From assembly GCF_004336635.1 (NCBI RefSeq), contig NZ_SJXH01000002.1, positions 1 through 64,000 of the forward strand: DNA of 64,000 nt, in the 5' to 3' direction. Shown in pieces: positions 1-64,000 of the stretch. Each line of letters starts with the position of its first letter. The first letter of the stretch is position 1. The position numbers were made by a program, and so were the translations under genes. Origin of the DNA: Acinetobacter sp. ANC 4862 (GTDB lineage: Bacteria > Pseudomonadota > Gammaproteobacteria > Pseudomonadales > Moraxellaceae). A model generated the notes under the pieces. That model did not search any database and was not told the DNA's origin. It saw nothing but the letters and a program-made list of their open reading frames with translations.

Positions 1-147
1 CATTTAGGACAAGAAGGCTGGACGGTTCAACGGTTACTAAGAATGATCCAAGTAAATCTGTTTGAGAGAAAAACCTTAAAAGCTTTATTCATGCCCGATA
101 AAATACCGATAAAACAAAAGGAAGCTCAATTGAGCCTCCTTTTATGA
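1..147 (+). mobile_element. 3' end of an IS transposase gene (partial)
   Basis: An open frame enters from the left edge and ends at a TGA at 145-147. The 48 visible residues include the stretches GWTVQRLLRMIQ and LFERKTLKALF. They resemble the C-terminal tail of IS4-type transposases, with a helix after the last catalytic Glu followed by a basic 'R-K-L-ALF' tail. The catalytic DDE core lies outside the window, so the family is tentative. A hairpin terminator overlaps the last codons. No terminal inverted repeat can be confirmed because the other end of the element is not visible. Confidence 0.6.
116..143 (+). terminator. Intrinsic terminator overlapping the transposase 3' end
   Basis: A near-perfect palindrome, AAAAGGAAGCTCAATTGAGC followed by CTCCTTTT, contains one A/C mismatch and ends in a T tract. 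It overlaps the last codons of the transposase frame. Confidence 0.6.
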
Positions 148-204
148 AAAATTGTGGGACAGCAGTGTGCCTACCGCATCCTTTTTTATTAATCTAACTA
201 CCCA

Positions 205-981
205 TTAGCGTCTGTTATAAATCGCTTGAGCTGCGGGCAAGTTTTTACGCATTGCTTCAATACGCTGGCCATTTGAAGGGTGAGTAGACAAGAATGATGC
301 ACCACCTGCACCTTCCAGTTTATTCATTTTTTCCCAAAGGGTAATGGCTGCTTGTGGGTTATAACCCGCACGTGCCATGAGCATTAAACCACCTTGGTCA
401 GCACGACTTTCCAGACTACGTGAAAAAGGCAAACCTACGCCGACTTGAGCACCCAACTGCGCCGCAGCAGTACCCAACTGGCCCACATTACTTCCAGCAG
501 CGCTTAGACCAATGTTTAAAGCCAAGTCAGTTAATGCTTGTTGACCAATTTTATTTTTAGAGTGTTCCTCTAAAGCATGCACCATTTCGTGACCCATGAC
601 TGCCGCGATTTCTGCATCAGTCAGGTTCAATTTATTCACGATACCGGTATAGAACACCACTTTACCACCCGGTGCCACATACGCATTAATCTGATCTGAT
701 TTTAGAACAGCCAGTTTCCAGTCAAATTTTTGGCCTGTCTGATTGATTTGATCGCCATAAGGTTTTAAACGCATAAATACAGAATTAATGCGTTTATAAG
801 TCGTTGAAGATGTATCTAAAGTTTTATTTGCACTCGCTTCCTGAACGGTTTTATTAAAGCCTTGTGCTGCTGTTACATTTAATGTCGATGAATCTGCCCC
901 TGCCATTTCTGCTACAGTCGTACAGCCTGAGACAGTGATTACACTAGCCGCACACAAACTTAAAACGAGTTTGCTCTTCAT
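205..981 (-). CDS. M48-family metalloprotease, lipoprotein
   Basis: Predicted zinc endopeptidase of the M48 family, probably acting in periplasmic protein quality control (BepA/LoiP-like). It has 258 residues from the ATG at 979-981. An in-frame GTG 15 nt upstream would add five residues, but the GGTGGAG ribosome site sits correctly only for the ATG. The N-terminus is a lipoprotein signal ending VITVSGC with Cys at about residue 20. The zinc motif HEMVH lies near residues 131-135, and the third ligand is probably the Glu in LESRADQ. There are no TPR repeats, so it is the short, protease-only form. The physiological substrate cannot be read from the sequence. Confidence 0.9.
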   Translation of the reverse strand: MKSKLVLSLCAASVITVSGCTTVAEMAGADSSTLNVTAAQGFNKTVQEASANKTLDTSSTTYKRINSVFMRLKPYGDQINQTGQKFDWKLAVLKSDQINAYVAPGGKVVFYTGIVNKLNLTDAEIAAVMGHEMVHALEEHSKNKIGQQALTDLALNIGLSAAGSNVGQLGTAAAQLGAQVGVGLPFSRSLESRADQGGLMLMARAGYNPQAAITLWEKMNKLEGAGGASFLSTHPSNGQRIEAMRKNLPAAQAIYNRR

Positions 982-1094
982 TATAATAATCTCCACCTTG
1001 AAAACAGATATCAGTTTTAGACAGATTATAGGGAATCATGAATAAGCTTTAAATTATTATTCCCTCCATATTCATATTATTTATGTAACTGTGT

Positions 1095-1403
1095 CTATTT
1101 AACAAACTGAAAAATAAGCCAATAAATAAGACATAAAGCATTCAAAACCAAATACACCTGGCAAAGGGGTTTAATTTTCTGTTCAAGCTGCTCATTTTTT
1201 CTTTTAAAAAATAAAATAGCATTTTGAATGAGAATTAATGGAACTAGAATACAGGCAATAATCACACTTAAACCAATAAATGCCGTATAGATAATATTTG
1301 GATCTTGCGTTTGAGCCTGAATAATCAGCATCGCAATGGTGGGCGCACCACCCATGGCAAATAATAAGGAATAAAAAATCGTTCCTGAAATATTCTTATG
1401 CAT
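1095..1403 (-). CDS. Small membrane protein of unknown function
   Basis: 102 residues from the ATG at 1401-1403, with AAGG 9 nt upstream. An in-frame TTG nine bases earlier has no usable ribosome site. The protein shows three hydrophobic segments at about residues 8-30, 37-62 and 82-100, and a basic loop (FFKRKNEQLEQKIK) between the second and third. I do not recognise a family. It sits alone between the M48 protease and purA on the same strand, and the purA terminator separates it from purA. Confidence 0.65.
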   Translation of the reverse strand: MHKNISGTIFYSLLFAMGGAPTIAMLIIQAQTQDPNIIYTAFIGLSVIIACILVPLILIQNAILFFKRKNEQLEQKIKPLCQVYLVLNALCLIYWLIFQFVK

Positions 1404-1543
1404 CCCGCACAACCTTTCATTTATCTTATGTTGGGTATTCTAACAAGTGCCAGTTATTTAAACAGTATTCTCTGATGCAACTTTAGTCTGGGCAAAATTT
1501 TCTCCCAATATATTCTCTTAGTGCATTATCAAAATAAGAACAT

Positions 1544-1570
1544 AAAAAAAGCCCCGCAAATCGCGAGGCC
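1544..1570 (-). terminator. purA intrinsic terminator
   Basis: Read on the minus strand, GCCTCGC pairs with GCGGGGC around a short loop and is followed by seven T. It lies just after the purA stop codon. Confidence 0.8.
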
Positions 1571-1597
1571 TTTTGATCATCATTATATCAGCTTAAA

Positions 1598-2932
<1,335 letters not shown>

Positions 2933-2986
2933 TCATGCTGTTAAAATTGAAAACTTGAATTGGTGACTTGAAACCAATTCACGTCA

Positions 2987-4153
2987 TTAAATCTTTTCGA
3001 CTTTCCACTCACCTGCCACATTCACCAATTGGTGCGTTGCATGCGGTACCGAGTTTAAACTGTCATTTCCAAGTAATTGGATTACACCAAAGCCTTGTGT
3101 ACGTGCATTTGAAATTGCTTTAAGCAAATCTGCAGCCGTACCTTTGGGTGCAACAACTACATTTAAATCTTTAAATTGACCTGTGCTTAACGCATATAAG
3201 TCGCACGAGAAACCTGTTGCAGGACGCGCACGACCAAAATGTTCGCCAATGCCGTCATAGCGACCACCTTGAGCCAGTGGAGCTGCACGGTTTGGTGCAT
3301 ACACTGCATACATTAAACCAGTGTGATAATGGTATGAACGTAATTCTACAACATCTATACCAATATGCAGATTTGGCCAACGTGACTGAATTTCGATTTG
3401 CGTGGTTTTCAAGGCGTCAAAGGCTTGCTTGAACGCTGCATCCGCGAAAATTTCAGCACTTAAATTGGCTTGTAATGCATCCAGATCACTTGAATAGCGA
3501 CCTAGTGTATAAAAATCTGCACCAAATTTTAATTCTTGGGTAAATTCAGCAAGTTCAGGTAATGCTTTACGTTGATAAAGGTCAGAAAGATGACTTTCCA
3601 CAGCCTTGGTCAAACCCGCATGTTTCACTAAACTACGGAACAAACCGACATGCCCTAAATCTAGATGGATCCCTTCTGCCAAGCCTGCTTTTTCAATCAA
3701 GCCGAGCATGACATCAACCATTTCGACATCAGCATCAATACTGTCCGAACCAAATAGCTCTGCACCGAGTTGCAGTGGTGCACGTGTGGTATTAAACCCT
3801 TGTGGTTTCGTATGTAAAACCGTTCCTGCATAGCAGTAACGAGCCACACCATCTACTGGATGTACATGCGCATCAATACGAGCCACTTGTGGTGTCATAT
3901 CGGCACGCACACCAAGTAAACGACCGGATAACTGGTCGATGACTTTAAAAGTGGCTAAGTCTAAATCTTGATTCGATTCTGAAAGAGAAGATAGAGATTC
4001 GATGTATTCGATAAATGGCGTGTACACCAATTGATAACCTCGAGATGCGAGGAAATCTAGTGCGTCACGACGCAAAGTTTCAATCACTTGCGCCTGTTCT
4101 GGTAATACATCAGCTACACCATCAGGTAATAACCATGTCTCTGAAATGGGCAT
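2987..4153 (-). CDS. hisZ: ATP phosphoribosyltransferase regulatory subunit HisZ
   Basis: A histidyl-tRNA synthetase paralogue that forms a hetero-octamer with a short HisG and confers activity and histidine feedback on the first step of histidine synthesis. It has 388 residues. The N-terminal half keeps class II synthetase-like segments (VYTPFIEYIESL, ADMTPQVARIDAHV), and the C-terminal half contains AQGGRYDGIGEHFG. It lacks the C-terminal anticodon-binding domain of true HisRS, consistent with HisZ. HisG is not in the window. The gene is followed by purA, and an intrinsic terminator sits in its leader only about 40 bp before the start codon. Confidence 0.95.
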   Translation of the reverse strand: MPISETWLLPDGVADVLPEQAQVIETLRRDALDFLASRGYQLVYTPFIEYIESLSSLSESNQDLDLATFKVIDQLSGRLLGVRADMTPQVARIDAHVHPVDGVARYCYAGTVLHTKPQGFNTTRAPLQLGAELFGSDSIDADVEMVDVMLGLIEKAGLAEGIHLDLGHVGLFRSLVKHAGLTKAVESHLSDLYQRKALPELAEFTQELKFGADFYTLGRYSSDLDALQANLSAEIFADAAFKQAFDALKTTQIEIQSRWPNLHIGIDVVELRSYHYHTGLMYAVYAPNRAAPLAQGGRYDGIGEHFGRARPATGFSCDLYALSTGQFKDLNVVVAPKGTAADLLKAISNARTQGFGVIQLLGNDSLNSVPHATHQLVNVAGEWKVEKI

Positions 4154-4194
4154 GTTGTAAACCTAAATTCTGTCAGAGCGGAAGTTATCCGCAT

Positions 4195-4220
4195 AAAAAA
4201 ATCGGGAGCACACCCGATTT
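4195..4220 (-). terminator. Intrinsic terminator in the hisZ leader
   Basis: On the minus strand, AAATCGGG pairs perfectly with CCCGATTT around a six-base loop and is followed by a run of seven T. It ends about 40 bp before the hisZ start codon and about 145 bp after the original end of the lrp-like pseudogene. It may terminate that upstream transcript or act as an attenuator of hisZ-purA. Confidence 0.75.
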
Positions 4221-4365
4221 CTCCTAGTCTAGCACGATAGTTTTGGCTGTGCACCTGACTTTTTCACAAAAACCAGCGGAATACTTATTGTTTAATCAGA
4301 CAAAAATCGCCCGATTCGATTAAAGCACTCATACAGTTTAAATATGATACTAAATCAGTCCATTA

Positions 4366-4821
4366 TTAGGTTAATGGCAATTCTGTAGTCTGCTTAATCT
4401 TCTGCAATGGAATTTCAGTTTTTACATTTTGCAGCCCTGAAATTTTGTTTAAATGATGAATCTAAAACTTACGGTACGCATCCAGATCAGCCACCACAAT
4501 CCGTAAAAAGAAGTCACAATCCCCTGCCATCAACTGACATTCTACAACTTCAGGCATATCCTGAATCGCATCTACAAACTGGTCGACTGTTTCGGCATCC
4601 TGACTTTTTAACCAGATGCGGGCAAAAACTGTTAAACCCAAATTAACTTTAGTAGAATCCACCAACGCTACATATTTTTCAATAATGCCATCATCTTCTA
4701 ACTGTTTTACGCGACGTAAACATGGTGAGGGAGACAATCCAATCACTTGCGCCAATTCATTATTTTGCAACTTTCCATTTTGCTGTAAGGCTTTCAAGAT
4801 ACGTTTATCAACTTGATCCAT
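4366..4821 (-). pseudogene. Lrp/AsnC-family regulator interrupted by an in-frame amber codon
   Basis: The first 119 codons (start at 4821) encode the N-terminal winged helix-turn-helix (DQVDKRILKALQQNGKL, LSPSPCLRRVKQLEDDGII) and most of the ligand-binding RAM/ACT domain (ECQLMAGDCDFFLRIVV). A TAG at 4462-4464 then interrupts the frame right after DAYRKF. The same frame stays open for 31 further codons (IHHLNKISGLQNVKT and onward) to a TAA at 4366-4368, exactly the C-terminal beta-alpha unit expected for a ~150-residue Lrp protein. The lesion is one substitution, probably CAG to TAG. The gene diverges from azlCD, the usual position of an AzlB-type repressor. A 119-residue product might still bind DNA. 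Confidence 0.88.
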
Positions 4822-4980
4822 TTCACGCCACCCAAGAATTTAATTTCAAATTAATCATCATTGTTAATTTTTAATGCTCAATTAAACCTAAATCAAGCTA
4901 ATTTAAGCGAAAAATTCCACTCTAACCCTTATAAAATACCATTCTTGAAAAACAAACCTTCTCTGCTCAGGTAAAACCGC
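4822..4980. promoter_or_regulatory. Divergent promoter/operator region of lrp-like gene and azlCD
   Basis: The 159-bp space between the divergent regulator and azlC is very AT-rich. It holds overlapping TTAAT/ATTAA motifs (for example around 4840-4880), as expected for an Lrp-type operator. Individual promoter elements cannot be assigned with confidence. Confidence 0.45.
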
Positions 4981-5727
4981 ATGTTGACGTTAAAAAACAC
5001 CGTTCACGATTCAACCTATACAAAGAAGTATGTTGAATTTAAGCGCGGTGTTAAAACGTCTATTCCCCTACTGCTGGGTATTATTCCATTTGCACTGGTG
5101 CTAGGGGCTCAAGCCACCCAGAAAGGTTTTTCATTTTTTGAAGTTCCCTTATTAACAGGACTGAACTTCGCAGGCGGTTCTGAGTTTGCCATTCTGGAAG
5201 TCTGGATCAACCCACCTAATATCTTAATGCTGATATTTATTACTTTTTTGGTCAACAGCAGACACTTATTGATGGGCGCAAGTTTGGTGCCTTATTTACG
5301 CCATTTACCCAATAAAAAAGTTTTTCCTGCGCTGTTTTTTATGGTCGATGAAAGTTGGGAAGTCAGTTTAGCTGATGCGCAAAAGAGACAATCTAGCTGG
5401 GGTTACCAACAGGCATTCTGTATGCCCTTTTATGCAGGCTTATGCTTTGCCTTGTATATCATGTGGGTCGGTTTTACCAGCTTAGGCGCAATCATTGGTC
5501 CAGTTCTAGGTGACATTAATCGCCTCGGTTTTGATATGGCATTCCCTGCAGTATTTTTGGTGCTCTTGCGTGGTATGTGGAAAGGCGTTCGCGCAGCTCA
5601 CCCATGGTTGGTCAGTTTAATTGCCGCTGCTTTAGCTTATTTATATTTACCGCAAGGCTGGTATGTACCCATTGGTGCAATCTCGGGAATCGCATCTGCG
5701 TTCTTTTTAATGGGAGATGAACAATGA
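4981..5727 (+). CDS. azlC: AzlC-family branched-chain amino acid exporter, large subunit
   Basis: Large subunit of a two-component inner-membrane exporter (AzlCD in Bacillus, YgaZH in E. coli) that expels valine and related amino acids. It has 248 residues, close to YgaZ, with several hydrophobic segments and the family signature around GVKTSIPLLLGIIPFALVLG and NSRHLLMGASL. The stop overlaps the azlD start (ATGA), indicating translational coupling. The regulator normally encoded opposite is truncated here, which could leave the exporter derepressed; that last point is inference. Confidence 0.92.
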   Translation: MLTLKNTVHDSTYTKKYVEFKRGVKTSIPLLLGIIPFALVLGAQATQKGFSFFEVPLLTGLNFAGGSEFAILEVWINPPNILMLIFITFLVNSRHLLMGASLVPYLRHLPNKKVFPALFFMVDESWEVSLADAQKRQSSWGYQQAFCMPFYAGLCFALYIMWVGFTSLGAIIGPVLGDINRLGFDMAFPAVFLVLLRGMWKGVRAAHPWLVSLIAAALAYLYLPQGWYVPIGAISGIASAFFLMGDEQ

Positions 5728-6023
5728 TTCACTCCGCAACGCTTCTTGCTATTGTGTTTATTGCAGCGACAACCTACCTCACGCGTGTTTTAGGTTATGT
5801 ATTACTGAAAAATAAGACTTTAACAAATCGCCAAAAACGCATTTTAGAGGTTGTTCCCGGTTGTGTGCTTATTTCTGTGATTGCACCTTATTTTGTCAAG
5901 GACAACCCTGCTGACCTGCTTGCAATTGTGATTACCCTCATAGCAGCTTCACGTTTTTCATTACTGCCCACAGTTTTGATTAGCATGACATCTGCTGCTG
6001 TTTTAAGGTTGGTGATTCTTTAG
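5724..6023 (+). CDS. azlD: AzlD-family exporter small subunit
   Basis: Small partner (99 residues) of AzlC in the branched-chain amino acid exporter. Three to four hydrophobic segments cover most of the protein, and TYLTRVLGYVLL near the N-terminus matches the AzlD signature. Its ATG overlaps the azlC stop by four bases. No clear terminator follows; the convergent gene at 6042-6359 ends 18 bp downstream. Confidence 0.92.
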   Translation: MIHSATLLAIVFIAATTYLTRVLGYVLLKNKTLTNRQKRILEVVPGCVLISVIAPYFVKDNPADLLAIVITLIAASRFSLLPTVLISMTSAAVLRLVIL

Positions 6024-6041
6024 ATCCTAACAAAGATGAAG

Positions 6042-6359
6042 TTATATGGATGGTCTGTCCGAGGAGTTGACTGCCTTTGCTAATAATCCGACCAATTCAG
6101 CATTTTGCAACTCGACTTGACTGAGTTTATTGGTGGTTTTATCCAGTACTTGTTGCTGAATATGCATTTTTTTGGCCAAGTCCTGCATAATTTCCAAGGT
6201 TTTCTTCAAGTTCTCTTCCAAATGAATCACTTTTTCTTCTAATTGTTGCTTCATCTGAATGTCACTGACCGCCTCATTTTGATTTGAAAACTGTGCCCAA
6301 ATCAAAAAAATCACTGCTATGGCTAATAGCAGAATAAAACTCCATATAAATATCAACAT
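6042..6359 (-). CDS. Single-pass membrane protein with coiled coil, unknown function
   Basis: 105 residues. A hydrophobic N-terminal segment (residues 2-22, IFIWSFILLLAIAVIFLI) is followed by a charged heptad-like stretch (KQQLEEKVIHLEENLKKTL) predicted to form a coiled coil to about residue 90. The layout suggests an inner-membrane anchor with a helical domain on one side. I do not recognise a family. It converges on azlD and has about 425 bp of gene-free DNA upstream. Confidence 0.6.
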   Translation of the reverse strand: MLIFIWSFILLLAIAVIFLIWAQFSNQNEAVSDIQMKQQLEEKVIHLEENLKKTLEIMQDLAKKMHIQQQVLDKTTNKLSQVELQNAELVGLLAKAVNSSDRPSI

Positions 6360-6784
6360 AGGACTGATGCTCTTATTTTATTTAGTTATTATTCAACATC
6401 ATGGTGGATTAATGAAGTGAATTTTTTTAAAAGCTTGATTTAAGTAATTTATTTAAAAATTACTAAAAAAAGCTCAACCTTTTCACAGACACATTGAAAA
6501 ACCATTTCATTTTTTTACAGACCAATTTTTATCAAGCTAAAGTTTATATTTATTGATCTATTTAGTTCGACTAAAACAGCATTTTATCAGTGTTTGATGC
6601 TCTCAATTTATTAAGTTTTGTTCTAATTTCGAAGCCTCATCGTTATTAACCTCGTTATTTACGATTCGAACATCCTCATCCCAAAATAATGGATCAATGA
6701 GACACTTTGTTTAAAGCATCTCATAGTATCAAAATATTCAGAACAACGAGGATTACCCTCTAATATTTTTTAGCTATCTGAATT
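6360..6784. other. Gene-free AT-rich interval
   Basis: About 425 bp between two minus-strand genes. It contains short weak inverted repeats (ATGAGA ... TCTCAT near 6697-6724 and GAGG ... CCTC near 6749-6761) that may mark the 3' end of the dehydrogenase transcript. No convincing open frame or RNA gene is visible. Confidence 0.4.
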
Positions 6785-7810
6785 TTATGATGTAAATGAC
6801 TCACACAAATCCAGCAAGCGGTTGGCATAACCCCATTCATTGTCATACCAGGCAAATACTTTGGCCTGATGTCCAACCACCATGGTTTGGCTTAAATCCA
6901 CAATCAAAGAATAAGGCGAGTGATTAAAATCAGATGATACCAAAGGCTCATCGGTCACATCCATAATTTCAGCATAATCATGCCGTGCCGACTTGACCAA
7001 GACTTCATTAATTTTATGCGCTGTGACATGCGATTGAGCCACAAAAGTTAAATCAATGGCAGCAACATTAATGGTGGGTACACGAATGGAATAACCATCA
7101 ATCCGGTCTTCCATTTTAGGCATCACACGTTTTAATGCAGCCAAGGCTGAAGATGTGGTGGGAATAATATTTTGCCCTGAAGCACGCGCACGACGCAAGT
7201 CACGATGCGCATGATCCAGTACCGACTGATCAGCCGTTACCGCATGAATTTCAGCCATCAAAGCGGTATCAATTCCAAAAGCATCATCAATGATTTTAAC
7301 TAAAGGAACCAAGGCTTGCGTAGTACAAGATACACTGGAAATAATTTGATCGGTGTCTTTAACTTCATAATGGTTTACACCATAAACAATGGCAGCATCC
7401 ACACTGTCAAAAGGTGCAGCGCCAATAATGACGCGTTTCGCTCCTGCGGTAATATGTTTGGTTGCTGCTTCACGTGAACGGAACAAGCCGGTACATTCAA
7501 GTACCACATCAATATTTAAATTATTCCAAGGTAAGAGTTCAGGCTGTTGCTGACAGAATACCTGTACTTTTAATTGCGCCAAACCGGCTGAAATATGCAA
7601 AAAAATCTGTTCATTTTCCAGCAGCACTTCGACTTTGCCTTTAAAGCGTCCATGAGTAGTATCGTATTTAAATAAATGAACTAAAGTCTCTACCTCTGCA
7701 ACATCATTAATCGCCACAATGTCAAAATGAAAATCTTTGGGATTTTCAAACCAAGCACGTAATACATTGCGACCAATTCGCCCGAAACCATTAATGGCTA
7801 CTCGTTGCAT
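6785..7810 (-). CDS. GAPDH-superfamily dehydrogenase, closest to erythrose-4-phosphate dehydrogenase
   Basis: NAD-dependent aldehyde dehydrogenase of the GAPDH/Epd family, 341 residues. The Rossmann motif GFGRIGRNVLRAW opens the protein, and the catalytic Cys lies in SVSCTTQA. Segments such as DLRRARASGQNIIP, RVPTINVAAIDL and WYDNEWGYANRLLD resemble E. coli Epd more than GapA. Epd oxidises erythrose 4-phosphate toward pyridoxal phosphate, while GapA acts in glycolysis or gluconeogenesis. The residue after Cys-Thr-Thr is Gln rather than the near-universal Asn. The gene stands alone, so I leave the exact substrate open. Confidence 0.85.
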   Translation of the reverse strand: MQRVAINGFGRIGRNVLRAWFENPKDFHFDIVAINDVAEVETLVHLFKYDTTHGRFKGKVEVLLENEQIFLHISAGLAQLKVQVFCQQQPELLPWNNLNIDVVLECTGLFRSREAATKHITAGAKRVIIGAAPFDSVDAAIVYGVNHYEVKDTDQIISSVSCTTQALVPLVKIIDDAFGIDTALMAEIHAVTADQSVLDHAHRDLRRARASGQNIIPTTSSALAALKRVMPKMEDRIDGYSIRVPTINVAAIDLTFVAQSHVTAHKINEVLVKSARHDYAEIMDVTDEPLVSSDFNHSPYSLIVDLSQTMVVGHQAKVFAWYDNEWGYANRLLDLCESFTS

Positions 7811-8255
7811 CAGATATCCTTAACTCTTGGGTAGATGTAAACACGTGCCTATGTTAATGGATTTTAATCAAATACCAATACCATTTCTGTACATCAATTT
7901 ATGAAATATGGTTGTGTGAATCATTCCCTATCCCACTTGTCCCATTTATTTCAAACCTGATCATCGCTAATTCTTGCGATATAAAAATATTCACTCCATC
8001 CTTCATGAAATTTTAAAAATAAGACCAAGCTTTAAATTAAGGTAGAGATTTCTCTCAATATGCCGATATAGTGATTACACAGAATTGTCATTAATTCGCC
8101 TTAAAGTGATTGGTGCATGAGGGTTTTTCCGTTATAATTTGGCGTTTTAAAATTTTAAGCCCAGTGTACTGAGGCAGTTCATTTTGCATGAAAATGCTCG
8201 GTATACTACTCGCCAATACGAAATATGGAGTGACTTGGTTGTGAGTACTCGTTTT
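7811..8255. other. Divergent intergenic region upstream of alaS
   Basis: About 445 bp between the divergent dehydrogenase gene and alaS. It is AT-rich, with no credible open frame. The only clear signal is the sigma-70-like promoter at 8110-8138. The alaS frame extends back to 8184, but that part is judged to be leader sequence. Confidence 0.5.
8110..8138 (+). promoter_or_regulatory. Predicted alaS promoter
   Basis: A perfect -10 box TATAAT lies at 8133-8138, with a weak -35 TTGGTG at 8110-8115 and a 17-bp spacer. Transcription would start near 8145, about 110 nt before the chosen start codon. Confidence 0.55.
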
Positions 8256-10934
8256 ATGACATCAGCTGAAATTCGTGAAGCATTTTTGCGTTACTTTGAA
8301 TCGCAAGGGCATACACGTGTCGCGTCGAGTTCACTTGTACCCGCCAATGACCCGACTTTATTGTTTACCAATGCCGGGATGAACCAGTTTAAAGACTGCT
8401 TCCTGGGTTTGGAAAAACGTGATTATGTTCGCGCAACATCTTCACAAAAATGTGTACGTGCCGGTGGTAAACACAACGACCTGGACAATGTCGGTTATAC
8501 CGCACGTCACCATACATTCTTTGAAATGTTAGGTAACTTTTCATTTGGTGATTACTTTAAACGTGATGCGATCAAATTTGCTTGGGAATTCTTAACGAGC
8601 AATGAATGGTTAGCGCTACCTAAAGATAAACTCTACGCCACTGTTTACCATACTGATAATGAAGCATTTGATATCTGGAACAAGGAAATTGGTCTAGATG
8701 CAAGCCGTATTATCCGCATTGGCGATAACAAGGGCGGTCAATACGCATCTGACAACTTCTGGGCAATGGGCGACACCGGTCCTTGCGGTCCATGTTCTGA
8801 AATTTTCTTTGACCATGGCGATCATATCTGGGGTGGCCTGCCGGGCACACCTGAAGAAGATGGCGACCGTTTCATTGAAATCTGGAACAACGTATTCATG
8901 CAGTTCAACCGTACTGCGGATGGCGTATTGCACCCTCTTCCAGCGCCTTCTGTAGATACAGGTATGGGCTTGGAACGTATTTCTGCAGTTTTACAACACG
9001 TAAACTCAAACTACGAAATCGACTTATTCCAACACCTACTCAAATCAGCTGCAGAAATTATTGGCATGGATACCACTGCCATTGAAACTGAAGCTGCTGC
9101 AAATAACAAACCAGTTGAATACCCTGCATCTTTAAAAGTTGTGGCTGACCATGCACGCTCATGCTGTTTCCTGATTGCTGACGGTGTAAACCCTTCAAAC
9201 GAAGGTCGTGGTTATGTACTTCGTCGTATCATTCGTCGTGCGGTTCGTCACGGTAACAAATTGGGTGCGACCGGTTCATTCTTCCACAAAATGTTGCAAC
9301 CACTCATCGAAGTGATGGGCGAAGCTTATCCTGAACTTGCAGCGCAACAAGCACGCATCGAAGCACAATTACTGAAAGAAGAAGAGCAATTTGCGAAAAC
9401 TCTAGAGCAAGGTTTGAAATTGCTTGAAGGTGAATTGGCTCACTTAAAAGGTAACGTGATTCCGGGTGAAACCGTATTTAAACTGTATGACACTTACGGC
9501 TTCCCGACGGACTTAACCGCTGACATCGCGCGTGAACGTGATTTAAGCATTGATGAAGCTGGCTTTGAAGTTGAAATGGCTGCACAGCGTCAACGTGCAC
9601 GTGATGCAGGTAAATTCGCAATTGATTACAACTCGATTGTAAACGTCGACAGCGAAACTCAATTCGAAGGCTATGATGCAACTCAAGGTGATGGTCAAAT
9701 TGTTGCAATCTATAAAGATGGCGAACAAGTTGAAGAAGTGGTTGAAGGCGATGAAGCTTTAATCGTACTCAACCAGACGCCTTTCTACGCAGAAAGCGGT
9801 GGTCAAATCGGTGATACAGGGATCTTCAGAAACGAGACCGGTATTTTCGAAGTTCAAGATACCAAAAAATCTGGTGGCGCATTCGTTCATCAAGGTATCG
9901 TGACCATGGGTAGCTTAAATGCTTCTCAAAGCGTTGAAGCTACTGTTAAAGCCGACATTCGTGCTGCAACTGCGCGTAACCACTCTGCGACTCACCTTTT
10001 ACATGCTGCCCTACGTCAAGTTTTGGGTTCGCATGTACAACAAAAAGGTTCACTGGTTGCAAGCGACATCCTGCGTTTTGACTTTGCCAATGACCAACCG
10101 GTGTCATTTGAACAACTTCAAGAAGTTGAACGTATTGTTAACCGCGAAGTGATTGCCAACACTGCTGTATCTACTGAACTTCTAGACATCGAATCTGCCA
10201 AAGAAAAAGGTGCGATGATGTTGTTCGGTGAAAAATATGGTGACGAAGTACGTGTACTTTCTATGGGTTCAATCACTGAAGATAAAAACTTCTCGATCGA
10301 ACTTTGTGGTGGTATTCATGTAAAACGCACTGGTGACATCGGTCTGTTCAAAATCACTTCTGAAGGTGGTGTTGCAGCAGGTGTACGTCGTATTGAAGCG
10401 GTAACTGGTACTAAAGCAGTGGAAATTGTGCAAAAAACCGATTGTGATGTTCAATACATCAATGGTCTGTTAAAAGCACAAAATCATCAAACGGTAGAAA
10501 AAGTTGAAGCCGTTGTTGAAACTGCTCATCAATTGCAAAAACAAATTGAGCAATTGAACCAAAAACTTGCGAACTTCCAGGCAGCTGAACTTTTAAGCCA
10601 AGTTCAAACCATTGCTGGTCGTTCGACATTGATTACCACCGTTCAAAACATGGATGCGAAATCACTTCGAAACCTGCATGACGGTGTGAAATCTAAATTA
10701 GACAATGCAGTGATCGTGCTTGCTGGTGTAGAGGGCGATAAAGTTAGCCTGCTTGCATCTGTAGCAAAAGATTTCACTGCAAACATTAAAGCAGGTGACA
10801 TCATCAAACACTTGGCTACCGAACTCGGTGGCAAAGGTGGTGGTAAACCTGACTTGGCACAAGGTGGCGCGCCACTTAACGAGAAGTTTGCACCAGTGAT
10901 GGCAGATTTAACTGCCTGGCTTGAAGCAAAATAA
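8256..10934 (+). CDS. alaS: Alanyl-tRNA synthetase
   Basis: Charges tRNA-Ala and edits mischarged Ser/Gly. It has 892 residues from the ATG at 8256 ([14 protein letters not shown], the usual AlaS start). A GTG at 8241, 10 nt after GGAG, could add five residues, and the frame is open to 8184. Domains in order: class II catalytic core ([37 protein letters not shown]), tRNA-recognition helices, editing domain with zinc-site HSATHLLH and [10 protein letters not shown], and the C-terminal glycine-rich C-Ala domain ([14 protein letters not shown]). It is complete and unremarkable. lysC follows after 66 bp containing a perfect hairpin. Confidence 0.98.
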
Positions 10935-10956
10935 AGACTTCACTTTTTGTGTAACG

Positions 10957-10980
10957 GACCCTGATAGCTATATCAGGGTC
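10957..10980. promoter_or_regulatory. Perfect 10-bp hairpin between alaS and lysC
   Basis: GACCCTGATA pairs without mismatch to TATCAGGGTC around the loop GCTA. It ends 20 bp before the lysC start codon. No T tract follows directly, so it is either a weak terminator or a leader structure of lysC. Confidence 0.55.
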
Positions 10981-11000
10981 ATGGCTTTTATGGAACAACT

Positions 11001-12281
11001 ATGGCATTAATCGTTCAAAAATATGGCGGTACCTCTATGGGTACTCCCGAGCGCATTTTAAATGTTGCTCGTCGTGTAAAGCGCTGGCATGACCACGGCC
11101 ACAAGGTAGTGGTGGTGGTATCAGCAATGAGTGGCGAAACCAATCGTCTGCTTGCTTTAGCGAAGGCCATTACCGAAACCCCTGACCCGCGTGAACTTGA
11201 CCAAATGGTTTCTACCGGTGAACAGGTTACGATTTCTATGTTAGCGATGGCACTTAACTCGATTGGAGTTGAAGCAAAATCACTAACAGGTCGCCAAGTT
11301 GGCATCAAAACCGACAGCGCATTTAACAAAGCCCGCATTGAATCTATTGATACTGACGTATTAACTGAAAACCTGGATGCAGGCCGCGTACTTGTAGTTG
11401 CAGGCTTCCAAGGCTTTGATGAACAAGGCAATACCACGACTTTAGGTCGTGGCGGTTCAGACACTTCTGGTGTTGCACTTGCTGCCGCATTAAAAGCGGA
11501 TGAATGCCAAATTTACACAGACGTGGATGGGGTTTATACCACCGACCCTCGTGTTGCACCTAAAGCAAAAAAAGTTGATCGTATTTCTTTTGAAGAAATG
11601 CTGGAAATGGCATCTTTGGGTTCTAAAGTTCTTCAAATTCGTTCAGTTGAATTTGCTGGTAAATACCAAGTGCCTTTACGTGTATTATCAAGTTTTGATA
11701 ATGACGATGATGGCGCATTTGACGAAGACTTTAAACAAAACGTTGGTACACTTATTACGACTGAATTGGAAGACAACATGGAACAGCCAATTATCTCTGG
11801 TATCGCATTTAACCGTGACGAAGCAAAATTAACGATTCTAGGTGTGCCTGATGAACCAGGTATTGCAGCTAAAATCTTATGCCCAATTGGCGATGCTAAC
11901 GTTGAAGTGGATATGATTATCCAGAACGTTGAAGAAGATGGTACAACTGATTTCACCTTTACGGTTAACCGTGGTGAATTAGCCAAAGCCAAAACCATTC
12001 TTGAAGATACCGCGAAAAAAATTGGTGCACGTGAAGTTTCAACCCGTGATGACATCGTAAAAGTGTCGATTGTGGGTGTAGGTATGCGTTCACATGCTGG
12101 TGTGGCAAGCAAAATGTTTACTGCCCTCGCTGAAGAAGGCATCAATATTTTGATGATCTCTACCTCAGAAATTAAAATTTCCGTGATCATTGAAGAAAAT
12201 TATTTAGAACTTGCTGTGCGTACTCTTCACACTGCTTTCGGTTTAGACCGTGAATCTGGTGAATCAAGCGTACGTGCATAA
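11001..12281 (+). CDS. lysC: Aspartokinase
   Basis: Phosphorylates aspartate, the first step toward lysine, threonine, methionine and diaminopimelate. It has 426 residues. The N-terminal kinase domain begins KYGGTSMGTPERI and contains the substrate loop GRGGSDTSG. Two C-terminal ACT domains (from about residue 265: ISGIAFNRDEAKLTILGVPD; then VSIVGVGMRSHAGVASKMF) provide feedback sensing. An in-frame ATG at 11778, five bases after GGAAG and right before the ACT domains, could give a regulatory beta subunit as in Bacillus and Corynebacterium aspartokinases. That is inference from position only. Confidence 0.97.
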   Translation: MALIVQKYGGTSMGTPERILNVARRVKRWHDHGHKVVVVVSAMSGETNRLLALAKAITETPDPRELDQMVSTGEQVTISMLAMALNSIGVEAKSLTGRQVGIKTDSAFNKARIESIDTDVLTENLDAGRVLVVAGFQGFDEQGNTTTLGRGGSDTSGVALAAALKADECQIYTDVDGVYTTDPRVAPKAKKVDRISFEEMLEMASLGSKVLQIRSVEFAGKYQVPLRVLSSFDNDDDGAFDEDFKQNVGTLITTELEDNMEQPIISGIAFNRDEAKLTILGVPDEPGIAAKILCPIGDANVEVDMIIQNVEEDGTTDFTFTVNRGELAKAKTILEDTAKKIGAREVSTRDDIVKVSIVGVGMRSHAGVASKMFTALAEEGINILMISTSEIKISVIIEENYLELAVRTLHTAFGLDRESGESSVRA

Positions 12282-12346
12282 TATCGGAAAATGTGTCACA
12301 AATTGTCATTGTTAGACAGTTTTTAAAAAAGTAGAAAAAAACGGTA

Positions 12347-12370
12347 CCACTATAGTTTTTCCTATAGTGG
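12347..12370 (+). promoter_or_regulatory. 9-bp perfect hairpin upstream of csrA
   Basis: CCACTATAG pairs with CTATAGTGG around TTTTTC, 66 bp after lysC and about 160 bp before csrA. No T tract follows the stem. A possible -10 (TTATAT) lies just downstream near 12376-12381, so this may be a lysC 3' structure or part of the csrA promoter region. Confidence 0.4.
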
Positions 12371-12531
12371 CTCTGTTATATTAGCCATGTGCTTTTAAGA
12401 AAATTTTAACTAAACACTATATGGGACGAGGTTTGTCACATTGCTTTGTTAAAATTTTCTTTGATATTTTAAGGTTGTGTTTTTTACATTTTAGATCAAT
12501 TGCAGGTTTAGCATTTTGCAAGGAGATAAAC

Positions 12532-12795
12532 ATGCTGATTCTGACTAGACGTGTCGGAGAAACATTAATGATCGGGGACCAAGTCAGTGTAACTGTGCTT
12601 GGTGTTAAAGGAAATCAAGTTCGTATTGGTGTAAATGCTCCAAAAGAAGTATCTGTTCATCGTGAAGAAATTTACCAACGTATTCAGCATGAACGCGCTA
12701 TGCACGAACATCTTCAACATCTCGATCAAGATTATCAACCTTCTTTTGAAGAAGATAATTTTCCACAGAATACCCAGAATGACTTTAATCGTTAA
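12532..12795 (+). CDS. csrA: Carbon storage regulator CsrA
   Basis: RNA-binding post-transcriptional regulator that recognises GGA motifs in mRNA leaders. The start is the ATG at 12532 preceded by AAGGAGATAAAC, an excellent ribosome site; the open frame runs back to 12421 but that part is leader. It has 87 residues. The first 60 ([16 protein letters not shown] ... [10 protein letters not shown]) are canonical, with the conserved RNA-contact elements LTRRVGE and VHREEI. The remaining tail is acidic, Gln/Asn-rich and longer than in E. coli (61 residues), which is typical of Acinetobacter-type CsrA. A hairpin terminator follows. Confidence 0.97.
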
Positions 12796-12817
12796 AAAGA
12801 TTAAATGTTTTTCTCCT

Positions 12818-12841
12818 AAAGCGGCTTACATAAGCCGCTTT
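12818..12841. terminator. csrA / rnhB convergent terminator
   Basis: AAAGCGGCTTA pairs perfectly with TAAGCCGCTTT around a two-base loop, between the 3' ends of the convergent csrA and rnhB genes. It can serve both. Confidence 0.7.
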
Positions 12842-12856
12842 AAATTTATCTGGACA

Positions 12857-13435
12857 TTAGTTTTGTTCAAGTAAAGCCAAGGCTTTTTTGACCGGTGCAT
12901 AACTGCGACGATGCTGATCAATCACACCATGTTGCGCAATCGCCTCAAAATGGGCTTTGGTTGGATAACCCTTGTGTTTGGCAAAGCCAAAGTGCGGATA
13001 TTGCTGATCAAGCTCTACCATTTGATGGTCACGCGTGACTTTTGCCAAAATACTGGCAGCTGAAATTTCTGCATGTATGGCATCACCACCTACAACTGCA
13101 TCACAGCTCATCGTTAAGCCCTGTGGGACTTTATTTCCATCCACCAATACATGTTCAGGTTGTATGCTTAGAGCCTCTACAGCGCGGCGCATAGCCAATA
13201 ATGATGCTTGAAGAATATTGATCTCGTCAATTTCTTCATGACTCGCTTCAGCAATGGCCCAAGCCAGAGCTTTTTCCTGTATTTCTATAAATAACTTTTC
13301 ACGTTTTTTTTCAGTGAGTTTTTTAGAATCATTCAAGCCCTCAATCGGATTATTGGGATCTAAAATAACTGCAGCTGCAACAACTGAACCCACAAGTGGA
13401 CCACGCCCTGCTTCATCTGCACCAGCGATTTTCAT
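12857..13435 (-). CDS. rnhB: Ribonuclease HII
   Basis: Cleaves the RNA strand of RNA-DNA hybrids and initiates removal of misincorporated ribonucleotides. It has 192 residues, a normal length. The N-terminal motif [17 protein letters not shown] carries the first Asp-Glu of the DEDD catalytic set, and [16 protein letters not shown] and [14 protein letters not shown] match the other conserved blocks. It is preceded by the terminator of the neighbouring lipoprotein gene, so it probably has its own promoter near 13440. Confidence 0.97.
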
Positions 13436-13450
13436 AACCTATCTACCTAC

Positions 13451-13479
13451 AAAAAAAAAGAGGCTGAACAAGTCAGCCT
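13451..13479 (-). terminator. Terminator of the 13500-13892 gene
   Basis: On the minus strand, AGGCTGA pairs with TCAGCCT around ACTTG-type loop bases and is followed by nine T. Confidence 0.8.
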
Positions 13480-13499
13480 ATTTATTACTTCATTGACAA

Positions 13500-13892
13500 T
13501 TATTGTACTGCTTCAGCGACACAGGCGTTAATTGTTTTAGTGACTGCATTTGAAACAATTGTCGTACGTGCTGCCGGATCAATCGCTGCTGTTGCCAAAT
13601 CTACAGCTGTTACGCTTTGTGGCGCTTTTTCACTGACACAACCACAAATTTCAGACTGAATATTTTGTTTTTGCGTTGCAGTCATCAATTTAGTCGCAGT
13701 TTGCCATGCAGCAATATTATTCAACTCGGTTGTACATTTTGCGTTAATTGCAATTTTAATTGCAGCGTTACCGAGTTGCTGAGTTGCTGATTGCGTGCCT
13801 GTTGCACCCGGTGTGCCTGTAGTTGTGCCAGTTGACACACATGCAGTGAGCGCTAAAGTTAAAGGGGCAAGTACAGCAATTAATTTTTTCAC
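13500..13892 (-). CDS. Secreted lipoprotein with ICGCVS motif, paralogue of 14738-15097
   Basis: 130 residues from a GTG at 13890-13892 preceded by AAAGGATTTAACT. The frame is open further upstream but lacks a ribosome site there. The N-terminus is a lipoprotein signal (KKLIAVLAPLTLALTAC), followed by a Thr/Gly-rich linker (STGTTTGTPGATGTQ) and a compact domain. The domain shares Cys-x3-Leu-Asn, Trp-Gln, ICGCVS, DLA and a final Cys with the protein at 14738-15097. Four conserved Cys suggest two disulfides. The two genes flank cytochrome b561 and look like an old duplication. I recognise no named family. Confidence 0.75.
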   Translation of the reverse strand: MKKLIAVLAPLTLALTACVSTGTTTGTPGATGTQSATQQLGNAAIKIAINAKCTTELNNIAAWQTATKLMTATQKQNIQSEICGCVSEKAPQSVTAVDLATAAIDPAARTTIVSNAVTKTINACVAEAVQ

Positions 13893-14115
13893 AGTTAAAT
13901 CCTTTGTTATAAAATCTGTTGGGCATATTCTGCCGAAACTTTTCCTTAGAAGAAATCGATATTTCAAATGAATTTTCCAGGTGCGTATTGTCTGTGCAAA
14001 AACAATACTGCTTTCAGCGTTGCAAGGATTATACGCTTCGTTCCATATTCATGGTTTTTTAGAATATGCTATTTGATTAGCATGCTGAGACTTATAAATT
14101 ACATGTTGGTCTAAC

Positions 14116-14670
14116 ATGACAAGCACTTCACAATACTATACCCGTACAGCACAAATGCTTCATTGGCTGATGGCGGTTATTTTCATTGCCGCATGGTTGA
14201 TTGGTTTTTATAGCGGAAATTTTTTAAGTTATGATATTGATGGCAGCTTTAAAGGCCAAGTCATCACCTTACATAAAAATATTGCAACCACGATTATATT
14301 TTTGATCTTGATTCGTCTGTTTTGGCGCTATACCCACCCCGTTCCACAACTGCCAGACACGATGTCGCCATCAATGAAAGTCTTGGCACATCTTGGGCAT
14401 TTGGCTTTATATTTAATGTTGCTTGCATTGCCGATTACCGGCTGTTTGTTTAGCTGGAGTGCTGGACATCCTGCCCCTGTTTTGTACTTATTTGAAATCC
14501 CGCATCTAGTTCAAGACAATCCTGAACTGTTAGCCATTGTGAAGCCTATTCATATTTATTTGTCGTGGTTTGCCGGTTTTCTAGTGATAGGACATATCGC
14601 TGCTGCGTTAAAACATCATTTTATAGATAAAGATAATATTTTACGCAGTATGACTCGACACGAAAAATAG
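14116..14670 (+). CDS. Cytochrome b561 family protein
   Basis: Inner-membrane di-heme b-type cytochrome of the bacterial YodB/CybB family, thought to move electrons between quinol and periplasmic acceptors such as superoxide. It has 184 residues and four transmembrane helices (about residues 13-33, 50-70, 90-112 and 148-168). Candidate heme-ligand His occur in MLHWLMAV, TLHKNIAT, HLGHLALYLML and the last helix (VIGHIAAALKHH). It lies between two minus-strand genes for paralogous Cys-containing exported proteins. That might hint at a shared redox role, but nothing in the sequence proves it. Confidence 0.88.
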   Translation: MTSTSQYYTRTAQMLHWLMAVIFIAAWLIGFYSGNFLSYDIDGSFKGQVITLHKNIATTIIFLILIRLFWRYTHPVPQLPDTMSPSMKVLAHLGHLALYLMLLALPITGCLFSWSAGHPAPVLYLFEIPHLVQDNPELLAIVKPIHIYLSWFAGFLVIGHIAAALKHHFIDKDNILRSMTRHEK

Positions 14671-14687
14671 CCAAATAATGTCCAATA

Positions 14688-14725
14688 AAAAAGCCGCATC
14701 AGTTTATGCTAGGATGCGGCTTTTT
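14688..14725. terminator. Bidirectional terminator after cytochrome b561
   Basis: GCCGCATC pairs with GATGCGGC around a 12-base loop. An A run lies before it and TTTTT after it, between convergent genes. Confidence 0.85.
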
Positions 14726-14737
14726 CTTATTTCAAAC

Positions 14738-15097
14738 TTACTTCAGGGCTTCTTGAGCACAACCCTTAACGCTATTTAACACGGCTTGTTTAATCAGACT
14801 ATTTTTAGCCTCTTCACTCAACGATGCCATTGCCAGGTCTTTTGCAGACACATCATTCAGGGCATTATCACTCACACAGCCACAGATTTGTTTTTGCACC
14901 GAAGTTTGACGTTCTGAACTCATAAATAAGGCCGCTGATTGCCAGATTTTTGAATCATTGAGTTCACTTTTACAACCTTGTTCAACCACTGGTTTCAACA
15001 TTTTCTGAGTTAAAGTAGAATTTTTATCGGTCGCAAAAACTGATACAGAACCAACCAACAAAGCAATAGCAGCTATCCAGCACAGACTCTTTTTCAA
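14738..15097 (-). CDS. Exported protein with ICGCVS motif, paralogue of 13500-13892
   Basis: 119 residues. A cleavable signal peptide (KKSLCWIAAIALLVGSVSVFA) without a lipobox suggests a soluble periplasmic protein. The mature part aligns with the 13500-13892 product: CKSELND with CTTELNN, IWQSAALFM with AWQTATKLM, QICGCVSDNA with EICGCVSEKA, SAKDLAMASL with TAVDLATAAI, and CAQEALK with CVAEAVQ. The conserved Cys set (one N-terminal, CGC pair, one C-terminal) is intact. One paralogue is membrane-anchored and the other soluble. The function is unknown. Confidence 0.78.
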   Translation of the reverse strand: MKKSLCWIAAIALLVGSVSVFATDKNSTLTQKMLKPVVEQGCKSELNDSKIWQSAALFMSSERQTSVQKQICGCVSDNALNDVSAKDLAMASLSEEAKNSLIKQAVLNSVKGCAQEALK

Positions 15098-15183
15098 AAT
15101 AAAACCTAATTTTTAACAAGTGATGATTGAGCAGATCAAAGTATCAATCTGCCCAATCCAAAAGCATTTTTCAAAGGAATGGA

Positions 15184-16188
<1,005 letters not shown>

Positions 16189-16210
16189 TTATCCTTATAA
16201 AACTTTTTTC

Positions 16211-16246
16211 AAAAAATAAAAAAGGGTGCAAACTGAGTTTACACCC
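16211..16246 (-). terminator. Terminator between purine permease and adenine deaminase
   Basis: On the minus strand, GGGTGTAAAC pairs with GTTTGCACCC (one mismatch) around TCA and is followed by a T-rich run. It implies a separate promoter, or read-through, for the deaminase. Confidence 0.8.
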
Positions 16247-16264
16247 TACTGTGAATTTGGTGAA

Positions 16265-17587
16265 TTAGCCACCAAATGCAGCAAATTTCAATGCCCACAG
16301 TGCCGCAATAATCCATACCATATATGGAACAGTTTTCGCCTTACCTGTACACAACTTAATCAACGCATAGCTAATGAAACCCATCGCAATACCATCTGCA
16401 ATTGAATAAGCAAAAGGCATAAATACGATGGTTAAAAAGGCAGGAACCGCTTCAGTGATGTCTTCCCAGTCAATGTGTACAATTCCCTGAATCATCAACA
16501 CACCCACAAATAGCAAGGCTGGTGCAGTCGCAAAACTTGGTACAGATTGCGCAAGTGGTGCTAAAAACAGGCATAACAAGAACATGATGCCAACAACAAC
16601 AGCGGTTAAACCTGTACGACCACCTGCTGCAACACCCGCAGATGATTCAATATAAGGCGTTGTTGAAGATGTACCCAAAGCCGCACCTGCAACAATTGCA
16701 GTCGAATCGGCAAAAAGTGCTTTTTTCAAACGCGGCAGTTTACCGTCTTTCAATAAACCTGCACGATGTGATACACCCACCAATGTGCCTGTTGAGTCGA
16801 ACAAATCGACCAGGAAGAATACAAAAATCACGCCCACCAAGCTAGCAGTGAACAAGCCTTGAAAGTCCATTTGCAGGAATGTTGGGGCAATAGATGGAAT
16901 CTGACCAACCACGCCTTGAAATTGGTTATAACCCAATGCTGTCGCAATAGCAGTAATGACTAAAATACTGATAATAATCGCGCCACGCACTTTAAAGTGG
17001 TGCATCACTACAACCATTAAGAAACCAAGCAAAGCCAGCAGTACTGAAGGTTGTTTTAAATCACCCAAGCCCACTAAGGTTGCAGGATTATCGACAATAA
17101 TGCCGGCATTTTTTAAAGCAACCAGTGCAAGGAACATACCAATACCACCGCCAATCGCCAGTTTTAATGACATTGGAATCGCATTGACAATGGCTTCACG
17201 AATTTTAAACATGCTGATCGCAATGAAGATCAAACCTGATACAAACACCGCAGCCAGTGCAGTTTGCCAAGGCACACCCATTCCCATACACACCGAATAG
17301 GTAAAGTAAGCATTCAAGCCCATACCCGGCGCAAGTGCGATTGGATAATTCGCAACAATCCCCATAACCAAACAACCGATTGCGGCTGCCAGACAGGTTG
17401 CGACAAAGACAGCCCCATGATCCATGCCTGTTTCGGACAAAATCATTGGATTGACAATAATGATGTAACACATCGTTAAGAAAGTGGTAACACCTGCAAG
17501 AACTTCTGTGCGAAAACTGGTTTTGTTTTCGCTTAACTTAAATAAGCGTTCAAGCATATTCTCTGAAGATGGATTAGGAGTCGTCAT
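16265..17587 (-). CDS. Purine permease, AzgA-like (NCS2 superfamily)
   Basis: Inner-membrane proton symporter for adenine, guanine or hypoxanthine. It has 440 residues and about 12-14 transmembrane segments. Family hallmarks are TFLTMCYIIIVNPMIL near the N-terminus, LAPGMGLNAYF, FLVDLFDSTGTLVGV and TSSTTPYIESSAGV. It precedes the adenine deaminase gene, supporting a purine-base substrate. The leader carries a perfect 17-bp inverted repeat about 40 bp before the start codon, so specific regulation is likely. Confidence 0.92.
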   Translation of the reverse strand: MTTPNPSSENMLERLFKLSENKTSFRTEVLAGVTTFLTMCYIIIVNPMILSETGMDHGAVFVATCLAAAIGCLVMGIVANYPIALAPGMGLNAYFTYSVCMGMGVPWQTALAAVFVSGLIFIAISMFKIREAIVNAIPMSLKLAIGGGIGMFLALVALKNAGIIVDNPATLVGLGDLKQPSVLLALLGFLMVVVMHHFKVRGAIIISILVITAIATALGYNQFQGVVGQIPSIAPTFLQMDFQGLFTASLVGVIFVFFLVDLFDSTGTLVGVSHRAGLLKDGKLPRLKKALFADSTAIVAGAALGTSSTTPYIESSAGVAAGGRTGLTAVVVGIMFLLCLFLAPLAQSVPSFATAPALLFVGVLMIQGIVHIDWEDITEAVPAFLTIVFMPFAYSIADGIAMGFISYALIKLCTGKAKTVPYMVWIIAALWALKFAAFGG

Positions 17588-17625
17588 GACTTTACCCCGG
17601 TAAGTAAACTTTATGCCGTCAGCAC

Positions 17626-17674
17626 GCTATAAAATTAATGATCCGCTACATCGAATCATCATTAATTTTATAGC
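17626..17674 (-). promoter_or_regulatory. Perfect 17-bp inverted repeat in the purine permease leader
   Basis: GCTATAAAATTAATGAT at 17626-17642 and its exact reverse complement at 17658-17674 are separated by 15 bases. On the minus strand a TTGACA hexamer abuts the repeat at 17675-17680. The element could be an operator or an RNA hairpin in the leader. It does not match the purine riboswitch core as I know it. Confidence 0.7.
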
Positions 17675-17773
17675 TGTCAAAGCAATGGATATGCCAATTT
17701 TTCCATTTAAAAACAAGTAGATTGAACAATTTCTCATTGGAGCCAAAACAGTCAAATGACAAAAATTGTAAAC

Positions 17774-17801
17774 AAAAAAGCTGCATAAAAGTTATGCAGC
17801 T
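17774..17801 (-). terminator. Terminator downstream of the 17967-18200 gene
   Basis: On the minus strand, AGCTGCATA pairs perfectly with TATGCAGCT around a five-base loop and is followed by six T. It lies 166 bp beyond the stop codon. Confidence 0.8.
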
Positions 17802-17966
17802 CTACTTCGTTTAAATAAATCATATATTTATAAAACAAATATAATGATTCAATTATGGTTGTGGCAAATTATAGCACAATGATTTTTTATTGTTTCTAAA
17901 ATTTATTATTCAATAAAATTCAATAAGATATACATAGTTTCAAATTTATGAATCAGCACTTCACGA

Positions 17967-18200
17967 CTAAAGTTCACTTGATTTAGCAATGAAGCGATTT
18001 GAAGAATGAACGGGAAAGGCTTTAATCTCATTATTAGAAATAAATTTATTAGAATGGCTATCTGTGATATTAAGTGACTGATGTGCATCATCAATCAACT
18101 GCTTCACTTCTTTCTCTTTTTTTATTTCTGAATCCTGATAAACCCAATACCCGAGTACTAGCACGGCAAAAATAATGATGAGAATTAATAATTTTTTCAT
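17967..18200 (-). CDS. Small single-pass membrane protein, unknown
   Basis: 77 residues. The N-terminus (KKLLILIIIFAVLVLGYWVY) is one transmembrane segment or uncleaved signal. It is followed by a charged stretch (EIKKEKEVKQ) and a Ser/Asn-rich tail. There is no lipobox Cys and no family is recognisable. It stands alone with a good terminator downstream, which favours a real gene. The interval from 17675 to 17966 is otherwise empty apart from the terminator. Confidence 0.55.
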   Translation of the reverse strand: MKKLLILIIIFAVLVLGYWVYQDSEIKKEKEVKQLIDDAHQSLNITDSHSNKFISNNEIKAFPVHSSNRFIAKSSEL

Positions 18201-18343
18201 AACAAAATTTTATTATTTAGGTAACTTTTCATCATCATAACAAATAACCATAAAAAATGTCATATACATCACATTTCATCAAATGATTTTCCTGTATTTA
18301 ACTTTAACCATTTTATTATTATCACAATTATTCTTTTAACCCT

Positions 18344-18375
18344 TAAAAAAATCCCGATTAGTTTCGGGATTTTTT
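18344..18375. terminator. yaaA terminator
   Basis: ATCCCGA pairs with TCGGGAT, flanked by A7 and T6 runs, so it is effective on both strands. It lies just after the yaaA stop codon. Confidence 0.85.
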
Positions 18376-18391
18376 GCCTACCAAAATAATC

Positions 18392-19174
18392 TTAAGCAGC
18401 TTGTTGCTCATCACGCTTAAACACCAATTCACCTTTGAGTGAACTTTCAGCATCAAAATAATAACCATCAGTATTAAATGATTTTAAGTCTTCTGCATTA
18501 TTCAACTTATTTTCGATAATATAGCGTGCCATCAAACCCCGTGCTTTTTTGGCATAAAAGCTGATCACTTTGTATTTGCCATTTTTTTGATCCAAGAACA
18601 CAGGCTTAATGATTTCAGCTTTAACTTTGCGCTCAATCACTGACTTATAATATTCATCCGACGCAATATTGACCAATAATTCTGAATTGGCTTGTTCCAA
18701 ATCCTCATTAATCAAGCGGGTAATGTGATCGCCCCAGAATTGATATAAGTTATGACCACGTGTATTTTGCAATTTTGTGCCCATTTCTAAACGATACGGC
18801 ATCATCAAATCTAAAGGACGCAATAAACCATAAAGCCCAGATAACATGCGCAAGTGATTTTGTGCAAATTCGATATGTTGATCATTCAGATCATAGGCAT
18901 CTAAACCGGTATAAACATCGCCTTTAAAAGCAAATAAAGCCTGACGCGCATTGGAAAAATTAAACTCAGACTGCCAATCATTGAAACGTTCCACATTCAA
19001 TTTGGCAATTTTTTCACTCACGCTCATTAAATTGGCGATATCTGCAGCAGACAGTTTACGACTTACGTCTATAAGTTCTTGTGAATGTTCCAGCAATCTT
19101 GGTAAGGTATGCGCATCGGTTGGTAATGCAGATTCATAATCTAAAGTCTTGGCAGGAGAAATTAAGGCGAGCAT
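18392..19174 (-). CDS. yaaA: Peroxide stress protein YaaA
   Basis: DUF328/YaaA family, which in E. coli limits intracellular iron and DNA damage during hydrogen peroxide stress. It has 260 residues from the ATG at 19172-19174, giving the conserved N-terminus [18 protein letters not shown] lies upstream. The longer in-frame start ten codons earlier is not conserved in the family. Conserved segments include [22 protein letters not shown] and [13 protein letters not shown]. The gene is monocistronic, with a strong terminator. Confidence 0.95.
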
Positions 19175-19298
19175 GAATAACCTGATCAAAAAATAATTAA
19201 ACAAACTATAACAGTAGACTTATTTTATTTCCAATTTGTGTTTTTGCTGAACATTATCGGTAAAATATCTCATTCTCCTGTTATCCATCGGTTGCTAT

Positions 19299-19928
19299 AT
19301 GTCCGAGCAAATTTTCATTCAAGGCCCTGCCGGTCAACTTGAAATTTTTGTTGATTATCCACAGGGTGAAGTGAAAGGATTCGCGATTGTATGTCACCCC
19401 CACCCCTTGCAAGGCGGTAATCCGCAGCATAAGGTACCCACGCTTTTGGCTCAAATGTTTCTTGAGCGCGGTTGCATTGTCTATCGTCCGAGTTTTCGCG
19501 GTTCAGGTCAAAGTGATGGCCTCCATGACGAAGGCCATGGTGAAACGGATGATATTCTAGACGCCATTAAACAAATTCGCAGTAAACATATCAGCCTGCC
19601 TTTTTATGCGGGTGGCTTTAGTTTTGGCGCACATGTGATGGCGAAAAGTTATCATGCACTGCCTGATGAAATCAAACCGAAGCAATTGATTTTATGTGGT
19701 TTACCCACAGCGACTGTGGCAGGCCTACGCCATTATGTTACCCCTGCCATTAAAGGTGATATTCTGTTTATCCATGGTGAAGCCGATGAAGTCACTTTAT
19801 TATCCGACTTAATCGAATGGGCTAAACCACAGCGTCATTTATTGACAATATTACCGGGTGCCAACCATTTCTTTACTGGATATTTAAAGCAATTGCGGAT
19901 TGCGATCTCTCGCTTTTTAATTATCTAA
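19299..19928 (+). CDS. Alpha/beta hydrolase
   Basis: A compact 209-residue alpha/beta hydrolase of the small dienelactone-hydrolase-like group. The catalytic triad is readable: nucleophile Ser in GGFSFGAH (about residue 108), acid Asp in HGEADEVT, and His in GANHFF near the C-terminus. The oxyanion segment HPHPLQGGNPQHK is typical of the group. There is no signal peptide, so it is cytosolic. The natural substrate is unknown. It diverges from yaaA and is followed by a terminator. Confidence 0.85.
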   Translation: MSEQIFIQGPAGQLEIFVDYPQGEVKGFAIVCHPHPLQGGNPQHKVPTLLAQMFLERGCIVYRPSFRGSGQSDGLHDEGHGETDDILDAIKQIRSKHISLPFYAGGFSFGAHVMAKSYHALPDEIKPKQLILCGLPTATVAGLRHYVTPAIKGDILFIHGEADEVTLLSDLIEWAKPQRHLLTILPGANHFFTGYLKQLRIAISRFLII

Positions 19929-19946
19929 TCAGCATCGAAAAGTAAT

Positions 19947-19979
19947 AAAAAAGACCGTCTTGAAGATGGTCTTTTTTAT
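19947..19979. terminator. Terminator of the alpha/beta hydrolase gene
   Basis: AGACCGTCT pairs with AGATGGTCT (one G-T pair) around TGA and is followed by TTTTTT. An A run precedes it. The interval 19980-20136 holds nothing else recognisable. Confidence 0.8.
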
Positions 19980-20136
19980 TACTTTTTAAATTTCATTTTT
20001 CTAGCAAATATATCTCTACTGAATGGGCTTTTTAGTATTTTTACAAGATGAGCAAATCGAAGAAATGACACATTAAAAAATGAGATGAGACAAAAATGCG
20101 ACTTATAAAAGCCGCATTCATAGCTATATTTTACGA

Positions 20137-20517
20137 TTAGCTGGTCGTCCATTTAAACTCACTAAAAGATTCATCTTCTTTTAAGGTGTTTTCAACCGCT
20201 TGAGCCAATTGGTTCAATAAACTTTGTTCGGTGATACGATCTAGCCAATCCTGCTCTTCATCCGGGTACGAGGTAATCTCGCAAACTAAATGCCCTTCTG
20301 CATCATGCCCCTGGCAAGTGACAGATAAAGGTAAAGATTGGTTGTCTACACTTACAGCAACCTGATCACCACTTTGTGACAAGGTCTGAAAACCGTATTG
20401 ACCCAATTCTTTAGACAAGAGATCTGCAACATATTCCTGAGTCACATGACAATCATTCGGTTGCTGCGACACATGATTATGCTTTTCACAGTTTGCAGTA
20501 AATTGTAATTTTCTCAT
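20137..20517 (-). CDS. Conserved hypothetical protein
   Basis: 126 residues from the ATG at 20515-20517, seven bases after GGA. An in-frame start six codons earlier is less well supported. The protein is acidic and soluble. It has Cys at CEKHNH, NDCH, TCQGHD and VCEITS, a QEYVADLLSKEL helix and a C-terminal EDESFSEFKW. I do not recognise the family. It follows the tyrA/aroA terminator on the same strand and is probably monocistronic. Confidence 0.65.
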   Translation of the reverse strand: MRKLQFTANCEKHNHVSQQPNDCHVTQEYVADLLSKELGQYGFQTLSQSGDQVAVSVDNQSLPLSVTCQGHDAEGHLVCEITSYPDEEQDWLDRITEQSLLNQLAQAVENTLKEDESFSEFKWTTS

Positions 20518-20570
20518 CGGTGCATCCAAACACATTCTTGTTGTATGGTTTTAGCATAAGCAATAAAAAC

Positions 20571-20600
20571 AAAACAGCCAAGCAAAAGCTTGGCTGTTTT
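20571..20600. terminator. tyrA/aroA terminator
   Basis: A perfect 13-bp stem, AAAACAGCCAAGC with GCTTGGCTGTTTT around an AAAA loop, works on both strands. It ends the aromatic operon. Confidence 0.85.
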
Positions 20601-20626
20601 CCAACAAATATACAAAATTAGACTAA

Positions 20627-22873
20627 TTACTCACTCACTTGAATCGCTAAACCGGCTTGATTTGCGAGTTCAGTGAATGTCGGGAAACTGGTTGCCACAG
20701 TTTCTGTACCGATAATTTTGATTTCGCCCGAAGTACGCAAGCCTGCCATACTAAAACTCATCGCAATACGATGGTCATGATGCGATTCAATTTCACCGCC
20801 ATTGAAGATTGCAGACCAGTCACCTGATTTACCTTTACCTTCAATAATGATGCCATCATCTGTTGGTGTGCAGTCGATGCCCATGGTTTGCAAGCCATCT
20901 GCCATCACTTGAATACGGTCAGACTCTTTCACACGAAGTTCAGCAGCACCGGTCAAAATGGTTTGACCTTCGGCACATGCCGCAGCAATAAACAATGCCG
21001 GGAATTCATCAATCGCCAATGGCACCTGATCTTCTGGCATGTGAATGCCTTTTAAGGTACGCGTACCACGAATACGAATATCTGCAATTGGCTCACCACC
21101 GGCAATACGCTCATTTTCAACAGTCAAATCAGCGCCCATCTGTTTCAGGATTTCAATGACACCGGTACGGGTTGGGTTAATCCCGACCGCTTCCAGGGTC
21201 ACATCTGAACCTTCAGTAATGGCAGCACCGACCATGAAAAACGCAGCAGATGAAATATCGGATGGCACCTGAATTTCAGTCCCCACCAATTTACCGCCAC
21301 CTTGCAGTGAAATACGGTTACCTTCAGTTTTCACTTCATAACCAAAAGCACGCAGCATACGTTCAGTATGGTCACGGGTTGGCTCAGGTTCAGTCACCGA
21401 AGTTTCACCATTTGCCCAAAGACCCGCCAATAAAATCCCTGATTTCACCTGAGCCGATGCCATTGGCAAATCGTAGTGAATACCTTGAAGGTTTTGGCTG
21501 CCAGTAATTGAAACTGGCGGTGTCCCACGTTCACCTGTGGTTTGAATCTGTGCACCCATTTCCCGTAATGGTTTGGCAATACGTTCCATTGGACGTTTAG
21601 ACAATGAAGCATCACCCGTCATCACAGAATCAAATTTTTGTGCAGACAACATGCCTGAAAGCAAACGCATGGATGTACCCGAGTTACCCATGTATAAGGC
21701 ACTTACCGGTGCTTTTAAACCATTGATCCCCACACCATGAATAGTCACTTTACCATTCTTAGGTCCTTCAATGCTAACGCCCATATCACGGAATGCCTGA
21801 AGCGTCGCTAAAGCATCTTCACCTTCCAAGAAACCTGTCACGTGCGTTGTACCTTCAGCAATCGCACCAAACATGATGGAGCGATGTGACACCGATTTGT
21901 CACCTGGCACGGTAAATTTACCTTTAAATGTCTTATCACCTGGCAAAATGGTAAATTGTTGTGTCACTTTATCGTTCTCCATCAAAGGTTTTTTAGCGAG
22001 CATATGATTAAAGTGTTGTCGCGCTGCTTGTGCATGCTCCAACAGTCCGATCAATGCTTTGGAATCTTCATTTTCAATCAGCTTCCGAATTTGAGCAAGT
22101 TGCTGCTCAAAACCATCCACGGCATTCAAAATGGCTTTTTTATTGGCAAAAAAGATATCATGCCACATTTGTGGATCACTGGCTGCAATGCGCGAAAAAT
22201 CTCGAAATCCACCAGCAGCATAACGGAAAATATCCAGATTATCTTCACGGTTTGCCAGTTGCTCAACCAGGTTAAAGGCCATCAAATGCGGAAGATGGCT
22301 GGTATGTGCCAGCACTTCATCATGCTTGTCCACATCCATGCAAATCACTTCCGCTTTGGCCGCTTGCCACAGTTGAATCAGTTTATCCACTGCCCAGTCA
22401 CTACTCGTAGGTAGCGGTGTCAAAATGACTTTATGGTTGGCAAATAAATCGACCTTACCTGCATGCACACCGGTATGTTCTGCACCTGCAATCGGATGAC
22501 CCGGTACAAAACCTTCGGGTAGATTTTCACCATACACCGCCTTTGCAGCCTCAACCACATTGCCCTTGGTACTTCCCACATCGGTAATAATGGTTTTCTC
22601 TGACAAATAAGGTTTGATGGTTTCCAGCACTTTTTGCGTTGCACGCACAGGCAAAGCCAAAACAACCAGATCCGCATCTTGTACTGCATCGACAGGGTTG
22701 CTATAGCCTTCCTGAATCAGTCCAAGCGCTTTTGCATCATCCAGCGTTTTTTGCGAACGGGTCGAAGCAACGATCTGCTTTGCCAGATTTTCAGCAATGA
22801 TCACACGAGCCAGACTTGAGCCAATCAGCCCAAGTCCAATAAAGGCAACTTTTTCAAACAGTGGCTGAGACAT
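20627..22873 (-). CDS. tyrA/aroA: Bifunctional prephenate dehydrogenase / EPSP synthase (TyrA-AroA fusion)
   Basis: 748 residues carrying two enzymes. Residues 1 to about 300 are TyrA: Rossmann motif GLGLIGSSLARV, TDVGSTKGNVVEAA and GHPIAGAEHTGV, oxidising prephenate toward tyrosine. Residues from about 315 to the end are AroA, 5-enolpyruvylshikimate-3-phosphate synthase: PGDKSVSHRSIMFGAIAEG, MGNSGTSMRLLSG, and DEFPALFIAAACAEG with KESDRIQ. The fusion is known in Pseudomonas and Acinetobacter. It starts 3 bp after the hisC stop, so translation is coupled. Both halves keep their catalytic motifs. Confidence 0.96.
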   Translation of the reverse strand: MSQPLFEKVAFIGLGLIGSSLARVIIAENLAKQIVASTRSQKTLDDAKALGLIQEGYSNPVDAVQDADLVVLALPVRATQKVLETIKPYLSEKTIITDVGSTKGNVVEAAKAVYGENLPEGFVPGHPIAGAEHTGVHAGKVDLFANHKVILTPLPTSSDWAVDKLIQLWQAAKAEVICMDVDKHDEVLAHTSHLPHLMAFNLVEQLANREDNLDIFRYAAGGFRDFSRIAASDPQMWHDIFFANKKAILNAVDGFEQQLAQIRKLIENEDSKALIGLLEHAQAARQHFNHMLAKKPLMENDKVTQQFTILPGDKTFKGKFTVPGDKSVSHRSIMFGAIAEGTTHVTGFLEGEDALATLQAFRDMGVSIEGPKNGKVTIHGVGINGLKAPVSALYMGNSGTSMRLLSGMLSAQKFDSVMTGDASLSKRPMERIAKPLREMGAQIQTTGERGTPPVSITGSQNLQGIHYDLPMASAQVKSGILLAGLWANGETSVTEPEPTRDHTERMLRAFGYEVKTEGNRISLQGGGKLVGTEIQVPSDISSAAFFMVGAAITEGSDVTLEAVGINPTRTGVIEILKQMGADLTVENERIAGGEPIADIRIRGTRTLKGIHMPEDQVPLAIDEFPALFIAAACAEGQTILTGAAELRVKESDRIQVMADGLQTMGIDCTPTDDGIIIEGKGKSGDWSAIFNGGEIESHHDHRIAMSFSMAGLRTSGEIKIIGTETVATSFPTFTELANQAGLAIQVSE

Positions 22874-22876
22874 GGC

Positions 22877-23983
22877 TTAGGCTTTTTCCTCTACAGCACT
22901 ATTTGCTAAATCAAGGACTTTGGCAAGTGCTGTCAGGAACTTGGCATTTTCAGCTTCAGTACCAATTGATACACGCAGGTGATTTGCAATACCAACTGGA
23001 CGGACAATCACACCTTCTTTCAATAATGCATTGAACGTCTGTGCAGGGTCAGCCTGAACATCGACCAAAATAAAGTTGGCACGTGAAGGTACATAATCCA
23101 GACCAAGAGCAGCAAAACCTTGTTCAAGCTGCTTCATGCCCGCTTTATTGACAATACGCGATTGTTCAATAAAGTCTTCATCTTTCAATGCGGCTACAGC
23201 TGCGACCATTGCAAGATGATTCACATTAAATGGCTGACGAATACGGTTCAAGTAATCAGTCACTTCAGCTGATGCCAAGGCAAAACCTACACGAAGTGCA
23301 GCCAAGCCATAACATTTAGACAAGGTACGGCTGACAATGATGTTTGGATATTGCTCAAGGAATTTCAAACTGTTGAAGTTTTCCGGGAAATATTCCACAT
23401 AAGCTTCATCCAGAACCACAATCACATTGGCCGGTACTTTTTGCATGAAAGCTTCAAATTCAGCTTCTTCAAACCAAGTTCCGGTTGGGTTGTTTGGATT
23501 GGCAATAAAAATCAGTTTGGTATTGTCTTTAATCGCCGCTGCCATGGCATTCAGGTCATGAGCAAAGCCTTTTGCAGGCACTTCAATCGCTTCTGCATTA
23601 ATCGCTTGAGTCACCAAAGCATATACGGCAAATGCATGCTGGCTATATACCACAGAATCTTTTTCTGAAACGAATGCACGGGCAAACATTTCAAGCAAGT
23701 CGTTTGAACCATTACCCAAAGTAATCCGGTCAGCAGTCACGCCAAATTGTGTCTGAATCTGGTCTTTTAAAATAAAACCGCCACCGTCTGGATAGCGTCC
23801 AATTTCTGCCAGTTCAGCAGCCACGGCTTGCTTCACCTTTTCAGAACAACCCAACGGATTTTCATTCGAGGCCAATTTGACGATATCAGTAATCCCTAAC
23901 TCACGCTCAAGTTCACTAATAGGTTTACCTGGTTGATAAGGCTTTAACTTTGAGATGCCTTCATTGGCAGGGACAAACGACAT
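22877..23983 (-). CDS. hisC: Histidinol-phosphate aminotransferase
   Basis: PLP-dependent class I/II aminotransferase of histidine synthesis, 368 residues. The motifs NENPLGCSEKVKQA, IFIANPNNPTGTW, LDEAYVEYFPE and the PLP-lysine segment SRTLSKCYGLAALRVG are intact. The gene sits between pheA and tyrA/aroA in one minus-strand array. Enzymes of this class in that context may also transaminate aromatic keto acids. Both roles are plausible and the sequence does not separate them. Confidence 0.93.
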   Translation of the reverse strand: MSFVPANEGISKLKPYQPGKPISELERELGITDIVKLASNENPLGCSEKVKQAVAAELAEIGRYPDGGGFILKDQIQTQFGVTADRITLGNGSNDLLEMFARAFVSEKDSVVYSQHAFAVYALVTQAINAEAIEVPAKGFAHDLNAMAAAIKDNTKLIFIANPNNPTGTWFEEAEFEAFMQKVPANVIVVLDEAYVEYFPENFNSLKFLEQYPNIIVSRTLSKCYGLAALRVGFALASAEVTDYLNRIRQPFNVNHLAMVAAVAALKDEDFIEQSRIVNKAGMKQLEQGFAALGLDYVPSRANFILVDVQADPAQTFNALLKEGVIVRPVGIANHLRVSIGTEAENAKFLTALAKVLDLANSAVEEKA

Positions 23984-24061
23984 GTTACTCTTCCAGTTAT
24001 TTCAAGTGATAAACGTGGTCAACCTCACTTTAAAATTGACCACTGCTTTGATGGATAAGAT

Positions 24062-25171
24062 TTACAATACTGCAATCGGGTAAGAACCCAACACTCGAAC
24101 TTCTTTCACCAAAGGACGAATTTCTTCAATTGCTGCTTTGACATTTTCTTGCTCAACATGGCCTTCCAGGTCAATGAAGAAAACATAGGCCCATTTTTCA
24201 GGCAATGCAGGACGAGTTTCAATACTGGTTAGACTAATGTTGTGTTTTGCGAAGGGTGCCAGAATTTCCAGTAAGGCACCGGCACGGTCATGTGCAGAAA
24301 TCAGCAATGAAGTTTTGTCATTACCACTTGGTGGCACTTTTTCACGGCCAATCACCAAGAAACGCGTGGTATTTTCCGGGTTATCTTCGATGTTGCCGTG
24401 TAGAATTTCCAGGTCATAAATACTTGCAGCGACATCAGAGGCGATTGCTGCTGAATGCCATTCATTGCGAATACGGCGGGCAGCTTCTGCATTTGAACTT
24501 AAGGCAACACGTTCAACACCCGGATAATGTGCATCTAACCAGCCACGGCATTGTGCCAGAGTTTGTTGATGTGCATAAATCTGTTTGATGCTGTCTTTAC
24601 GGGTATTCGATGACACTAAAAATTGATGATGGATACGCAGTTCAACTTCGCCAATCACGTTTAAGTGCGAAGACTTGAAACAGTCTAAAGTATGGTTCAC
24701 TACACCTTCAGATGAGTTTTCAACCGGCACCAAACCATAATGCGCACTGCCCGCTTCGACTTCACGGAACACTTCATCAATGGTTGGAAGTGGGCGGACA
24801 ATCGCATCCTGACCAAAATGTTTCAGTACTGCTGAATGGGTATACGTGCCGACAGGCCCCAGGAATGCAATACTTTGTGGGGCTTCTAGTGCCAGACAAG
24901 CCGACATGATTTCGCGGAATAAACGCGCCATGGTCACATCAGATAACGGTCCTTCATTACGCTGCATAACATTACGTAAAACTTGTGCTTCACGTTCAGG
25001 ACGGTAAAACATCGGATTCTCTTCAGAAGCAAATTTTGCTTTTGCCACTGCTTCTGCCAATTTCGCTCGACGATTGATAAGTTGTTGAATCTGCTGATCT
25101 ACAGAGTCAATATCCTCACGAATTTGAGCAAGGTCAAGAGAAGTCTTGGTGTTTTGATCGTCGTGGATCAT
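24062..25171 (-). CDS. pheA: Bifunctional chorismate mutase / prephenate dehydratase
   Basis: Turns chorismate into prephenate and then phenylpyruvate for phenylalanine. It has 369 residues from the ATG at 25169-25171, downstream of a GAAGGG; an upstream in-frame start would add 19 residues. Domains: AroQ chorismate mutase (IREDIDSVDQQIQQLINRRA, about residues 13-95), prephenate dehydratase (IAFLGPVGTYTHSAV; NTTRFLVIG) and a C-terminal ACT domain (TSLLISAHDRAGALLEILAP; SIETRP) for feedback by phenylalanine. It is first in the pheA-hisC-tyrA/aroA array, with 78 bp before hisC. Confidence 0.96.
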   Translation of the reverse strand: MIHDDQNTKTSLDLAQIREDIDSVDQQIQQLINRRAKLAEAVAKAKFASEENPMFYRPEREAQVLRNVMQRNEGPLSDVTMARLFREIMSACLALEAPQSIAFLGPVGTYTHSAVLKHFGQDAIVRPLPTIDEVFREVEAGSAHYGLVPVENSSEGVVNHTLDCFKSSHLNVIGEVELRIHHQFLVSSNTRKDSIKQIYAHQQTLAQCRGWLDAHYPGVERVALSSNAEAARRIRNEWHSAAIASDVAASIYDLEILHGNIEDNPENTTRFLVIGREKVPPSGNDKTSLLISAHDRAGALLEILAPFAKHNISLTSIETRPALPEKWAYVFFIDLEGHVEQENVKAAIEEIRPLVKEVRVLGSYPIAVL

Positions 25172-25564
25172 TGTTATGTCGCCCTTCGAAAACATTATGC
25201 AAACAGTATAACAATAGTTAGCTTTCAAATGTTACGCAATAAGACTTTGATTGATTCAGTCTTAAAAACATACAGTTGATTTAATCAGCAATTTTATTCC
25301 TCATGTTTTTGTCATGAATATTTAAAATTGATGACTTTTTGCCCATTTGCTCAAAATTGAGCTATAAGCGTAGGTCGTTAAATCTGGATCAGCCCTGCAA
25401 ATTTTATGTCATTTAGTGGTATGGATTTATCGATATTTGCAAATAAGCTCATATTTTTCAGGTCTTATTCAGCAAAGATTATCGATTGATTTTTTTGTAT
25501 GGCATCAAATTCATTGAACAGATTTGAGCATTGCGAAAACACCTGTTTACTCGATGTTAAAAGA
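25172..25564. other. Gene-free interval upstream of pheA
   Basis: About 390 bp. The pheA promoter must lie in the right part on the minus strand. No complete open frame is visible. The right end runs into a fadD remnant, whose exact 5' limit cannot be fixed. Confidence 0.4.
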
Positions 25565-25900
25565 TCAATGTCAGGACCAACATAAAAAATCGAATGTTGA
25601 TGGTTAGTTACATACCGGTGATATTGCCAAATTTATCCCAATGAAATTGAAGCTATTCTGGCAGAACATCCTGATGTCATTGAGGCTGCAGTCATTGGCA
25701 TACCGGATGAACACACTGAAGAATCCCTCAAAGCCTTCATTACGTCCAGTAACCCAAACCTTTCAAGCGATCACATGATAAAACACTGCAAAGAAAACCT
25801 GACTGCCTATAAAGTTCCCAAATTCATTGAGATATTGAATGGGTTACCAAAGTCAACAGTCGGAAAAATCCTACAGACTGAACTTCGACAAAGGGAATAA
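25565..25900 (+). pseudogene. Remnant of a long-chain acyl-CoA synthetase (FadD-type) gene
   Basis: Two joined pieces of an AMP-forming ligase. First, 25599-25628 encodes Asp-Gly-stop-LHTGDIA, matching the family motif DGWLHTGDIA with Trp replaced by TAG at 25605-25607. Second, from 25631 a frame reads IYPNEIEAILAEHPDVIEAA, then VIGIPDEH, LTAYKVPKF and LPKSTVGKILQTEL to TAA at 25898-25900, the C-terminal domain of FadD. About 25 codons (the hinge region between GDIAK and YPNE) are missing at the junction, with a frame change. The N-terminal 400 or so residues are absent. This is clearly dead, ancestral or acquired. Confidence 0.88.
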
Positions 25901-25951
25901 CAAAAAAATATCGCTTAGACTCAACTCATTACAACACTAAAACCTATCCCT

Positions 25952-25980
25952 AAAGCCCTATTTTCAGGGCTTTCTCTTTT
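25952..25980 (+). terminator. Terminator of the fadD remnant
   Basis: AAAGCCCT pairs with AGGGCTTT around ATTTTC and is followed by a T-rich stretch. It is probably the surviving terminator of the lost gene. Confidence 0.65.
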
Positions 25981-26062
25981 GCAATAGCCATTTACCAAAC
26001 TCCATCACAAAACTTTAATGTTTAATTTATAGTCTTTTAATAAAGCAATTCAGAGAATAATA

Positions 26063-26581
26063 ATGTCAAAAAGAATCGCCGTTTTAGTGACTCATGATTT
26101 TGAAGATTTGGAATACTCAGAACCCGTACAGGCCTTTCGTGCCGCACGTCATAGTATTTTGAATATTGAAAATAGAGCAGGTAATATTGTCTATGGTAAA
26201 AAGCGGAAATCTGCAGTGACCATCGACCAAAGTATTGATGAAGTTTCAGTGCATGATTTTGATGCCTTACTCATTCCCGGTGGTCATTCCCCTGACCACC
26301 TGTGTAATGATGCTCGTTTTGTCAATTTTATACGTAAATTTGCCAATGCAAAAAAGCCCATTATGAGTATTTGTCACAATCCCCAGCTACTGATTAGCGC
26401 AAAAGTAGTGAAAGGGCGATTAATGACTACGCTTAAAACTTTCGCCACTGATCTGATCAATGCTGGCGCAGTGTATTACGACGTAGGAGTCGTGAATGAT
26501 AATAATCTGTATATATCTTCACGTTCACCTGACGATTTACCCGCCTTTATTGAAGAAAGCCTGATGGTCTTGAGTCAATAA
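26063..26581 (+). CDS. DJ-1/PfpI family protein
   Basis: 172-residue class I glutamine amidotransferase-like protein of the PfpI/YraA group, linked in relatives to deglycation or stress protection. The fold motifs VLVTHDFEDLEYSEP, LLIPGGHSPDHL and SRSPDDLPAF are conserved. The nucleophile elbow reads ICHNPQLL where relatives usually have CHG, so Cys and His are kept but the small Gly is replaced by Asn. It is cytosolic and stands alone. A bidirectional terminator separates it from the convergent acyl-CoA dehydrogenase. Confidence 0.88.
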   Translation: MSKRIAVLVTHDFEDLEYSEPVQAFRAARHSILNIENRAGNIVYGKKRKSAVTIDQSIDEVSVHDFDALLIPGGHSPDHLCNDARFVNFIRKFANAKKPIMSICHNPQLLISAKVVKGRLMTTLKTFATDLINAGAVYYDVGVVNDNNLYISSRSPDDLPAFIEESLMVLSQ

Positions 26582-26606
26582 AAAAGAGCCTAATGGCTCT
26601 TTTTTA
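26580..26606. terminator. Convergent terminator (PfpI / acyl-CoA dehydrogenase)
   Basis: AGAGCC pairs with GGCTCT around TAAT, flanked by A5 and T6 runs. Confidence 0.8.
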
Positions 26607-26615
26607 TTTTAAGGA

Positions 26616-27758
26616 TTAGCGTCCCAATATACTGCGTGCCACAATTTCTTTCATAATTTCATTGGTACCACCATATATTCGTTGAATACGGGCATCCACA
26701 AAGAAACGTGAAATTGGATATTCGGTCATATAGCCATACCCGCCAAACAGTTGTAATAAGTTATCGGCAATTTTCATTTGCATATCTGTACTGAAACTTT
26801 TTAATGCCGCAGCAGTTTCTACATCAAGTTTACCCTGCATATACAGTTCGACATTTTGGTTATAAAACGCGGCTGTTGCCAGTTCATCAATTTTCGCTTG
26901 TGCCAAAACAAAACGGGTATTCTGAAATTGGCTAATCGGCTGACCAAAAGCTTGACGTTCTTTTACATAAGCAATCGTGACATCAATTGAACCGCGAATC
27001 GCACCAATGGCTGTTGATGCAATCGCAGTACGTTCACGTGGTAACTCTTGCATTAAATAGGCGAAGCCTTGACCCGGCTGACCCAGTAATTGATCCTTCG
27101 GTACTTTAATATTATCGAAGAATAATTCAGAGGTATCTTGTGAATGCAAACCAATTTTGTTCAGGTTGCTACCCTTTTTAAAGCCTTCTAAATGCGTATC
27201 CAGTAGCAATAAAGATACGCCTTTTGCACGTGCTTGCGGATCAGTTTTGGCTGCCAGCACCACCAAATCGGCATGTTGACCATTTGAAATAAAGGTTTTA
27301 GAACCATTTAACAGGTAGTGATCATCCTGCAAAATCGCATTAGTACGCATAGCCTGTAAATCTGAACCTGCCCCCGGTTCAGTCATCCCAATGGCACCGA
27401 CCACCTCACCAGAAACCATTTTCGGCAACCAGTATTGTTTTTGCTCTTCAGTCCCAATATGCAAAATATACGGCGCTGCAATTTCAGAATGGCATGAAAT
27501 ACCGGTGGATAATGCACTAAATCCTGCGCGCGCAGACTCTTCAACCAGCATGAGTGAGTAATGGGTTGGAACCCCATAACCGCCATATTCTTCGGGCACA
27601 TCGACACACAAGAAACCATTTTCGCCCAATGCATTCCAGATCGAACGCGGCATAATGCCTTCTTGCTCCCACTGTTCATAATGCGGTGCAACATGCTCAT
27701 TCAAAAAGCGTCTAAAGTTATCGCGAAACAGTTCTAAATCAGCATCATAAGCCAACAT
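26616..27758 (-). CDS. Acyl-CoA dehydrogenase
   Basis: FAD-dependent dehydrogenase introducing the alpha,beta double bond in acyl-CoA thioesters, 380 residues, usual family length. Hallmarks are AIGMTEPGAGSDLQAMRTNA (FAD/substrate), RERTAIASTAIG, FGGYGYMTEYPISRFFVDAR and the C-terminal RIYGGTNEIMKEI, whose Glu is in the position of the catalytic base. Chain-length preference cannot be read. It stands alone, with a terminator toward the convergent PfpI gene; a fadD remnant lies about 700 bp away. Confidence 0.92.
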   Translation of the reverse strand: MLAYDADLELFRDNFRRFLNEHVAPHYEQWEQEGIMPRSIWNALGENGFLCVDVPEEYGGYGVPTHYSLMLVEESARAGFSALSTGISCHSEIAAPYILHIGTEEQKQYWLPKMVSGEVVGAIGMTEPGAGSDLQAMRTNAILQDDHYLLNGSKTFISNGQHADLVVLAAKTDPQARAKGVSLLLLDTHLEGFKKGSNLNKIGLHSQDTSELFFDNIKVPKDQLLGQPGQGFAYLMQELPRERTAIASTAIGAIRGSIDVTIAYVKERQAFGQPISQFQNTRFVLAQAKIDELATAAFYNQNVELYMQGKLDVETAAALKSFSTDMQMKIADNLLQLFGGYGYMTEYPISRFFVDARIQRIYGGTNEIMKEIVARSILGR

Positions 27759-27866
27759 ATAGCGTCCTTGTATCTGGTTGTTGTATTTATTCCTACCCCA
27801 TCCTATTCATTTTATAGAAATCTGTCATGTTCTACAGGCATCATATTTCATGACTTTTGGGTCAAT

Positions 27867-27893
27867 AAAAAAGGAAGCCGAAGCTTCCTTTTT
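27867..27893 (-). terminator. dctA terminator
   Basis: On the minus strand, AAGGAAGC pairs with GCTTCCTT around a four-base loop and is followed by a T run. It lies directly after the dctA stop codon. Confidence 0.8.
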
Positions 27894-27907
27894 AAGGTCA
27901 AAGAGAA

Positions 27908-29251
27908 TTAAGCATGCGGCTTAACTTCTTCTTCCATCAGGCTATCAATTTCAGCTGGATTTGCTAATGCATAATCAAGCTTGTCTTTGTCTAGTTGACC
28001 AACCCATTTTGCAACCACCAAAGTTGCCAATGAGTTACCCACCAAGTTAGTCAATGCACGCGCTTCTGACATGAAACGGTCAATACCCAGAATCAATGCC
28101 AGACCTGCCACTGGAATATGACCCACTGCTGACAATGTCGCAGCCATGACAATAAAGCCAGAACCCGTTACACCCGCTGCACCTTTAGAAGAAATCAACA
28201 ACACCACAAGTAATGTAATTTGATGTTCAATATCCAACGGTGTATTGGTTGCTTGGGCAATAAAGATTGCTGCCATGGTCAGGTAAATAGACGTACCATC
28301 CAGATTAAATGAATAACCTGTTGGAATGACCAGACCCACCACTGACTTTTCCGCACCCGCAAGTTCAAGTTTTTTCAACATACGTGGCAATACTGATTCT
28401 GAAGATGAAGTACCCAGTACAATCAACAGCTCTTCACGAATCAGGCGAATCATTTTCATGATGCTAAAGCCTGTGATACGTGCAATCGTCCCTAAAACAA
28501 GGAAAATAAACAGCAGACAGGTAAGGTAGAAACAGATGATTAACTGTGCCAACTGCGCCAGTGAACCAATACCGTATTTACCAATGGTAAATGCCATCGC
28601 ACCAAACGCACCGATCGGCGCCAACTTCATAATCATGTTTACGATATTAAAGAATACATGGGCAATTTGGTCGACCAGTTTCAATACTGGTTTACCGGCA
28701 TCACCAAGTTTATGCAGCGCAAAACCGAACAGAATAGCGAAAAGCAGTACTTGTAGAATTTCACCTTCAGCAAATGCACCCACCACCGTATTCGGGATGA
28801 TATTCATCAGGAAATCGACGGTCGATTGCGATTGACCTGATTCTACATATTTAGAAATACCTGAGGTATCTAAAGATGCAGGATCAATGTTCATGCCTAC
28901 ACCTGGTTTTGCAATATTAATTACAAGTAAACCGATCAGTAAGGCAATCGTTGAAACTATTTCAAAGTAAAGTAAAGCAACACCACCAGTTTTACCCACT
29001 GATTTCATGCTTTCCATACCAGCAATACCACTAACGACAGTACAGAAGATTACTGGCGCGATGATCATTTTAATCAAACGAATAAAAGCATCACCTAAAG
29101 GTTTAAGTTGTTCACCTAAGCCTGGAACATGTTGTTCTGCACCATTGATTATTTGCGTTCCACTTGGTGAAAAATGACCAACGAGGATACCCGCAATAAT
29201 GGCAACAATCACTTGAAAATAGAGTGACTTATAAATTGGTTTTTTAGCCAT
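27908..29251 (-). CDS. dctA: C4-dicarboxylate:cation symporter DctA
   Basis: Inner-membrane uptake of succinate, fumarate and malate (DAACS family). It has 447 residues with about eight transmembrane helices and two re-entrant loops. Signature segments are [18 protein letters not shown] (serine-rich hairpin), [16 protein letters not shown] and [16 protein letters not shown] with [16 protein letters not shown], all typical of DctA rather than GltP. A DctBD-type sensor is not in the window. The leader carries only an imperfect sigma-54-like sequence. Confidence 0.93.
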
Positions 29252-29678
29252 GACATTACTTCACGATATATTTATAAATAAGAAATATTCAGTTTTTGTC
29301 TATTTTCAAAAAATAAACAGCCCAAAACCCTTTTGCCAAGCAAAAGAGCGCCAAGGCATTGAATTCCTTCAATACTGAACAATAATACGTATTATGAATG
29401 TGATTAAAAATCACGATATTCTGAACTTTTCCAAATTCAAAATCGTTAGATCAGGAGATTGCAATGCAACGAAAATTTACCATAGATTAAATTTTACCTA
29501 ATTTTTTAGCATTTATTCTCGTTTATTTGTTAATAAGACTAAATAATCGCCTATTTCTTATTAGACATTAGTCTAGATTCGACCCATCAAGTTTTATTGG
29601 AATTAAGCTGAAATATTTCTATCAACTTTATAAAATATCCGCATACTTATTTTACTTGCCCATTAAAAAGTTAGCCTT
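29252..29678. other. Divergent dctA / ybiB intergenic region
   Basis: About 430 bp, AT-rich and without an open frame. It contains two small perfect hairpins near 29331-29346 (TTTTGC/GCAAAA) and 29359-29374 (ATTGAA/TTCAAT) in the dctA leader. Promoters for both genes must lie here, but none is strong enough to name. Confidence 0.4.
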
Positions 29679-30680
29679 ATGCAAACCAAAAGAAACATCT
29701 ACAAAGATTTTGAACATCCTTTTGCACAATATGTCCGTATTGTAGGTAAAGGAAAAAATGGTGCACGTTCGCTCAGTTATGATGAAGCCTATCAAGCCTT
29801 TAGCATGATCTTGAAAGATGAAGTGCTGGATGTTCAGCTGGGTGCTTTCTTAATGCTATTACGTGTTAAAGAAGAATCTGTAGATGAACTGGCCGGTTTT
29901 GTACAAGCCACCCGTGACCAACTCAATTTTAAAACCTTAGATGTCGATTTAGATTGGTCATCGTATGCAGGTAAACGTAAGCATTATCCATGGTTTTTAT
30001 TGGCAGCACTGACTTTGGCACAACAGGGTTATAAAATTGTCATGCATGGCGCATCGGGTCATACCATTAACCGTCTTTATACTGAACAGGTATTAGAATA
30101 CCTAGGTTACGCTATTTGCCAAAATGACACAGATGTGAAACAACAATTACAACAACGCAATTTTGCCTATATTCCTTTAGAAGTGATTTCACCCATCTTA
30201 AGTGACTTGATTGCCTTACGTAACGTGATGGGCTTACGTTCACCGATTCATACCCTAGCCCGTTTAATTAATCCCTTCAATGCCAAAGCAACGGTGCAAG
30301 CGATCTTCCATCCTGCCTATCGAACTTCACACCAGCAAGCGGCTTTTAAATTGGGTTATAAAAACAGTGCTGTGATTAAAGGTGAAGGTGGGGAATTTGA
30401 ACGTAATCCTGATGCTAAAACTTTAATTTGTGGCATTAAAAATGGCGAGCTGTACGAGCACGAATTACCTAAATTGACTGAAAACCGTAGCCCGATTGAG
30501 GAAGAACTGGATTTAGCGGTTTTTAAAGCAGTTTGGGAAGGCAAGCAAAGTCATGAATATGGTGAAATTGCAGTAACTGAAACCATGGGGATTGCTTTAT
30601 ATACCATGGGCGCTTGTGATTCTTATGATGAGACAATGTTAAAGGCCAAAGAGCTTTGGGCAAACCGAAAAGTTATTTAA
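29679..30680 (+). CDS. ybiB: YbiB-type protein (TrpD2 family)
   Basis: Homologue of anthranilate phosphoribosyltransferase that in E. coli YbiB binds nucleic acid instead of acting as an enzyme. It has 333 residues. The N-terminal helical domain is present (RSLSYDEAYQAFSMIL ... LGAFLMLLRVKEES). The glycine-rich PRPP loop is changed to HGASGHTINRLYTEQVLEYL and lacks the GTGGD-type motif of TrpD, supporting a non-catalytic role. The gene appears monocistronic; a complex inverted-repeat element begins 10 bp after its stop. Confidence 0.88.
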   Translation: MQTKRNIYKDFEHPFAQYVRIVGKGKNGARSLSYDEAYQAFSMILKDEVLDVQLGAFLMLLRVKEESVDELAGFVQATRDQLNFKTLDVDLDWSSYAGKRKHYPWFLLAALTLAQQGYKIVMHGASGHTINRLYTEQVLEYLGYAICQNDTDVKQQLQQRNFAYIPLEVISPILSDLIALRNVMGLRSPIHTLARLINPFNAKATVQAIFHPAYRTSHQQAAFKLGYKNSAVIKGEGGEFERNPDAKTLICGIKNGELYEHELPKLTENRSPIEEELDLAVFKAVWEGKQSHEYGEIAVTETMGIALYTMGACDSYDETMLKAKELWANRKVI

Positions 30681-30689
30681 TAGATTAAA

Positions 30690-30900
30690 GGGTCAGGCTC
30701 TGCGGAGTCTTAACGCTCATAATCGAATATTGGGAGCTCGTTGTGTTACTTTTTAAAAATGAGTAACACTGTTACGCAAGAAAACTTTTACCATTCGCAA
30801 AACTCGGCAAATACCACCGAGTATCATGTCTCTCGCAAAAACAGGACTATATTAATATAGTCCTGCCTCGAACAGTTGCGAATGGCTTTTCCGTGTAGCC
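30690..30900. other. Dense inverted-repeat element, possible structured RNA or repeat family
   Basis: Four perfect stems fill about 150 bp. Stem A is GTGTTACT (30743-30750) with AGTAACAC (30762-30769). Outer stem B is CCATTCGCAA (30791-30800) with TTGCGAATGG (30876-30885). Inside B lie stem C, ACTCGG (30802-30807) with CCGAGT (30817-30822), and stem D, a 24-bp perfect palindrome at 30842-30865 (half-site CAGGACTATATT). TCGCAAAA is also repeated directly at 30795 and 30833. B, C and D together predict a three-way junction. No open frame is present. It may be an RNA gene, a mobile palindromic repeat or a 3' structure of ybiB mRNA. Confidence 0.6.
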
Positions 30901-30946
30901 ATAATCAACTTTTATTTAAAGTTTAACTACTCAAAACAACCCATCA

Positions 30947-31222
30947 TTAGACGAAACGAATTGGCTTAAACTCTTCGTCTTGCTGCGGGTCATGTGAATC
31001 GCAGTGTTCATCTTCTTCTTTGGTTCCGCGGTCAATATAGCCACTACGTTCAGTTTCAGGCAAATTTTTCATTTCCCAAGCATAAACTGCCTGCATACAG
31101 GTTTGACGCTGCTCTTTGCTGAGCGCTACGCCATTTGGCCATTTACCAATTTCCACTGCTGTCTTTAAACGCGAAACAATTTCAGGATCGAGTACGGCCA
31201 GCATTTGTTCAATATTCATCAT
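30947..31222 (-). CDS. DUF1315 family protein (YeaC-like)
   Basis: 91 residues. The N-terminal half (MNIEQMLAVLDPEIVSRLKT, then EIGKWPNGVALSKEQRQTC) closely follows E. coli YeaC, the DUF1315 prototype of unknown function. The C-terminal part is acidic and His/Asp-rich (KEEDEHCDSHDPQQDEE) and less conserved. It begins directly at the end of nadK, so the two are translationally linked. Its role is unknown. Confidence 0.85.
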   Translation of the reverse strand: MMNIEQMLAVLDPEIVSRLKTAVEIGKWPNGVALSKEQRQTCMQAVYAWEMKNLPETERSGYIDRGTKEEDEHCDSHDPQQDEEFKPIRFV

Positions 31223-32137
31223 TTAATCCTGCTGTTGTAAAGAGTCAAAATCTTGATTCCAACCAAGTTTGGTACGGCATGCCATATAGAAGTCATACCC
31301 TGGCGGATGAAGTAAATTCAATTTAAATGGATGTTTACGGATATGTAAACTATCCCCAACATTGAGTGAAACGCTATGTTGACCATCAGCACTGACCATG
31401 GGTAACACGCGATTTTCACGAATCATAATCTTAATTTCACTTTGCCCACCGACCACAATAGGACGTGAAGACAAGGTATGTGGATGCATCGGTACCAAAG
31501 AAATGGCATCCATACTTGGATGGACAATCGGTCCACCACCCGACAAAGCATATGCTGTAGAACCAGTCGGTGTAGAGACAATCAGACCATCACTATGCTG
31601 ACGATAGACATATTGACCATCAATATTCAGTTCGAAGTCAATCATATGAACCGACCTGCCAGAATGTAAAACCACATCATTCAGCGCAATGGCATCATAA
31701 ATACTTTCACCTTTGGAACGAATTTCCATTTCCAGCAAGAAACGGCGATCCAACTGAAACTGACCTTTGAGCACTTGGTCAAGCTTGAATATAACTTCGG
31801 TCGGCTTAATATCGGTTAAAAAGCCCAAACGACCACGGTTCACACCAATCACAGGCGTATTGTGTTTTACCAGTGCGCGTGCAGCATGCAATAAAGAGCC
31901 ATCGCCACCGACCACAATCACCAAATCAACCACTTCACCCAGTAAAGCACGACTGACGGTTTGCGTATTGGGATAAGGAACTAGTTCTGCTGTTTGAGAA
32001 TCAAAAACAGGATGAAGCCCTAAACTTAAAAGATGATCATGAATGAGACTTAAAGTTTCAACAACGGAGGATTTATCTGGACGTCCTATTAATCCGATGT
32101 TTCGAAAAGTCTTGTGTGAAATTTGCACCTGAGTCAT
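31223..32137 (-). CDS. nadK: NAD kinase
   Basis: Phosphorylates NAD to NADP; cytosolic. It has 304 residues from the ATG at 32135-32137 (MTQVQISHKTFRNIGLIGRP); in-frame starts further upstream add a non-conserved extension. Motifs are GGDGSLLHAAR (the GGDG nucleotide-binding signature), NRGRLGFLTDI and TPTGSTAYALSGGGPIVHP, all intact. It is followed without a gap by the DUF1315 gene. Confidence 0.96.
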   Translation of the reverse strand: MTQVQISHKTFRNIGLIGRPDKSSVVETLSLIHDHLLSLGLHPVFDSQTAELVPYPNTQTVSRALLGEVVDLVIVVGGDGSLLHAARALVKHNTPVIGVNRGRLGFLTDIKPTEVIFKLDQVLKGQFQLDRRFLLEMEIRSKGESIYDAIALNDVVLHSGRSVHMIDFELNIDGQYVYRQHSDGLIVSTPTGSTAYALSGGGPIVHPSMDAISLVPMHPHTLSSRPIVVGGQSEIKIMIRENRVLPMVSADGQHSVSLNVGDSLHIRKHPFKLNLLHPPGYDFYMACRTKLGWNQDFDSLQQQD

Positions 32138-32579
32138 CGCTCCGCTACGATTCCTGCCTATCATAGCATTAACCCTATTCATTTTAAAAAACTTTAAAGT
32201 TTCATGTAGCACTCTCTATAGATGAATGATTTACTAAACAACGATTTGCATCCCATCCATATACCCACTACAACAAACATTTGTACAAATTTAAATAATA
32301 TTGATTTTTTATGATAAAGATCACATTTTATAAGTAGTATCTTGAGATCTATAATGCAGCTCAATACCTCATGTCTATAAATGTGCTCTAAAATCAACCC
32401 AACATCTCCAAAAAAAAGACTAAGCTGTAAAAACAACATCTTTTATAAAATCAATAACTAATTACAAATATTCTGTGCTTTTTATCGCAATATTTTATCT
32501 TCATTCACAGATTAATTATTGCAAATAAGTGAAAAGCTTCGCATGATTAGCACAATTAATCAGGATCTTATAATAGTTG
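32138..32579. other. Divergent nadK / mrcB intergenic region
   Basis: About 440 bp of AT-rich DNA. An open frame on the minus strand (32194-32439) was judged spurious. A TATAAT (32569-32574) lies only 5 bp before the mrcB start codon, too close to serve as the -10 of a normal leader, so no promoter is assigned. Confidence 0.4.
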
Positions 32580-34976
32580 ATGAAGTCTGAACGTGGTATC
32601 GGTTTACTAGCGCTTATTTTTTCAATATTAGTCATTGGTGCTTTCTTGACTTTTAGCATCTATTTAATCCGAATGGACAATATTGTGCGGAATAAATTTG
32701 AAGGACAACGTTGGGATATTCCGGCGAAAGTATTTGCTCGTCCTTTGGAAATCTATACCAATGCCCCGGTTAATCAAACAGACTTTACTCAAGAGCTGAA
32801 ATTACTCGGCTATAAAAATTCTGATAGCTATACCAAATCGGGAAGTTACGTTACCTCAGGTGATGCACTGTATGTGCATACACGTGGTTTCGACTTTGGC
32901 GATAGCGCAGAACCTGAACAGGTGTTAAAAGTCACCTTTAACAATGATCAAGTGGGTGAAGTCAGTGCGACCAAACCTTCATCTACCGGTATTGCTCGTT
33001 TAGAACCTTTGTTGATTGGCGGCATTTACCCGCAACACAATGAAGACCGTGTGCTGATTAAACTCGACAAAGTCCCTAAACCTTTAATTGAAGCACTCAT
33101 TGCGACAGAAGACCGTAACTTCTATCATCATCATGGGGTTTCAGTCCGCGGTACAGCACGTGCTTTAGTCAGTAATGTCACCGGTGGCAAACGTCAAGGT
33201 GGTTCAACTCTAACCCAGCAATTGGTTAAAAACTTTTATTTAAGCCCAGAAAAAACCTTAAAACGCAAAGTAAATGAAGCCTTGATGGCACTGTTAATTG
33301 AGCTTCATTATGATAAAGATGAAATTCTAGAAGCTTATTTAAATGAAGTGAACTTGGGTCAAAATGGTAACTATTCTATTAATGGTTATGGTCTGGCTTC
33401 ACAGTTTTACTTCGGCTTACCGCTGAGTGAATTGAATATCGCTCAACAAGCCTATTTGGTCGGTTTGGTTCAAGGACCAACACTTTTCAATCCGTGGAGA
33501 AATCCAGAAGGTGCAAAAAGACGTCGTGATATTGTGCTAAACAATATGCTCGTGATGGGCTATCTGACTCAGGAACAGTTTGAGCAGGAAGTAGCACGAC
33601 CACTCAATGTGATTGCGAAACCGACTTTAGGCCCTGCCCGCTTCCCGGATTTTCTGGATATTGTGCGTCGACAACTACGTACTGAATATCAAGAAGGTGA
33701 TTTAACCAATCAAGGTTTAAGAATTTTCACCACACTTGATCCGATTGCACAAACCAAAGTCCAAGAGGCTTTTAAAGCTTCAGTTTCCGGTTTAGCCAAT
33801 GCCAATCCTAAACGTTTAAAAGATTTGCAAGGTGCGGTTTTAATTTCACATCCTGAAAATGGTGAACTGGTTGCAGCAGTGGGTTCTACACAAGACTTTA
33901 CCGGTTTTAACCGTGCTTTAGATGCAAAACGTCAAGTGGGTTCTTTACTTAAACCGGTGATTTATTTAAGTGCCATTGAATCGGGACGTTACAACTGGGC
34001 AAGCCCAATTGAAGATAGCGCGATGAATATTGTCAGTGAAGGAAAAACCTGGACGCCTAAAAACTATAGCGGTGGTGATCATGGGGTTGTGCCAATGGCA
34101 GAAGCATTGGCGAATTCCTATAACCTTGCAGCAGTGCGTTTAGGTCAAGAATTTGGGCTTTCCACCTTCAGTAATCATCTGAAAAAATTTGGTGTGACTT
34201 CAGATATTCCAACTTATCCTTCTATCTTCCTCGGTGCAGTTGATATGTCACCGATGGAAGTGATGAGCATTTATAGCAACTTTGCTACGGGCGGATTTAA
34301 ATACCCAATCAAATCAATTCGTTCTGTTGTAGATGCAAACGGACGTTTACTGGATCGTTATGGTCTGACCGTTCAAAAAACCATTGACCCTTCTGCCGCA
34401 TATATTTTGAATTATGGCTTACAACAAGTGATGAGTTCAGGTACAGGTCGTTCGGCTTATAGCGCGTTACCAACCAGTTTAAAACTGGCAGGGAAATCGG
34501 GAACCACCAATGATACGCGTGACTCATGGTTTGCAGGTTATTCGGGTAATTATTTAAGTGTGGTTTGGTTAGGTCTGGATGACAATAAAGTTACCGGTTT
34601 AACCGGTTCGTCAGGTGCCCTGCCTGTTTGGACCAATGTCATGAAGCAACTGCGCCAAAAACCGGTGAACTTACGCCAAACTGAAAATGTACAATGGCAA
34701 TGGATTGACCGCACGACTGGCTATTTATCTGCCCAAGGGTGTGAAGGTGCAATGTATATTCCATTACTACGCAATAATGTGCCACGCCAAGCTACAGCAT
34801 GTGGTTTACCGCATTATCAAGTCGAGCCGGGTTACAATTCTGACACCGAAAGCAATCAGGCTGCACCTGCAGAAAACGATAGTATCGAAAACTATATTCG
34901 TGAAAGTGAAACTGAAATGCCGCGTGACTCTTCCAATGATAGTCAGGTCATTTCAAGCGGTAGCTATGATAATTAG
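32580..34976 (+). CDS. mrcB: Penicillin-binding protein 1B
   Basis: Bifunctional peptidoglycan synthase in the inner membrane. It has 798 residues from the ATG at 32580; a TTG directly before it is also possible. A single transmembrane anchor lies at about residues 7-30. The UB2H-like region is followed by a GT51 transglycosylase with ATEDRNFYHHHGV (catalytic Glu), RQGGSTLTQQLVKN and EAYLNEVNLG. The transpeptidase motifs are SLLKP (SxxK), SYN (SxN) and KSGT. The tail is acidic and Ser/Asn-rich. An LpoP-like lipoprotein gene follows after 15 bp. Confidence 0.96.
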   Translation: MKSERGIGLLALIFSILVIGAFLTFSIYLIRMDNIVRNKFEGQRWDIPAKVFARPLEIYTNAPVNQTDFTQELKLLGYKNSDSYTKSGSYVTSGDALYVHTRGFDFGDSAEPEQVLKVTFNNDQVGEVSATKPSSTGIARLEPLLIGGIYPQHNEDRVLIKLDKVPKPLIEALIATEDRNFYHHHGVSVRGTARALVSNVTGGKRQGGSTLTQQLVKNFYLSPEKTLKRKVNEALMALLIELHYDKDEILEAYLNEVNLGQNGNYSINGYGLASQFYFGLPLSELNIAQQAYLVGLVQGPTLFNPWRNPEGAKRRRDIVLNNMLVMGYLTQEQFEQEVARPLNVIAKPTLGPARFPDFLDIVRRQLRTEYQEGDLTNQGLRIFTTLDPIAQTKVQEAFKASVSGLANANPKRLKDLQGAVLISHPENGELVAAVGSTQDFTGFNRALDAKRQVGSLLKPVIYLSAIESGRYNWASPIEDSAMNIVSEGKTWTPKNYSGGDHGVVPMAEALANSYNLAAVRLGQEFGLSTFSNHLKKFGVTSDIPTYPSIFLGAVDMSPMEVMSIYSNFATGGFKYPIKSIRSVVDANGRLLDRYGLTVQKTIDPSAAYILNYGLQQVMSSGTGRSAYSALPTSLKLAGKSGTTNDTRDSWFAGYSGNYLSVVWLGLDDNKVTGLTGSSGALPVWTNVMKQLRQKPVNLRQTENVQWQWIDRTTGYLSAQGCEGAMYIPLLRNNVPRQATACGLPHYQVEPGYNSDTESNQAAPAENDSIENYIRESETEMPRDSSNDSQVISSGSYDN

Positions 34977-34991
34977 TGGTGACAATTCATA

Positions 34992-35558
34992 ATGAATGTT
35001 CGATTCAACATGTATAAGCAAGTGCTGATCGGTTTAGGCTTAATAGCTTTGGTGGGCTGTCAAAGCCTGCCAGCCCCTGAGACCAAGGAACCGGCGAAAG
35101 CTGCACCTTCTGAAAAGAAGGAAATTAAAACCCCTTCTGGTGTGGTCATTAGCCCTTATGAGCGCGAAGAAATTCAACGTAAAAAAATGCAGGTAGTCGT
35201 TCCTGAGCAAAGAAGCACGCAGCAATTTGATGATGGTCGTGAACTTCCTGCATTTAAAAAACTCATGCAAAAAACCCAGCTTGCATATAAACAAGGGCAA
35301 TGGAATCAGGCGGAGGCTGCTGCGCTTCAGGCACAGCGCTTGGCACCACAATCTGCCGAGACTTTTTTGTATTTAGCTTTGGTGGCCAATAAGAAAAATA
35401 AACCTGCAAATGCGGAAGCTTTAGCACAACGTGGACTGAGTTATGCACAAAGCAATGCTATGAAAAAGCAACTGTGGTTGGTCATTTTAAAAGCTGCACA
35501 ACAGCAAAAAGATCAAAAAACCATTCAACAAGCGCAAAAAGCACTGAAAGCCTTATAA
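34992..35558 (+). CDS. lpoP: LpoP-like outer-membrane lipoprotein, predicted PBP1B activator
   Basis: 188 residues. A lipoprotein signal with LIALVGCQSLP places Cys near residue 23. It is followed by a Pro/Lys/Glu-rich linker (about 25-85), suited to cross the periplasm. A TPR-like helical domain follows from about residue 90 (QTQLAYKQGQWNQAEAAALQ-type and ETFLYLALVANKKN repeats). This architecture and the position right behind mrcB match LpoP, which activates PBP1b in Pseudomonas aeruginosa and is reported in Acinetobacter. The functional call rests on context plus domain layout. Confidence 0.78.
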   Translation: MNVRFNMYKQVLIGLGLIALVGCQSLPAPETKEPAKAAPSEKKEIKTPSGVVISPYEREEIQRKKMQVVVPEQRSTQQFDDGRELPAFKKLMQKTQLAYKQGQWNQAEAAALQAQRLAPQSAETFLYLALVANKKNKPANAEALAQRGLSYAQSNAMKKQLWLVILKAAQQQKDQKTIQQAQKALKAL

Positions 35559-35632
35559 AATTCTGGATGTATCGAGATGAATAATTCAGAGCTTAATACA
35601 TCCTGTTATTCGATTTTTATAAACTCTATGTT

Positions 35633-36532
35633 TTATAAAAATCGAATCCCTGCAATTCCATAAGCCCCCTGCTGCTGAGCCGTCATCAAATCACCGGCTT
35701 GCATTCCCCCTAAAGCAAAAACAGGAATTTCGACTTGAGCAGCCAAGTTCTTAAACTGTTCCCATCCCAGTGCCCGAGCCTCTGGATGCGTTTCTGTAGC
35801 CAACACTGGACTCAATAAAATGGCATCACAACCAATTTTCTGTGCCTGTTTCATCGAGACTAAATCATGACAAGCCGCAATATAGCGTTTGCCCATGATT
35901 AAATCGCCCTGCATTAAAGACATGACTTGCGACTGCTTTAAATGGATGGCTGAAATGGCCTGTTGTTGAATTGAATTGAGCTGTTGGTAAAGATCAATAT
36001 TCACAATCAGCTTGGACAATTGCTCAACACTTAAGCTGGAAATTTCAATGATCTGGACTTGAGTCCCCTCAACACGCCAATACATCAGCTGATCCAGTTT
36101 TAATTGGTTTAACGTATCTAACCGATCTGAAATTTTAATCTGATGTGCCCAATGCAAGCGCTTAATCATGGCTTGATTGGCTTTGGGAAAATTTAAACTG
36201 AGCAATTCATCACGGCTATACCATGTCCAAGGCTGTTGAATTTCATTCAATAAAGCGCTCGGTACGATGGCATGAAATAAATGCAAATTCACAATCACAT
36301 CGTCATATTCATGCCGAATTACATCAAAAGCATGCCAGTCCTGTAAACCTATTCCAACTTCTTCATAAATTTCACGGCGACAGGCTGCTAAAGGACTTTC
36401 ACCTTGTTCAACTTTGCCGCCTGGAAATTCATGTTTATTTCCCTGATGCTGTTTTGCTTCACGCCATCCTACAAGTACCTTGTCCTGATGCAATAATATT
36501 GCAATTGCAACGTGAATCGTGGGTTTCGACAT
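35633..36532 (-). CDS. Nudix hydrolase fused to a thiamine-phosphate-synthase-like domain
   Basis: 299 residues. The N-terminal Nudix domain (MutT type, about 1-130) carries the full Nudix box GGKVEQGESPLAACRREIYE followed by EVGI, suggesting hydrolysis of oxidised nucleotides such as 8-oxo-dGTP. The C-terminal half (from about 165) has TIM-barrel ThiE features (KRYIAACHDLVSMKQAQKIG, DAILLSPVLATETHP, FALGGMQAGDLMTAQQQGAY). The same fusion occurs in other gammaproteobacteria annotated as MutT. Whether the ThiE-like part is catalytic is unclear. Confidence 0.87.
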   Translation of the reverse strand: MSKPTIHVAIAILLHQDKVLVGWREAKQHQGNKHEFPGGKVEQGESPLAACRREIYEEVGIGLQDWHAFDVIRHEYDDVIVNLHLFHAIVPSALLNEIQQPWTWYSRDELLSLNFPKANQAMIKRLHWAHQIKISDRLDTLNQLKLDQLMYWRVEGTQVQIIEISSLSVEQLSKLIVNIDLYQQLNSIQQQAISAIHLKQSQVMSLMQGDLIMGKRYIAACHDLVSMKQAQKIGCDAILLSPVLATETHPEARALGWEQFKNLAAQVEIPVFALGGMQAGDLMTAQQQGAYGIAGIRFL

Positions 36533-36606
36533 GCCATACTCCTTTGCGTGAAAATATTACAGAGTGTAAGCAAATTTAAGTTTTTTATAAAATCTTAAAT
36601 AATGCA

Positions 36607-36638
36607 TTGACAGGCCTATTCGATAATGATTATCATTT
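36607..36638 (+). promoter_or_regulatory. hemP promoter with overlapping Fur box
   Basis: A -35 TTGACA (36607-36612) and a -10 TATCAT (36631-36636) are separated by 18 bp. The stretch GATAATGATTATCATTT at 36622-36638 covers the -10 and closely matches the Fur consensus GATAATGATAATCATTATC. This indicates iron-repressed transcription of the small gene downstream. Confidence 0.85.
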
Positions 36639-36671
36639 AAAACATTCACTATATACCACGGAGTCGAAGGA

Positions 36672-36842
36672 ATGAACGCACCATTTAGCCTGTTTACACC
36701 TAATAATGATCTAGCCCACTCACTACCGATGTTGCACTCGAACAACCTGTTTTCTTTAGGCCGAGAAATTCGAATCATGCATGCCGGAGAAGAATATCGT
36801 TTACGTTTAACCCGTAACAATCGACTCATTCTGACCAAATAA
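36672..36842 (+). CDS. hemP: HemP-family hemin uptake protein
   Basis: A 56-residue gene starting at the ATG at 36672 with CGGAG about 9 nt upstream. The C-terminal half, LGREIRIMHAGEEYRLRLTR followed by NNRLILTK, matches the HemP/HmuP family (consensus G-x-E-I-x-I-x-H-G-x-x-Y-x-L-R-x-T-x-x-x-K-L-I-L-T-K). HemP proteins are small regulators or accessories of heme uptake. A Fur box overlaps its promoter. It stands alone: the next gene is convergent (qseC-like), and no heme receptor is adjacent. Confidence 0.9.
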   Translation: MNAPFSLFTPNNDLAHSLPMLHSNNLFSLGREIRIMHAGEEYRLRLTRNNRLILTK

Positions 36843-36926
36843 AACTGATTCTAACCAAATAAAATAGTAACAAGCCAATAATAATATTCGTGGAAACCAG
36901 CAGTATGTTTGTGTACATACTGCTTT

Positions 36927-38279
36927 TTAGCGCTGAAGATTGAGTGGGAATTGCAGCTCGACCTTTAATCCACCATGCGCAGATTGAGAAAAATGAATTT
37001 CACCTGCATGCAACTCCATAATTTTTTGACAGATCGAAAGCCCCAAACCAGAACCTTGAGTTTTGGTTCCTAATGCGCGATAAAAGCGTTCGCCCAGTCG
37101 TTGCAGCACATCTTCTGTCACACCTTGCCCATCATCTTCTATCGTAATCTTTACCTGCTGATGCTTCTGTTGCAGATCAATAAATACATGCCCATTCTGC
37201 CCGGCATAGCGAATCGCATTATCAATCAGGTTCCGAATACAACTGAAAATGAGTTTTTCATTAGCCCAAATAGAAAGATGAGGCGAAAGCTGAGTCTGGA
37301 TCTGAATATTTTTTTCTATTGCAAACGGTTGCAAGGCTTGAATGACATCCAATACCACAAGCTGCAAATCAATCTCAGTTTTAGGCAATTGAGTGGTATT
37401 GGTCGGATCTAAACGTGCAAGTAACAGTAGGTTTTCTAACACCTGTGTGCCACGACTGACATCATTTTGGATGCTGACCAAGTCCTGTGCTAGGTCTGGA
37501 TATTTCCGTTTCAGCACCTGTAAACGCATTTGAATGGCAGATAACGGCGAACGTAATTCATGCGAGGCATCGGCGGTAAAACGCTGTTCTGCAAGCAAAG
37601 ATTGATTCAGGCGCTGTAACAATTGATTCAATTGCCAAACCATCGGTTGTAATTCTTTTAACTCGGGTGTTTGCTGCTGAATCGGGGCGAGATCATCGGC
37701 ACTTTTAGCTGAAATTTCTCTGGATAGTTGATGAATGACTTTAAATTGGCGTTTCACGGCAAAATGTAGAATCAGCCACTGGATGAACCAGAGCACAATT
37801 AAAATCAGGCCATAGCCCATGACATTTTGAGCCAAAGCTTTAAAGCGCTCTCCCATGGGCTGCAATAGCAGTACCGACGTATTCAGTTCAGGATTTTCCG
37901 TGGTGTAAATACGCCACAATTGCTGATCGTGCCAAATCAGATCATAACCTTCATCGAAATTATTTTTGAACGTTGAAGACAGATGGTCCAAATGGAAATT
38001 TTCTGATTCGCTCAGTACCTGTTGCTGATCTTTTAACTGATATTGAATATCAAATTCATCACTGAGTTCATCGACCTGTTGCCCTGAACTCGTGCTTACA
38101 TCTGAAATCAACAGCATGTCAGCGATTTCATCCATGAGCTGGTCTTGCACTCGCATGGTCTGATACAGGGAAATCCCCATAAAAAGCAGCAATGCCAGTA
38201 CACCTGCCACCATTGAACTGAGTAATGAGGTCTTGATCAGTTTGCTTTGTAGAGACACGGCGTGTGACATATTAATCAT
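36927..38279 (-). CDS. qseC: Sensor histidine kinase, QseC-like
   Basis: Two-component membrane kinase, 450 residues. Transmembrane helices at about 15-38 and 165-185 flank a ~120-residue periplasmic sensor domain. Next come a HAMP-like linker and the H-box FTADASHELRSPLSAIQ (phospho-His). The ATPase blocks are NLIDNAIRYA (N), DDGQGV (G1) and GSGLGLSICQKI (G2). It overlaps the end of the regulator gene by 8 bp. The neighbouring ygiW homologue supports a QseBC-type system; the signal is unknown. Confidence 0.85.
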   Translation of the reverse strand: MINMSHAVSLQSKLIKTSLLSSMVAGVLALLLFMGISLYQTMRVQDQLMDEIADMLLISDVSTSSGQQVDELSDEFDIQYQLKDQQQVLSESENFHLDHLSSTFKNNFDEGYDLIWHDQQLWRIYTTENPELNTSVLLLQPMGERFKALAQNVMGYGLILIVLWFIQWLILHFAVKRQFKVIHQLSREISAKSADDLAPIQQQTPELKELQPMVWQLNQLLQRLNQSLLAEQRFTADASHELRSPLSAIQMRLQVLKRKYPDLAQDLVSIQNDVSRGTQVLENLLLLARLDPTNTTQLPKTEIDLQLVVLDVIQALQPFAIEKNIQIQTQLSPHLSIWANEKLIFSCIRNLIDNAIRYAGQNGHVFIDLQQKHQQVKITIEDDGQGVTEDVLQRLGERFYRALGTKTQGSGLGLSICQKIMELHAGEIHFSQSAHGGLKVELQFPLNLQR

Positions 38280-38931
38280 GACTCATGCGATAGCCCAAAC
38301 CCCGAATAGTTTTGATATATTGGCTGCCTATTTTTTTACGTAATTGATAGATAAATACTTCTATGGCATTACTTTCTATTTCATCGCCCCACGCATAGAG
38401 GGATTCTTCCAGTTGCTCACGGGTCATCACATGTTCAGGTTTCTGCATCAGTTTATGCAAAATCTGAAATTCCTTGGCAGTTAAATTTACATTCCGACCA
38501 TCTTGAATCAGGGTCTTGGCTTGTGGGTCCAAAACCAGATTAGCATAACGCAAATATTGATCTGCACTGCTTTGATGTTGTCGTAGTTGTGAGCGTACGC
38601 GCGCGGAAAGTTCTTCCAGACTAAACGGCTTGACCAAATAGTCATTGGCGCCCAAATCCAGACCTTCGACCCGATCATGAATACTGTCCCGCGCCGTAAT
38701 AAAAATCACAGGGGTTGCTTGCTGCTGTGCTCGTAACGTTTTAAGAATTTCGTCCCCAGTGGCTTTGGGTAGCCCACGATCGAGCAAGACACAATCATAC
38801 TGATGCTGTTCAATGGCTAAAATGGCATGATCGCCACGTTCGACCCAGTCGATATTATAACCATCCATTTCTAACCATGTTTTGATGCTTTCCGCTTGGG
38901 AAGCATCATCTTCTGCCAGTAAGATTCGCAT
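38272..38931 (-). CDS. qseB: OmpR-family response regulator, QseB-like
   Basis: 219 residues. The receiver domain has the acidic pocket (LAEDDASQ), phospho-acceptor Asp in CVLLDRGLP (about residue 51), and the conserved Thr (FITARDS) and Lys (LVKPFS). The C-terminal winged helix is of OmpR/PhoB type (NVNLTAKEFQILHKLMQKPE ... EVFIYQLRKKIG ... IRGLGYRM). It is cotranscribed with the kinase. Upstream lies ygiW, but a good hairpin sits in between. Confidence 0.9.
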   Translation of the reverse strand: MRILLAEDDASQAESIKTWLEMDGYNIDWVERGDHAILAIEQHQYDCVLLDRGLPKATGDEILKTLRAQQQATPVIFITARDSIHDRVEGLDLGANDYLVKPFSLEELSARVRSQLRQHQSSADQYLRYANLVLDPQAKTLIQDGRNVNLTAKEFQILHKLMQKPEHVMTREQLEESLYAWGDEIESNAIEVFIYQLRKKIGSQYIKTIRGLGYRMSHD

Positions 38932-38996
38932 GTATTGTTCTCATGTATGAGGCATTTTCTACTTTTAAGATAGCATGCTTTAAAAGTCGCTGGATT

Positions 38997-39029
38997 CAAA
39001 AAAACCACATGAATGACTCATGTGGTTTT
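38997..39029. terminator. Hairpin between ygiW and qseB
   Basis: AAAACCACATGA pairs perfectly with TCATGTGGTTTT around a five-base loop, with T-rich flanks on the minus strand. It can end the ygiW transcript or reduce read-through into qseBC. Confidence 0.75.
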
Positions 39030-39094
39030 AAGTGAAATATAAAAGGAGATAGAAAACTTTTTCCTTATAGCTTTATTTCAATTGATCGACCAAC

Positions 39095-39457
39095 TTAGAA
39101 TTTAACCGCATCGACATCAATTTCAACACGTTTCGCAGGTTTGTAATCAATGTCGACTTCACCAGTGATGGTCACAGGTGTTTTGGCATTCACAGGTTTA
39201 CCCTGCCATAACTCGTCATCAATCTCGACCGTAATCGTGCCCGTGTTATCACGGAATTGATATTTTTCATCACCGACCGCTTTCACCACATAACCTTTAA
39301 GCTGCACTTTGCTATCATCTTTTAAAGTTAAGGCCTGTTTAACCGTGGTGGTCTTTTGTGGTGCAATGGCAGCTTGATTCACGGCAGTATTTGCAATGGC
39401 AAATGTCGTTGCACCAATTAAACCAGTAATTAAAGCTGCTTTAGAGATCATGTTCAT
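39095..39457 (-). CDS. ygiW: YgiW/BOF-family periplasmic OB-fold protein
   Basis: 120 residues with a signal peptide (residues 1 to about 22, cleaved near AIA). It is followed by one OB-fold domain of the YgiW/YdeI family (VKQALTLKDDSKVQLKGYVV, DNTGTITVEIDDELW, VTITGEVD). Relatives are stress-induced periplasmic proteins. In enteric bacteria ygiW neighbours qseBC, as here, although the orientation differs (same strand, upstream). Confidence 0.88.
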   Translation of the reverse strand: MNMISKAALITGLIGATTFAIANTAVNQAAIAPQKTTTVKQALTLKDDSKVQLKGYVVKAVGDEKYQFRDNTGTITVEIDDELWQGKPVNAKTPVTITGEVDIDYKPAKRVEIDVDAVKF

Positions 39458-39553
39458 GTTGAAGTCCTCATCTTTTTGTTCATCATTTCGATGAAGTGAT
39501 TAAAACAAATCTAGATGAGGTGAATCTTAAGATTGCTACTTTTTAAAAATCGC

Positions 39554-41311
39554 TTAATTCAAAGGAACAACCCGCAAAACCTCTTCCAAAGTGGTCAGTC
39601 CATCCAGAACTTTACGTGCCCCCGCAATGCGCAGCGGTTCAACGTCCTCTTTCTTGGCTTGTTGACGCAATTCATTTAAATTGGCATTGGCACTAATCAG
39701 TTGTTTAGTCTCTAAACTTAACGGCATAAATTCATAGATTCCGACACGACCTTTATAGCCTGTATGTCGACACGCTTCACAACCCACCGCTTGAAACACA
39801 AAGCTTGGCATCTCGATCGTAAAGTCGTAGGTCAAATGCTTCCATTCTTGCTCATTGATAAAGGTTTCTGCTTTACAATGCGGGCAAAGTTTACGGACCA
39901 GACGCTGTGCCAGCACGCCCAAAATGGTCGCTGCGGTTAAAAATGGCTGCACCCCTAAATCATGTAAACGGGTCAAACTTGAAGGTGCATCATTGGTATG
40001 CAAGGTCGATAACACCAAGTGACCGGTTAATGCAGCTTGAATCGCCATATTGGCGGTATCGTGGTCACGAATCTCTCCGACCATAATAATGTCCGGATCC
40101 TGACGCATTAAAGCACGCACGCCATCGGCAAAACCTAGGTCAATCCCTTGATTGACCTGCATCTGGTTAAAGCTCGGTTCGAGCATTTCGATGGGATCTT
40201 CAATGGTACAGACATTCACTTCTTCTGTAGCCAGTTGTTTCAGTGAAGAATAAAGCGTCGTAGTTTTCCCCGAACCGGTTGGGCCAGTCACCAAGATAAT
40301 CCCGTGACTATGTGCCGTTAAAGCCTGCCAATCATTGAGTAAGCCGCCTTCAAAACCCAGTTGTTGAAAACTGCGTACCAACACTTCCGGATCAAAAATA
40401 CGCATCACCAACTTTTCGCCAAAAGCCGTCGGCAAAGTCGATAAACGCAACTCGGTTTCTTGTCCTTTTGGAGTACGAGTTTTTAATCGTCCATCTTGCG
40501 GTTTACGCTTTTCTGCAACATTCATGCGACCTAAAATTTTAATCCGCGAAATCACGGCGGTCAGGGTATTGGCTGGCATTTTATAAATGGTATGCAATAC
40601 CCCGTCTATTCGAAACCGCACTTTACCTGTGTCTTTACGCGGCTCGAGGTGGATATCACTTGCACCTTGCTCAAAAGCAAACTGTAAAACCCAGTCCACC
40701 AGTTTCACAATATGCTGATCATTGGCATCAGGGTTTTGCGTATCACCCAGTTGTAAAAGCGCTTCTACCCCTTTGTTATCACGATCATAAGCACTGGATT
40801 TTTGCGATGAATTGACCGCACGACTGACTTGGTAATACTCGACCAGATAGCGCTGTAATTGATCGGGACTTAACAGTACACGCTGAATTTTTCTAGGTGC
40901 AATCGTATGTTCAAGATTGGCCACCCATTCAGTTTTAAAAGGTTGATCGGTTGCAATCAGGACTTTATCCGCCTGTATTTCAACCGCCAAAATTTTATTA
41001 CGCACAGCAAATTCTTGCGACATGATACTGGTCAAAGCACCGACATCAGCTTTTAAAGGATCAATAATATAAAAAGGGATCTTGGCTTTTTCTGCAATCC
41101 ACTGACATAAACGGTTTAAGGTCAATGTGGATTGAGGATGGGATAGATCGACCAAATTAAAATGTGCAATCCACTGCAATGGATGCCATTTCAGCTGCTC
41201 ACGTTGGCGGTGTGTGGTTTGTATCAGCAGTTTGTTACGCTCGGTAATACGCCCATCTTTTTGTAGTTGTTCCAGACACCAAGATGTGTCCATTTCAAAA
41301 TTAAAATTCAT
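39554..41311 (-). CDS. GspE/PulE-type secretion ATPase
   Basis: 585 residues from the ATG at 41309-41311; a TTG five codons earlier is possible. It has an N-terminal GspE_N-like domain and a C-terminal ATPase with Walker A GPTGSGKTTTLY, Asp box TIEDPIEM, Walker B DPDIIMVGEIRD and His box LTGHLVLSTLHTND. The tetracysteine zinc element is CPHC ... CEAC. It could power a type II secretion system or type IV pilus. No other secretion genes are adjacent, so its partners cannot be named. Confidence 0.9.
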   Translation of the reverse strand: MNFNFEMDTSWCLEQLQKDGRITERNKLLIQTTHRQREQLKWHPLQWIAHFNLVDLSHPQSTLTLNRLCQWIAEKAKIPFYIIDPLKADVGALTSIMSQEFAVRNKILAVEIQADKVLIATDQPFKTEWVANLEHTIAPRKIQRVLLSPDQLQRYLVEYYQVSRAVNSSQKSSAYDRDNKGVEALLQLGDTQNPDANDQHIVKLVDWVLQFAFEQGASDIHLEPRKDTGKVRFRIDGVLHTIYKMPANTLTAVISRIKILGRMNVAEKRKPQDGRLKTRTPKGQETELRLSTLPTAFGEKLVMRIFDPEVLVRSFQQLGFEGGLLNDWQALTAHSHGIILVTGPTGSGKTTTLYSSLKQLATEEVNVCTIEDPIEMLEPSFNQMQVNQGIDLGFADGVRALMRQDPDIIMVGEIRDHDTANMAIQAALTGHLVLSTLHTNDAPSSLTRLHDLGVQPFLTAATILGVLAQRLVRKLCPHCKAETFINEQEWKHLTYDFTIEMPSFVFQAVGCEACRHTGYKGRVGIYEFMPLSLETKQLISANANLNELRQQAKKEDVEPLRIAGARKVLDGLTTLEEVLRVVPLN

Positions 41312-41553
41312 TGTTCTAAGCCCCAAACCATAAACACACTATAGCAAACTAAATTTCTTCTGACGTAAATCACGTTTAGAAAAACAGTAGCCCTGCCATT
41401 ACCGAAAACTGATTCCGTTCTCATCGGTCATTCAAATGAAAACTATAACTTTTTTTGGCAGTGATTACGCTTTTACTTTCACTCATTTATAGCGAATAAT
41501 GCCAAAGATGCTGATTAATTACGCAGCACACTTTTCCATACTTCGGCTATTGG

Positions 41554-42822
41554 ATGAACCCTGTGAATAATATGCTAAATCTGTCACTGCAAAGCACATC
41601 ATTTCAAGAACTGCTGATGATTATGGCAGCGGCATTAGGCTGTGGTTTGCTGATTGGTTTAGAACGTGAACGGAGTAAGCAACGTGAAAATCAGCATAGT
41701 TTTGCAGGGGTTCGCTCATTTGTGATCTGTGCATTACTCGGTGCACTATGCTTTATCTTGGGACCTGTTTTTGGGGTTGTGGGTGCAATTAGTGTGGCTG
41801 CCATTAGTATTTTTTCGCTTAAAAATCAGCTAAAAGATCCAGGTGTGACCACTGAACTGGCATTCGTGATGACCTACTTCATTGGGGCACTGTGTATTTG
41901 GAATGTCACACTGGCTGCAAGCTTATCCGTAGTACTAACCTTTATTTTAATGATGAAACATTCCATCCATGGTTTTGCAGGAAAATGGATCACCGAAGCA
42001 GAATTTAAAGATGGTTTATTTTTACTGGCACTGATTTTAATTGGCCTGCCGCTTACTCCAAATACTCCTTTATGGGGCACAGTGCTCAATCCGCATATTA
42101 TTTTAAAACTGCTCACTTTGATTCTTGTCGTGCAGGCATTGGCACATATTGCCAAACGCTTACTTTCAACCAAAAGAGCCCTCATTCTTTCTTCCATTGC
42201 TTCTGGATTTGTATCCAGTACCGCAACGATTGCGCATTTAGGCATGCAAGTACGCAATGGAGAAATCGATGCTCAATCAAATGCAGGTGCAGCACTGATG
42301 TCCTGTATTTCAACTTTAGTGCTGTTATTGATTGTTGTAGGAGGTGTTTCTTTAGTCTGGCTAAAGCTGCTGATATTTCCCTTGCTCATCGCCATTGCTA
42401 TTTTAGTACTTTGCGCTTACTGGCTTTTACGTAAAGCAGAACCTGTCGAAGAAATAGAAGCTGAAGATAGTCCCATGTTTAGCTTAAAAGAAGCAGCGAT
42501 TATTGCCGGGACGTTAACGGTCATTCAGGCTGGTGTGTATGGCTTGGAGCTTTTACTCGGCGATTCTGGTTTAATTGCAGGTACACTCTTGGCTTCACTG
42601 TTTGAAATTCATGCCGCTGCGGCCACTGTAGTTATCCAAGGTGAACCCACAAATACCAGCTTACTGTATGCAATGATGCTAGGTCTGGGCGCTCATGCTG
42701 TTTCTAAATCCATTAATGCAGCCATCAGTGGTGGATTAAAATTTGCACTTTATTTTGTACCGGTACAAATTCTGCATATGGCCGTTTTAATTGCTGTGCT
42801 CTGGTGGATGGTACAGAATTAA
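41554..42822 (+). CDS. MgtC/SapB-family membrane protein
   Basis: 422 residues, about 10-12 transmembrane segments. The N-terminal MgtC-like part has the signature GCGLLIGLERERSKQ and SFVICALLGALCF. The C-terminal half resembles DUF4010 (FVSSTATIAHLGMQVRNGEI; HAVSKSINAAISGGLKF). The function of this long form is not established. It converges on trmO, and the two coding regions overlap by 4 bp. Confidence 0.85.
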   Translation: MNPVNNMLNLSLQSTSFQELLMIMAAALGCGLLIGLERERSKQRENQHSFAGVRSFVICALLGALCFILGPVFGVVGAISVAAISIFSLKNQLKDPGVTTELAFVMTYFIGALCIWNVTLAASLSVVLTFILMMKHSIHGFAGKWITEAEFKDGLFLLALILIGLPLTPNTPLWGTVLNPHIILKLLTLILVVQALAHIAKRLLSTKRALILSSIASGFVSSTATIAHLGMQVRNGEIDAQSNAGAALMSCISTLVLLLIVVGGVSLVWLKLLIFPLLIAIAILVLCAYWLLRKAEPVEEIEAEDSPMFSLKEAAIIAGTLTVIQAGVYGLELLLGDSGLIAGTLLASLFEIHAAAATVVIQGEPTNTSLLYAMMLGLGAHAVSKSINAAISGGLKFALYFVPVQILHMAVLIAVLWWMVQN

Positions 42823-43541
42823 GCTGAGAGCGTAACCAATGCTACCACCGTAATGTGATCCAATCCTACTAAAAAGCTCACATCAAAATTGGCAAAATTC
42901 ATTTTATAAATCCGTTCAGGATCATTTTGATAAGCCGGTCTTGGATCAAGTGATAAAACTTGTTCCAATTCGTTCACAAGCTGTTCGTTTAACTTTTGAC
43001 ATTTCATTAAATCCTGCTTTTGCTGCTCTGCACTTTCTGTCCAAATAACAGCTATTCGTTCAGGTTCATCCTGTGCATAACCACTCTCAGCATCCAGCAC
43101 TGCATCTGAATATTGAATATAAGGCTTGATATCTATAATGGGTGTGCCATCTAGAAGATCACTGCCTGTGACATAAACCCGAACCGACTTACCGACTTTT
43201 TTCACTTCTTTGAGTTGAACCACAGACAAACCCATGGGTGCAGGACGGTACATGCTACGTGTCGCAAACACGCCTATTTTCTTATTTCCACCTAAACGCG
43301 GTGGACGGACTTGGGGGCGAAATTTTGGATTATCTTGTTGATTCTTATTGTCATGGAACTGCCAAATCAACCACAAATGACTGAATTCATTGATTCCTTC
43401 AAATGCCAGTAAATCATTATAAGGTTCCAGCATTTCAATATACGATTCGACCTGAACCAGATTCGGTTGTCTTGGGATGCCAAATTTTTCACGATAGGGA
43501 GAATTCATATACCCGATTATTGGCACTTTAAGCTCAGTCAT
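42819..43541 (-). CDS. trmO: tRNA (t6A37) N6-methyltransferase TrmO
   Basis: TsaA/YaeB family SAM enzyme that methylates N6-threonylcarbamoyladenosine at position 37 of certain tRNAs. It has 240 residues from the ATG at 43539-43541. Conserved segments are IGYMNSPYREKFGIPRQPNL, HLWLIWQFHDN, RPPRLGGNKKIGVFATRS, MYRPAPMGLSVVQL and LLDGTPIIDIKPY. The length matches the longer gammaproteobacterial form. A TTG-start extension of eight residues cannot be excluded. Confidence 0.94.
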   Translation of the reverse strand: MTELKVPIIGYMNSPYREKFGIPRQPNLVQVESYIEMLEPYNDLLAFEGINEFSHLWLIWQFHDNKNQQDNPKFRPQVRPPRLGGNKKIGVFATRSMYRPAPMGLSVVQLKEVKKVGKSVRVYVTGSDLLDGTPIIDIKPYIQYSDAVLDAESGYAQDEPERIAVIWTESAEQQKQDLMKCQKLNEQLVNELEQVLSLDPRPAYQNDPERIYKMNFANFDVSFLVGLDHITVVALVTLSA

Positions 43542-43646
43542 AATCACTTTTTCTGATAAGGTCAATTAAATATATTCAGTTTATCGAGAATGTTTTTAGA
43601 TTAGAATAGTAAGCTGTTCTAATTTGATAATTTATTGAGACCTTTA

Positions 43647-44426
43647 ATGGCTGCTTTCAACGTCGAAAAGATTACTCACGTACACCACTGGAATGACACA
43701 TTATTCAGTTTTAAAACCACGCGTGACACTGCGCTACGTTTTAAAAATGGTCAATTTGTGATGATTGGACTGGAAGTAAATGGTAAGCCTTTAATGCGTG
43801 CTTATTCTATTGCTAGCGCTAACTATGAAGAAGAGTTAGAGTTTTTCTCTATTAAAGTGCCAGATGGTCCTTTAACTTCTATTTTACAAAAAGTAAAAGT
43901 TGGCGATGAAATTCTGGTTTCTAAGAAACCGACGGGTACTTTGGTACTAGACGATTTAAACCCGGGTAAAAACTTGTACCTTCTTTCTTCCGGTACGGGT
44001 CTTGCTCCATTCTTGTCTGTGATCCGTGACCCTGAAACTTATGAGCGTTTTGAAAAAATCATCGTGGTTCATGGTACACGTTTCATTTCTGAACTGGCTT
44101 ACCAAGACTTAATTGAAAATGAAATTCCAAACCACGAATTCTTCTCAGAACTTGGTGCGAAAGAAAAGTTGGTTTACTATCCGACTGTGACTCGTGAAGA
44201 GTTTCACACTCAAGGTCGTGTAACCACTGCAATTGAAACGGGTCAACTATTTGAAAAAATTGGTTTACCACGTTTCAACCCGGAAACTGACCGTGCAATG
44301 CTGTGCGGTAGCCCGGCATTCCTGGACGACGTTGCTGCACTTCTTGACCAACACGGTCTAAAAGAATCACCTCGTATGGGTGTACTTGGCGACTACGTGA
44401 TTGAACGTGCATTCGTTGAAAAATAA
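43647..44426 (+). CDS. fpr: Ferredoxin/flavodoxin--NADP reductase
   Basis: FAD enzyme passing electrons between NADPH and ferredoxin or flavodoxin. It has 259 residues from the ATG at 43647 (MAAFNVEKITHVHHW); an in-frame TTG four codons earlier is less likely. Motifs are RAYSIASANY (FAD), LLSSGTGLAPFLSVIRD (NADP pyrophosphate), MLCGSPAFLDDV, and the C-terminal VERAFVEK-type end (VIERAFVEK). It is monocistronic, with a strong terminator. Confidence 0.95.
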   Translation: MAAFNVEKITHVHHWNDTLFSFKTTRDTALRFKNGQFVMIGLEVNGKPLMRAYSIASANYEEELEFFSIKVPDGPLTSILQKVKVGDEILVSKKPTGTLVLDDLNPGKNLYLLSSGTGLAPFLSVIRDPETYERFEKIIVVHGTRFISELAYQDLIENEIPNHEFFSELGAKEKLVYYPTVTREEFHTQGRVTTAIETGQLFEKIGLPRFNPETDRAMLCGSPAFLDDVAALLDQHGLKESPRMGVLGDYVIERAFVEK

Positions 44427-44446
44427 GATTTAAATTTACAAGTCTT

Positions 44447-44476
44447 AAAAAACCGAGCTATTTAGCTCGGTTTTTT
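44447..44476. terminator. fpr terminator
   Basis: AACCGAGCT pairs with AGCTCGGTT, flanked by A and T runs. It also ends the convergent small lipoprotein genes. Confidence 0.85.
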
Positions 44477-44492
44477 AAATCTCTCGATTTAA

Positions 44493-44675
44493 TTATTTGC
44501 CTTTACCTTCCTGGTTAGCCTGCCCCGTACAACCTGCACCACCACCAATCACAAAACCAAGTTCTGCTTTACATGAACCAATCATTCTTCCATTCGAATC
44601 AAAGGTGGTTACTGTTGAAGCACAACCAGTCATCAATACTGCGCAAGCCAATGCGACTAAGCTAGAAATTTTCAT
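44493..44675 (-). CDS. Small lipoprotein, tandem paralogue of 44712-44966
   Basis: 60 residues. The lipoprotein signal ends VLMTGCAS (Cys about residue 18). The short mature part reads TTFDSNGRMIGSCKAELGF, then VIGGGAGCTGQANQEG. It aligns with its upstream neighbour over TGC, (F/Y)D-x-x-G-x-x-IGSCKA, GF and AN-x-EG, with two further conserved Cys. A second gene of the same kind lies 36 bp upstream on the same strand, suggesting tandem duplication. No known function. Confidence 0.7.
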   Translation of the reverse strand: MKISSLVALACAVLMTGCASTVTTFDSNGRMIGSCKAELGFVIGGGAGCTGQANQEGKGK

Positions 44676-44711
44676 CCTATTTTCCCTACTATAAAATTTT
44701 TTAAAAAGTGA

Positions 44712-44966
44712 TTAATTATCTGAAAGCATAATTTTCGATGATTTAGGGGGCAGCGGTAACAATCCTGACTGTTGATCAATCTTTGAATAATCCACACCTT
44801 CAGAATTAGCGCCACCGTAACAAATTGCGCGAGCGCCCAATATAAAACCAGAAGTGGCTTTGCAAGAACCGATGACTTTTCCCGTTGCATCATAGGTCAC
44901 CACTTTCGCGCTACACCCCGTGATCAACAACACCGTACCCACAACTAAAAATTTAATTAATTTCAC
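44712..44966 (-). CDS. Small lipoprotein, tandem paralogue of 44493-44675
   Basis: 84 residues from a GTG at 44964-44966 preceded by GAGGG. The lipobox LLITGCSA gives lipidated Cys at about residue 18. The core VVTYDATGKVIGSCKATSGF matches the downstream paralogue. A longer C-terminal tail (DYSKIDQQSGLLPLPPKSSK) is unique to this copy. The function is unknown. Confidence 0.72.
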   Translation of the reverse strand: MKLIKFLVVGTVLLITGCSAKVVTYDATGKVIGSCKATSGFILGARAICYGGANSEGVDYSKIDQQSGLLPLPPKSSKIMLSDN

Positions 44967-45082
44967 TAAACCCTCTACTAAAAATTTCTAAAATATCCAA
45001 TTTATTTTGAGAAAATATTTACATTACTTATATTTAATTTGAATTCTAGCAAAATGTTTTTATTTGTAAAGGAGTAAATATT

Positions 45083-45396
45083 ATGTGAATTTGGATATGT
45101 ATTTTGACTTAAGCGATGAAAATACATTCAAACGACTGGGGTTTATTAAACGTTGTCGCGCTCTAGATATTTCACTCAGCGAGATTGAAGCGTTGCTTGA
45201 ATTAGAACAACAGCCATCGCAAAGTTGTCACGCTGTGAATCAATTGACTGAATAATACATTGAGCAAGTCACTGATAAAAATATAGAATTACAAAAATTC
45301 CAACAACATCTAATCCAGCTACACGCCTCTTGCAGCACACCAGAAACGATTGATAGCTGCCAGATTTTGAAGCAGCTCGAAGCTGAGAATAAGTAA
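45083..45396 (+). pseudogene. Remnant of a CadR/PbrR-like MerR-family regulator
   Basis: An intact AAAGGAG and ATG (45083) are followed at once by TGA. The family-like frame then resumes from 45097: SDENTFKRLGFIKRCRALDI, SLSEIEALLELEQQP, SCHAVNQLTE, a TAA at 45253-45255, then YIEQVTDKNIELQKF, HASCSTPETIDSCQIL to TAA at 45394-45396. These match the dimerisation helix and the Cys metal-binding loop of Cd/Pb sensors. The DNA-binding helix-turn-helix is deleted. No metal efflux gene is adjacent, so this is a leftover of a lost resistance unit. Confidence 0.85.
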
Positions 45397-45479
45397 AAAC
45401 CCAACTAAAATACTAGGTTGAATCATTTTTTTAGTTCTCTACAATAAAGCCATATTTTTTATATGCCTTTAATTTTGTC

Positions 45480-46880
45480 ATGAGCATTACTCACGTTACA
45501 GAACTTCTCTCACCCGCTGGCTCGCTCAAAAACATGCGCTATGCTTTTGCTTATGGTGCCGATGCTGTCTATGCAGGTCAGCCGCGTTATAGCTTACGTG
45601 TACGTAATAATGCCTTCGATCATGACAATCTAAAAATAGGTATTGAGGAAGCTCATGCGTTGGGCAAAAAATTCTATGTAGTGGTGAACATCCAACCGCA
45701 TAACAGCAAACTCAAGAATTTCATCCGTGACTTGGAACCTGTGGTTGCCATGCAACCTGATGCGCTGATTATGTCTGATCCGGGCTTAATCATGATGGTA
45801 CGTGAGCATTTTCCTGATGTTCCGGTACACCTTTCAGTTCAGGCCAATGCAGTCAACTGGGCAACGGTGAAGTTCTGGCAAAACATGGGTTTGACCCGCG
45901 TAATTTTGTCTCGTGAACTTTCTATTGAAGAAATTGAAGAAATTAAAAACACTGTGCCAGGCATGGAAATTGAAGTTTTCGTGCATGGTGCATTGTGTAT
46001 GGCTTATTCCGGTCGTTGCTTACTTTCAGGCTATATGAACAAACGTGATGCAAATCAGGGCGCTTGCACCAATGCCTGTCGCTGGGATTATAAAATTCAC
46101 GATGCAGCTGAAGATGAAACTGGAGATGTGATTCCAGTTCAACAAATTGAAGAATCATCATCATGCTGCCAACATAAAGATGCCGACGAGCAACACGCCC
46201 TAGAACAACATCAATTTGGCGAGCCGGTTTTACTACAACGCAATGAAGAAGATATGTTTGCCGCTGAAGAAGATGAACATGGCACCTACTTCATGAACTC
46301 CAAAGACTTGCGTGCGGTACAGCATGTCGAACGTTTAACCAAGATGGGCATTCATTCACTGAAGATTGAAGGTCGTACCAAGTCCTACTTCTACTGTGCC
46401 CGTACTGCACAAATCTACCGCAAAGCGATTGATGATGCGTTGGCAGGTAAACCTTTTGATCCATCACTAATGACCCAGCTTGAAGGCTTGGCGAATCGCG
46501 GTTATACCGAAGGTTTCCTGCGTCGTCATGTGCATAGCGAATATCAAAATTATGAAACGGGTTCATCACGTTTTGATCATCAACAGTTTGTAGGCGAAGT
46601 GTTAGAACGTAACGGTGACTATATCAAGATTGATGTGAAAAACCGTTTTGTCGTCGGGGATTCTTTAGAGTTAATGACGACGAAAGGCAACATCACTTTT
46701 ACTTTGACTGAAATTAAAGATAAAAAAGGCAATTTGATTGAAGATGCCAAAGGTTCCGGTCATGTCGTTGATATTCCAGTCCCTGCCGATGTCGACATGG
46801 ATTATGCCCTGCTGATTCGCAACTTGCCGAATTCAACTGCAGATATTTCTGCTGCGTCTTTGGCTTATCAAGCGATTTAA
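45480..46880 (+). CDS. trhP: U32-family tRNA hydroxylation protein TrhP (YegQ)
   Basis: Prephenate-dependent pathway for 5-hydroxyuridine at tRNA position 34; U32 peptidase-like fold. It has 466 residues. Conserved blocks are LSPAGSLKNMRYAFAYGADA, HGALCMAYSGRCLLSGYM, RDANQGACTNACRWDY (Cys cluster) and EDEHGTYFMNSKDLRAVQHV with LKIEGRTKSYFYCAR. The variable insert (about residues 220-262) holds a CC pair and several His. The neighbouring ferredoxin starts 12 bp downstream, so they are probably cotranscribed. Confidence 0.9.
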   Translation: MSITHVTELLSPAGSLKNMRYAFAYGADAVYAGQPRYSLRVRNNAFDHDNLKIGIEEAHALGKKFYVVVNIQPHNSKLKNFIRDLEPVVAMQPDALIMSDPGLIMMVREHFPDVPVHLSVQANAVNWATVKFWQNMGLTRVILSRELSIEEIEEIKNTVPGMEIEVFVHGALCMAYSGRCLLSGYMNKRDANQGACTNACRWDYKIHDAAEDETGDVIPVQQIEESSSCCQHKDADEQHALEQHQFGEPVLLQRNEEDMFAAEEDEHGTYFMNSKDLRAVQHVERLTKMGIHSLKIEGRTKSYFYCARTAQIYRKAIDDALAGKPFDPSLMTQLEGLANRGYTEGFLRRHVHSEYQNYETGSSRFDHQQFVGEVLERNGDYIKIDVKNRFVVGDSLELMTTKGNITFTLTEIKDKKGNLIEDAKGSGHVVDIPVPADVDMDYALLIRNLPNSTADISAASLAYQAI

Positions 46881-46892
46881 AGCGAGATAGAT

Positions 46893-47147
46893 ATGGCATT
46901 ACTCATCACCGATAAATGCATCAATTGTGATATGTGTTTACCTGAATGTCCGAATGAAGCCATTTATGAGGGCGATAAAGTGTATGAGATTGATGTGGAT
47001 CGCTGTACTGAATGTGTCGGCTTTTATGAGCACCAAACTTGTATTGCGGTATGTCCAATTGAGTGCATTATTCCGCATCCTGAGCATATGGAAACACAAG
47101 AGCAATTAATGCAGAAGTTTAAGGGATTGAATTTATTTAAATCTTAG
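46893..47147 (+). CDS. yfhL: YfhL-type 4Fe-4S dicluster ferredoxin
   Basis: 84 residues with two iron-sulfur motifs: CINCDMCLPECP for the first, and CTECVG ... CIAVCP with the characteristic insertion of the Alvin-type (YfhL) ferredoxins. The C-terminal extension HMETQEQLMQKFKGL is also typical. Its position directly after trhP suggests it supplies electrons or clusters for that pathway; this is inference from linkage. Confidence 0.93.
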   Translation: MALLITDKCINCDMCLPECPNEAIYEGDKVYEIDVDRCTECVGFYEHQTCIAVCPIECIIPHPEHMETQEQLMQKFKGLNLFKS

Positions 47148-47270
47148 AGATTTTTATGAAACTGGAATAAAAATTGCTTAATTAAACTTAATAAGCATGG
47201 GGAAAGAACAATAAAAAAGGGCAAAACAAAAAATGTAGAAAATCAAAATAACAATAGAAAGGGTCGTGAT

Positions 47271-47306
47271 AAAAAAAGGAACTCAGCGTTAGCGCCCTGA
47301 GTTCCT
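47271..47306 (-). terminator. Minus-strand terminator (ahpF side)
   Basis: AGGAACTCAG pairs perfectly with CTGAGTTCCT. On the minus strand it is followed by seven T. It lies beyond the plus-strand terminator at 47340-47386, so the two convergent transcripts overlap. Confidence 0.75.
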
Positions 47307-47339
47307 ATAAAAGGGTAAAACAAAAACTTGGGGAACTAA

Positions 47340-47386
47340 AGCCAAAGTGTCTATGTTTAAGTCTACATAGCCACTTTGGCTTTTTT
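47340..47386 (+). terminator. Plus-strand terminator (trhP-yfhL side)
   Basis: GCCAAAGTG pairs with CACTTTGGC, with an inner CTATG/CATAG stem, followed by TTTTTT on the plus strand. It abuts the ahpF stop codon. Confidence 0.75.
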
Positions 47387-47388
47387 AC

Positions 47389-48954
47389 TTATTGCCCCGA
47401 ACGGATGATGTAATCAAAAGCAGACAGTGATGCTTTGGCACCTTCACCCGTTGCAATGATGATCTGCTTGTACGGAACGGTGGTACAGTCACCCGCAGCA
47501 AACACACCCTTGACATTGGTTTCGTTACGCTCGTTAATCACGATCTCGCCACGGTTGGAAAGTTCCACTTTCGATGCTTTCAGGAAATCGGTGTTTGGCA
47601 ACAAGCCAATTTGCACAAAGATCCCAGCCAGTTCAACCGTGTGTTCAACATCGGTGGTACGGTCTTTGTATTTCAGCGCTGTTACCTGTGAACCGTCACC
47701 GACCACTTCTGTAGAAAGTGCATTCATGATTACGGTGGTGTTCGGCAAGCTGTTGAGCTTGTCTTGTAAGACTTGGTCGGCACGAAGTTTGGTATCGAAC
47801 TCAACCAAGGTAACGTGTTCAACAATACCCGCCAAGTCAATCGCCGCTTCCACACCCGAGTTCCCGCCACCGATCACCGCCACACGTTTGCCCTTGAATA
47901 GTGGACCGTCACAGTGCGGGCAGTACGCCACACCACGGGTTTTATATTCCTGCTCGCCCGGAACATTCATTTCTCTCCAGCGTGCACCGGTCGACAGAAT
48001 GATGGTTTTTGATTCCAGTTTAGCCCCATTTTCCAGCGTCACTTCTACCAGACCATTGGCGGTTTCATCGCCCCCTTTAATCGCCGCCACTTTTTGCAGG
48101 TTCATGATGTCGACATCATAAGCACGCACATGCGCTTCCATTTCAGCGGCAAATTTCGGACCCTGGGTCTTTTGCACTGAAGTGTAGTTTTCAATGTCCA
48201 TGGTATCCATGACCTGACCACCAAAGCGTTCCGCCACAATCCCGGTTTGGATGCCTTTACGTGCCGCATAGATCGCAGCAGTATTGCCTGCAGGGCCACC
48301 ACCAATCACCAGCACATCAAATGCGCCTTTGGCATTGAGTTTTTCTGCATCTTTGGCTGATGAATCCGAATCCAGTTTGGCCACGATTTCTTCCAAAGTC
48401 ATACGGCCCTGACCAATATGTTCACCATTCTGGAACAGCATCGGAACCGCCATGATTTTGCGCTGTTCCACTTCCTCCTGGAAGAAGGCCCCGTCAATCA
48501 TGGTGGCTGTCGCGCCCGGATTGTTGATCGCAATCAGATTCAAGGCTTGCACCACATCCGGACAGTTATGGCAGCTTAAAGAAACAAAGACATCAAAGTC
48601 AGAGGTTAAATTCAAGCCCTTGATTTGTGCCAAGACTTCATCAGACACTTTTGGGGCATAACCCGACACTTGCAGCAATGCCAGAATCAAGGAGGTAAAT
48701 TCATGTCCCATCGGCAGACCGGCAAAGTTCACGCGTGGCTGTTCGCCGACTTTGGCGATCCCGAAGCTTGGGGTACGTTTATTGGTTCCGTCAAAGCGAG
48801 CTGTTACCTGATCCGACAGTGCTGCAACCTCGGTCACCAGTTCCTTGATCTTGTCGGATTTGTCGGATGAATCGAGGGATGCCACCAGTTCAATCGGGCT
48901 TTCCAGACGTTCCAGTAAAGTTTTAAGTTGCGCTGAAGTATTTTGATCTAACAT
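47389..48954 (-). CDS. ahpF: Alkyl hydroperoxide reductase subunit F
   Basis: NADH-dependent flavoprotein disulfide reductase that recycles AhpC in peroxide defence. It has 521 residues from the ATG at 48952-48954, with GGAG 9 nt upstream. The N-terminal tandem thioredoxin-fold domain has the redox pair CHNC at about residues 128-131. The C-terminal thioredoxin-reductase part has [15 protein letters not shown] (FAD), CPHCDGP (active disulfide), [14 protein letters not shown] (NAD) and FAAGDCTT. ahpC is not adjacent, which is common outside enterics. Confidence 0.96.
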
Positions 48955-49150
48955 GGCTAACGTCTCCAAGGGAGTAAATGTTTATTTAATAAGGCTATAG
49001 TAAGACAAATGATTAAATAGGTAAAACAGTTTGTTTTTATTACTAAGATCGGATTATTAAATCAAGTAGCGTTTATCTTAAATTCTATAAGTACTGCCTC
49101 ATTTAAAACTTAAGAAAAATTGCAATGAAATAACAGTCAAGAAAAACAAT

Positions 49151-49172
49151 AAAAGCCCCTTCCGAGGCTTTT
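49151..49172 (-). terminator. Terminator of the TelA-type operon
   Basis: AAAAGCC pairs with GGCTTTT around CCTTCCGA, just after the stop codon of the 49185-50105 gene. Confidence 0.65.
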
Positions 49173-49184
49173 GAATTGCATTAT

Positions 49185-50105
49185 TTAAGGTGTAATGCGT
49201 TGTTCAACTCTTAACACGCGCCCTTTTAAATGCTGCGATAAGAAAAATAAAATCAAACTCAAAATTGCAGATAAAATAAACATAGCAATAATAAAGATAT
49301 TCACCAAGTCGCTCATTTTTTCAGCTTGATCTACCTGCCTTGAAACACTTTGCGCCATCGGGGTGAGTGTCTTTCCATAAAGTTGATGCTGCATGGTCCA
49401 CAATTGTTCGGGCTTGAAGCCATATTCAATAAAGTGAGGATCTGTTTTTTCGGCTTTAACCAAAGCCAGAACCTGAGGAATGGCAGCATCTTTATCGACT
49501 GGTTTATGTAACAACGCGGCTTGTGCAAGTAAATAAGCCTTCACGGGTTCATCTAATTCAGTACGCTGTAAATACTGTGCCAATTCACTTTGCTGAATAT
49601 TTTTATCGTATTGAATCGCTTCGCTATAAGCATTATTTACCTCATCATTTAAATCGTATTGCAGAAAGGTTAAACTCGACCACAACACAATAAAGGCAAC
49701 CAGCCAGCCGACAAATTTCAAAATAAAGGACTGAAAACGCGTATAGAAGAAGCGTATTTTTTTCAAAAAATGAATGACAAAAAATGCCCCGACAAAAGAA
49801 ACAAATAGCTTAAGAATCAGCCAGCCAAACCACGATAACAGATTGGTAAAATAATCGGTGTGCTGACCGAGTTCAGCAAGATTTGCATCTACACTCATCG
49901 GCATATGCAATTGTTTCAATTCGGTGGTAACACCAAAAAAACTATAGACAAAATCATGTTGTAGAACTAATGCCACCACTGATGCAAGGAAAACGGTGCT
50001 GCTAGTGATGCAAAATAAGGTCAGATTGCGTTGGCGCTTTTTCAGCACTACAACACCAGATTCAATCTGTTGCGGATTCACAGCATATTCATCTAAGGGA
50101 GGCAA
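49185..50105 (-). CDS. Multi-pass membrane protein of the TelA-type operon
   Basis: 306 residues from a TTG at 50103-50105, six bases after GGAGAAACCG; no suitable ATG lies nearby. Four hydrophobic segments fall at about residues 30-50, 86-108, 128-150 and 268-292. A ~110-residue soluble part lies between the third and fourth (NNAYSEAIQYDKNIQQSELA ... VDKDAAIPQVLALVKAEK). I know no family. It is the last of three minus-strand genes, 42 bp after telA, so a membrane partner of the TelA-like proteins is plausible. Confidence 0.7.
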   Translation of the reverse strand: MPPLDEYAVNPQQIESGVVVLKKRQRNLTLFCITSSTVFLASVVALVLQHDFVYSFFGVTTELKQLHMPMSVDANLAELGQHTDYFTNLLSWFGWLILKLFVSFVGAFFVIHFLKKIRFFYTRFQSFILKFVGWLVAFIVLWSSLTFLQYDLNDEVNNAYSEAIQYDKNIQQSELAQYLQRTELDEPVKAYLLAQAALLHKPVDKDAAIPQVLALVKAEKTDPHFIEYGFKPEQLWTMQHQLYGKTLTPMAQSVSRQVDQAEKMSDLVNIFIIAMFILSAILSLILFFLSQHLKGRVLRVEQRITP

Positions 50106-50147
50106 ACGGTTTCTCCTAAAGTGCAGCCAATGAACTTAAGCCTATTC

Positions 50148-51281
50148 TTAAGATTTATTCACTCCACTGGTACTTGATTCTATAACCAAATGATTCAAAT
50201 TTTCTTGCAAGGCACGTAAACGCGTGGTGGCTTCAGCACGTTTTTGCATACCTTCTTTTTGCACCTGAATCACATCATTCACAGTTTTAATGAGGGTGTT
50301 TTGCACATGTTCAAGCGTTTCAATATCAATCACTGAACGTTGATTGGCTTTGGCGGTATCGACCGAGTTTTGATGCAGCAAGTCTGCATTACGGCGTAAC
50401 AGATCATTGGTTGCATCATCAATACTATTGGCAAGTTGCACACTATTTTTCTGTTCATTTAGGGAAATGGCCAAACTGATCTGGTTTTTCCACGCGGGTA
50501 AAGTAATGTTTTTAATCGCATAAAACTTATCGACCAACATCAAGTTATTGGACTGGATAATTCGGATCATTGGTAAAGTTTGCATTGCCGATTGCTGCAA
50601 AACCTGTAAATCACTGACCCGTTTTTCCAGATTATTGGCCAGATGATTCAGATCATAAACCTTTTGCACCGATGCCTGATCTTGAGTTTGAGTGGTTAAA
50701 GTTGCAATTTCCTGCTGGATTTCATGTTCTTTCAACTTCCCGGCAGCAATATAAATACCCAATTGTTTATATTCATCCTGCACCCCATGGAACATTTTAT
50801 CCAAGGTATCAACGCGACTTTTGAGTCCCGATTGTGAAGTTTCAATTTCTTTAACTAAAACATCAATTTGTTCTTTGGTACTATTAAAATGCTGGTCAAA
50901 GTTCTGCTTGGCGCCCTTCATTTTACTGATCAAGCCACCAAAAAAACCCGAACTTTTTTTCTTGTTTAAAATGCTGCTGGTATTCAACTGCTGTGCTACT
51001 TGAACCACCTGATTCAATTTTTGACCTGTGGCATCCAGATCTTTATTTTGCACAAGATTCAACAATTCATCGGTATAGGTCGACGTTTTTGTCGCAATAT
51101 TTTTACCATATTCAGCCACTGCTGTATGGCTCATTGCAGCCAATTCTTTACGTGCATTCATCACTTCATTAAAGTCCGAATCCTGCAAACCCATTTCTTG
51201 CAAGTTCAGTTGCTGAAATTTTTGCTGAACCACATCGCTGCTTACTTCAGCTGGTAAATCTTTATGCTCAAAATCGGTCAT
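50148..51281 (-). CDS. TelA/KlaA-family toxic-anion resistance protein
   Basis: 377 residues, almost entirely helical. Family-typical stretches are KSSGFFGGLISKMKGAKQNF, LDKMFHGVQDEYKQLGIYIA, SAMQTLPMIRIIQSNNLMLV and NITLPAWKNQISLAISLNEQ. TelA relatives were first linked to tellurite resistance, but their biochemical role is unsettled; many associate with envelope or stress operons. A GGTGAG ribosome site precedes the ATG. It is flanked by a shorter related protein upstream and a membrane protein downstream. Confidence 0.88.
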   Translation of the reverse strand: MTDFEHKDLPAEVSSDVVQQKFQQLNLQEMGLQDSDFNEVMNARKELAAMSHTAVAEYGKNIATKTSTYTDELLNLVQNKDLDATGQKLNQVVQVAQQLNTSSILNKKKSSGFFGGLISKMKGAKQNFDQHFNSTKEQIDVLVKEIETSQSGLKSRVDTLDKMFHGVQDEYKQLGIYIAAGKLKEHEIQQEIATLTTQTQDQASVQKVYDLNHLANNLEKRVSDLQVLQQSAMQTLPMIRIIQSNNLMLVDKFYAIKNITLPAWKNQISLAISLNEQKNSVQLANSIDDATNDLLRRNADLLHQNSVDTAKANQRSVIDIETLEHVQNTLIKTVNDVIQVQKEGMQKRAEATTRLRALQENLNHLVIESSTSGVNKS

Positions 51282-51300
51282 GTCTCACCTAGTATCATTA

Positions 51301-52089
51301 TTAATGTGTTGGTTTCTGTAGTGATTTTCTTAAAGTTTTGATCAGGTTCTCTCGGCTATTATCCAACTTTTCCAACTCAATTGTCGAATTGCTTTGATTG
51401 CTTTGTTTAACATGATATTGCCATGCCGGAATCAAGACCTGCTGTGCCTCTTTAAAACGATCCAGCAAGGTAAAAGAAAGCTGTTGAGATAACTGCATTT
51501 GTGTAATTGCAATATCATTACTGGCCTGCAACGTTTGTAATGTATTAATTTTTTTAGATAATCTCTCCGAAAAATTATCCAAAGGATGCTGATTCTTTAC
51601 AAAATTGGGATATTCCACTAAAAACTCTTGTGCAGCCTTGATGTACTTTGCCATTTGCTCACGATGTCCAAGCAACTGCTGAAAACGTGCCTGTGACTTT
51701 TGAATCTCGATTTGCAATTTTTGACTTAAATGATTGGCCCGATTGAGCAATTGGTCTAGATTTTTATAATATTCAACCTGCCCCGATCCATATTCCAGGT
51801 CAATCCCCAACCACTTTTGCAAAGCATTAAATTTACGTGTTTTTAAATATTTTTTTGAATCTGCCAAGGATTGAATCAGCTGTTCAATCGTCGAACTGAG
51901 TTGCTGGGTAAGATGTAGATCTACCCCATTAAGTAACACCGACTGTGCCTGAATAAGTTGATCAGCATAATGATTCAGACGATATTGATCATTCAGCAAA
52001 GGTACTAAATCATTACGCTGAATGGAGAGAAGTTCAGCCCGATTCACCTCAATTTCAGCCAAAGGAACAAGAACATCTATCTGTGACAT
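51301..52089 (-). CDS. Helical protein, divergent short TelA-like paralogue
   Basis: 262 residues, rich in Gln, Leu and Lys, with long predicted helices. The C-terminal section (QLSFTLLDRFKEAQQVLIPA, then WQYHV) parallels the TelA block LMLVDKFYAI ... ITLPAWKNQ in the next gene, so I read it as a distant, shorter member of the same fold. It is first in the operon, 19 bp before the telA homologue. There is no signal or membrane segment. The function is unknown. Confidence 0.68.
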   Translation of the reverse strand: MSQIDVLVPLAEIEVNRAELLSIQRNDLVPLLNDQYRLNHYADQLIQAQSVLLNGVDLHLTQQLSSTIEQLIQSLADSKKYLKTRKFNALQKWLGIDLEYGSGQVEYYKNLDQLLNRANHLSQKLQIEIQKSQARFQQLLGHREQMAKYIKAAQEFLVEYPNFVKNQHPLDNFSERLSKKINTLQTLQASNDIAITQMQLSQQLSFTLLDRFKEAQQVLIPAWQYHVKQSNQSNSTIELEKLDNSRENLIKTLRKSLQKPTH

Positions 52090-52697
52090 AATATTAGAAA
52101 CTCAATAAAATCATTTTTATAGTACGGCTTTCATACAAAATATCATGTAGTGTTTTGCAATTTCTAGAACATATTTATATTAAATTGGATAAAGATTTAA
52201 ACAAGTTTTTAAAACAATTCATTTTACGAATTTACAAAGTGCTCAATTTATAGAGACAAGTCGGCTCTTTTGTATAATTTCATACAATGCTTGTAAGGTT
52301 AACATCTCAATTACTTGATAACTCAGGTGAATAATTTTGTGAGTTTCTACGAGCTACAATACATGTAATGACAAATTTAAAGAAACATTCTGTTTTGTCA
52401 TTCCATTTTTTTGCTAACAAAAGTTTTTTAATCTTGTCGGCAACTTTTTAATGATGAAAAATCATAAATAAAATAAATAATTTTAATTACTTAGAAAATT
52501 AACCAGGAAATTTCTTAATCAAATGATCTACTTTACTCAAAAGATAAGAATGATTTATTGGCGTGATTGTCGGGTAATTATGGTTAATTGTTGACCAATT
52601 CTTTATTCTAGTGTTCTGCTAATACGGGAGTATTAGACAGCAATGAAAATTTAAATAAAAAAATTGCTTTCATGGAACTGAACTGGACAATAATGAT
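52090..52697. other. Long AT-rich divergent intergenic region
   Basis: About 610 bp between the TelA-type operon and the beta-propeller gene. No credible open frame was found; a 27-codon frame near 52368-52451 has no support. A perfect hairpin, CTAATAC (52619-52625) with GTATTAG (52630-52636) around GGGA, lies about 60 bp before the beta-propeller start codon. It may be an operator or leader structure. Confidence 0.5.
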
Positions 52698-53948
52698 ATG
52701 AAAAACAAAAAATTATTTTTTAAATGGACGTCGAATGTTTTACTTGCATCTACAGCTTTCAGCTCGCTAGCTATGAATGCAACTACAGCAACAACGCCTG
52801 CTCCACCAAATAGCCAACAGGTATTTTTTGTGGGCAATAACTGGGATGGAACCGTGACCGTCATTCGTCCCTCACAGGATTTTGGCAAAATCGGTGTCAT
52901 TAACATGGTGCCTGATCGCAAAGAGCGTTTAAAGGAAATCCACCTCAATCCAATTAAACTGATTGCTTATACTTATATTCAGTCCACCGCTGGTGAAGGT
53001 AACGATCAATTGGTCGATGACATGTATTCCACCCCAGATGGCAAGTCAGTGGTGGCATCTCGCCCAAGTTTTGCAGATGTGGTGTCTATCAATATTGCGA
53101 CGGGCAAGATCAACTGGCGCACCCCTGTTGAGGGTTTCCGTGCGGATCATATGGCTGTTTCTCCTGATGGTCAGCGCTTAGCTGTCTCAGCATCTTCGGG
53201 TAACGTCGTTCATGTTCTAGACATCAACACCGGTAAGGAATTGGGACGCTTTGCAACAGGCGACAAACCGCATGAAAACATCTTCTTTGATGGTGGTTCA
53301 AAAATTTTGAATTCAGCGATTGGTAATGTAGAAACCGCCATGGATGCATCATGGCAAGATTTCACCAAGGGTAAACGATTCATCACCATTGCTGATGCGA
53401 ATACATTTAAAGTGCTCAAGAAAATTGATTTCCGTCCCGCATTAGATGCAATCGGTCGTAAAGATTTATCCAATGCAGTGCGTCCCATCGTGCTTAGTAA
53501 TGATGAAAGTAAAATTTATGCACAGGTTTCATTTTTTAACGGCTTGATCGAGTATGACCTGAACCAGAATAAAATTACTCGCATTGGTCAACTCCCGGGC
53601 AGCTCTACCATTCCGTCTGACCGGACAAAATATGTAAATGACTCCCGTCATCATGGATTATCCATCAGTGCTGATGGTGAGAAATTGTGTGTGGCAGGCA
53701 CCATGGATGACTATGCCACCATTGTCGACCGTTCAACCTTAAAAGCTGGCAAGCTGATCGCTGCAGGCAAGCCATATTGGGCAACACAAAGTCCTGATGG
53801 GAAAAGCTGCGTGATTTCAGAGAGTGCGACTGACGTGGTCACCGTCATTGATTTTGCCACAGGTGAAAAGGTTCTGAGTGTTCCGGTCGGTAATCATCCA
53901 CAGCGTGTTCGTATAGGTTATGCACCGGCAGGCTGGTCAACCAAGTAA
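52698..53948 (+). CDS. Exported YVTN/YncE-type beta-propeller protein
   Basis: 416 residues with a signal peptide (about 1-28, ASTAFSSLAMNA) and at least five beta-propeller blades of the 'x-DG-K/Q-x-h-x-V-S' type: STPDGKSVVASRP, VSPDGQRLAVSAS, LSNDESKIYAQVS, ISADGEKLCVAGT and QSPDGKSCVISES. Blades end in INIATGKINW, LDINTGKELGRF and IDFATGEKVLSV. Such proteins are periplasmic; ligand and role are unknown. It is monocistronic, with its own terminator. Confidence 0.85.
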   Translation: MKNKKLFFKWTSNVLLASTAFSSLAMNATTATTPAPPNSQQVFFVGNNWDGTVTVIRPSQDFGKIGVINMVPDRKERLKEIHLNPIKLIAYTYIQSTAGEGNDQLVDDMYSTPDGKSVVASRPSFADVVSINIATGKINWRTPVEGFRADHMAVSPDGQRLAVSASSGNVVHVLDINTGKELGRFATGDKPHENIFFDGGSKILNSAIGNVETAMDASWQDFTKGKRFITIADANTFKVLKKIDFRPALDAIGRKDLSNAVRPIVLSNDESKIYAQVSFFNGLIEYDLNQNKITRIGQLPGSSTIPSDRTKYVNDSRHHGLSISADGEKLCVAGTMDDYATIVDRSTLKAGKLIAAGKPYWATQSPDGKSCVISESATDVVTVIDFATGEKVLSVPVGNHPQRVRIGYAPAGWSTK

Positions 53949-53980
53949 TGAACGGTAATGAGTGGATAATTGATGAATTG

Positions 53981-54013
53981 AACAGACCTGATTGTAGATG
54001 AGGTCTGTTTTTT
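53981..54013 (+). terminator. Terminator of the beta-propeller gene
   Basis: AACAGACCT pairs perfectly with AGGTCTGTT around an 11-base loop and is followed by a T run. Confidence 0.82.
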
Positions 54014-54043
54014 AATTTAAATGAAATTAACAGGTTTGGTAGC

Positions 54044-54514
54044 ATGGCTCACACTTTACGACTTGGCATCATCGTTGGAATAATTGTGACTTTATTACTC
54101 CTAGGCATTGTCTATTTCTTTCAACCCGCAACCCCGGTTCCACCAGAAACAGCTCAGTCCATCGTTCATAAAACTCCAGTGAACAGCGCTTTAAAAAAGA
54201 ATGTCGAACATTTAAAACCCAAGCAAGCAATACCCCTACAATCCTCAAATCAGATAGGATTGATCCAACAGCGTGACCGACTTTATCAGGATTTCGAACA
54301 AATCAGTCATTCATTGAGTGTGGGACAGCAACCTGATTTTCGTCAGGTAAGTGATTTATTGAAAAAGCAAAAACAGCTTGTAAAAGCAAGTGGGCTTTCA
54401 GCGAATGATGCAATTTCCTATTGCCAATTTTTAAGACAAATTTTACCGGCAATGGATCAGCAGATTAATCAACATATTCTACAATTAGAGCAACTTAAGC
54501 ATACGACTTCATAA
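54044..54514 (+). CDS. Membrane-anchored protein of unknown function
   Basis: 156 residues. One N-terminal transmembrane segment (about 6-28, RLGIIVGIIVTLLLLGIVYF) is followed by a Pro/Thr-rich linker and a helical, Gln-rich domain (LIQQRDRLYQDFEQI, FRQVSDLLKKQKQLV). It resembles the layout of small periplasmic anchored proteins but no known family. It follows the beta-propeller terminator, so it has its own promoter. Confidence 0.6.
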   Translation: MAHTLRLGIIVGIIVTLLLLGIVYFFQPATPVPPETAQSIVHKTPVNSALKKNVEHLKPKQAIPLQSSNQIGLIQQRDRLYQDFEQISHSLSVGQQPDFRQVSDLLKKQKQLVKASGLSANDAISYCQFLRQILPAMDQQINQHILQLEQLKHTTS

Positions 54515-54564
54515 AAGTTGATAAGCAAAGTCCCATTCATATAGTCTTTGTGTATTTCAAGTTT

Positions 54565-54726
54565 CTAATTGGGTTGCTTCTGGGGATTTGATTGCCGAAG
54601 ATGCTGGTTAGGTTGATCAGGTTGCGGATTAGGCGGATTAGGTACTTTTTTTTCATCAGGCTGTTGAGGATATTCAATATGTAAGGTTGGTTGATCCGGT
54701 TGTGGATTTTGTGGTTGATTAGCCAT
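54565..54726 (-). CDS. Small Pro/Gln/Asn-rich protein
   Basis: 53 residues from the ATG at 54724-54726, eight bases after a near-perfect GGAGGG. An upstream in-frame ATG would add 11 residues but has a poorer context. The sequence contains the repeated unit NPQPDQP twice and ends in a run rich in Gln, Asn and Pro. It is low complexity and probably disordered. The strong ribosome site is the best evidence that it is translated. Confidence 0.5.
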   Translation of the reverse strand: MANQPQNPQPDQPTLHIEYPQQPDEKKVPNPPNPQPDQPNQHLRQSNPQKQPN

Positions 54727-55023
54727 ATCTAACTCCCTCCTTTTAGATTGGGTTTTCATATCGTCTTCATCACGACACTAACAATTTACTCTTTCTTTGC
54801 TCTTATCCAACCCTAAGTCTGTGTCAATTCTCTTCTTTGTAAATACGATAACTGCATATTATTGATTCACAAGTGCACTATCACAGTGACATTCACAATC
54901 ATTACCTAAAATCATCTCCCTTTAACATTAAGACCATCATTCATAATAAAAAACACTTTCACTTATATCTGGCTTACTGTTGAATTTGTGTGCAAATTTA
55001 ATATTTGTCTAAGCTAAGAACCA
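54727..55023. other. Gene-free interval before the remnant island
   Basis: About 300 bp, AT-rich. It carries no open frame, terminator or repeat that I can support. Confidence 0.4.
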
Positions 55024-55333
55024 ATGGCGAAATACTGTATAAAAATGGAAGGAAAATTTTTAGCTTACTGTGATCTACTTAACTATCTATATTCTTGGGA
55101 TGCTTCTAATTTAGATCAAACCCTTGGTAAATCTTGGTATTGGGCTAACGATGATTGAGTAGCAAAGCAATTTGATGATCAGATAAAAGCCAACTCATTT
55201 CTTAATATGAAGCAAGGGCAATTTTCAATGGGTGGATTGATGAGTTAGATCGTCACGTTGTTGTTTAATACCGAGCATCCGATTGCGATGAATATGTTGT
55301 CTGTGCAGTAGGTGTATTGGCATTTTTTAACGC
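55024..55333 (+). pseudogene. Decayed gene remnant cut by the IS element
   Basis: A frame from the ATG at 55024 (MAKYCIKMEGKFLAYCDLLN) stops at TGA 55156-55158 and continues as VAKQFDDQIKANSFLNMKQG to TAG at 55246. A neighbouring frame then reads GWIDELDRHVVV, a TAA, and YRASDCDEYVVCAVGVLAFF up to the IS boundary. The text reads as protein but with at least two stops and a frame change, so this is a degraded gene, truncated by the IS on its 3' side. I recognise no family. Confidence 0.4.
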
Positions 55334-56041
55334 GGGGCTGTAGTAGATAAGATTAAATTTCTGTCCAATTTAATAGTATTTTAAGCTGTTGTTTGGGACT
55401 GCCATAGAAACCTAAATTCACATTCTTTAATAAACGATGGAAAGGCATTTCGGTCAATACCATTGTATTTTCTAAGCACTCTTTTAGCCTGATTCCAGAA
55501 GTTTTCGATGCCATTGATATGATTTTGACCATCAGCAAAATGGCTTGAATGATTGATGCGATGATGGCTAAAGCCAGCGATATCCAAAGCATTATAGCTA
55601 TGCCAATGATCGGTATAAACTATGCTATCTGGATTGATTCTCTTAGATATTACAGGCATTAGTGTGCTTGATTTGGTATCAGGAACGATAATCGTATAAA
55701 CTTTACCATTACGTTTAAGCAGTCCAAAGACAATCACTTTGCCAGCTGCACCTCTTCCACGCTTTCCTTTGCGAACCCCACCAAAATAACTCTCATCTAA
55801 TTCAATATGCCCTTGAAAAACCTCTAAGGCATCTTGGTCAAGATGATACATAATGACTTCGCGAATCTTCTTGTAGAATAGTGCTGCAGAATTGGATTGT
55901 ATACCAAGAAAATCGGCAGCAGTTCGAGCTGTAACTTCAGCAACAAAAAACTCTAGTAGTTTTCTTTGAGTTTTTTATTTAATTTACATCGAGTTATCTT
56001 CATAAACGTAGATTATCATAAAGCTAATCTACTACAGCCCC
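55334..56041 (-). mobile_element. IS1595-family (IS1016-like) insertion sequence
   Basis: 708 bp bounded by terminal inverted repeats that start GGGGCTGTAGTAGAT at both ends (55334 onward, and reversed up to 56041), followed by a one-base difference. The size fits IS1016-type elements. It contains one transposase gene on the minus strand. The flanking 8 bp on the two sides do not match (TTTAACGC and AAGAAAAG), so no target-site duplication survives; a deletion on one side is likely. Confidence 0.85.
55381..56003 (-). pseudogene. Frameshifted IS1595-family transposase
   Basis: The start (ATG at 56001-56003) reads MKITRCKLNKKLKEN and stops after one more codon. One base out of frame the family sequence continues as KLLEFFVAEVTARTAADFLG and IQSNSAALFYKKIREVI, then runs uninterrupted through LDESYFGGVRKGKRGRGAAG (first catalytic Asp-Glu region), VYTDHWHSYNAL (second Asp) and NHINGIENFWNQAKRVLRK (His/Glu region) to TAA at 55381-55383. 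One missing base near 55952 accounts for the break, so the element is probably inactive. Confidence 0.85.
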
Positions 56042-56201
56042 AAGAAAAGCTCTACATTCTCGTTGATTTCATAAAATAGCTATCAATTTTCTGTTTAAAT
56101 TTTATGACATTACTTTGATTATTAAATAATAATTACTATAATTCGCAACGTTTTGCACGGTTGTACCTTTATTTTTTTGTTGGGTTATAAATTTCTTGCT
56201 T

Positions 56202-56660
56202 ATGAATATTAAATTTTTGGGTGTTATTACATTATTTCTTGGACTTATCAATCCTGTGGCTGCCATGCCATTCGACCCATTGATCGGAACATGGAGAGTT
56301 ATTGATGATCGTACAGGTTATTACGTTTCTGAAATTGTGATTCGTAAGAACTCTAAAACACAGCAATATAGTGCTGTTGTTACTAAAAGCCGACAAGCAC
56401 CTGGTGTGGAGAATCCAGATGTATGTGGTAAATGCCCAGGTGTATTAAAGGATCAACCAATTTTTGGTATGGAAGTACTGAAGGGCATGGTAGTAAATGG
56501 CAGTAATACTCAATTTAATAAGGGGGTATGGCTTAACACGCAAGATGGCCGCACTTATGATATTGAAGCTCGTTTAAATGATTCTCGAGATCAGATGAAA
56601 GTTTTTGGTAAGGTAAAAAATGGCAATACCACCAGTGCTATGACTTGGAAAAAGTTTTAA
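56202..56660 (+). CDS. DUF2147-family exported protein
   Basis: 152 residues from the ATG at 56202; a TTG two codons earlier is possible. A signal peptide (about 1-21, ending VAAMPF) precedes a lipocalin-like DUF2147 domain: DPLIGTWRVIDDRTGYYVSE, CGKCPGVLKDQPIFGMEVLK, GVWLNTQDGRTYDIEA, then MKVFGKVKNG. The Cys-x2-Cys pair is conserved in the family. The function is unknown. An integrase remnant begins 4 bp after its stop on the other strand, marking a recombination junction. Confidence 0.85.
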   Translation: MNIKFLGVITLFLGLINPVAAMPFDPLIGTWRVIDDRTGYYVSEIVIRKNSKTQQYSAVVTKSRQAPGVENPDVCGKCPGVLKDQPIFGMEVLKGMVVNGSNTQFNKGVWLNTQDGRTYDIEARLNDSRDQMKVFGKVKNGNTTSAMTWKKF

Positions 56661-56663
56661 AAA

Positions 56664-56744
56664 AGTTGCAGATGAGCGCTTGCCATTGATCATGATCTCA
56701 ATATAAAAAGCTTCACCACGCTTACGAGGCTTCGGTAATTTCAT
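56664..56744 (-). pseudogene. N-terminal stub of a phage/island tyrosine integrase
   Basis: 27 codons from the ATG at 56742-56744 read MKLPKPRKRGEAFYIEIMIN, then GKRSSAT. This is the N-terminus typical of Acinetobacter prophage and island integrases (KPRKRG, IEIM, GKR-SAT). The similarity ends exactly where the DUF2147 gene region begins. It lies about 180 bp from the 3' end of tRNA-Val, the usual place for an island integrase. A tandem repeat of ATCTTGACGTA sits just upstream (about 56759-56781). Confidence 0.7.
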
Positions 56745-56856
56745 GACGTAAATTCCAAAAATCTTGACGTAATCTTGACGTAAATTTAACTGCAATATCG
56801 GCAAAAAGTAGCGATTATAAAGATAGTGCAGATAACGGCGTACATTATTCAAGACA

Positions 56857-56898
56857 ATAAAAAAGGGTTCTAAGCTACTGTTTTCGCTTAAAACCCTT
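56857..56898 (-). terminator. tRNA-Val terminator
   Basis: On the minus strand, AAGGGTT and TAAG-type arms (863-874 against 887-898, one mismatch) form a stem followed by a T run, just after the tRNA 3' end. Confidence 0.75.
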
Positions 56899-56919
56899 AT
56901 AACATAACGTTTGGAATCT

Positions 56920-56996
56920 TGGTAGGTATATCCAGACTCGAACTGGAGACCTCTACGATGTCAACGTAGCGCTCTAACCAACTGAGCTATACACCT
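56920..56996 (-). tRNA. tRNA-Val (GAC)
   Basis: The 77-nt sequence folds into a full cloverleaf: acceptor AGGTGTA with TATACCT (one G-T pair), D stem GCTC/GAGC, anticodon stem CTACG/CGTAG with loop TTGACAT (anticodon GAC), and T arm TCCAG-TTCGAGT-CTGGA. The CCA end is encoded. An integrase stub and mobile-element debris lie on its 3' side. Confidence 0.96.
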
Positions 56997-57027
56997 AAGT
57001 GCTGTGAATCATATTCATTTTTATTTT

Positions 57028-59040
57028 TTAAGACAAGTGCTTTCTTTTATTTTTTAAAGCATATGCACAAGTTTTAAGCATTTCTTTAAATTGCTTTAAT
57101 TTTTGATCATTTTGCGCCATAGAAAATCGTTGCTGCTGATAATGTTCTGCTATTTGGATAAAGATCATGTGTTCATCTTCTTCTATCACATCGGCTAAAC
57201 GATGCATCCAGGTAAAAAAAGTTTCAGCTGGCTGCTTGCGTAATGGCGCTTCTAGTTGTTTAGAAAACCGTTGAATCACACGCTCATATGCAGAACCCTG
57301 CTGTCTATCACGATAGTAAATCCAAGTAAAATAAAGAATCACCACAAACAAAATGCTTGAGAGCAATATCAAGGTACTGGCATAAGCTGTTTTCAGACCT
57401 AATTTCGACAACCAGCTTTGCTGTTTTTCGGCATCATATCCCACGACTTTGCTTTGCCACTGAAAACTCGCATAGTCACTCCAGATTCGCATATTTTTCA
57501 TCATTGAAAATTGACGATATTTCCACTTCTGCTCTTTATTTCCCAAGATACTTCGGTCATTTTTAATATAATTCTGCATTCCTCCATCTATGCGCTGGGG
57601 AGCAATGATTGCGGTTGGATCAATCCGTTGCCATTTTCCATTGAGTTGCACTTCTGTCCACGCATGGGCATCCAGTTGACGAACTTCCCAACTTGCTCGA
57701 TCCAATGCAAGTTGCCCTCCTTGATAACCGACGACAATACGAGCAGGAATCCCCACATAACGCATCAACATGGCAAAACTCGACGCATAATGCTCACAAA
57801 AACCCTGTCGAGATTGAAATAAGAATTCATCAATACGATTTCCACCTAATAAACCTGGCGTTAAGGTATATGCAAAATTATTCCTCTTATACCACTGCAA
57901 AATATTATGCACGTATCGATCAGGTCGTTGCCCGCTTTTTTGAAACATATCTAAAGCAAATTGACGTGATTTTTTATCGAGTTGCTCTGGAATTTGGGTA
58001 TTTATTTTTTCCAAAAATTCGGGGTTGGATGCTCCCTGTCCTTGAAGCTGTGCATCACCCAACCAATGCAAAGTAATAGGTTGATTTCGTGTTATGGAAC
58101 GGATCGGACTAATACCCCAATCCTGCTTTAATTGGTATTGAGGGTCTTTTGGAATGGATTTTTCCAGTCCCATTATCCACATGACGCGCGAATCTGCAGC
58201 TAAGTATTGATAATCAAAACCCTGCTTTGTTTTTCTCGAAATCGTATTAGTAAAGACGGGTTGTTGATTCACAAAACTACTGGTCCATGTTCTGCCATCA
58301 TATTGGTCCAGAACCATTGCCCGCCAATACAGTTCATTACGGGCGGGCAGCTTATTCATATTGCCAATAATGCGAAAAGCCAAACTGCTTGATTGTGATA
58401 ATTCAGCAATATCACCGGGTGACATGCTGTCACTCATCCCCGTGACACTTTTTTGTTCTGGAATTGGAATATGCCAAAGTGGCGGTAAACGCGGGAAAAA
58501 GATAAACAGCAAGATAAAAAAAGGCAAAGCCAAAATCAGAAATTTACCGACATGCTTGGCATCTGTTTTTAATGCCGATGATTGATTTTGTGCCTGTTTA
58601 AATTCACTGGTTTGTAAACGATAAAGCCCGATCAGGCAACTAAATAAACATAATACAATGACAATCGCCATCCAGATGGATTGGCTATATAAAAATGAAC
58701 TCGCCCCGACAAACAAAGCAAAATTAAACAGGATAATCACATCTCGTTTATTCTTGGTTTCTAAAGCCTTGGCAAATAAAAAAGTGGATAGAACAGCAAC
58801 CCCGGCTTCTATCCCAATAAAACTGTTATAACTAAAATAGATTGTCACTAATGCCAAAATTGTCAGTGCAAATGTCCAAATTTTGGATACTGCTTTTGCC
58901 TCATCTTTAAAGCTAAAAAACAAACACAGAAGAATCAAGGCAAAAATTGCACTTAACAGAACAGGATTAAAAAATACTTGCGCAATCAGTAATAATAACA
59001 AGGTGATTAAAATCGAGGTTCTAACGTCAGCATGAATCAT
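57028..59040 (-). CDS. tgpA: TgpA-type membrane transglutaminase (DUF3488/transglutaminase domain)
   Basis: 670 residues. The N-terminal membrane domain has about six helices (residues 8-195) of DUF3488 type. The large periplasmic transglutaminase-like domain has a catalytic Cys in RQGFCEHYASSFAMLMRYVG, His in DAHAWTEVQLNGKW and Asp in RIDPTAIIAP. A further transmembrane helix (about 555-577) and a cytosolic tail follow. It is the orthologue type of P. aeruginosa TgpA (PA2873), reported as important for viability. It is last in an operon with DUF58 and MoxR genes, with 3 bp to the DUF58 gene. Confidence 0.92.
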   Translation of the reverse strand: MIHADVRTSILITLLLLLIAQVFFNPVLLSAIFALILLCLFFSFKDEAKAVSKIWTFALTILALVTIYFSYNSFIGIEAGVAVLSTFLFAKALETKNKRDVIILFNFALFVGASSFLYSQSIWMAIVIVLCLFSCLIGLYRLQTSEFKQAQNQSSALKTDAKHVGKFLILALPFFILLFIFFPRLPPLWHIPIPEQKSVTGMSDSMSPGDIAELSQSSSLAFRIIGNMNKLPARNELYWRAMVLDQYDGRTWTSSFVNQQPVFTNTISRKTKQGFDYQYLAADSRVMWIMGLEKSIPKDPQYQLKQDWGISPIRSITRNQPITLHWLGDAQLQGQGASNPEFLEKINTQIPEQLDKKSRQFALDMFQKSGQRPDRYVHNILQWYKRNNFAYTLTPGLLGGNRIDEFLFQSRQGFCEHYASSFAMLMRYVGIPARIVVGYQGGQLALDRASWEVRQLDAHAWTEVQLNGKWQRIDPTAIIAPQRIDGGMQNYIKNDRSILGNKEQKWKYRQFSMMKNMRIWSDYASFQWQSKVVGYDAEKQQSWLSKLGLKTAYASTLILLSSILFVVILYFTWIYYRDRQQGSAYERVIQRFSKQLEAPLRKQPAETFFTWMHRLADVIEEDEHMIFIQIAEHYQQQRFSMAQNDQKLKQFKEMLKTCAYALKNKRKHLS

Positions 59041-59043
59041 AAT

Positions 59044-59949
59044 TTAAGCCTGCGCCAAAAGTTTTTTTGCCTGAAGCAACTGCTTTGCCCCCACGCCTAT
59101 GGTTAATTCAGCCTGAGGTAAAACTACAGCATAGTTACATTGCAGTTGCTCACATTGTTCAATCAACCCCATCATTAAACTCAGTTTTTCTTCATGCTCG
59201 GCACTTGGCATATTTGCATAATGGATTTCCACACTAGGTTGATCATTATGCTGCTCAAAGACCTTGATATATAAACCTTGCCCGCGTGCAGCCTGCTTCC
59301 AGGATATGGCTTGCAAGCTATCCCCCAATTTGAAATTACGCAGTTCACGAAACTCATCCATATCAGGTTCAAAACTTTGCTGATGCTGTTTATTTTCCGC
59401 ATTATAAAATGCCGCTTTGGGTGCAACCCATGAATATTCTTTTAAATAAAAATAAGTCCAGGCACGAACCAGTCCAAACGGATATACCGCATAAATCTGC
59501 ACAGTTGGATAATGAAACTTGCCACGTGTATCGGTAAAAAAAGACAGGGTAATTTTTTGCTTGAGTTCAGCAATCGAGACTTTTTCTAAATGCTGATCGG
59601 TTTTAATCCATAAATAACGCAACTGTTTTTGTGGCTGCTGAAAATGGATTTGCAAATCAAGATGATCCCCCACTTGCCCGATCTCGTTCACTGAGATTTC
59701 AATACTTAGCTCATGTAATTGTTTAAAGGTTAAATAAAAGCTGATACATAAAATCGCACTGATGAGAAAGCAAAAACCCAAAATCAGGTTATTGGCATAA
59801 TTGATCCCGGCAATAAACGTAATCAGGATCAATACCACATACAGATAGCCCTGTTGATAGATAAAAATCAGAATGTCTTTTTGCGAGAGCTGTTTGATTT
59901 TTTCAAATTGAAAGCGTTTCGCTAACCATTTTTGCCAAGGCTTGCTCAA
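59044..59949 (-). CDS. DUF58 domain membrane protein
   Basis: 301 residues. Two transmembrane segments (about 28-50 and 53-72) are followed by the DUF58/vWA-like domain with the signature DMDEFRELRNFKLGDSLQAI then SWKQAAR. MoxR-associated DUF58 proteins are thought to be assembly or chaperone partners of MoxR ATPases. It lies between moxR and tgpA in one operon, with intergenic gaps of 12 and 3 bp. Confidence 0.9.
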   Translation of the reverse strand: MSKPWQKWLAKRFQFEKIKQLSQKDILIFIYQQGYLYVVLILITFIAGINYANNLILGFCFLISAILCISFYLTFKQLHELSIEISVNEIGQVGDHLDLQIHFQQPQKQLRYLWIKTDQHLEKVSIAELKQKITLSFFTDTRGKFHYPTVQIYAVYPFGLVRAWTYFYLKEYSWVAPKAAFYNAENKQHQQSFEPDMDEFRELRNFKLGDSLQAISWKQAARGQGLYIKVFEQHNDQPSVEIHYANMPSAEHEEKLSLMMGLIEQCEQLQCNYAVVLPQAELTIGVGAKQLLQAKKLLAQA

Positions 59950-59961
59950 TTTGATCTTCCT

Positions 59962-60924
59962 TTAGCTAATCTTCACTTGCTGCATCAACTGTAAGGTTTC
60001 TGCTTCACTCAATCCAATCCGATGCGAAACCACGGCAACAAACACAGCTTGAACATCATCCGGAGTTACATAGCTGCGCTGCTCAATAAAGGCATGCGCT
60101 TGTGCTGCTTTTTTCAAAGCCAATAGACCGCGAGTGGATAAACCATGCCGACTTTTACGGGTCTCGGTAGCCAAATCCAGTAGATAGTCCAACACGACAT
60201 CGGCAATATGAATCTGGGTTACGCTTTGCTGAATGTCTAAAATTTCTTGCTCGTTAAAAACGTGCTCTAGCATTGCAATTAAGGCATAACGGGAGTTTTG
60301 TTGTAATAACAGTTTTTCTGCTGATCGTGAGGGATAGCCGAGTGACAAGCGCATCAGAAACCGATCAAGTTGTGATTCCGGCAAACTATAAGTGCCACTT
60401 TGAAACAGCGGGTTCTGCGTCGCAATCACCCAAAAAGGTTGCGGTAATTCATAACGAACTCCATCTACCGTCACCAAGCCTTCTTCCATCGCTTCCAGCA
60501 ACGCACTCTGGGTTTTGGGGCTACAGCGGTTAATTTCATCTGCTAGTAATATTTGGGTAAAGATTGGACCTTGCTTGAATTCAAACTGATGTTCTTTTTG
60601 GTTAAACATATTCACGCCAATCACATCACTGGCGAGCATGTCATTGGTAAACTGAATACGCTGAAACTTCAGCCCTGCAATATGGGATAAGGCACTAGAT
60701 AAAGTTGTTTTACCGAGTCCTGGCAAATCTTCAAACAACACATGGCCACCAGCTAATAAACTACTTAAAGCCAGTTTGGTCTGATTTTCTTTATCTAAAA
60801 TGATGCTATTGATTTGATTTAAGAATGCTTGAATTTTGGCAGCATACGATTCAACCCGATCATTCAGTTGTTGTTGCTCATGTGTGAGTTCTTGTTTTTG
60901 AACCTTATTTGTACCCCAAATCAC
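59962..60924 (-). CDS. MoxR-family AAA ATPase
   Basis: 320 residues. The Walker A is FEDLPGLGKTTL and the Walker B is ILLADEINRCSPKTQSALLE. Sensor 1 is VIATQNP, and the lid domain contains LDRFLMRLSLGYPS and KSRHGLSTRGLLALKKAAQA. MoxR ATPases work as chaperone-like factors with vWA/DUF58 partners, here encoded directly downstream. It is first in the moxR-DUF58-tgpA operon, isolated from cstA by a strong bidirectional hairpin. Confidence 0.93.
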   Translation of the reverse strand: MIWGTNKVQKQELTHEQQQLNDRVESYAAKIQAFLNQINSIILDKENQTKLALSSLLAGGHVLFEDLPGLGKTTLSSALSHIAGLKFQRIQFTNDMLASDVIGVNMFNQKEHQFEFKQGPIFTQILLADEINRCSPKTQSALLEAMEEGLVTVDGVRYELPQPFWVIATQNPLFQSGTYSLPESQLDRFLMRLSLGYPSRSAEKLLLQQNSRYALIAMLEHVFNEQEILDIQQSVTQIHIADVVLDYLLDLATETRKSRHGLSTRGLLALKKAAQAHAFIEQRSYVTPDDVQAVFVAVVSHRIGLSEAETLQLMQQVKIS

Positions 60925-60938
60925 AGCTTATTTCCCAA

Positions 60939-60975
60939 TAAAAAACGGTGCATGATTAACATACACCGTTTTTTT
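60939..60975. terminator. Terminator between cstA operon and moxR operon
   Basis: CGGTG pairs with CACCG in a stem extended by A6/T7 arms. It ends the cstA transcript upstream of moxR. Confidence 0.78.
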
Positions 60976-61021
60976 ATTTTTCCAAACAAATCAAAAGATT
61001 TCTGACAAATACCTGCCTAGA

Positions 61022-61324
61022 TTAACAAGGGCATTTTTTCATTCCACCGCCCGCGCTTGGATAACGTACATCCACGCAATGACGGTAAAATGTTTTGGCA
61101 TCCATTGCGACCAAGTCCGGATGATTCTTTCGCATATGCTCCAGATAAGTCTGATAATCCGGCACACCGACCATCAGGCGAAAGCTTTGCTGTAGACGTT
61201 GCCAAATGATCTGAATGGTTTTAATCCCGTTCAACATCAAAAACTTCTTCGGCTGTGCCAACACAGTAAATTTAATGATCTTACCCAAGGCCAGTTTTTG
61301 GCGAATTTGATCTTTTAGACTCAT
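61022..61324 (-). CDS. YbdD/YjiX family protein (DUF466)
   Basis: 100 residues. It contains the family segment VGVPDYQTYLEHMRKNHPD and the C-terminal GGGMKKCPC; the usual YbdD core is ~65 residues and this one has an N-terminal extension. Relatives are encoded behind cstA or btsT pyruvate transporters and are needed for transport. The start overlaps the cstA stop by 4 bp (ATGA), indicating coupled synthesis. Confidence 0.9.
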   Translation of the reverse strand: MSLKDQIRQKLALGKIIKFTVLAQPKKFLMLNGIKTIQIIWQRLQQSFRLMVGVPDYQTYLEHMRKNHPDLVAMDAKTFYRHCVDVRYPSAGGGMKKCPC

Positions 61325-63426
61325 TTCGCCTCTCCCGCCACTTCATTTGGACTAATCTCATCACTATAAATAGCTTCTGACTCATGCACACTTGGATTAG
61401 GATCTGCCAATGCACGGCGAATCACACCAATGGCAGCAAACACCATCACAATCGCCACAATCATAAAGAAACCGCACAGTACTGCATTAATCTGATTAGA
61501 GAATACAATTGTTTGCATTTCAGCGATGTCTTTGGCTGGTTTTAAAATTTCATTACGCGCAATTGCATCAGAGAATCGGTTGGCTTGTGCCAGGAAACCA
61601 ATTTTTGGATTTTCATGGAAGATTTTTTGCCAACCTGCCGTCATACAGGTAATAAACAAGAAAATGGTTGGAAAAATAGTAATCCAAACATATTTCTCTT
61701 TCTTCATTTTGAACAAGATGACAGTACCCAAAATCAGTGCCATTGCAGCCAGCATTTGGTTACCAATACCAAATAAAGGCCACAAGCTATTGATACCGCC
61801 AAGTGGGTCAATCACACCTTGATAAACAAAGAAACCCCAACCTGCAACAGCCACGGCGGTTCCCACCAGATTACCAAAGAAATTGTGCGATTGTTTCAAC
61901 GCAGGAATCACGATACCGACAGTATCCTGAACCATGAAACGGCAAGCACGTGTACCGGCATCTACCGCAGTTAAAATGAATAATGCTTCAAACAGAATTG
62001 CGAAGTGATACCAGAACGCCATCATGGAACGGTTGTTAAAAATTTCGGTAATAATGTGTGCCATACCAATCGCAAATGTTGGCGCACCACCAGTACGCGA
62101 AAGAATCGAGCTTTCACCGACTTCCTGAGCCAGTAAAGTCAATGCTTCAGGAGTCACCACAAAGCCTAAAGTACGCACCGCTTCAGCAGCACTTTCAACC
62201 GTAGTACCTAATACGGCAGCAGGTGCATTAATTGCGAAATAGACGCCTGGCTCAAGAATGGTGGCACAAATCATCGCCATGACAGCAACGAAAGATTCCA
62301 TCAACATACCACCGTAACCAATTACACGAATATCGACTTCATTTTCAATTAGTTTCGGTGTCGTTCCTGAAGAAACCAGAGCGTGGAAACCTGAAATCGC
62401 ACCGCAGGCAATGGTAATGAACAAGAATGGGAACATAGAACCTGCAAATACAGGACCTGTACCATCAATGAAATGCGTTACAGCAGGCATTTTCATTTCA
62501 GGTAATGCCACCATAATTCCGACTGCAAGACCGGCAATCACGCCAATTTTCAAGAAAGTAGAAAGGTAGTCACGTGGTGCAAGCAGCAACCAAACCGGCA
62601 AAACTGAAGCAACAAAACCGTAAGTGATTAAACACCAAGTCAGTTGAGTACCGGAAAGTGTAAAGATCGGTCCCCAATAAGGATCAGCTGCAACATTTCC
62701 ACCATAAACAATCGCCAGCATCATCAGCACAAAACCAATGATTGAAACCTCGGCAATTTTCCCTGGACGGAGATAACGCATATATACGCCCATGAACAAT
62801 GCAATTGGAATGGTTGCAGCAATACTGAACACGCCCCATGGACTGTTGGTTAAGGCTTTTACCACCACCAAAGCAAGCACTGCAAGGATAATGATCATGA
62901 CGCCTAATGCACCCAGCATCACAATCACACCCGCAAAGGAACCCAGCTCCTGCTTCGCCATTTCACCGAGTGAACGACCATCACGACGGGTAGAAATAAA
63001 CAGCACCAAGAAGTCCTGAACAGCACCCGCGAGAACCACACCCACCAACAACCAGATGGTGCCAGGTAAATAACCCATCTGCGCTGCAAGAATAGGACCG
63101 ACTAATGGTCCAGCACCTGCAATGGCTGCAAAGTGGTGACCAAACAGGACATACTTATTGGTTGGAACATAATCCAGACCATCGGCTAGGCGATGTGCTG
63201 GTGTTAAGCGTCTGGCATTGAGTTCAAAAACTTTATTGGCAATAAATAAACTGTAGAAGCGATAAGCGATGCTATATACACAGATGGCTGCCAGGACAAG
63301 CCAGACTGCATTAACATGCTCACCTCTGCTGATTGCAAGTATCCCGAATGACACTGCACCTAAAATCGCGACCAAAAGCCACACTATTTTTGAAGTTATG
63401 GTTAACTTCGGTTGAATCGTTTCCAT
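61321..63426 (-). CDS. cstA: Carbon starvation protein A (pyruvate/peptide transporter)
   Basis: 701 residues and about 16-18 transmembrane segments. Typical CstA blocks are NKYVLFGHHFAAIAGAGPLV, GPILAAQMGYLPGTIW, STRRDGRSLGEMAKQELG, GAISGFHALVSSGTTPKLIE and LTAVDAGTRACRFMVQD. E. coli relatives take up pyruvate or peptides during carbon starvation. The stop overlaps the start of the YbdD-type partner gene. No Crp-like site was evident in the short upstream region. Confidence 0.94.
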   Translation of the reverse strand: METIQPKLTITSKIVWLLVAILGAVSFGILAISRGEHVNAVWLVLAAICVYSIAYRFYSLFIANKVFELNARRLTPAHRLADGLDYVPTNKYVLFGHHFAAIAGAGPLVGPILAAQMGYLPGTIWLLVGVVLAGAVQDFLVLFISTRRDGRSLGEMAKQELGSFAGVIVMLGALGVMIIILAVLALVVVKALTNSPWGVFSIAATIPIALFMGVYMRYLRPGKIAEVSIIGFVLMMLAIVYGGNVAADPYWGPIFTLSGTQLTWCLITYGFVASVLPVWLLLAPRDYLSTFLKIGVIAGLAVGIMVALPEMKMPAVTHFIDGTGPVFAGSMFPFLFITIACGAISGFHALVSSGTTPKLIENEVDIRVIGYGGMLMESFVAVMAMICATILEPGVYFAINAPAAVLGTTVESAAEAVRTLGFVVTPEALTLLAQEVGESSILSRTGGAPTFAIGMAHIITEIFNNRSMMAFWYHFAILFEALFILTAVDAGTRACRFMVQDTVGIVIPALKQSHNFFGNLVGTAVAVAGWGFFVYQGVIDPLGGINSLWPLFGIGNQMLAAMALILGTVILFKMKKEKYVWITIFPTIFLFITCMTAGWQKIFHENPKIGFLAQANRFSDAIARNEILKPAKDIAEMQTIVFSNQINAVLCGFFMIVAIVMVFAAIGVIRRALADPNPSVHESEAIYSDEISPNEVAGEAK

Positions 63427-63545
63427 GTAAATCCCTCATATCTAATGCATAAATCAGCGATCATTTTTTATTGTTCGGTATACAGCTGTTTCTTCCTTTG
63501 CGACTCTACTCCTCATGACTTACTTTTCATCTAAGACTTTGGCAT

Positions 63546-63575
63546 AAAAAAAGGGATGATTTAAATCATCCCTTT
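63546..63575 (-). terminator. efp terminator
   Basis: A perfect palindrome, AAAGGGATGATTT with its complement, is followed on the minus strand by seven T, directly after the efp stop codon. Confidence 0.88.
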
Positions 63576-63599
63576 CGATAATAGTCTATTTTTAAACCA

Positions 63600-64000
63600 T
63601 TATGCACGTTCTAAATAGTCACCAGTACGGGTATCTACACGAACGCTCTCATCTTGCTGTACGAATAATGGTACACGTACTACAGCACCAGTTTCGAGTT
63701 TCGCAGGTTTACCGCCACCACCAGAAGTATCACCACGTACGCCTGGATCAGTTTCAACGATTTTCAACACAACGAAGTTTGGTGCACTTACTGACAATGG
63801 AACACCATTGAAAAGCATAATTGTACATTTTTCGTTTGAATCGTCTTTCAACCATTTGGCAGCATCGCCCATCGCAGTTTTGTCAGCTGTGATTTGTTCG
63901 AAGCTTACTGGATCCATAAAGTTCCAAAGTTCGCCATCGTTATAAAGGTAATCCATTTCAACTTCAACAATGTCAGCACCTTCCAGTGTTTCATTGGATT
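63600..64000 (-). CDS. efp: Elongation factor P (5'-truncated by window edge)
   Basis: Relieves ribosome stalling at polyproline stretches. The last 133 codons are present; the frame stays open to the right edge ([15 protein letters not shown] before [15 protein letters not shown]). The OB-fold domains II and III are recognisable ([66 protein letters not shown] end). The N-terminal KOW-like domain with the modified Lys lies outside the window. Confidence 0.96.

Follow-up and report, generated by a model that had tools for sequence, protein, structure and literature searches.

What is the dense cluster of inverted repeats that lies between two convergent genes, downstream of ybiB, in Acinetobacter sp. 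ANC 4862? The window, which is the whole stretch of DNA that was analysed (64,000 nucleotides of contig NZ_SJXH01000002.1), comes from a genome of 3.3 Mb, hereafter G000. A sequence-only reading had pointed to four perfect stems at 30690-30900, three of them nested into a predicted three-way junction, and had offered a structured small RNA, a palindromic mobile repeat and a recombination site as possible explanations. The features of the locus are as follows.

29679-30680, + strand: YbiB/TrpD2-like glycosyl transferase family protein, left convergent neighbour (NF006564, 452 bits over its cut-off)
30703-30899, + strand: core module of a dispersed repeat (CGGAGTCTTA ... CGTGTAGC), delimited by the homology limits common to three end types
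30743-30750 / 30762-30769, no strand assigned: arms of hairpin P4, 8 bp, modified here by a mini-hairpin
30760-30780, + strand: 21-nt mini-hairpin TGAGTAACACTGTTACGCAAG (TGAG-TAAC-ACT-GTTA-CGCAAG), from a stem rule and orthologue comparison
30791-30800 / 30876-30885, no strand assigned: arms of closing stem P1 of the three-way junction, 10 bp
30802-30807 / 30817-30822, no strand assigned: arms of inner hairpin V1 (ACTCGG/CCGAGT), 6 bp, from the fold
30842-30865, no strand assigned: perfect 24-bp palindrome V2, an inverted-repeat pair
30947-31222, - strand: DUF1315 protein, right convergent neighbour (PF07023, 107 bits)

A structured, non-coding element downstream of ybiB

All four stems were present at 30690-30900, and the three-way junction was reproduced by the predicted fold of the + strand, in which it is made from the closing stem, the palindrome and the inner hairpin. 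Folding was strong for RNA of the + strand (z -5.0), RNA of the - strand (z -6.0) and DNA of the + strand (z -4.9), and in each case none of 200 shuffles folded as well. The region had also been said to lack coding capacity, and indeed no open reading frame of 60 codons or more was found within 30690-30900. A search for an intrinsic terminator, defined as a GC-rich stem followed by a T run, gave no result in 30500-31100. The stem cluster is a real structure, and the homologous unit covers 30703-30899. With regard to the neighbours, the left one scored 174 bits against the YbiB model NF006005, which is under the cut-off of 185, and a NAD kinase gene lies beyond the DUF1315 gene.

The element belongs to a dispersed repeat family

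Whole-genome comparison of G000 revealed paralogous copies of the window element. A covariance model (R1) was built from 23 copies and matched the window copy with 115.1 bits (contig C12 of G000, 30731-30900). When up to 150 of the best candidates per genome were scored in G000 and six relatives, at least 10 copies were detected in G000 itself and at least 43, 22, 52, 42, 25 and 14 copies in G013, G059, G063, G093, G131 and G134, respectively. The sequence-only reading, which had been made to depend on such extra copies, therefore stands in this respect. Throughout the genus, at least 91 of 149 genomes matched the window element by BLAST (up to the best five candidates per genome scored) and at least 128 of 149 by the covariance model (up to the best 19 per genome scored). 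In a sample of 199 genomes of the family 67 matched, 13 of which lie outside Acinetobacter in six other genera, with weaker scores that were in some cases close to the threshold.

Searches of existing collections added little to this. At gathering as well as permissive thresholds, the only Rfam match at the element was to one snoRNA at E 3. Plasmid records searched with the window copy gave no match, and a copy from G059 matched, over no more than 53% of its length, four A. baumannii records, which are 1.0-4.1 Mb in size, though filed under plasmids. No description of this Acinetobacter repeat was found in the open-licence literature that was searched.

One core within three kinds of transposon ends

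Transposon ends of three kinds enclose a shared core of ~190 bp, which corresponds to window positions 30703-30899. This was seen in 83 copies with their flanks (18 from G059, 17 from G063, 20 from G093, 19 from G013, eight from G000 and one from G131), of which 31 carried IS4-type ends (type A, TAATGCCAGTCAGTTAAG), 17 type B ends (AACTGATGTTACGCA), 12 type C ends (AACGTCAGTTCGGGATAA) and 23 no recognised ends, while shuffled flanks used as a control yielded none. Paired terminal inverted repeats were present in 60 of the 83 copies, or in 54 under a stricter type B limit; several type B calls are weak (7-10 mismatches), and 11 remain under this limit. Inside the left limit of the core (CGGAGTCTTA) the consensus sequences of the types agreed at 10/10 (A-B), 10/10 (A-C) and 11/12 (B-C) positions, and inside the right limit (CGCGTATC) at 19/21, 18/22 and 19/24. 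Outside the left limit the corresponding values were 7/13, 11/24 and 5/14, and beyond the right limit 9/16, 8/24 and 2/16.

The end-bearing copies are short (286-336 bp, save two weak type B calls of ~400 bp) and contain no transposase gene. On visual inspection, many type B and type C copies showed repeats of 3-5 bp as candidate target duplications. Seven of the eight copies examined from G000 were without recognised ends, and this holds for the window copy, at which neither terminal repeats nor a target duplication could be recognised, so that its own mobility has to be read from its relatives. In type C elements the inner left arm (AAGTTATTGAA) is similar to the last codons of ybiB (30660-30690, AAGTTATTTAA). 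Judging from this resemblance, the element may have been the source of the gene end, or the likeness may be due to chance.

Plasmids were searched for an autonomous element with type B or type C ends and none was found. In addition, an end-pattern search for autonomous elements was carried out in eight plus two genomes and 20 regions were fetched; inspection by eye revealed no transposase between the paired ends of any of them. The 13 regions with IS4-type ends yielded more copies of the repeat, which either had additional mini-hairpins or were truncated or rearranged; one of these regions, L232, has a lone end next to unrelated genes. Of the seven type B regions, three (L239, L242 and L245) contained the core and two (L240 and L241) other cargo, L243 consists of two ends without the core motif, and L244 has no partner end. 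The cargo of L240 and L241, both located in G093, is also rich in hairpins and includes a mini-hairpin and CGGCGACATCCCTGTCGCC.

IS4-type copies are mobile and prefer terminators

Type A copies are mobile and prefer terminators, as is shown by their target duplications, the nature of the targets, an empty orthologous site and ends shared with an IS4-family insertion sequence. Target duplications of 10-14 bp were found at 22 of the 31 type A copies, compared with 4 of 930 mismatched flank pairs for which the same offsets were allowed; the other nine had no duplication by the rule used. Under a strict terminator rule, which calls for an A run, a perfect stem of 5 bp or more and a T run in this order, 13 of the 22 rebuilt targets passed, compared with 6 among 1474 other stretches of 55 bases taken from these loci. 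When halves of different targets were rejoined, 77 of 462 passed, so mixed halves often look terminator-like. Among the nine rebuilt targets that failed, L159, L219, L223 and L225 are terminator-like by eye and L217 and L218 are not.

At the orthologous site tested (L154), G059 harbors a 307-bp element between two copies of CTGCATGAAGCAG. The flank in G134 is 97% identical over 301 bases, and there the site is empty, with an intact, uninterrupted terminator (GCCTGCATGAAGCAGGC; AAAAAAGCCTGCATGAAGCAGGCTTTTTT). A plain terminator was present in 8 of 15 other loci at this site, and the rest showed a decayed terminator or other neighbours. These duplications and the empty site, which concern the subfamily with intact ends, together with the at least 10 copies in G000 and the matches in at least 128 of 149 genus genomes, bear out the earlier suggestion of a palindromic mobile repeat.

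The 18-base end consensus of type A is identical to both ends of an IS4-family insertion sequence (18/18, no mismatch). Full IS4-family elements with their transposase (NF033592) were located on two Acinetobacter plasmids (L367 and L368), each within a terminator and with a 12-bp duplication. In E. coli, an insertion of IS4 itself into the pheS,T attenuator has reportedly been observed. A match to the IS4 transposase was obtained in 20 of 149 genomes at 1e-30. There was no match to a transposase of this kind in G000, G059, G013 and G131, and copies in these genomes would therefore have moved in the past or by means of another helper.

Position of the copies and the ybiB site in relatives

The gene setting was determined for 43 copies with a simple ORF caller, not counting ORFs that lie within the element or within 120 bases of it; short ORFs counted as neighbours are possibly spurious. 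Copies lay between convergent genes in 19 cases and between divergent genes in two; the right-hand neighbour pointed at the copy in 33 and the left-hand neighbour in 27 of the 43, and one copy was overlapped by an ORF of 117 codons.

At the 30 best ybiB loci the family was present in 12, six in the window (+) orientation and six in the opposite (-) orientation, two of the latter being weak (36 and 30 bits). The remaining 18 loci gave no match at E 0.01, and several of these show just a terminator. This intergenic site (window 30300-30900; L081, L086, L087 and L089) is thus occupied in opposite orientations in different species, which may reflect separate insertions or an inversion.

In five same-orientation orthologues, 2-6 of the 96-98 core positions that could be aligned differ from the window copy, whereas identity at third codon positions in the terminal part of ybiB is 67-85% only. 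Since the core varies less than these codon positions, the comparison suggests that the window copy has been kept by selection after ybiB, for a single locus at which recombination could mislead. In G134, for instance, the DUF1315 gene is 92% identical, yet the third positions of ybiB agree in 67%.

Core stems change in pairs

In the 23-sequence alignment, changes on both sides were found in 8 of 21 pairs. In a larger alignment of 100 matches (89 distinct rows), which was fitted to the model, includes the model's own source sequences and hence favours structure somewhat, double changes occurred in 19 of 21 pairs (207 cells) and 97.7% of cells were paired; a comparable result was reached by neither the 500 shuffles nor any slid version. 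Covariation was seen in 9 of 10 pairs of family helix 1 (hairpin P4) and in 10 of 11 pairs of family helix 2 (closing stem P1). Compensatory changes in homologues, the second point on which the sequence-only reading had been staked, are therefore carried by this family. RNAalifold on the first core alignment recovered the closing stem alone.

In RNA genes, G-U pairs are common on the transcribed strand. Of 1805 pair cells analysed here, 1746 were Watson-Crick, 17 G-T, 15 A-C and 27 other, and there was no wobble excess in the stems on either strand. Paired changes without such a bias point to a constraint at the DNA level or to mutational copying of inverted repeats, and the constraint on the stems looks to be one on DNA.

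The history of the palindrome is informative in this respect. Its right arm (TAGTCCTG) is common to many copies and its left arm is not; in the window lineage the left arm has come to complement the conserved right arm exactly, and the orthologues in G013 and G131 carry one further change, which was made in both arms. Among the aligned copies, the perfect palindrome is restricted to ybiB-site orthologues (2 of 89 distinct rows, both from this site). A 5-bp version of the inner hairpin V1 was seen in five of the 89 distinct rows, three of which come from other loci. As to the core as a whole, its length is 185-197 bp in 73 of 80 copies, and it contains conserved unpaired boxes as well as two inner regions that drift freely between paralogues.

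The covariation could be purely mutational, with template switching between arms perfecting the inverted repeats and no selection on structure. The paired changes are nearly all from Watson-Crick to Watson-Crick, and the conversion of the left palindrome arm in the window lineage is what such copying would produce. On the other hand, the nearly constant length of the core, the conserved unpaired boxes and the low divergence at the ybiB site argue against it as the sole cause. We consider this explanation a serious contender, at somewhat below an even chance.

A structured small RNA or 3' UTR RNA, selected for its fold and spread secondarily by transposons, appears improbable. It would agree with the strong fold on both strands, the covariation, the low divergence of the core relative to third codon positions of ybiB, and two promoter-like matches that overlap the core. 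However, such matches numbered 3 in 600 bases compared with 1.0 (sd 1.4) in shuffles, two inner regions of the core drift freely, and the missing Rfam match, terminator-like site and G-U bias on either strand leave the small RNA that had been offered as one option for this locus without support. Nothing that was observed pointed to the recombination site.

An identity of the repeats with REP/REPIN-type palindromes, for which a Y1 tyrosine transposase (RAYT) would be the mover, is very improbable: although they are palindromic, intergenic and dispersed, and PF01797 gave four matches in G000 (one full length, two with a stop and one partial, on C55, C8, C40 and C3) and one in the high-copy genome G013, it was detected in 26 of 149 genomes and in none of G059, G063 and G093 with their at least 22, 52 and 42 copies, and single-strand Y1 transposition is not expected to give target duplications or IS4 ends, so that RAYT was rejected as the mover.

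Mini-hairpins are nested in the core

Under a stem rule that requires 4 bp, the mini-hairpin at 30760-30780 has no counterpart elsewhere in the window. It is present in G134 with one stem mismatch and missing from the four other same-orientation orthologues. Many copies carry interchangeable inserts of 20-21 nt (some longer) of the form TGAG-stem-loop-stem-CGCAAG in both orientations, which occur at a few recurrent places of the core (L234, L235, L236, L248 and the window) and by eye each replace ~7 bases. The sequence of their stems varies freely and the pairing is kept. Over 396 kb of fetched loci the stem rule gave 43 matches, at least two of them probably by chance. A subfamily (L003, L014-L017 and L021-L023) combines the left part of the window copy and the mini-hairpin with a different, shorter interior between the closing stems (68-69 nt where measured).

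Proposed explanation

The repeat is MITE-like, its general features being observed on relatives, though not on the window copy. We hold it to be quite likely that the window element is an old copy, its ends degraded, of a MITE-like, non-autonomous repeat of Acinetobacter and related genera, whose IS4-type relatives are put into terminators by a transposase in trans and whose stems are a matter of DNA. In this family a structured core of ~190 bp is framed by transposon ends, which are of three kinds. Insertion of the IS4-type element, largely into intrinsic terminator hairpins and with duplication of 10-14 bp, is probably performed in trans by an IS4-family transposase. Because of insertion into terminators, copies would come to lie in intergenic DNA at the 3' ends of genes, in many cases between a convergent pair, and there they presumably do least harm. 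The window copy occupies such a 3' intergenic place, into which it may once have moved as its relatives did. Its core stems would be held as Watson-Crick inverted repeats in DNA by arm copying during replication and by selection on DNA hairpins, most likely by a mixture of both.

This explanation accounts for recurrent hairpin-rich intergenic DNA in a medically and environmentally important genus. As the IS4-family element and its short derivatives aim at transcription terminators, their insertion may alter the ends of genes. Moreover, the family provides a natural data set of DNA hairpins that stay paired over a genus.

More tentatively, and with the odds rather against it, the core may be an independent passenger defined by its DNA structure, taken up by three kinds of ends, paired at the DNA level, colonised by mini-hairpins and selected in at least one place (after ybiB); it would then be hyper-parasitic or useful to the host and no remnant of a single insertion sequence. 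If true, a core travelling as passenger of unrelated transposons would be parasitism at a level that is unusual for short repeats of bacteria.

Comparison with known systems

IS4-family insertion sequences (NF033592; L367 and L368) have the same 18-base end consensus as type A, the commonest end type, and terminator targets with 12-bp duplications. In contrast to these, the repeat is without a transposase gene and its core is found in other end types as well. REPIN/RAYT systems are also palindromic intergenic repeats, but the present repeat differs from them by its inverted-repeat ends and duplications and by the missing Y1 transposase match in three high-copy genomes.

MITEAba12, the nearest case described, is likewise a short, non-autonomous, transposon-derived repeat of Acinetobacter; it differs by its length of 111-114 bp, its ends in common with ISAba12, its 9-bp duplications and a weak predicted fold, and no trend in target sequence was found there (PMC6382973). 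In a table of that source, related insertion sequences have GGCTTTGTTGCACAAA (PMC6382973). Insertion into intergenic palindromes is also described for the REP-targeting IS1397, ISKpn1, ISPsy8 and ISRm22, of which ISRm22 belongs to the IS4 family and inserts into REP elements and ISPsy8 enters the symmetry axis of the hairpin (PMC1525189). The targets of those elements are REP copies (PMC1525189), whereas the present repeat mostly hits intrinsic terminators, which vary in sequence. BOX, RUP and SPRITE of pneumococcus and ERIC are dispersed intergenic repeats with nested insertions as well, and a core common to unrelated end types is not mentioned for them in the portion of the source that was seen, a distinction made by description and not by sequence (PMC10969869). 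What distinguishes this repeat from other MITEs is a structured core common to different ends, combined with a preference for terminators and with nested mini-hairpins.
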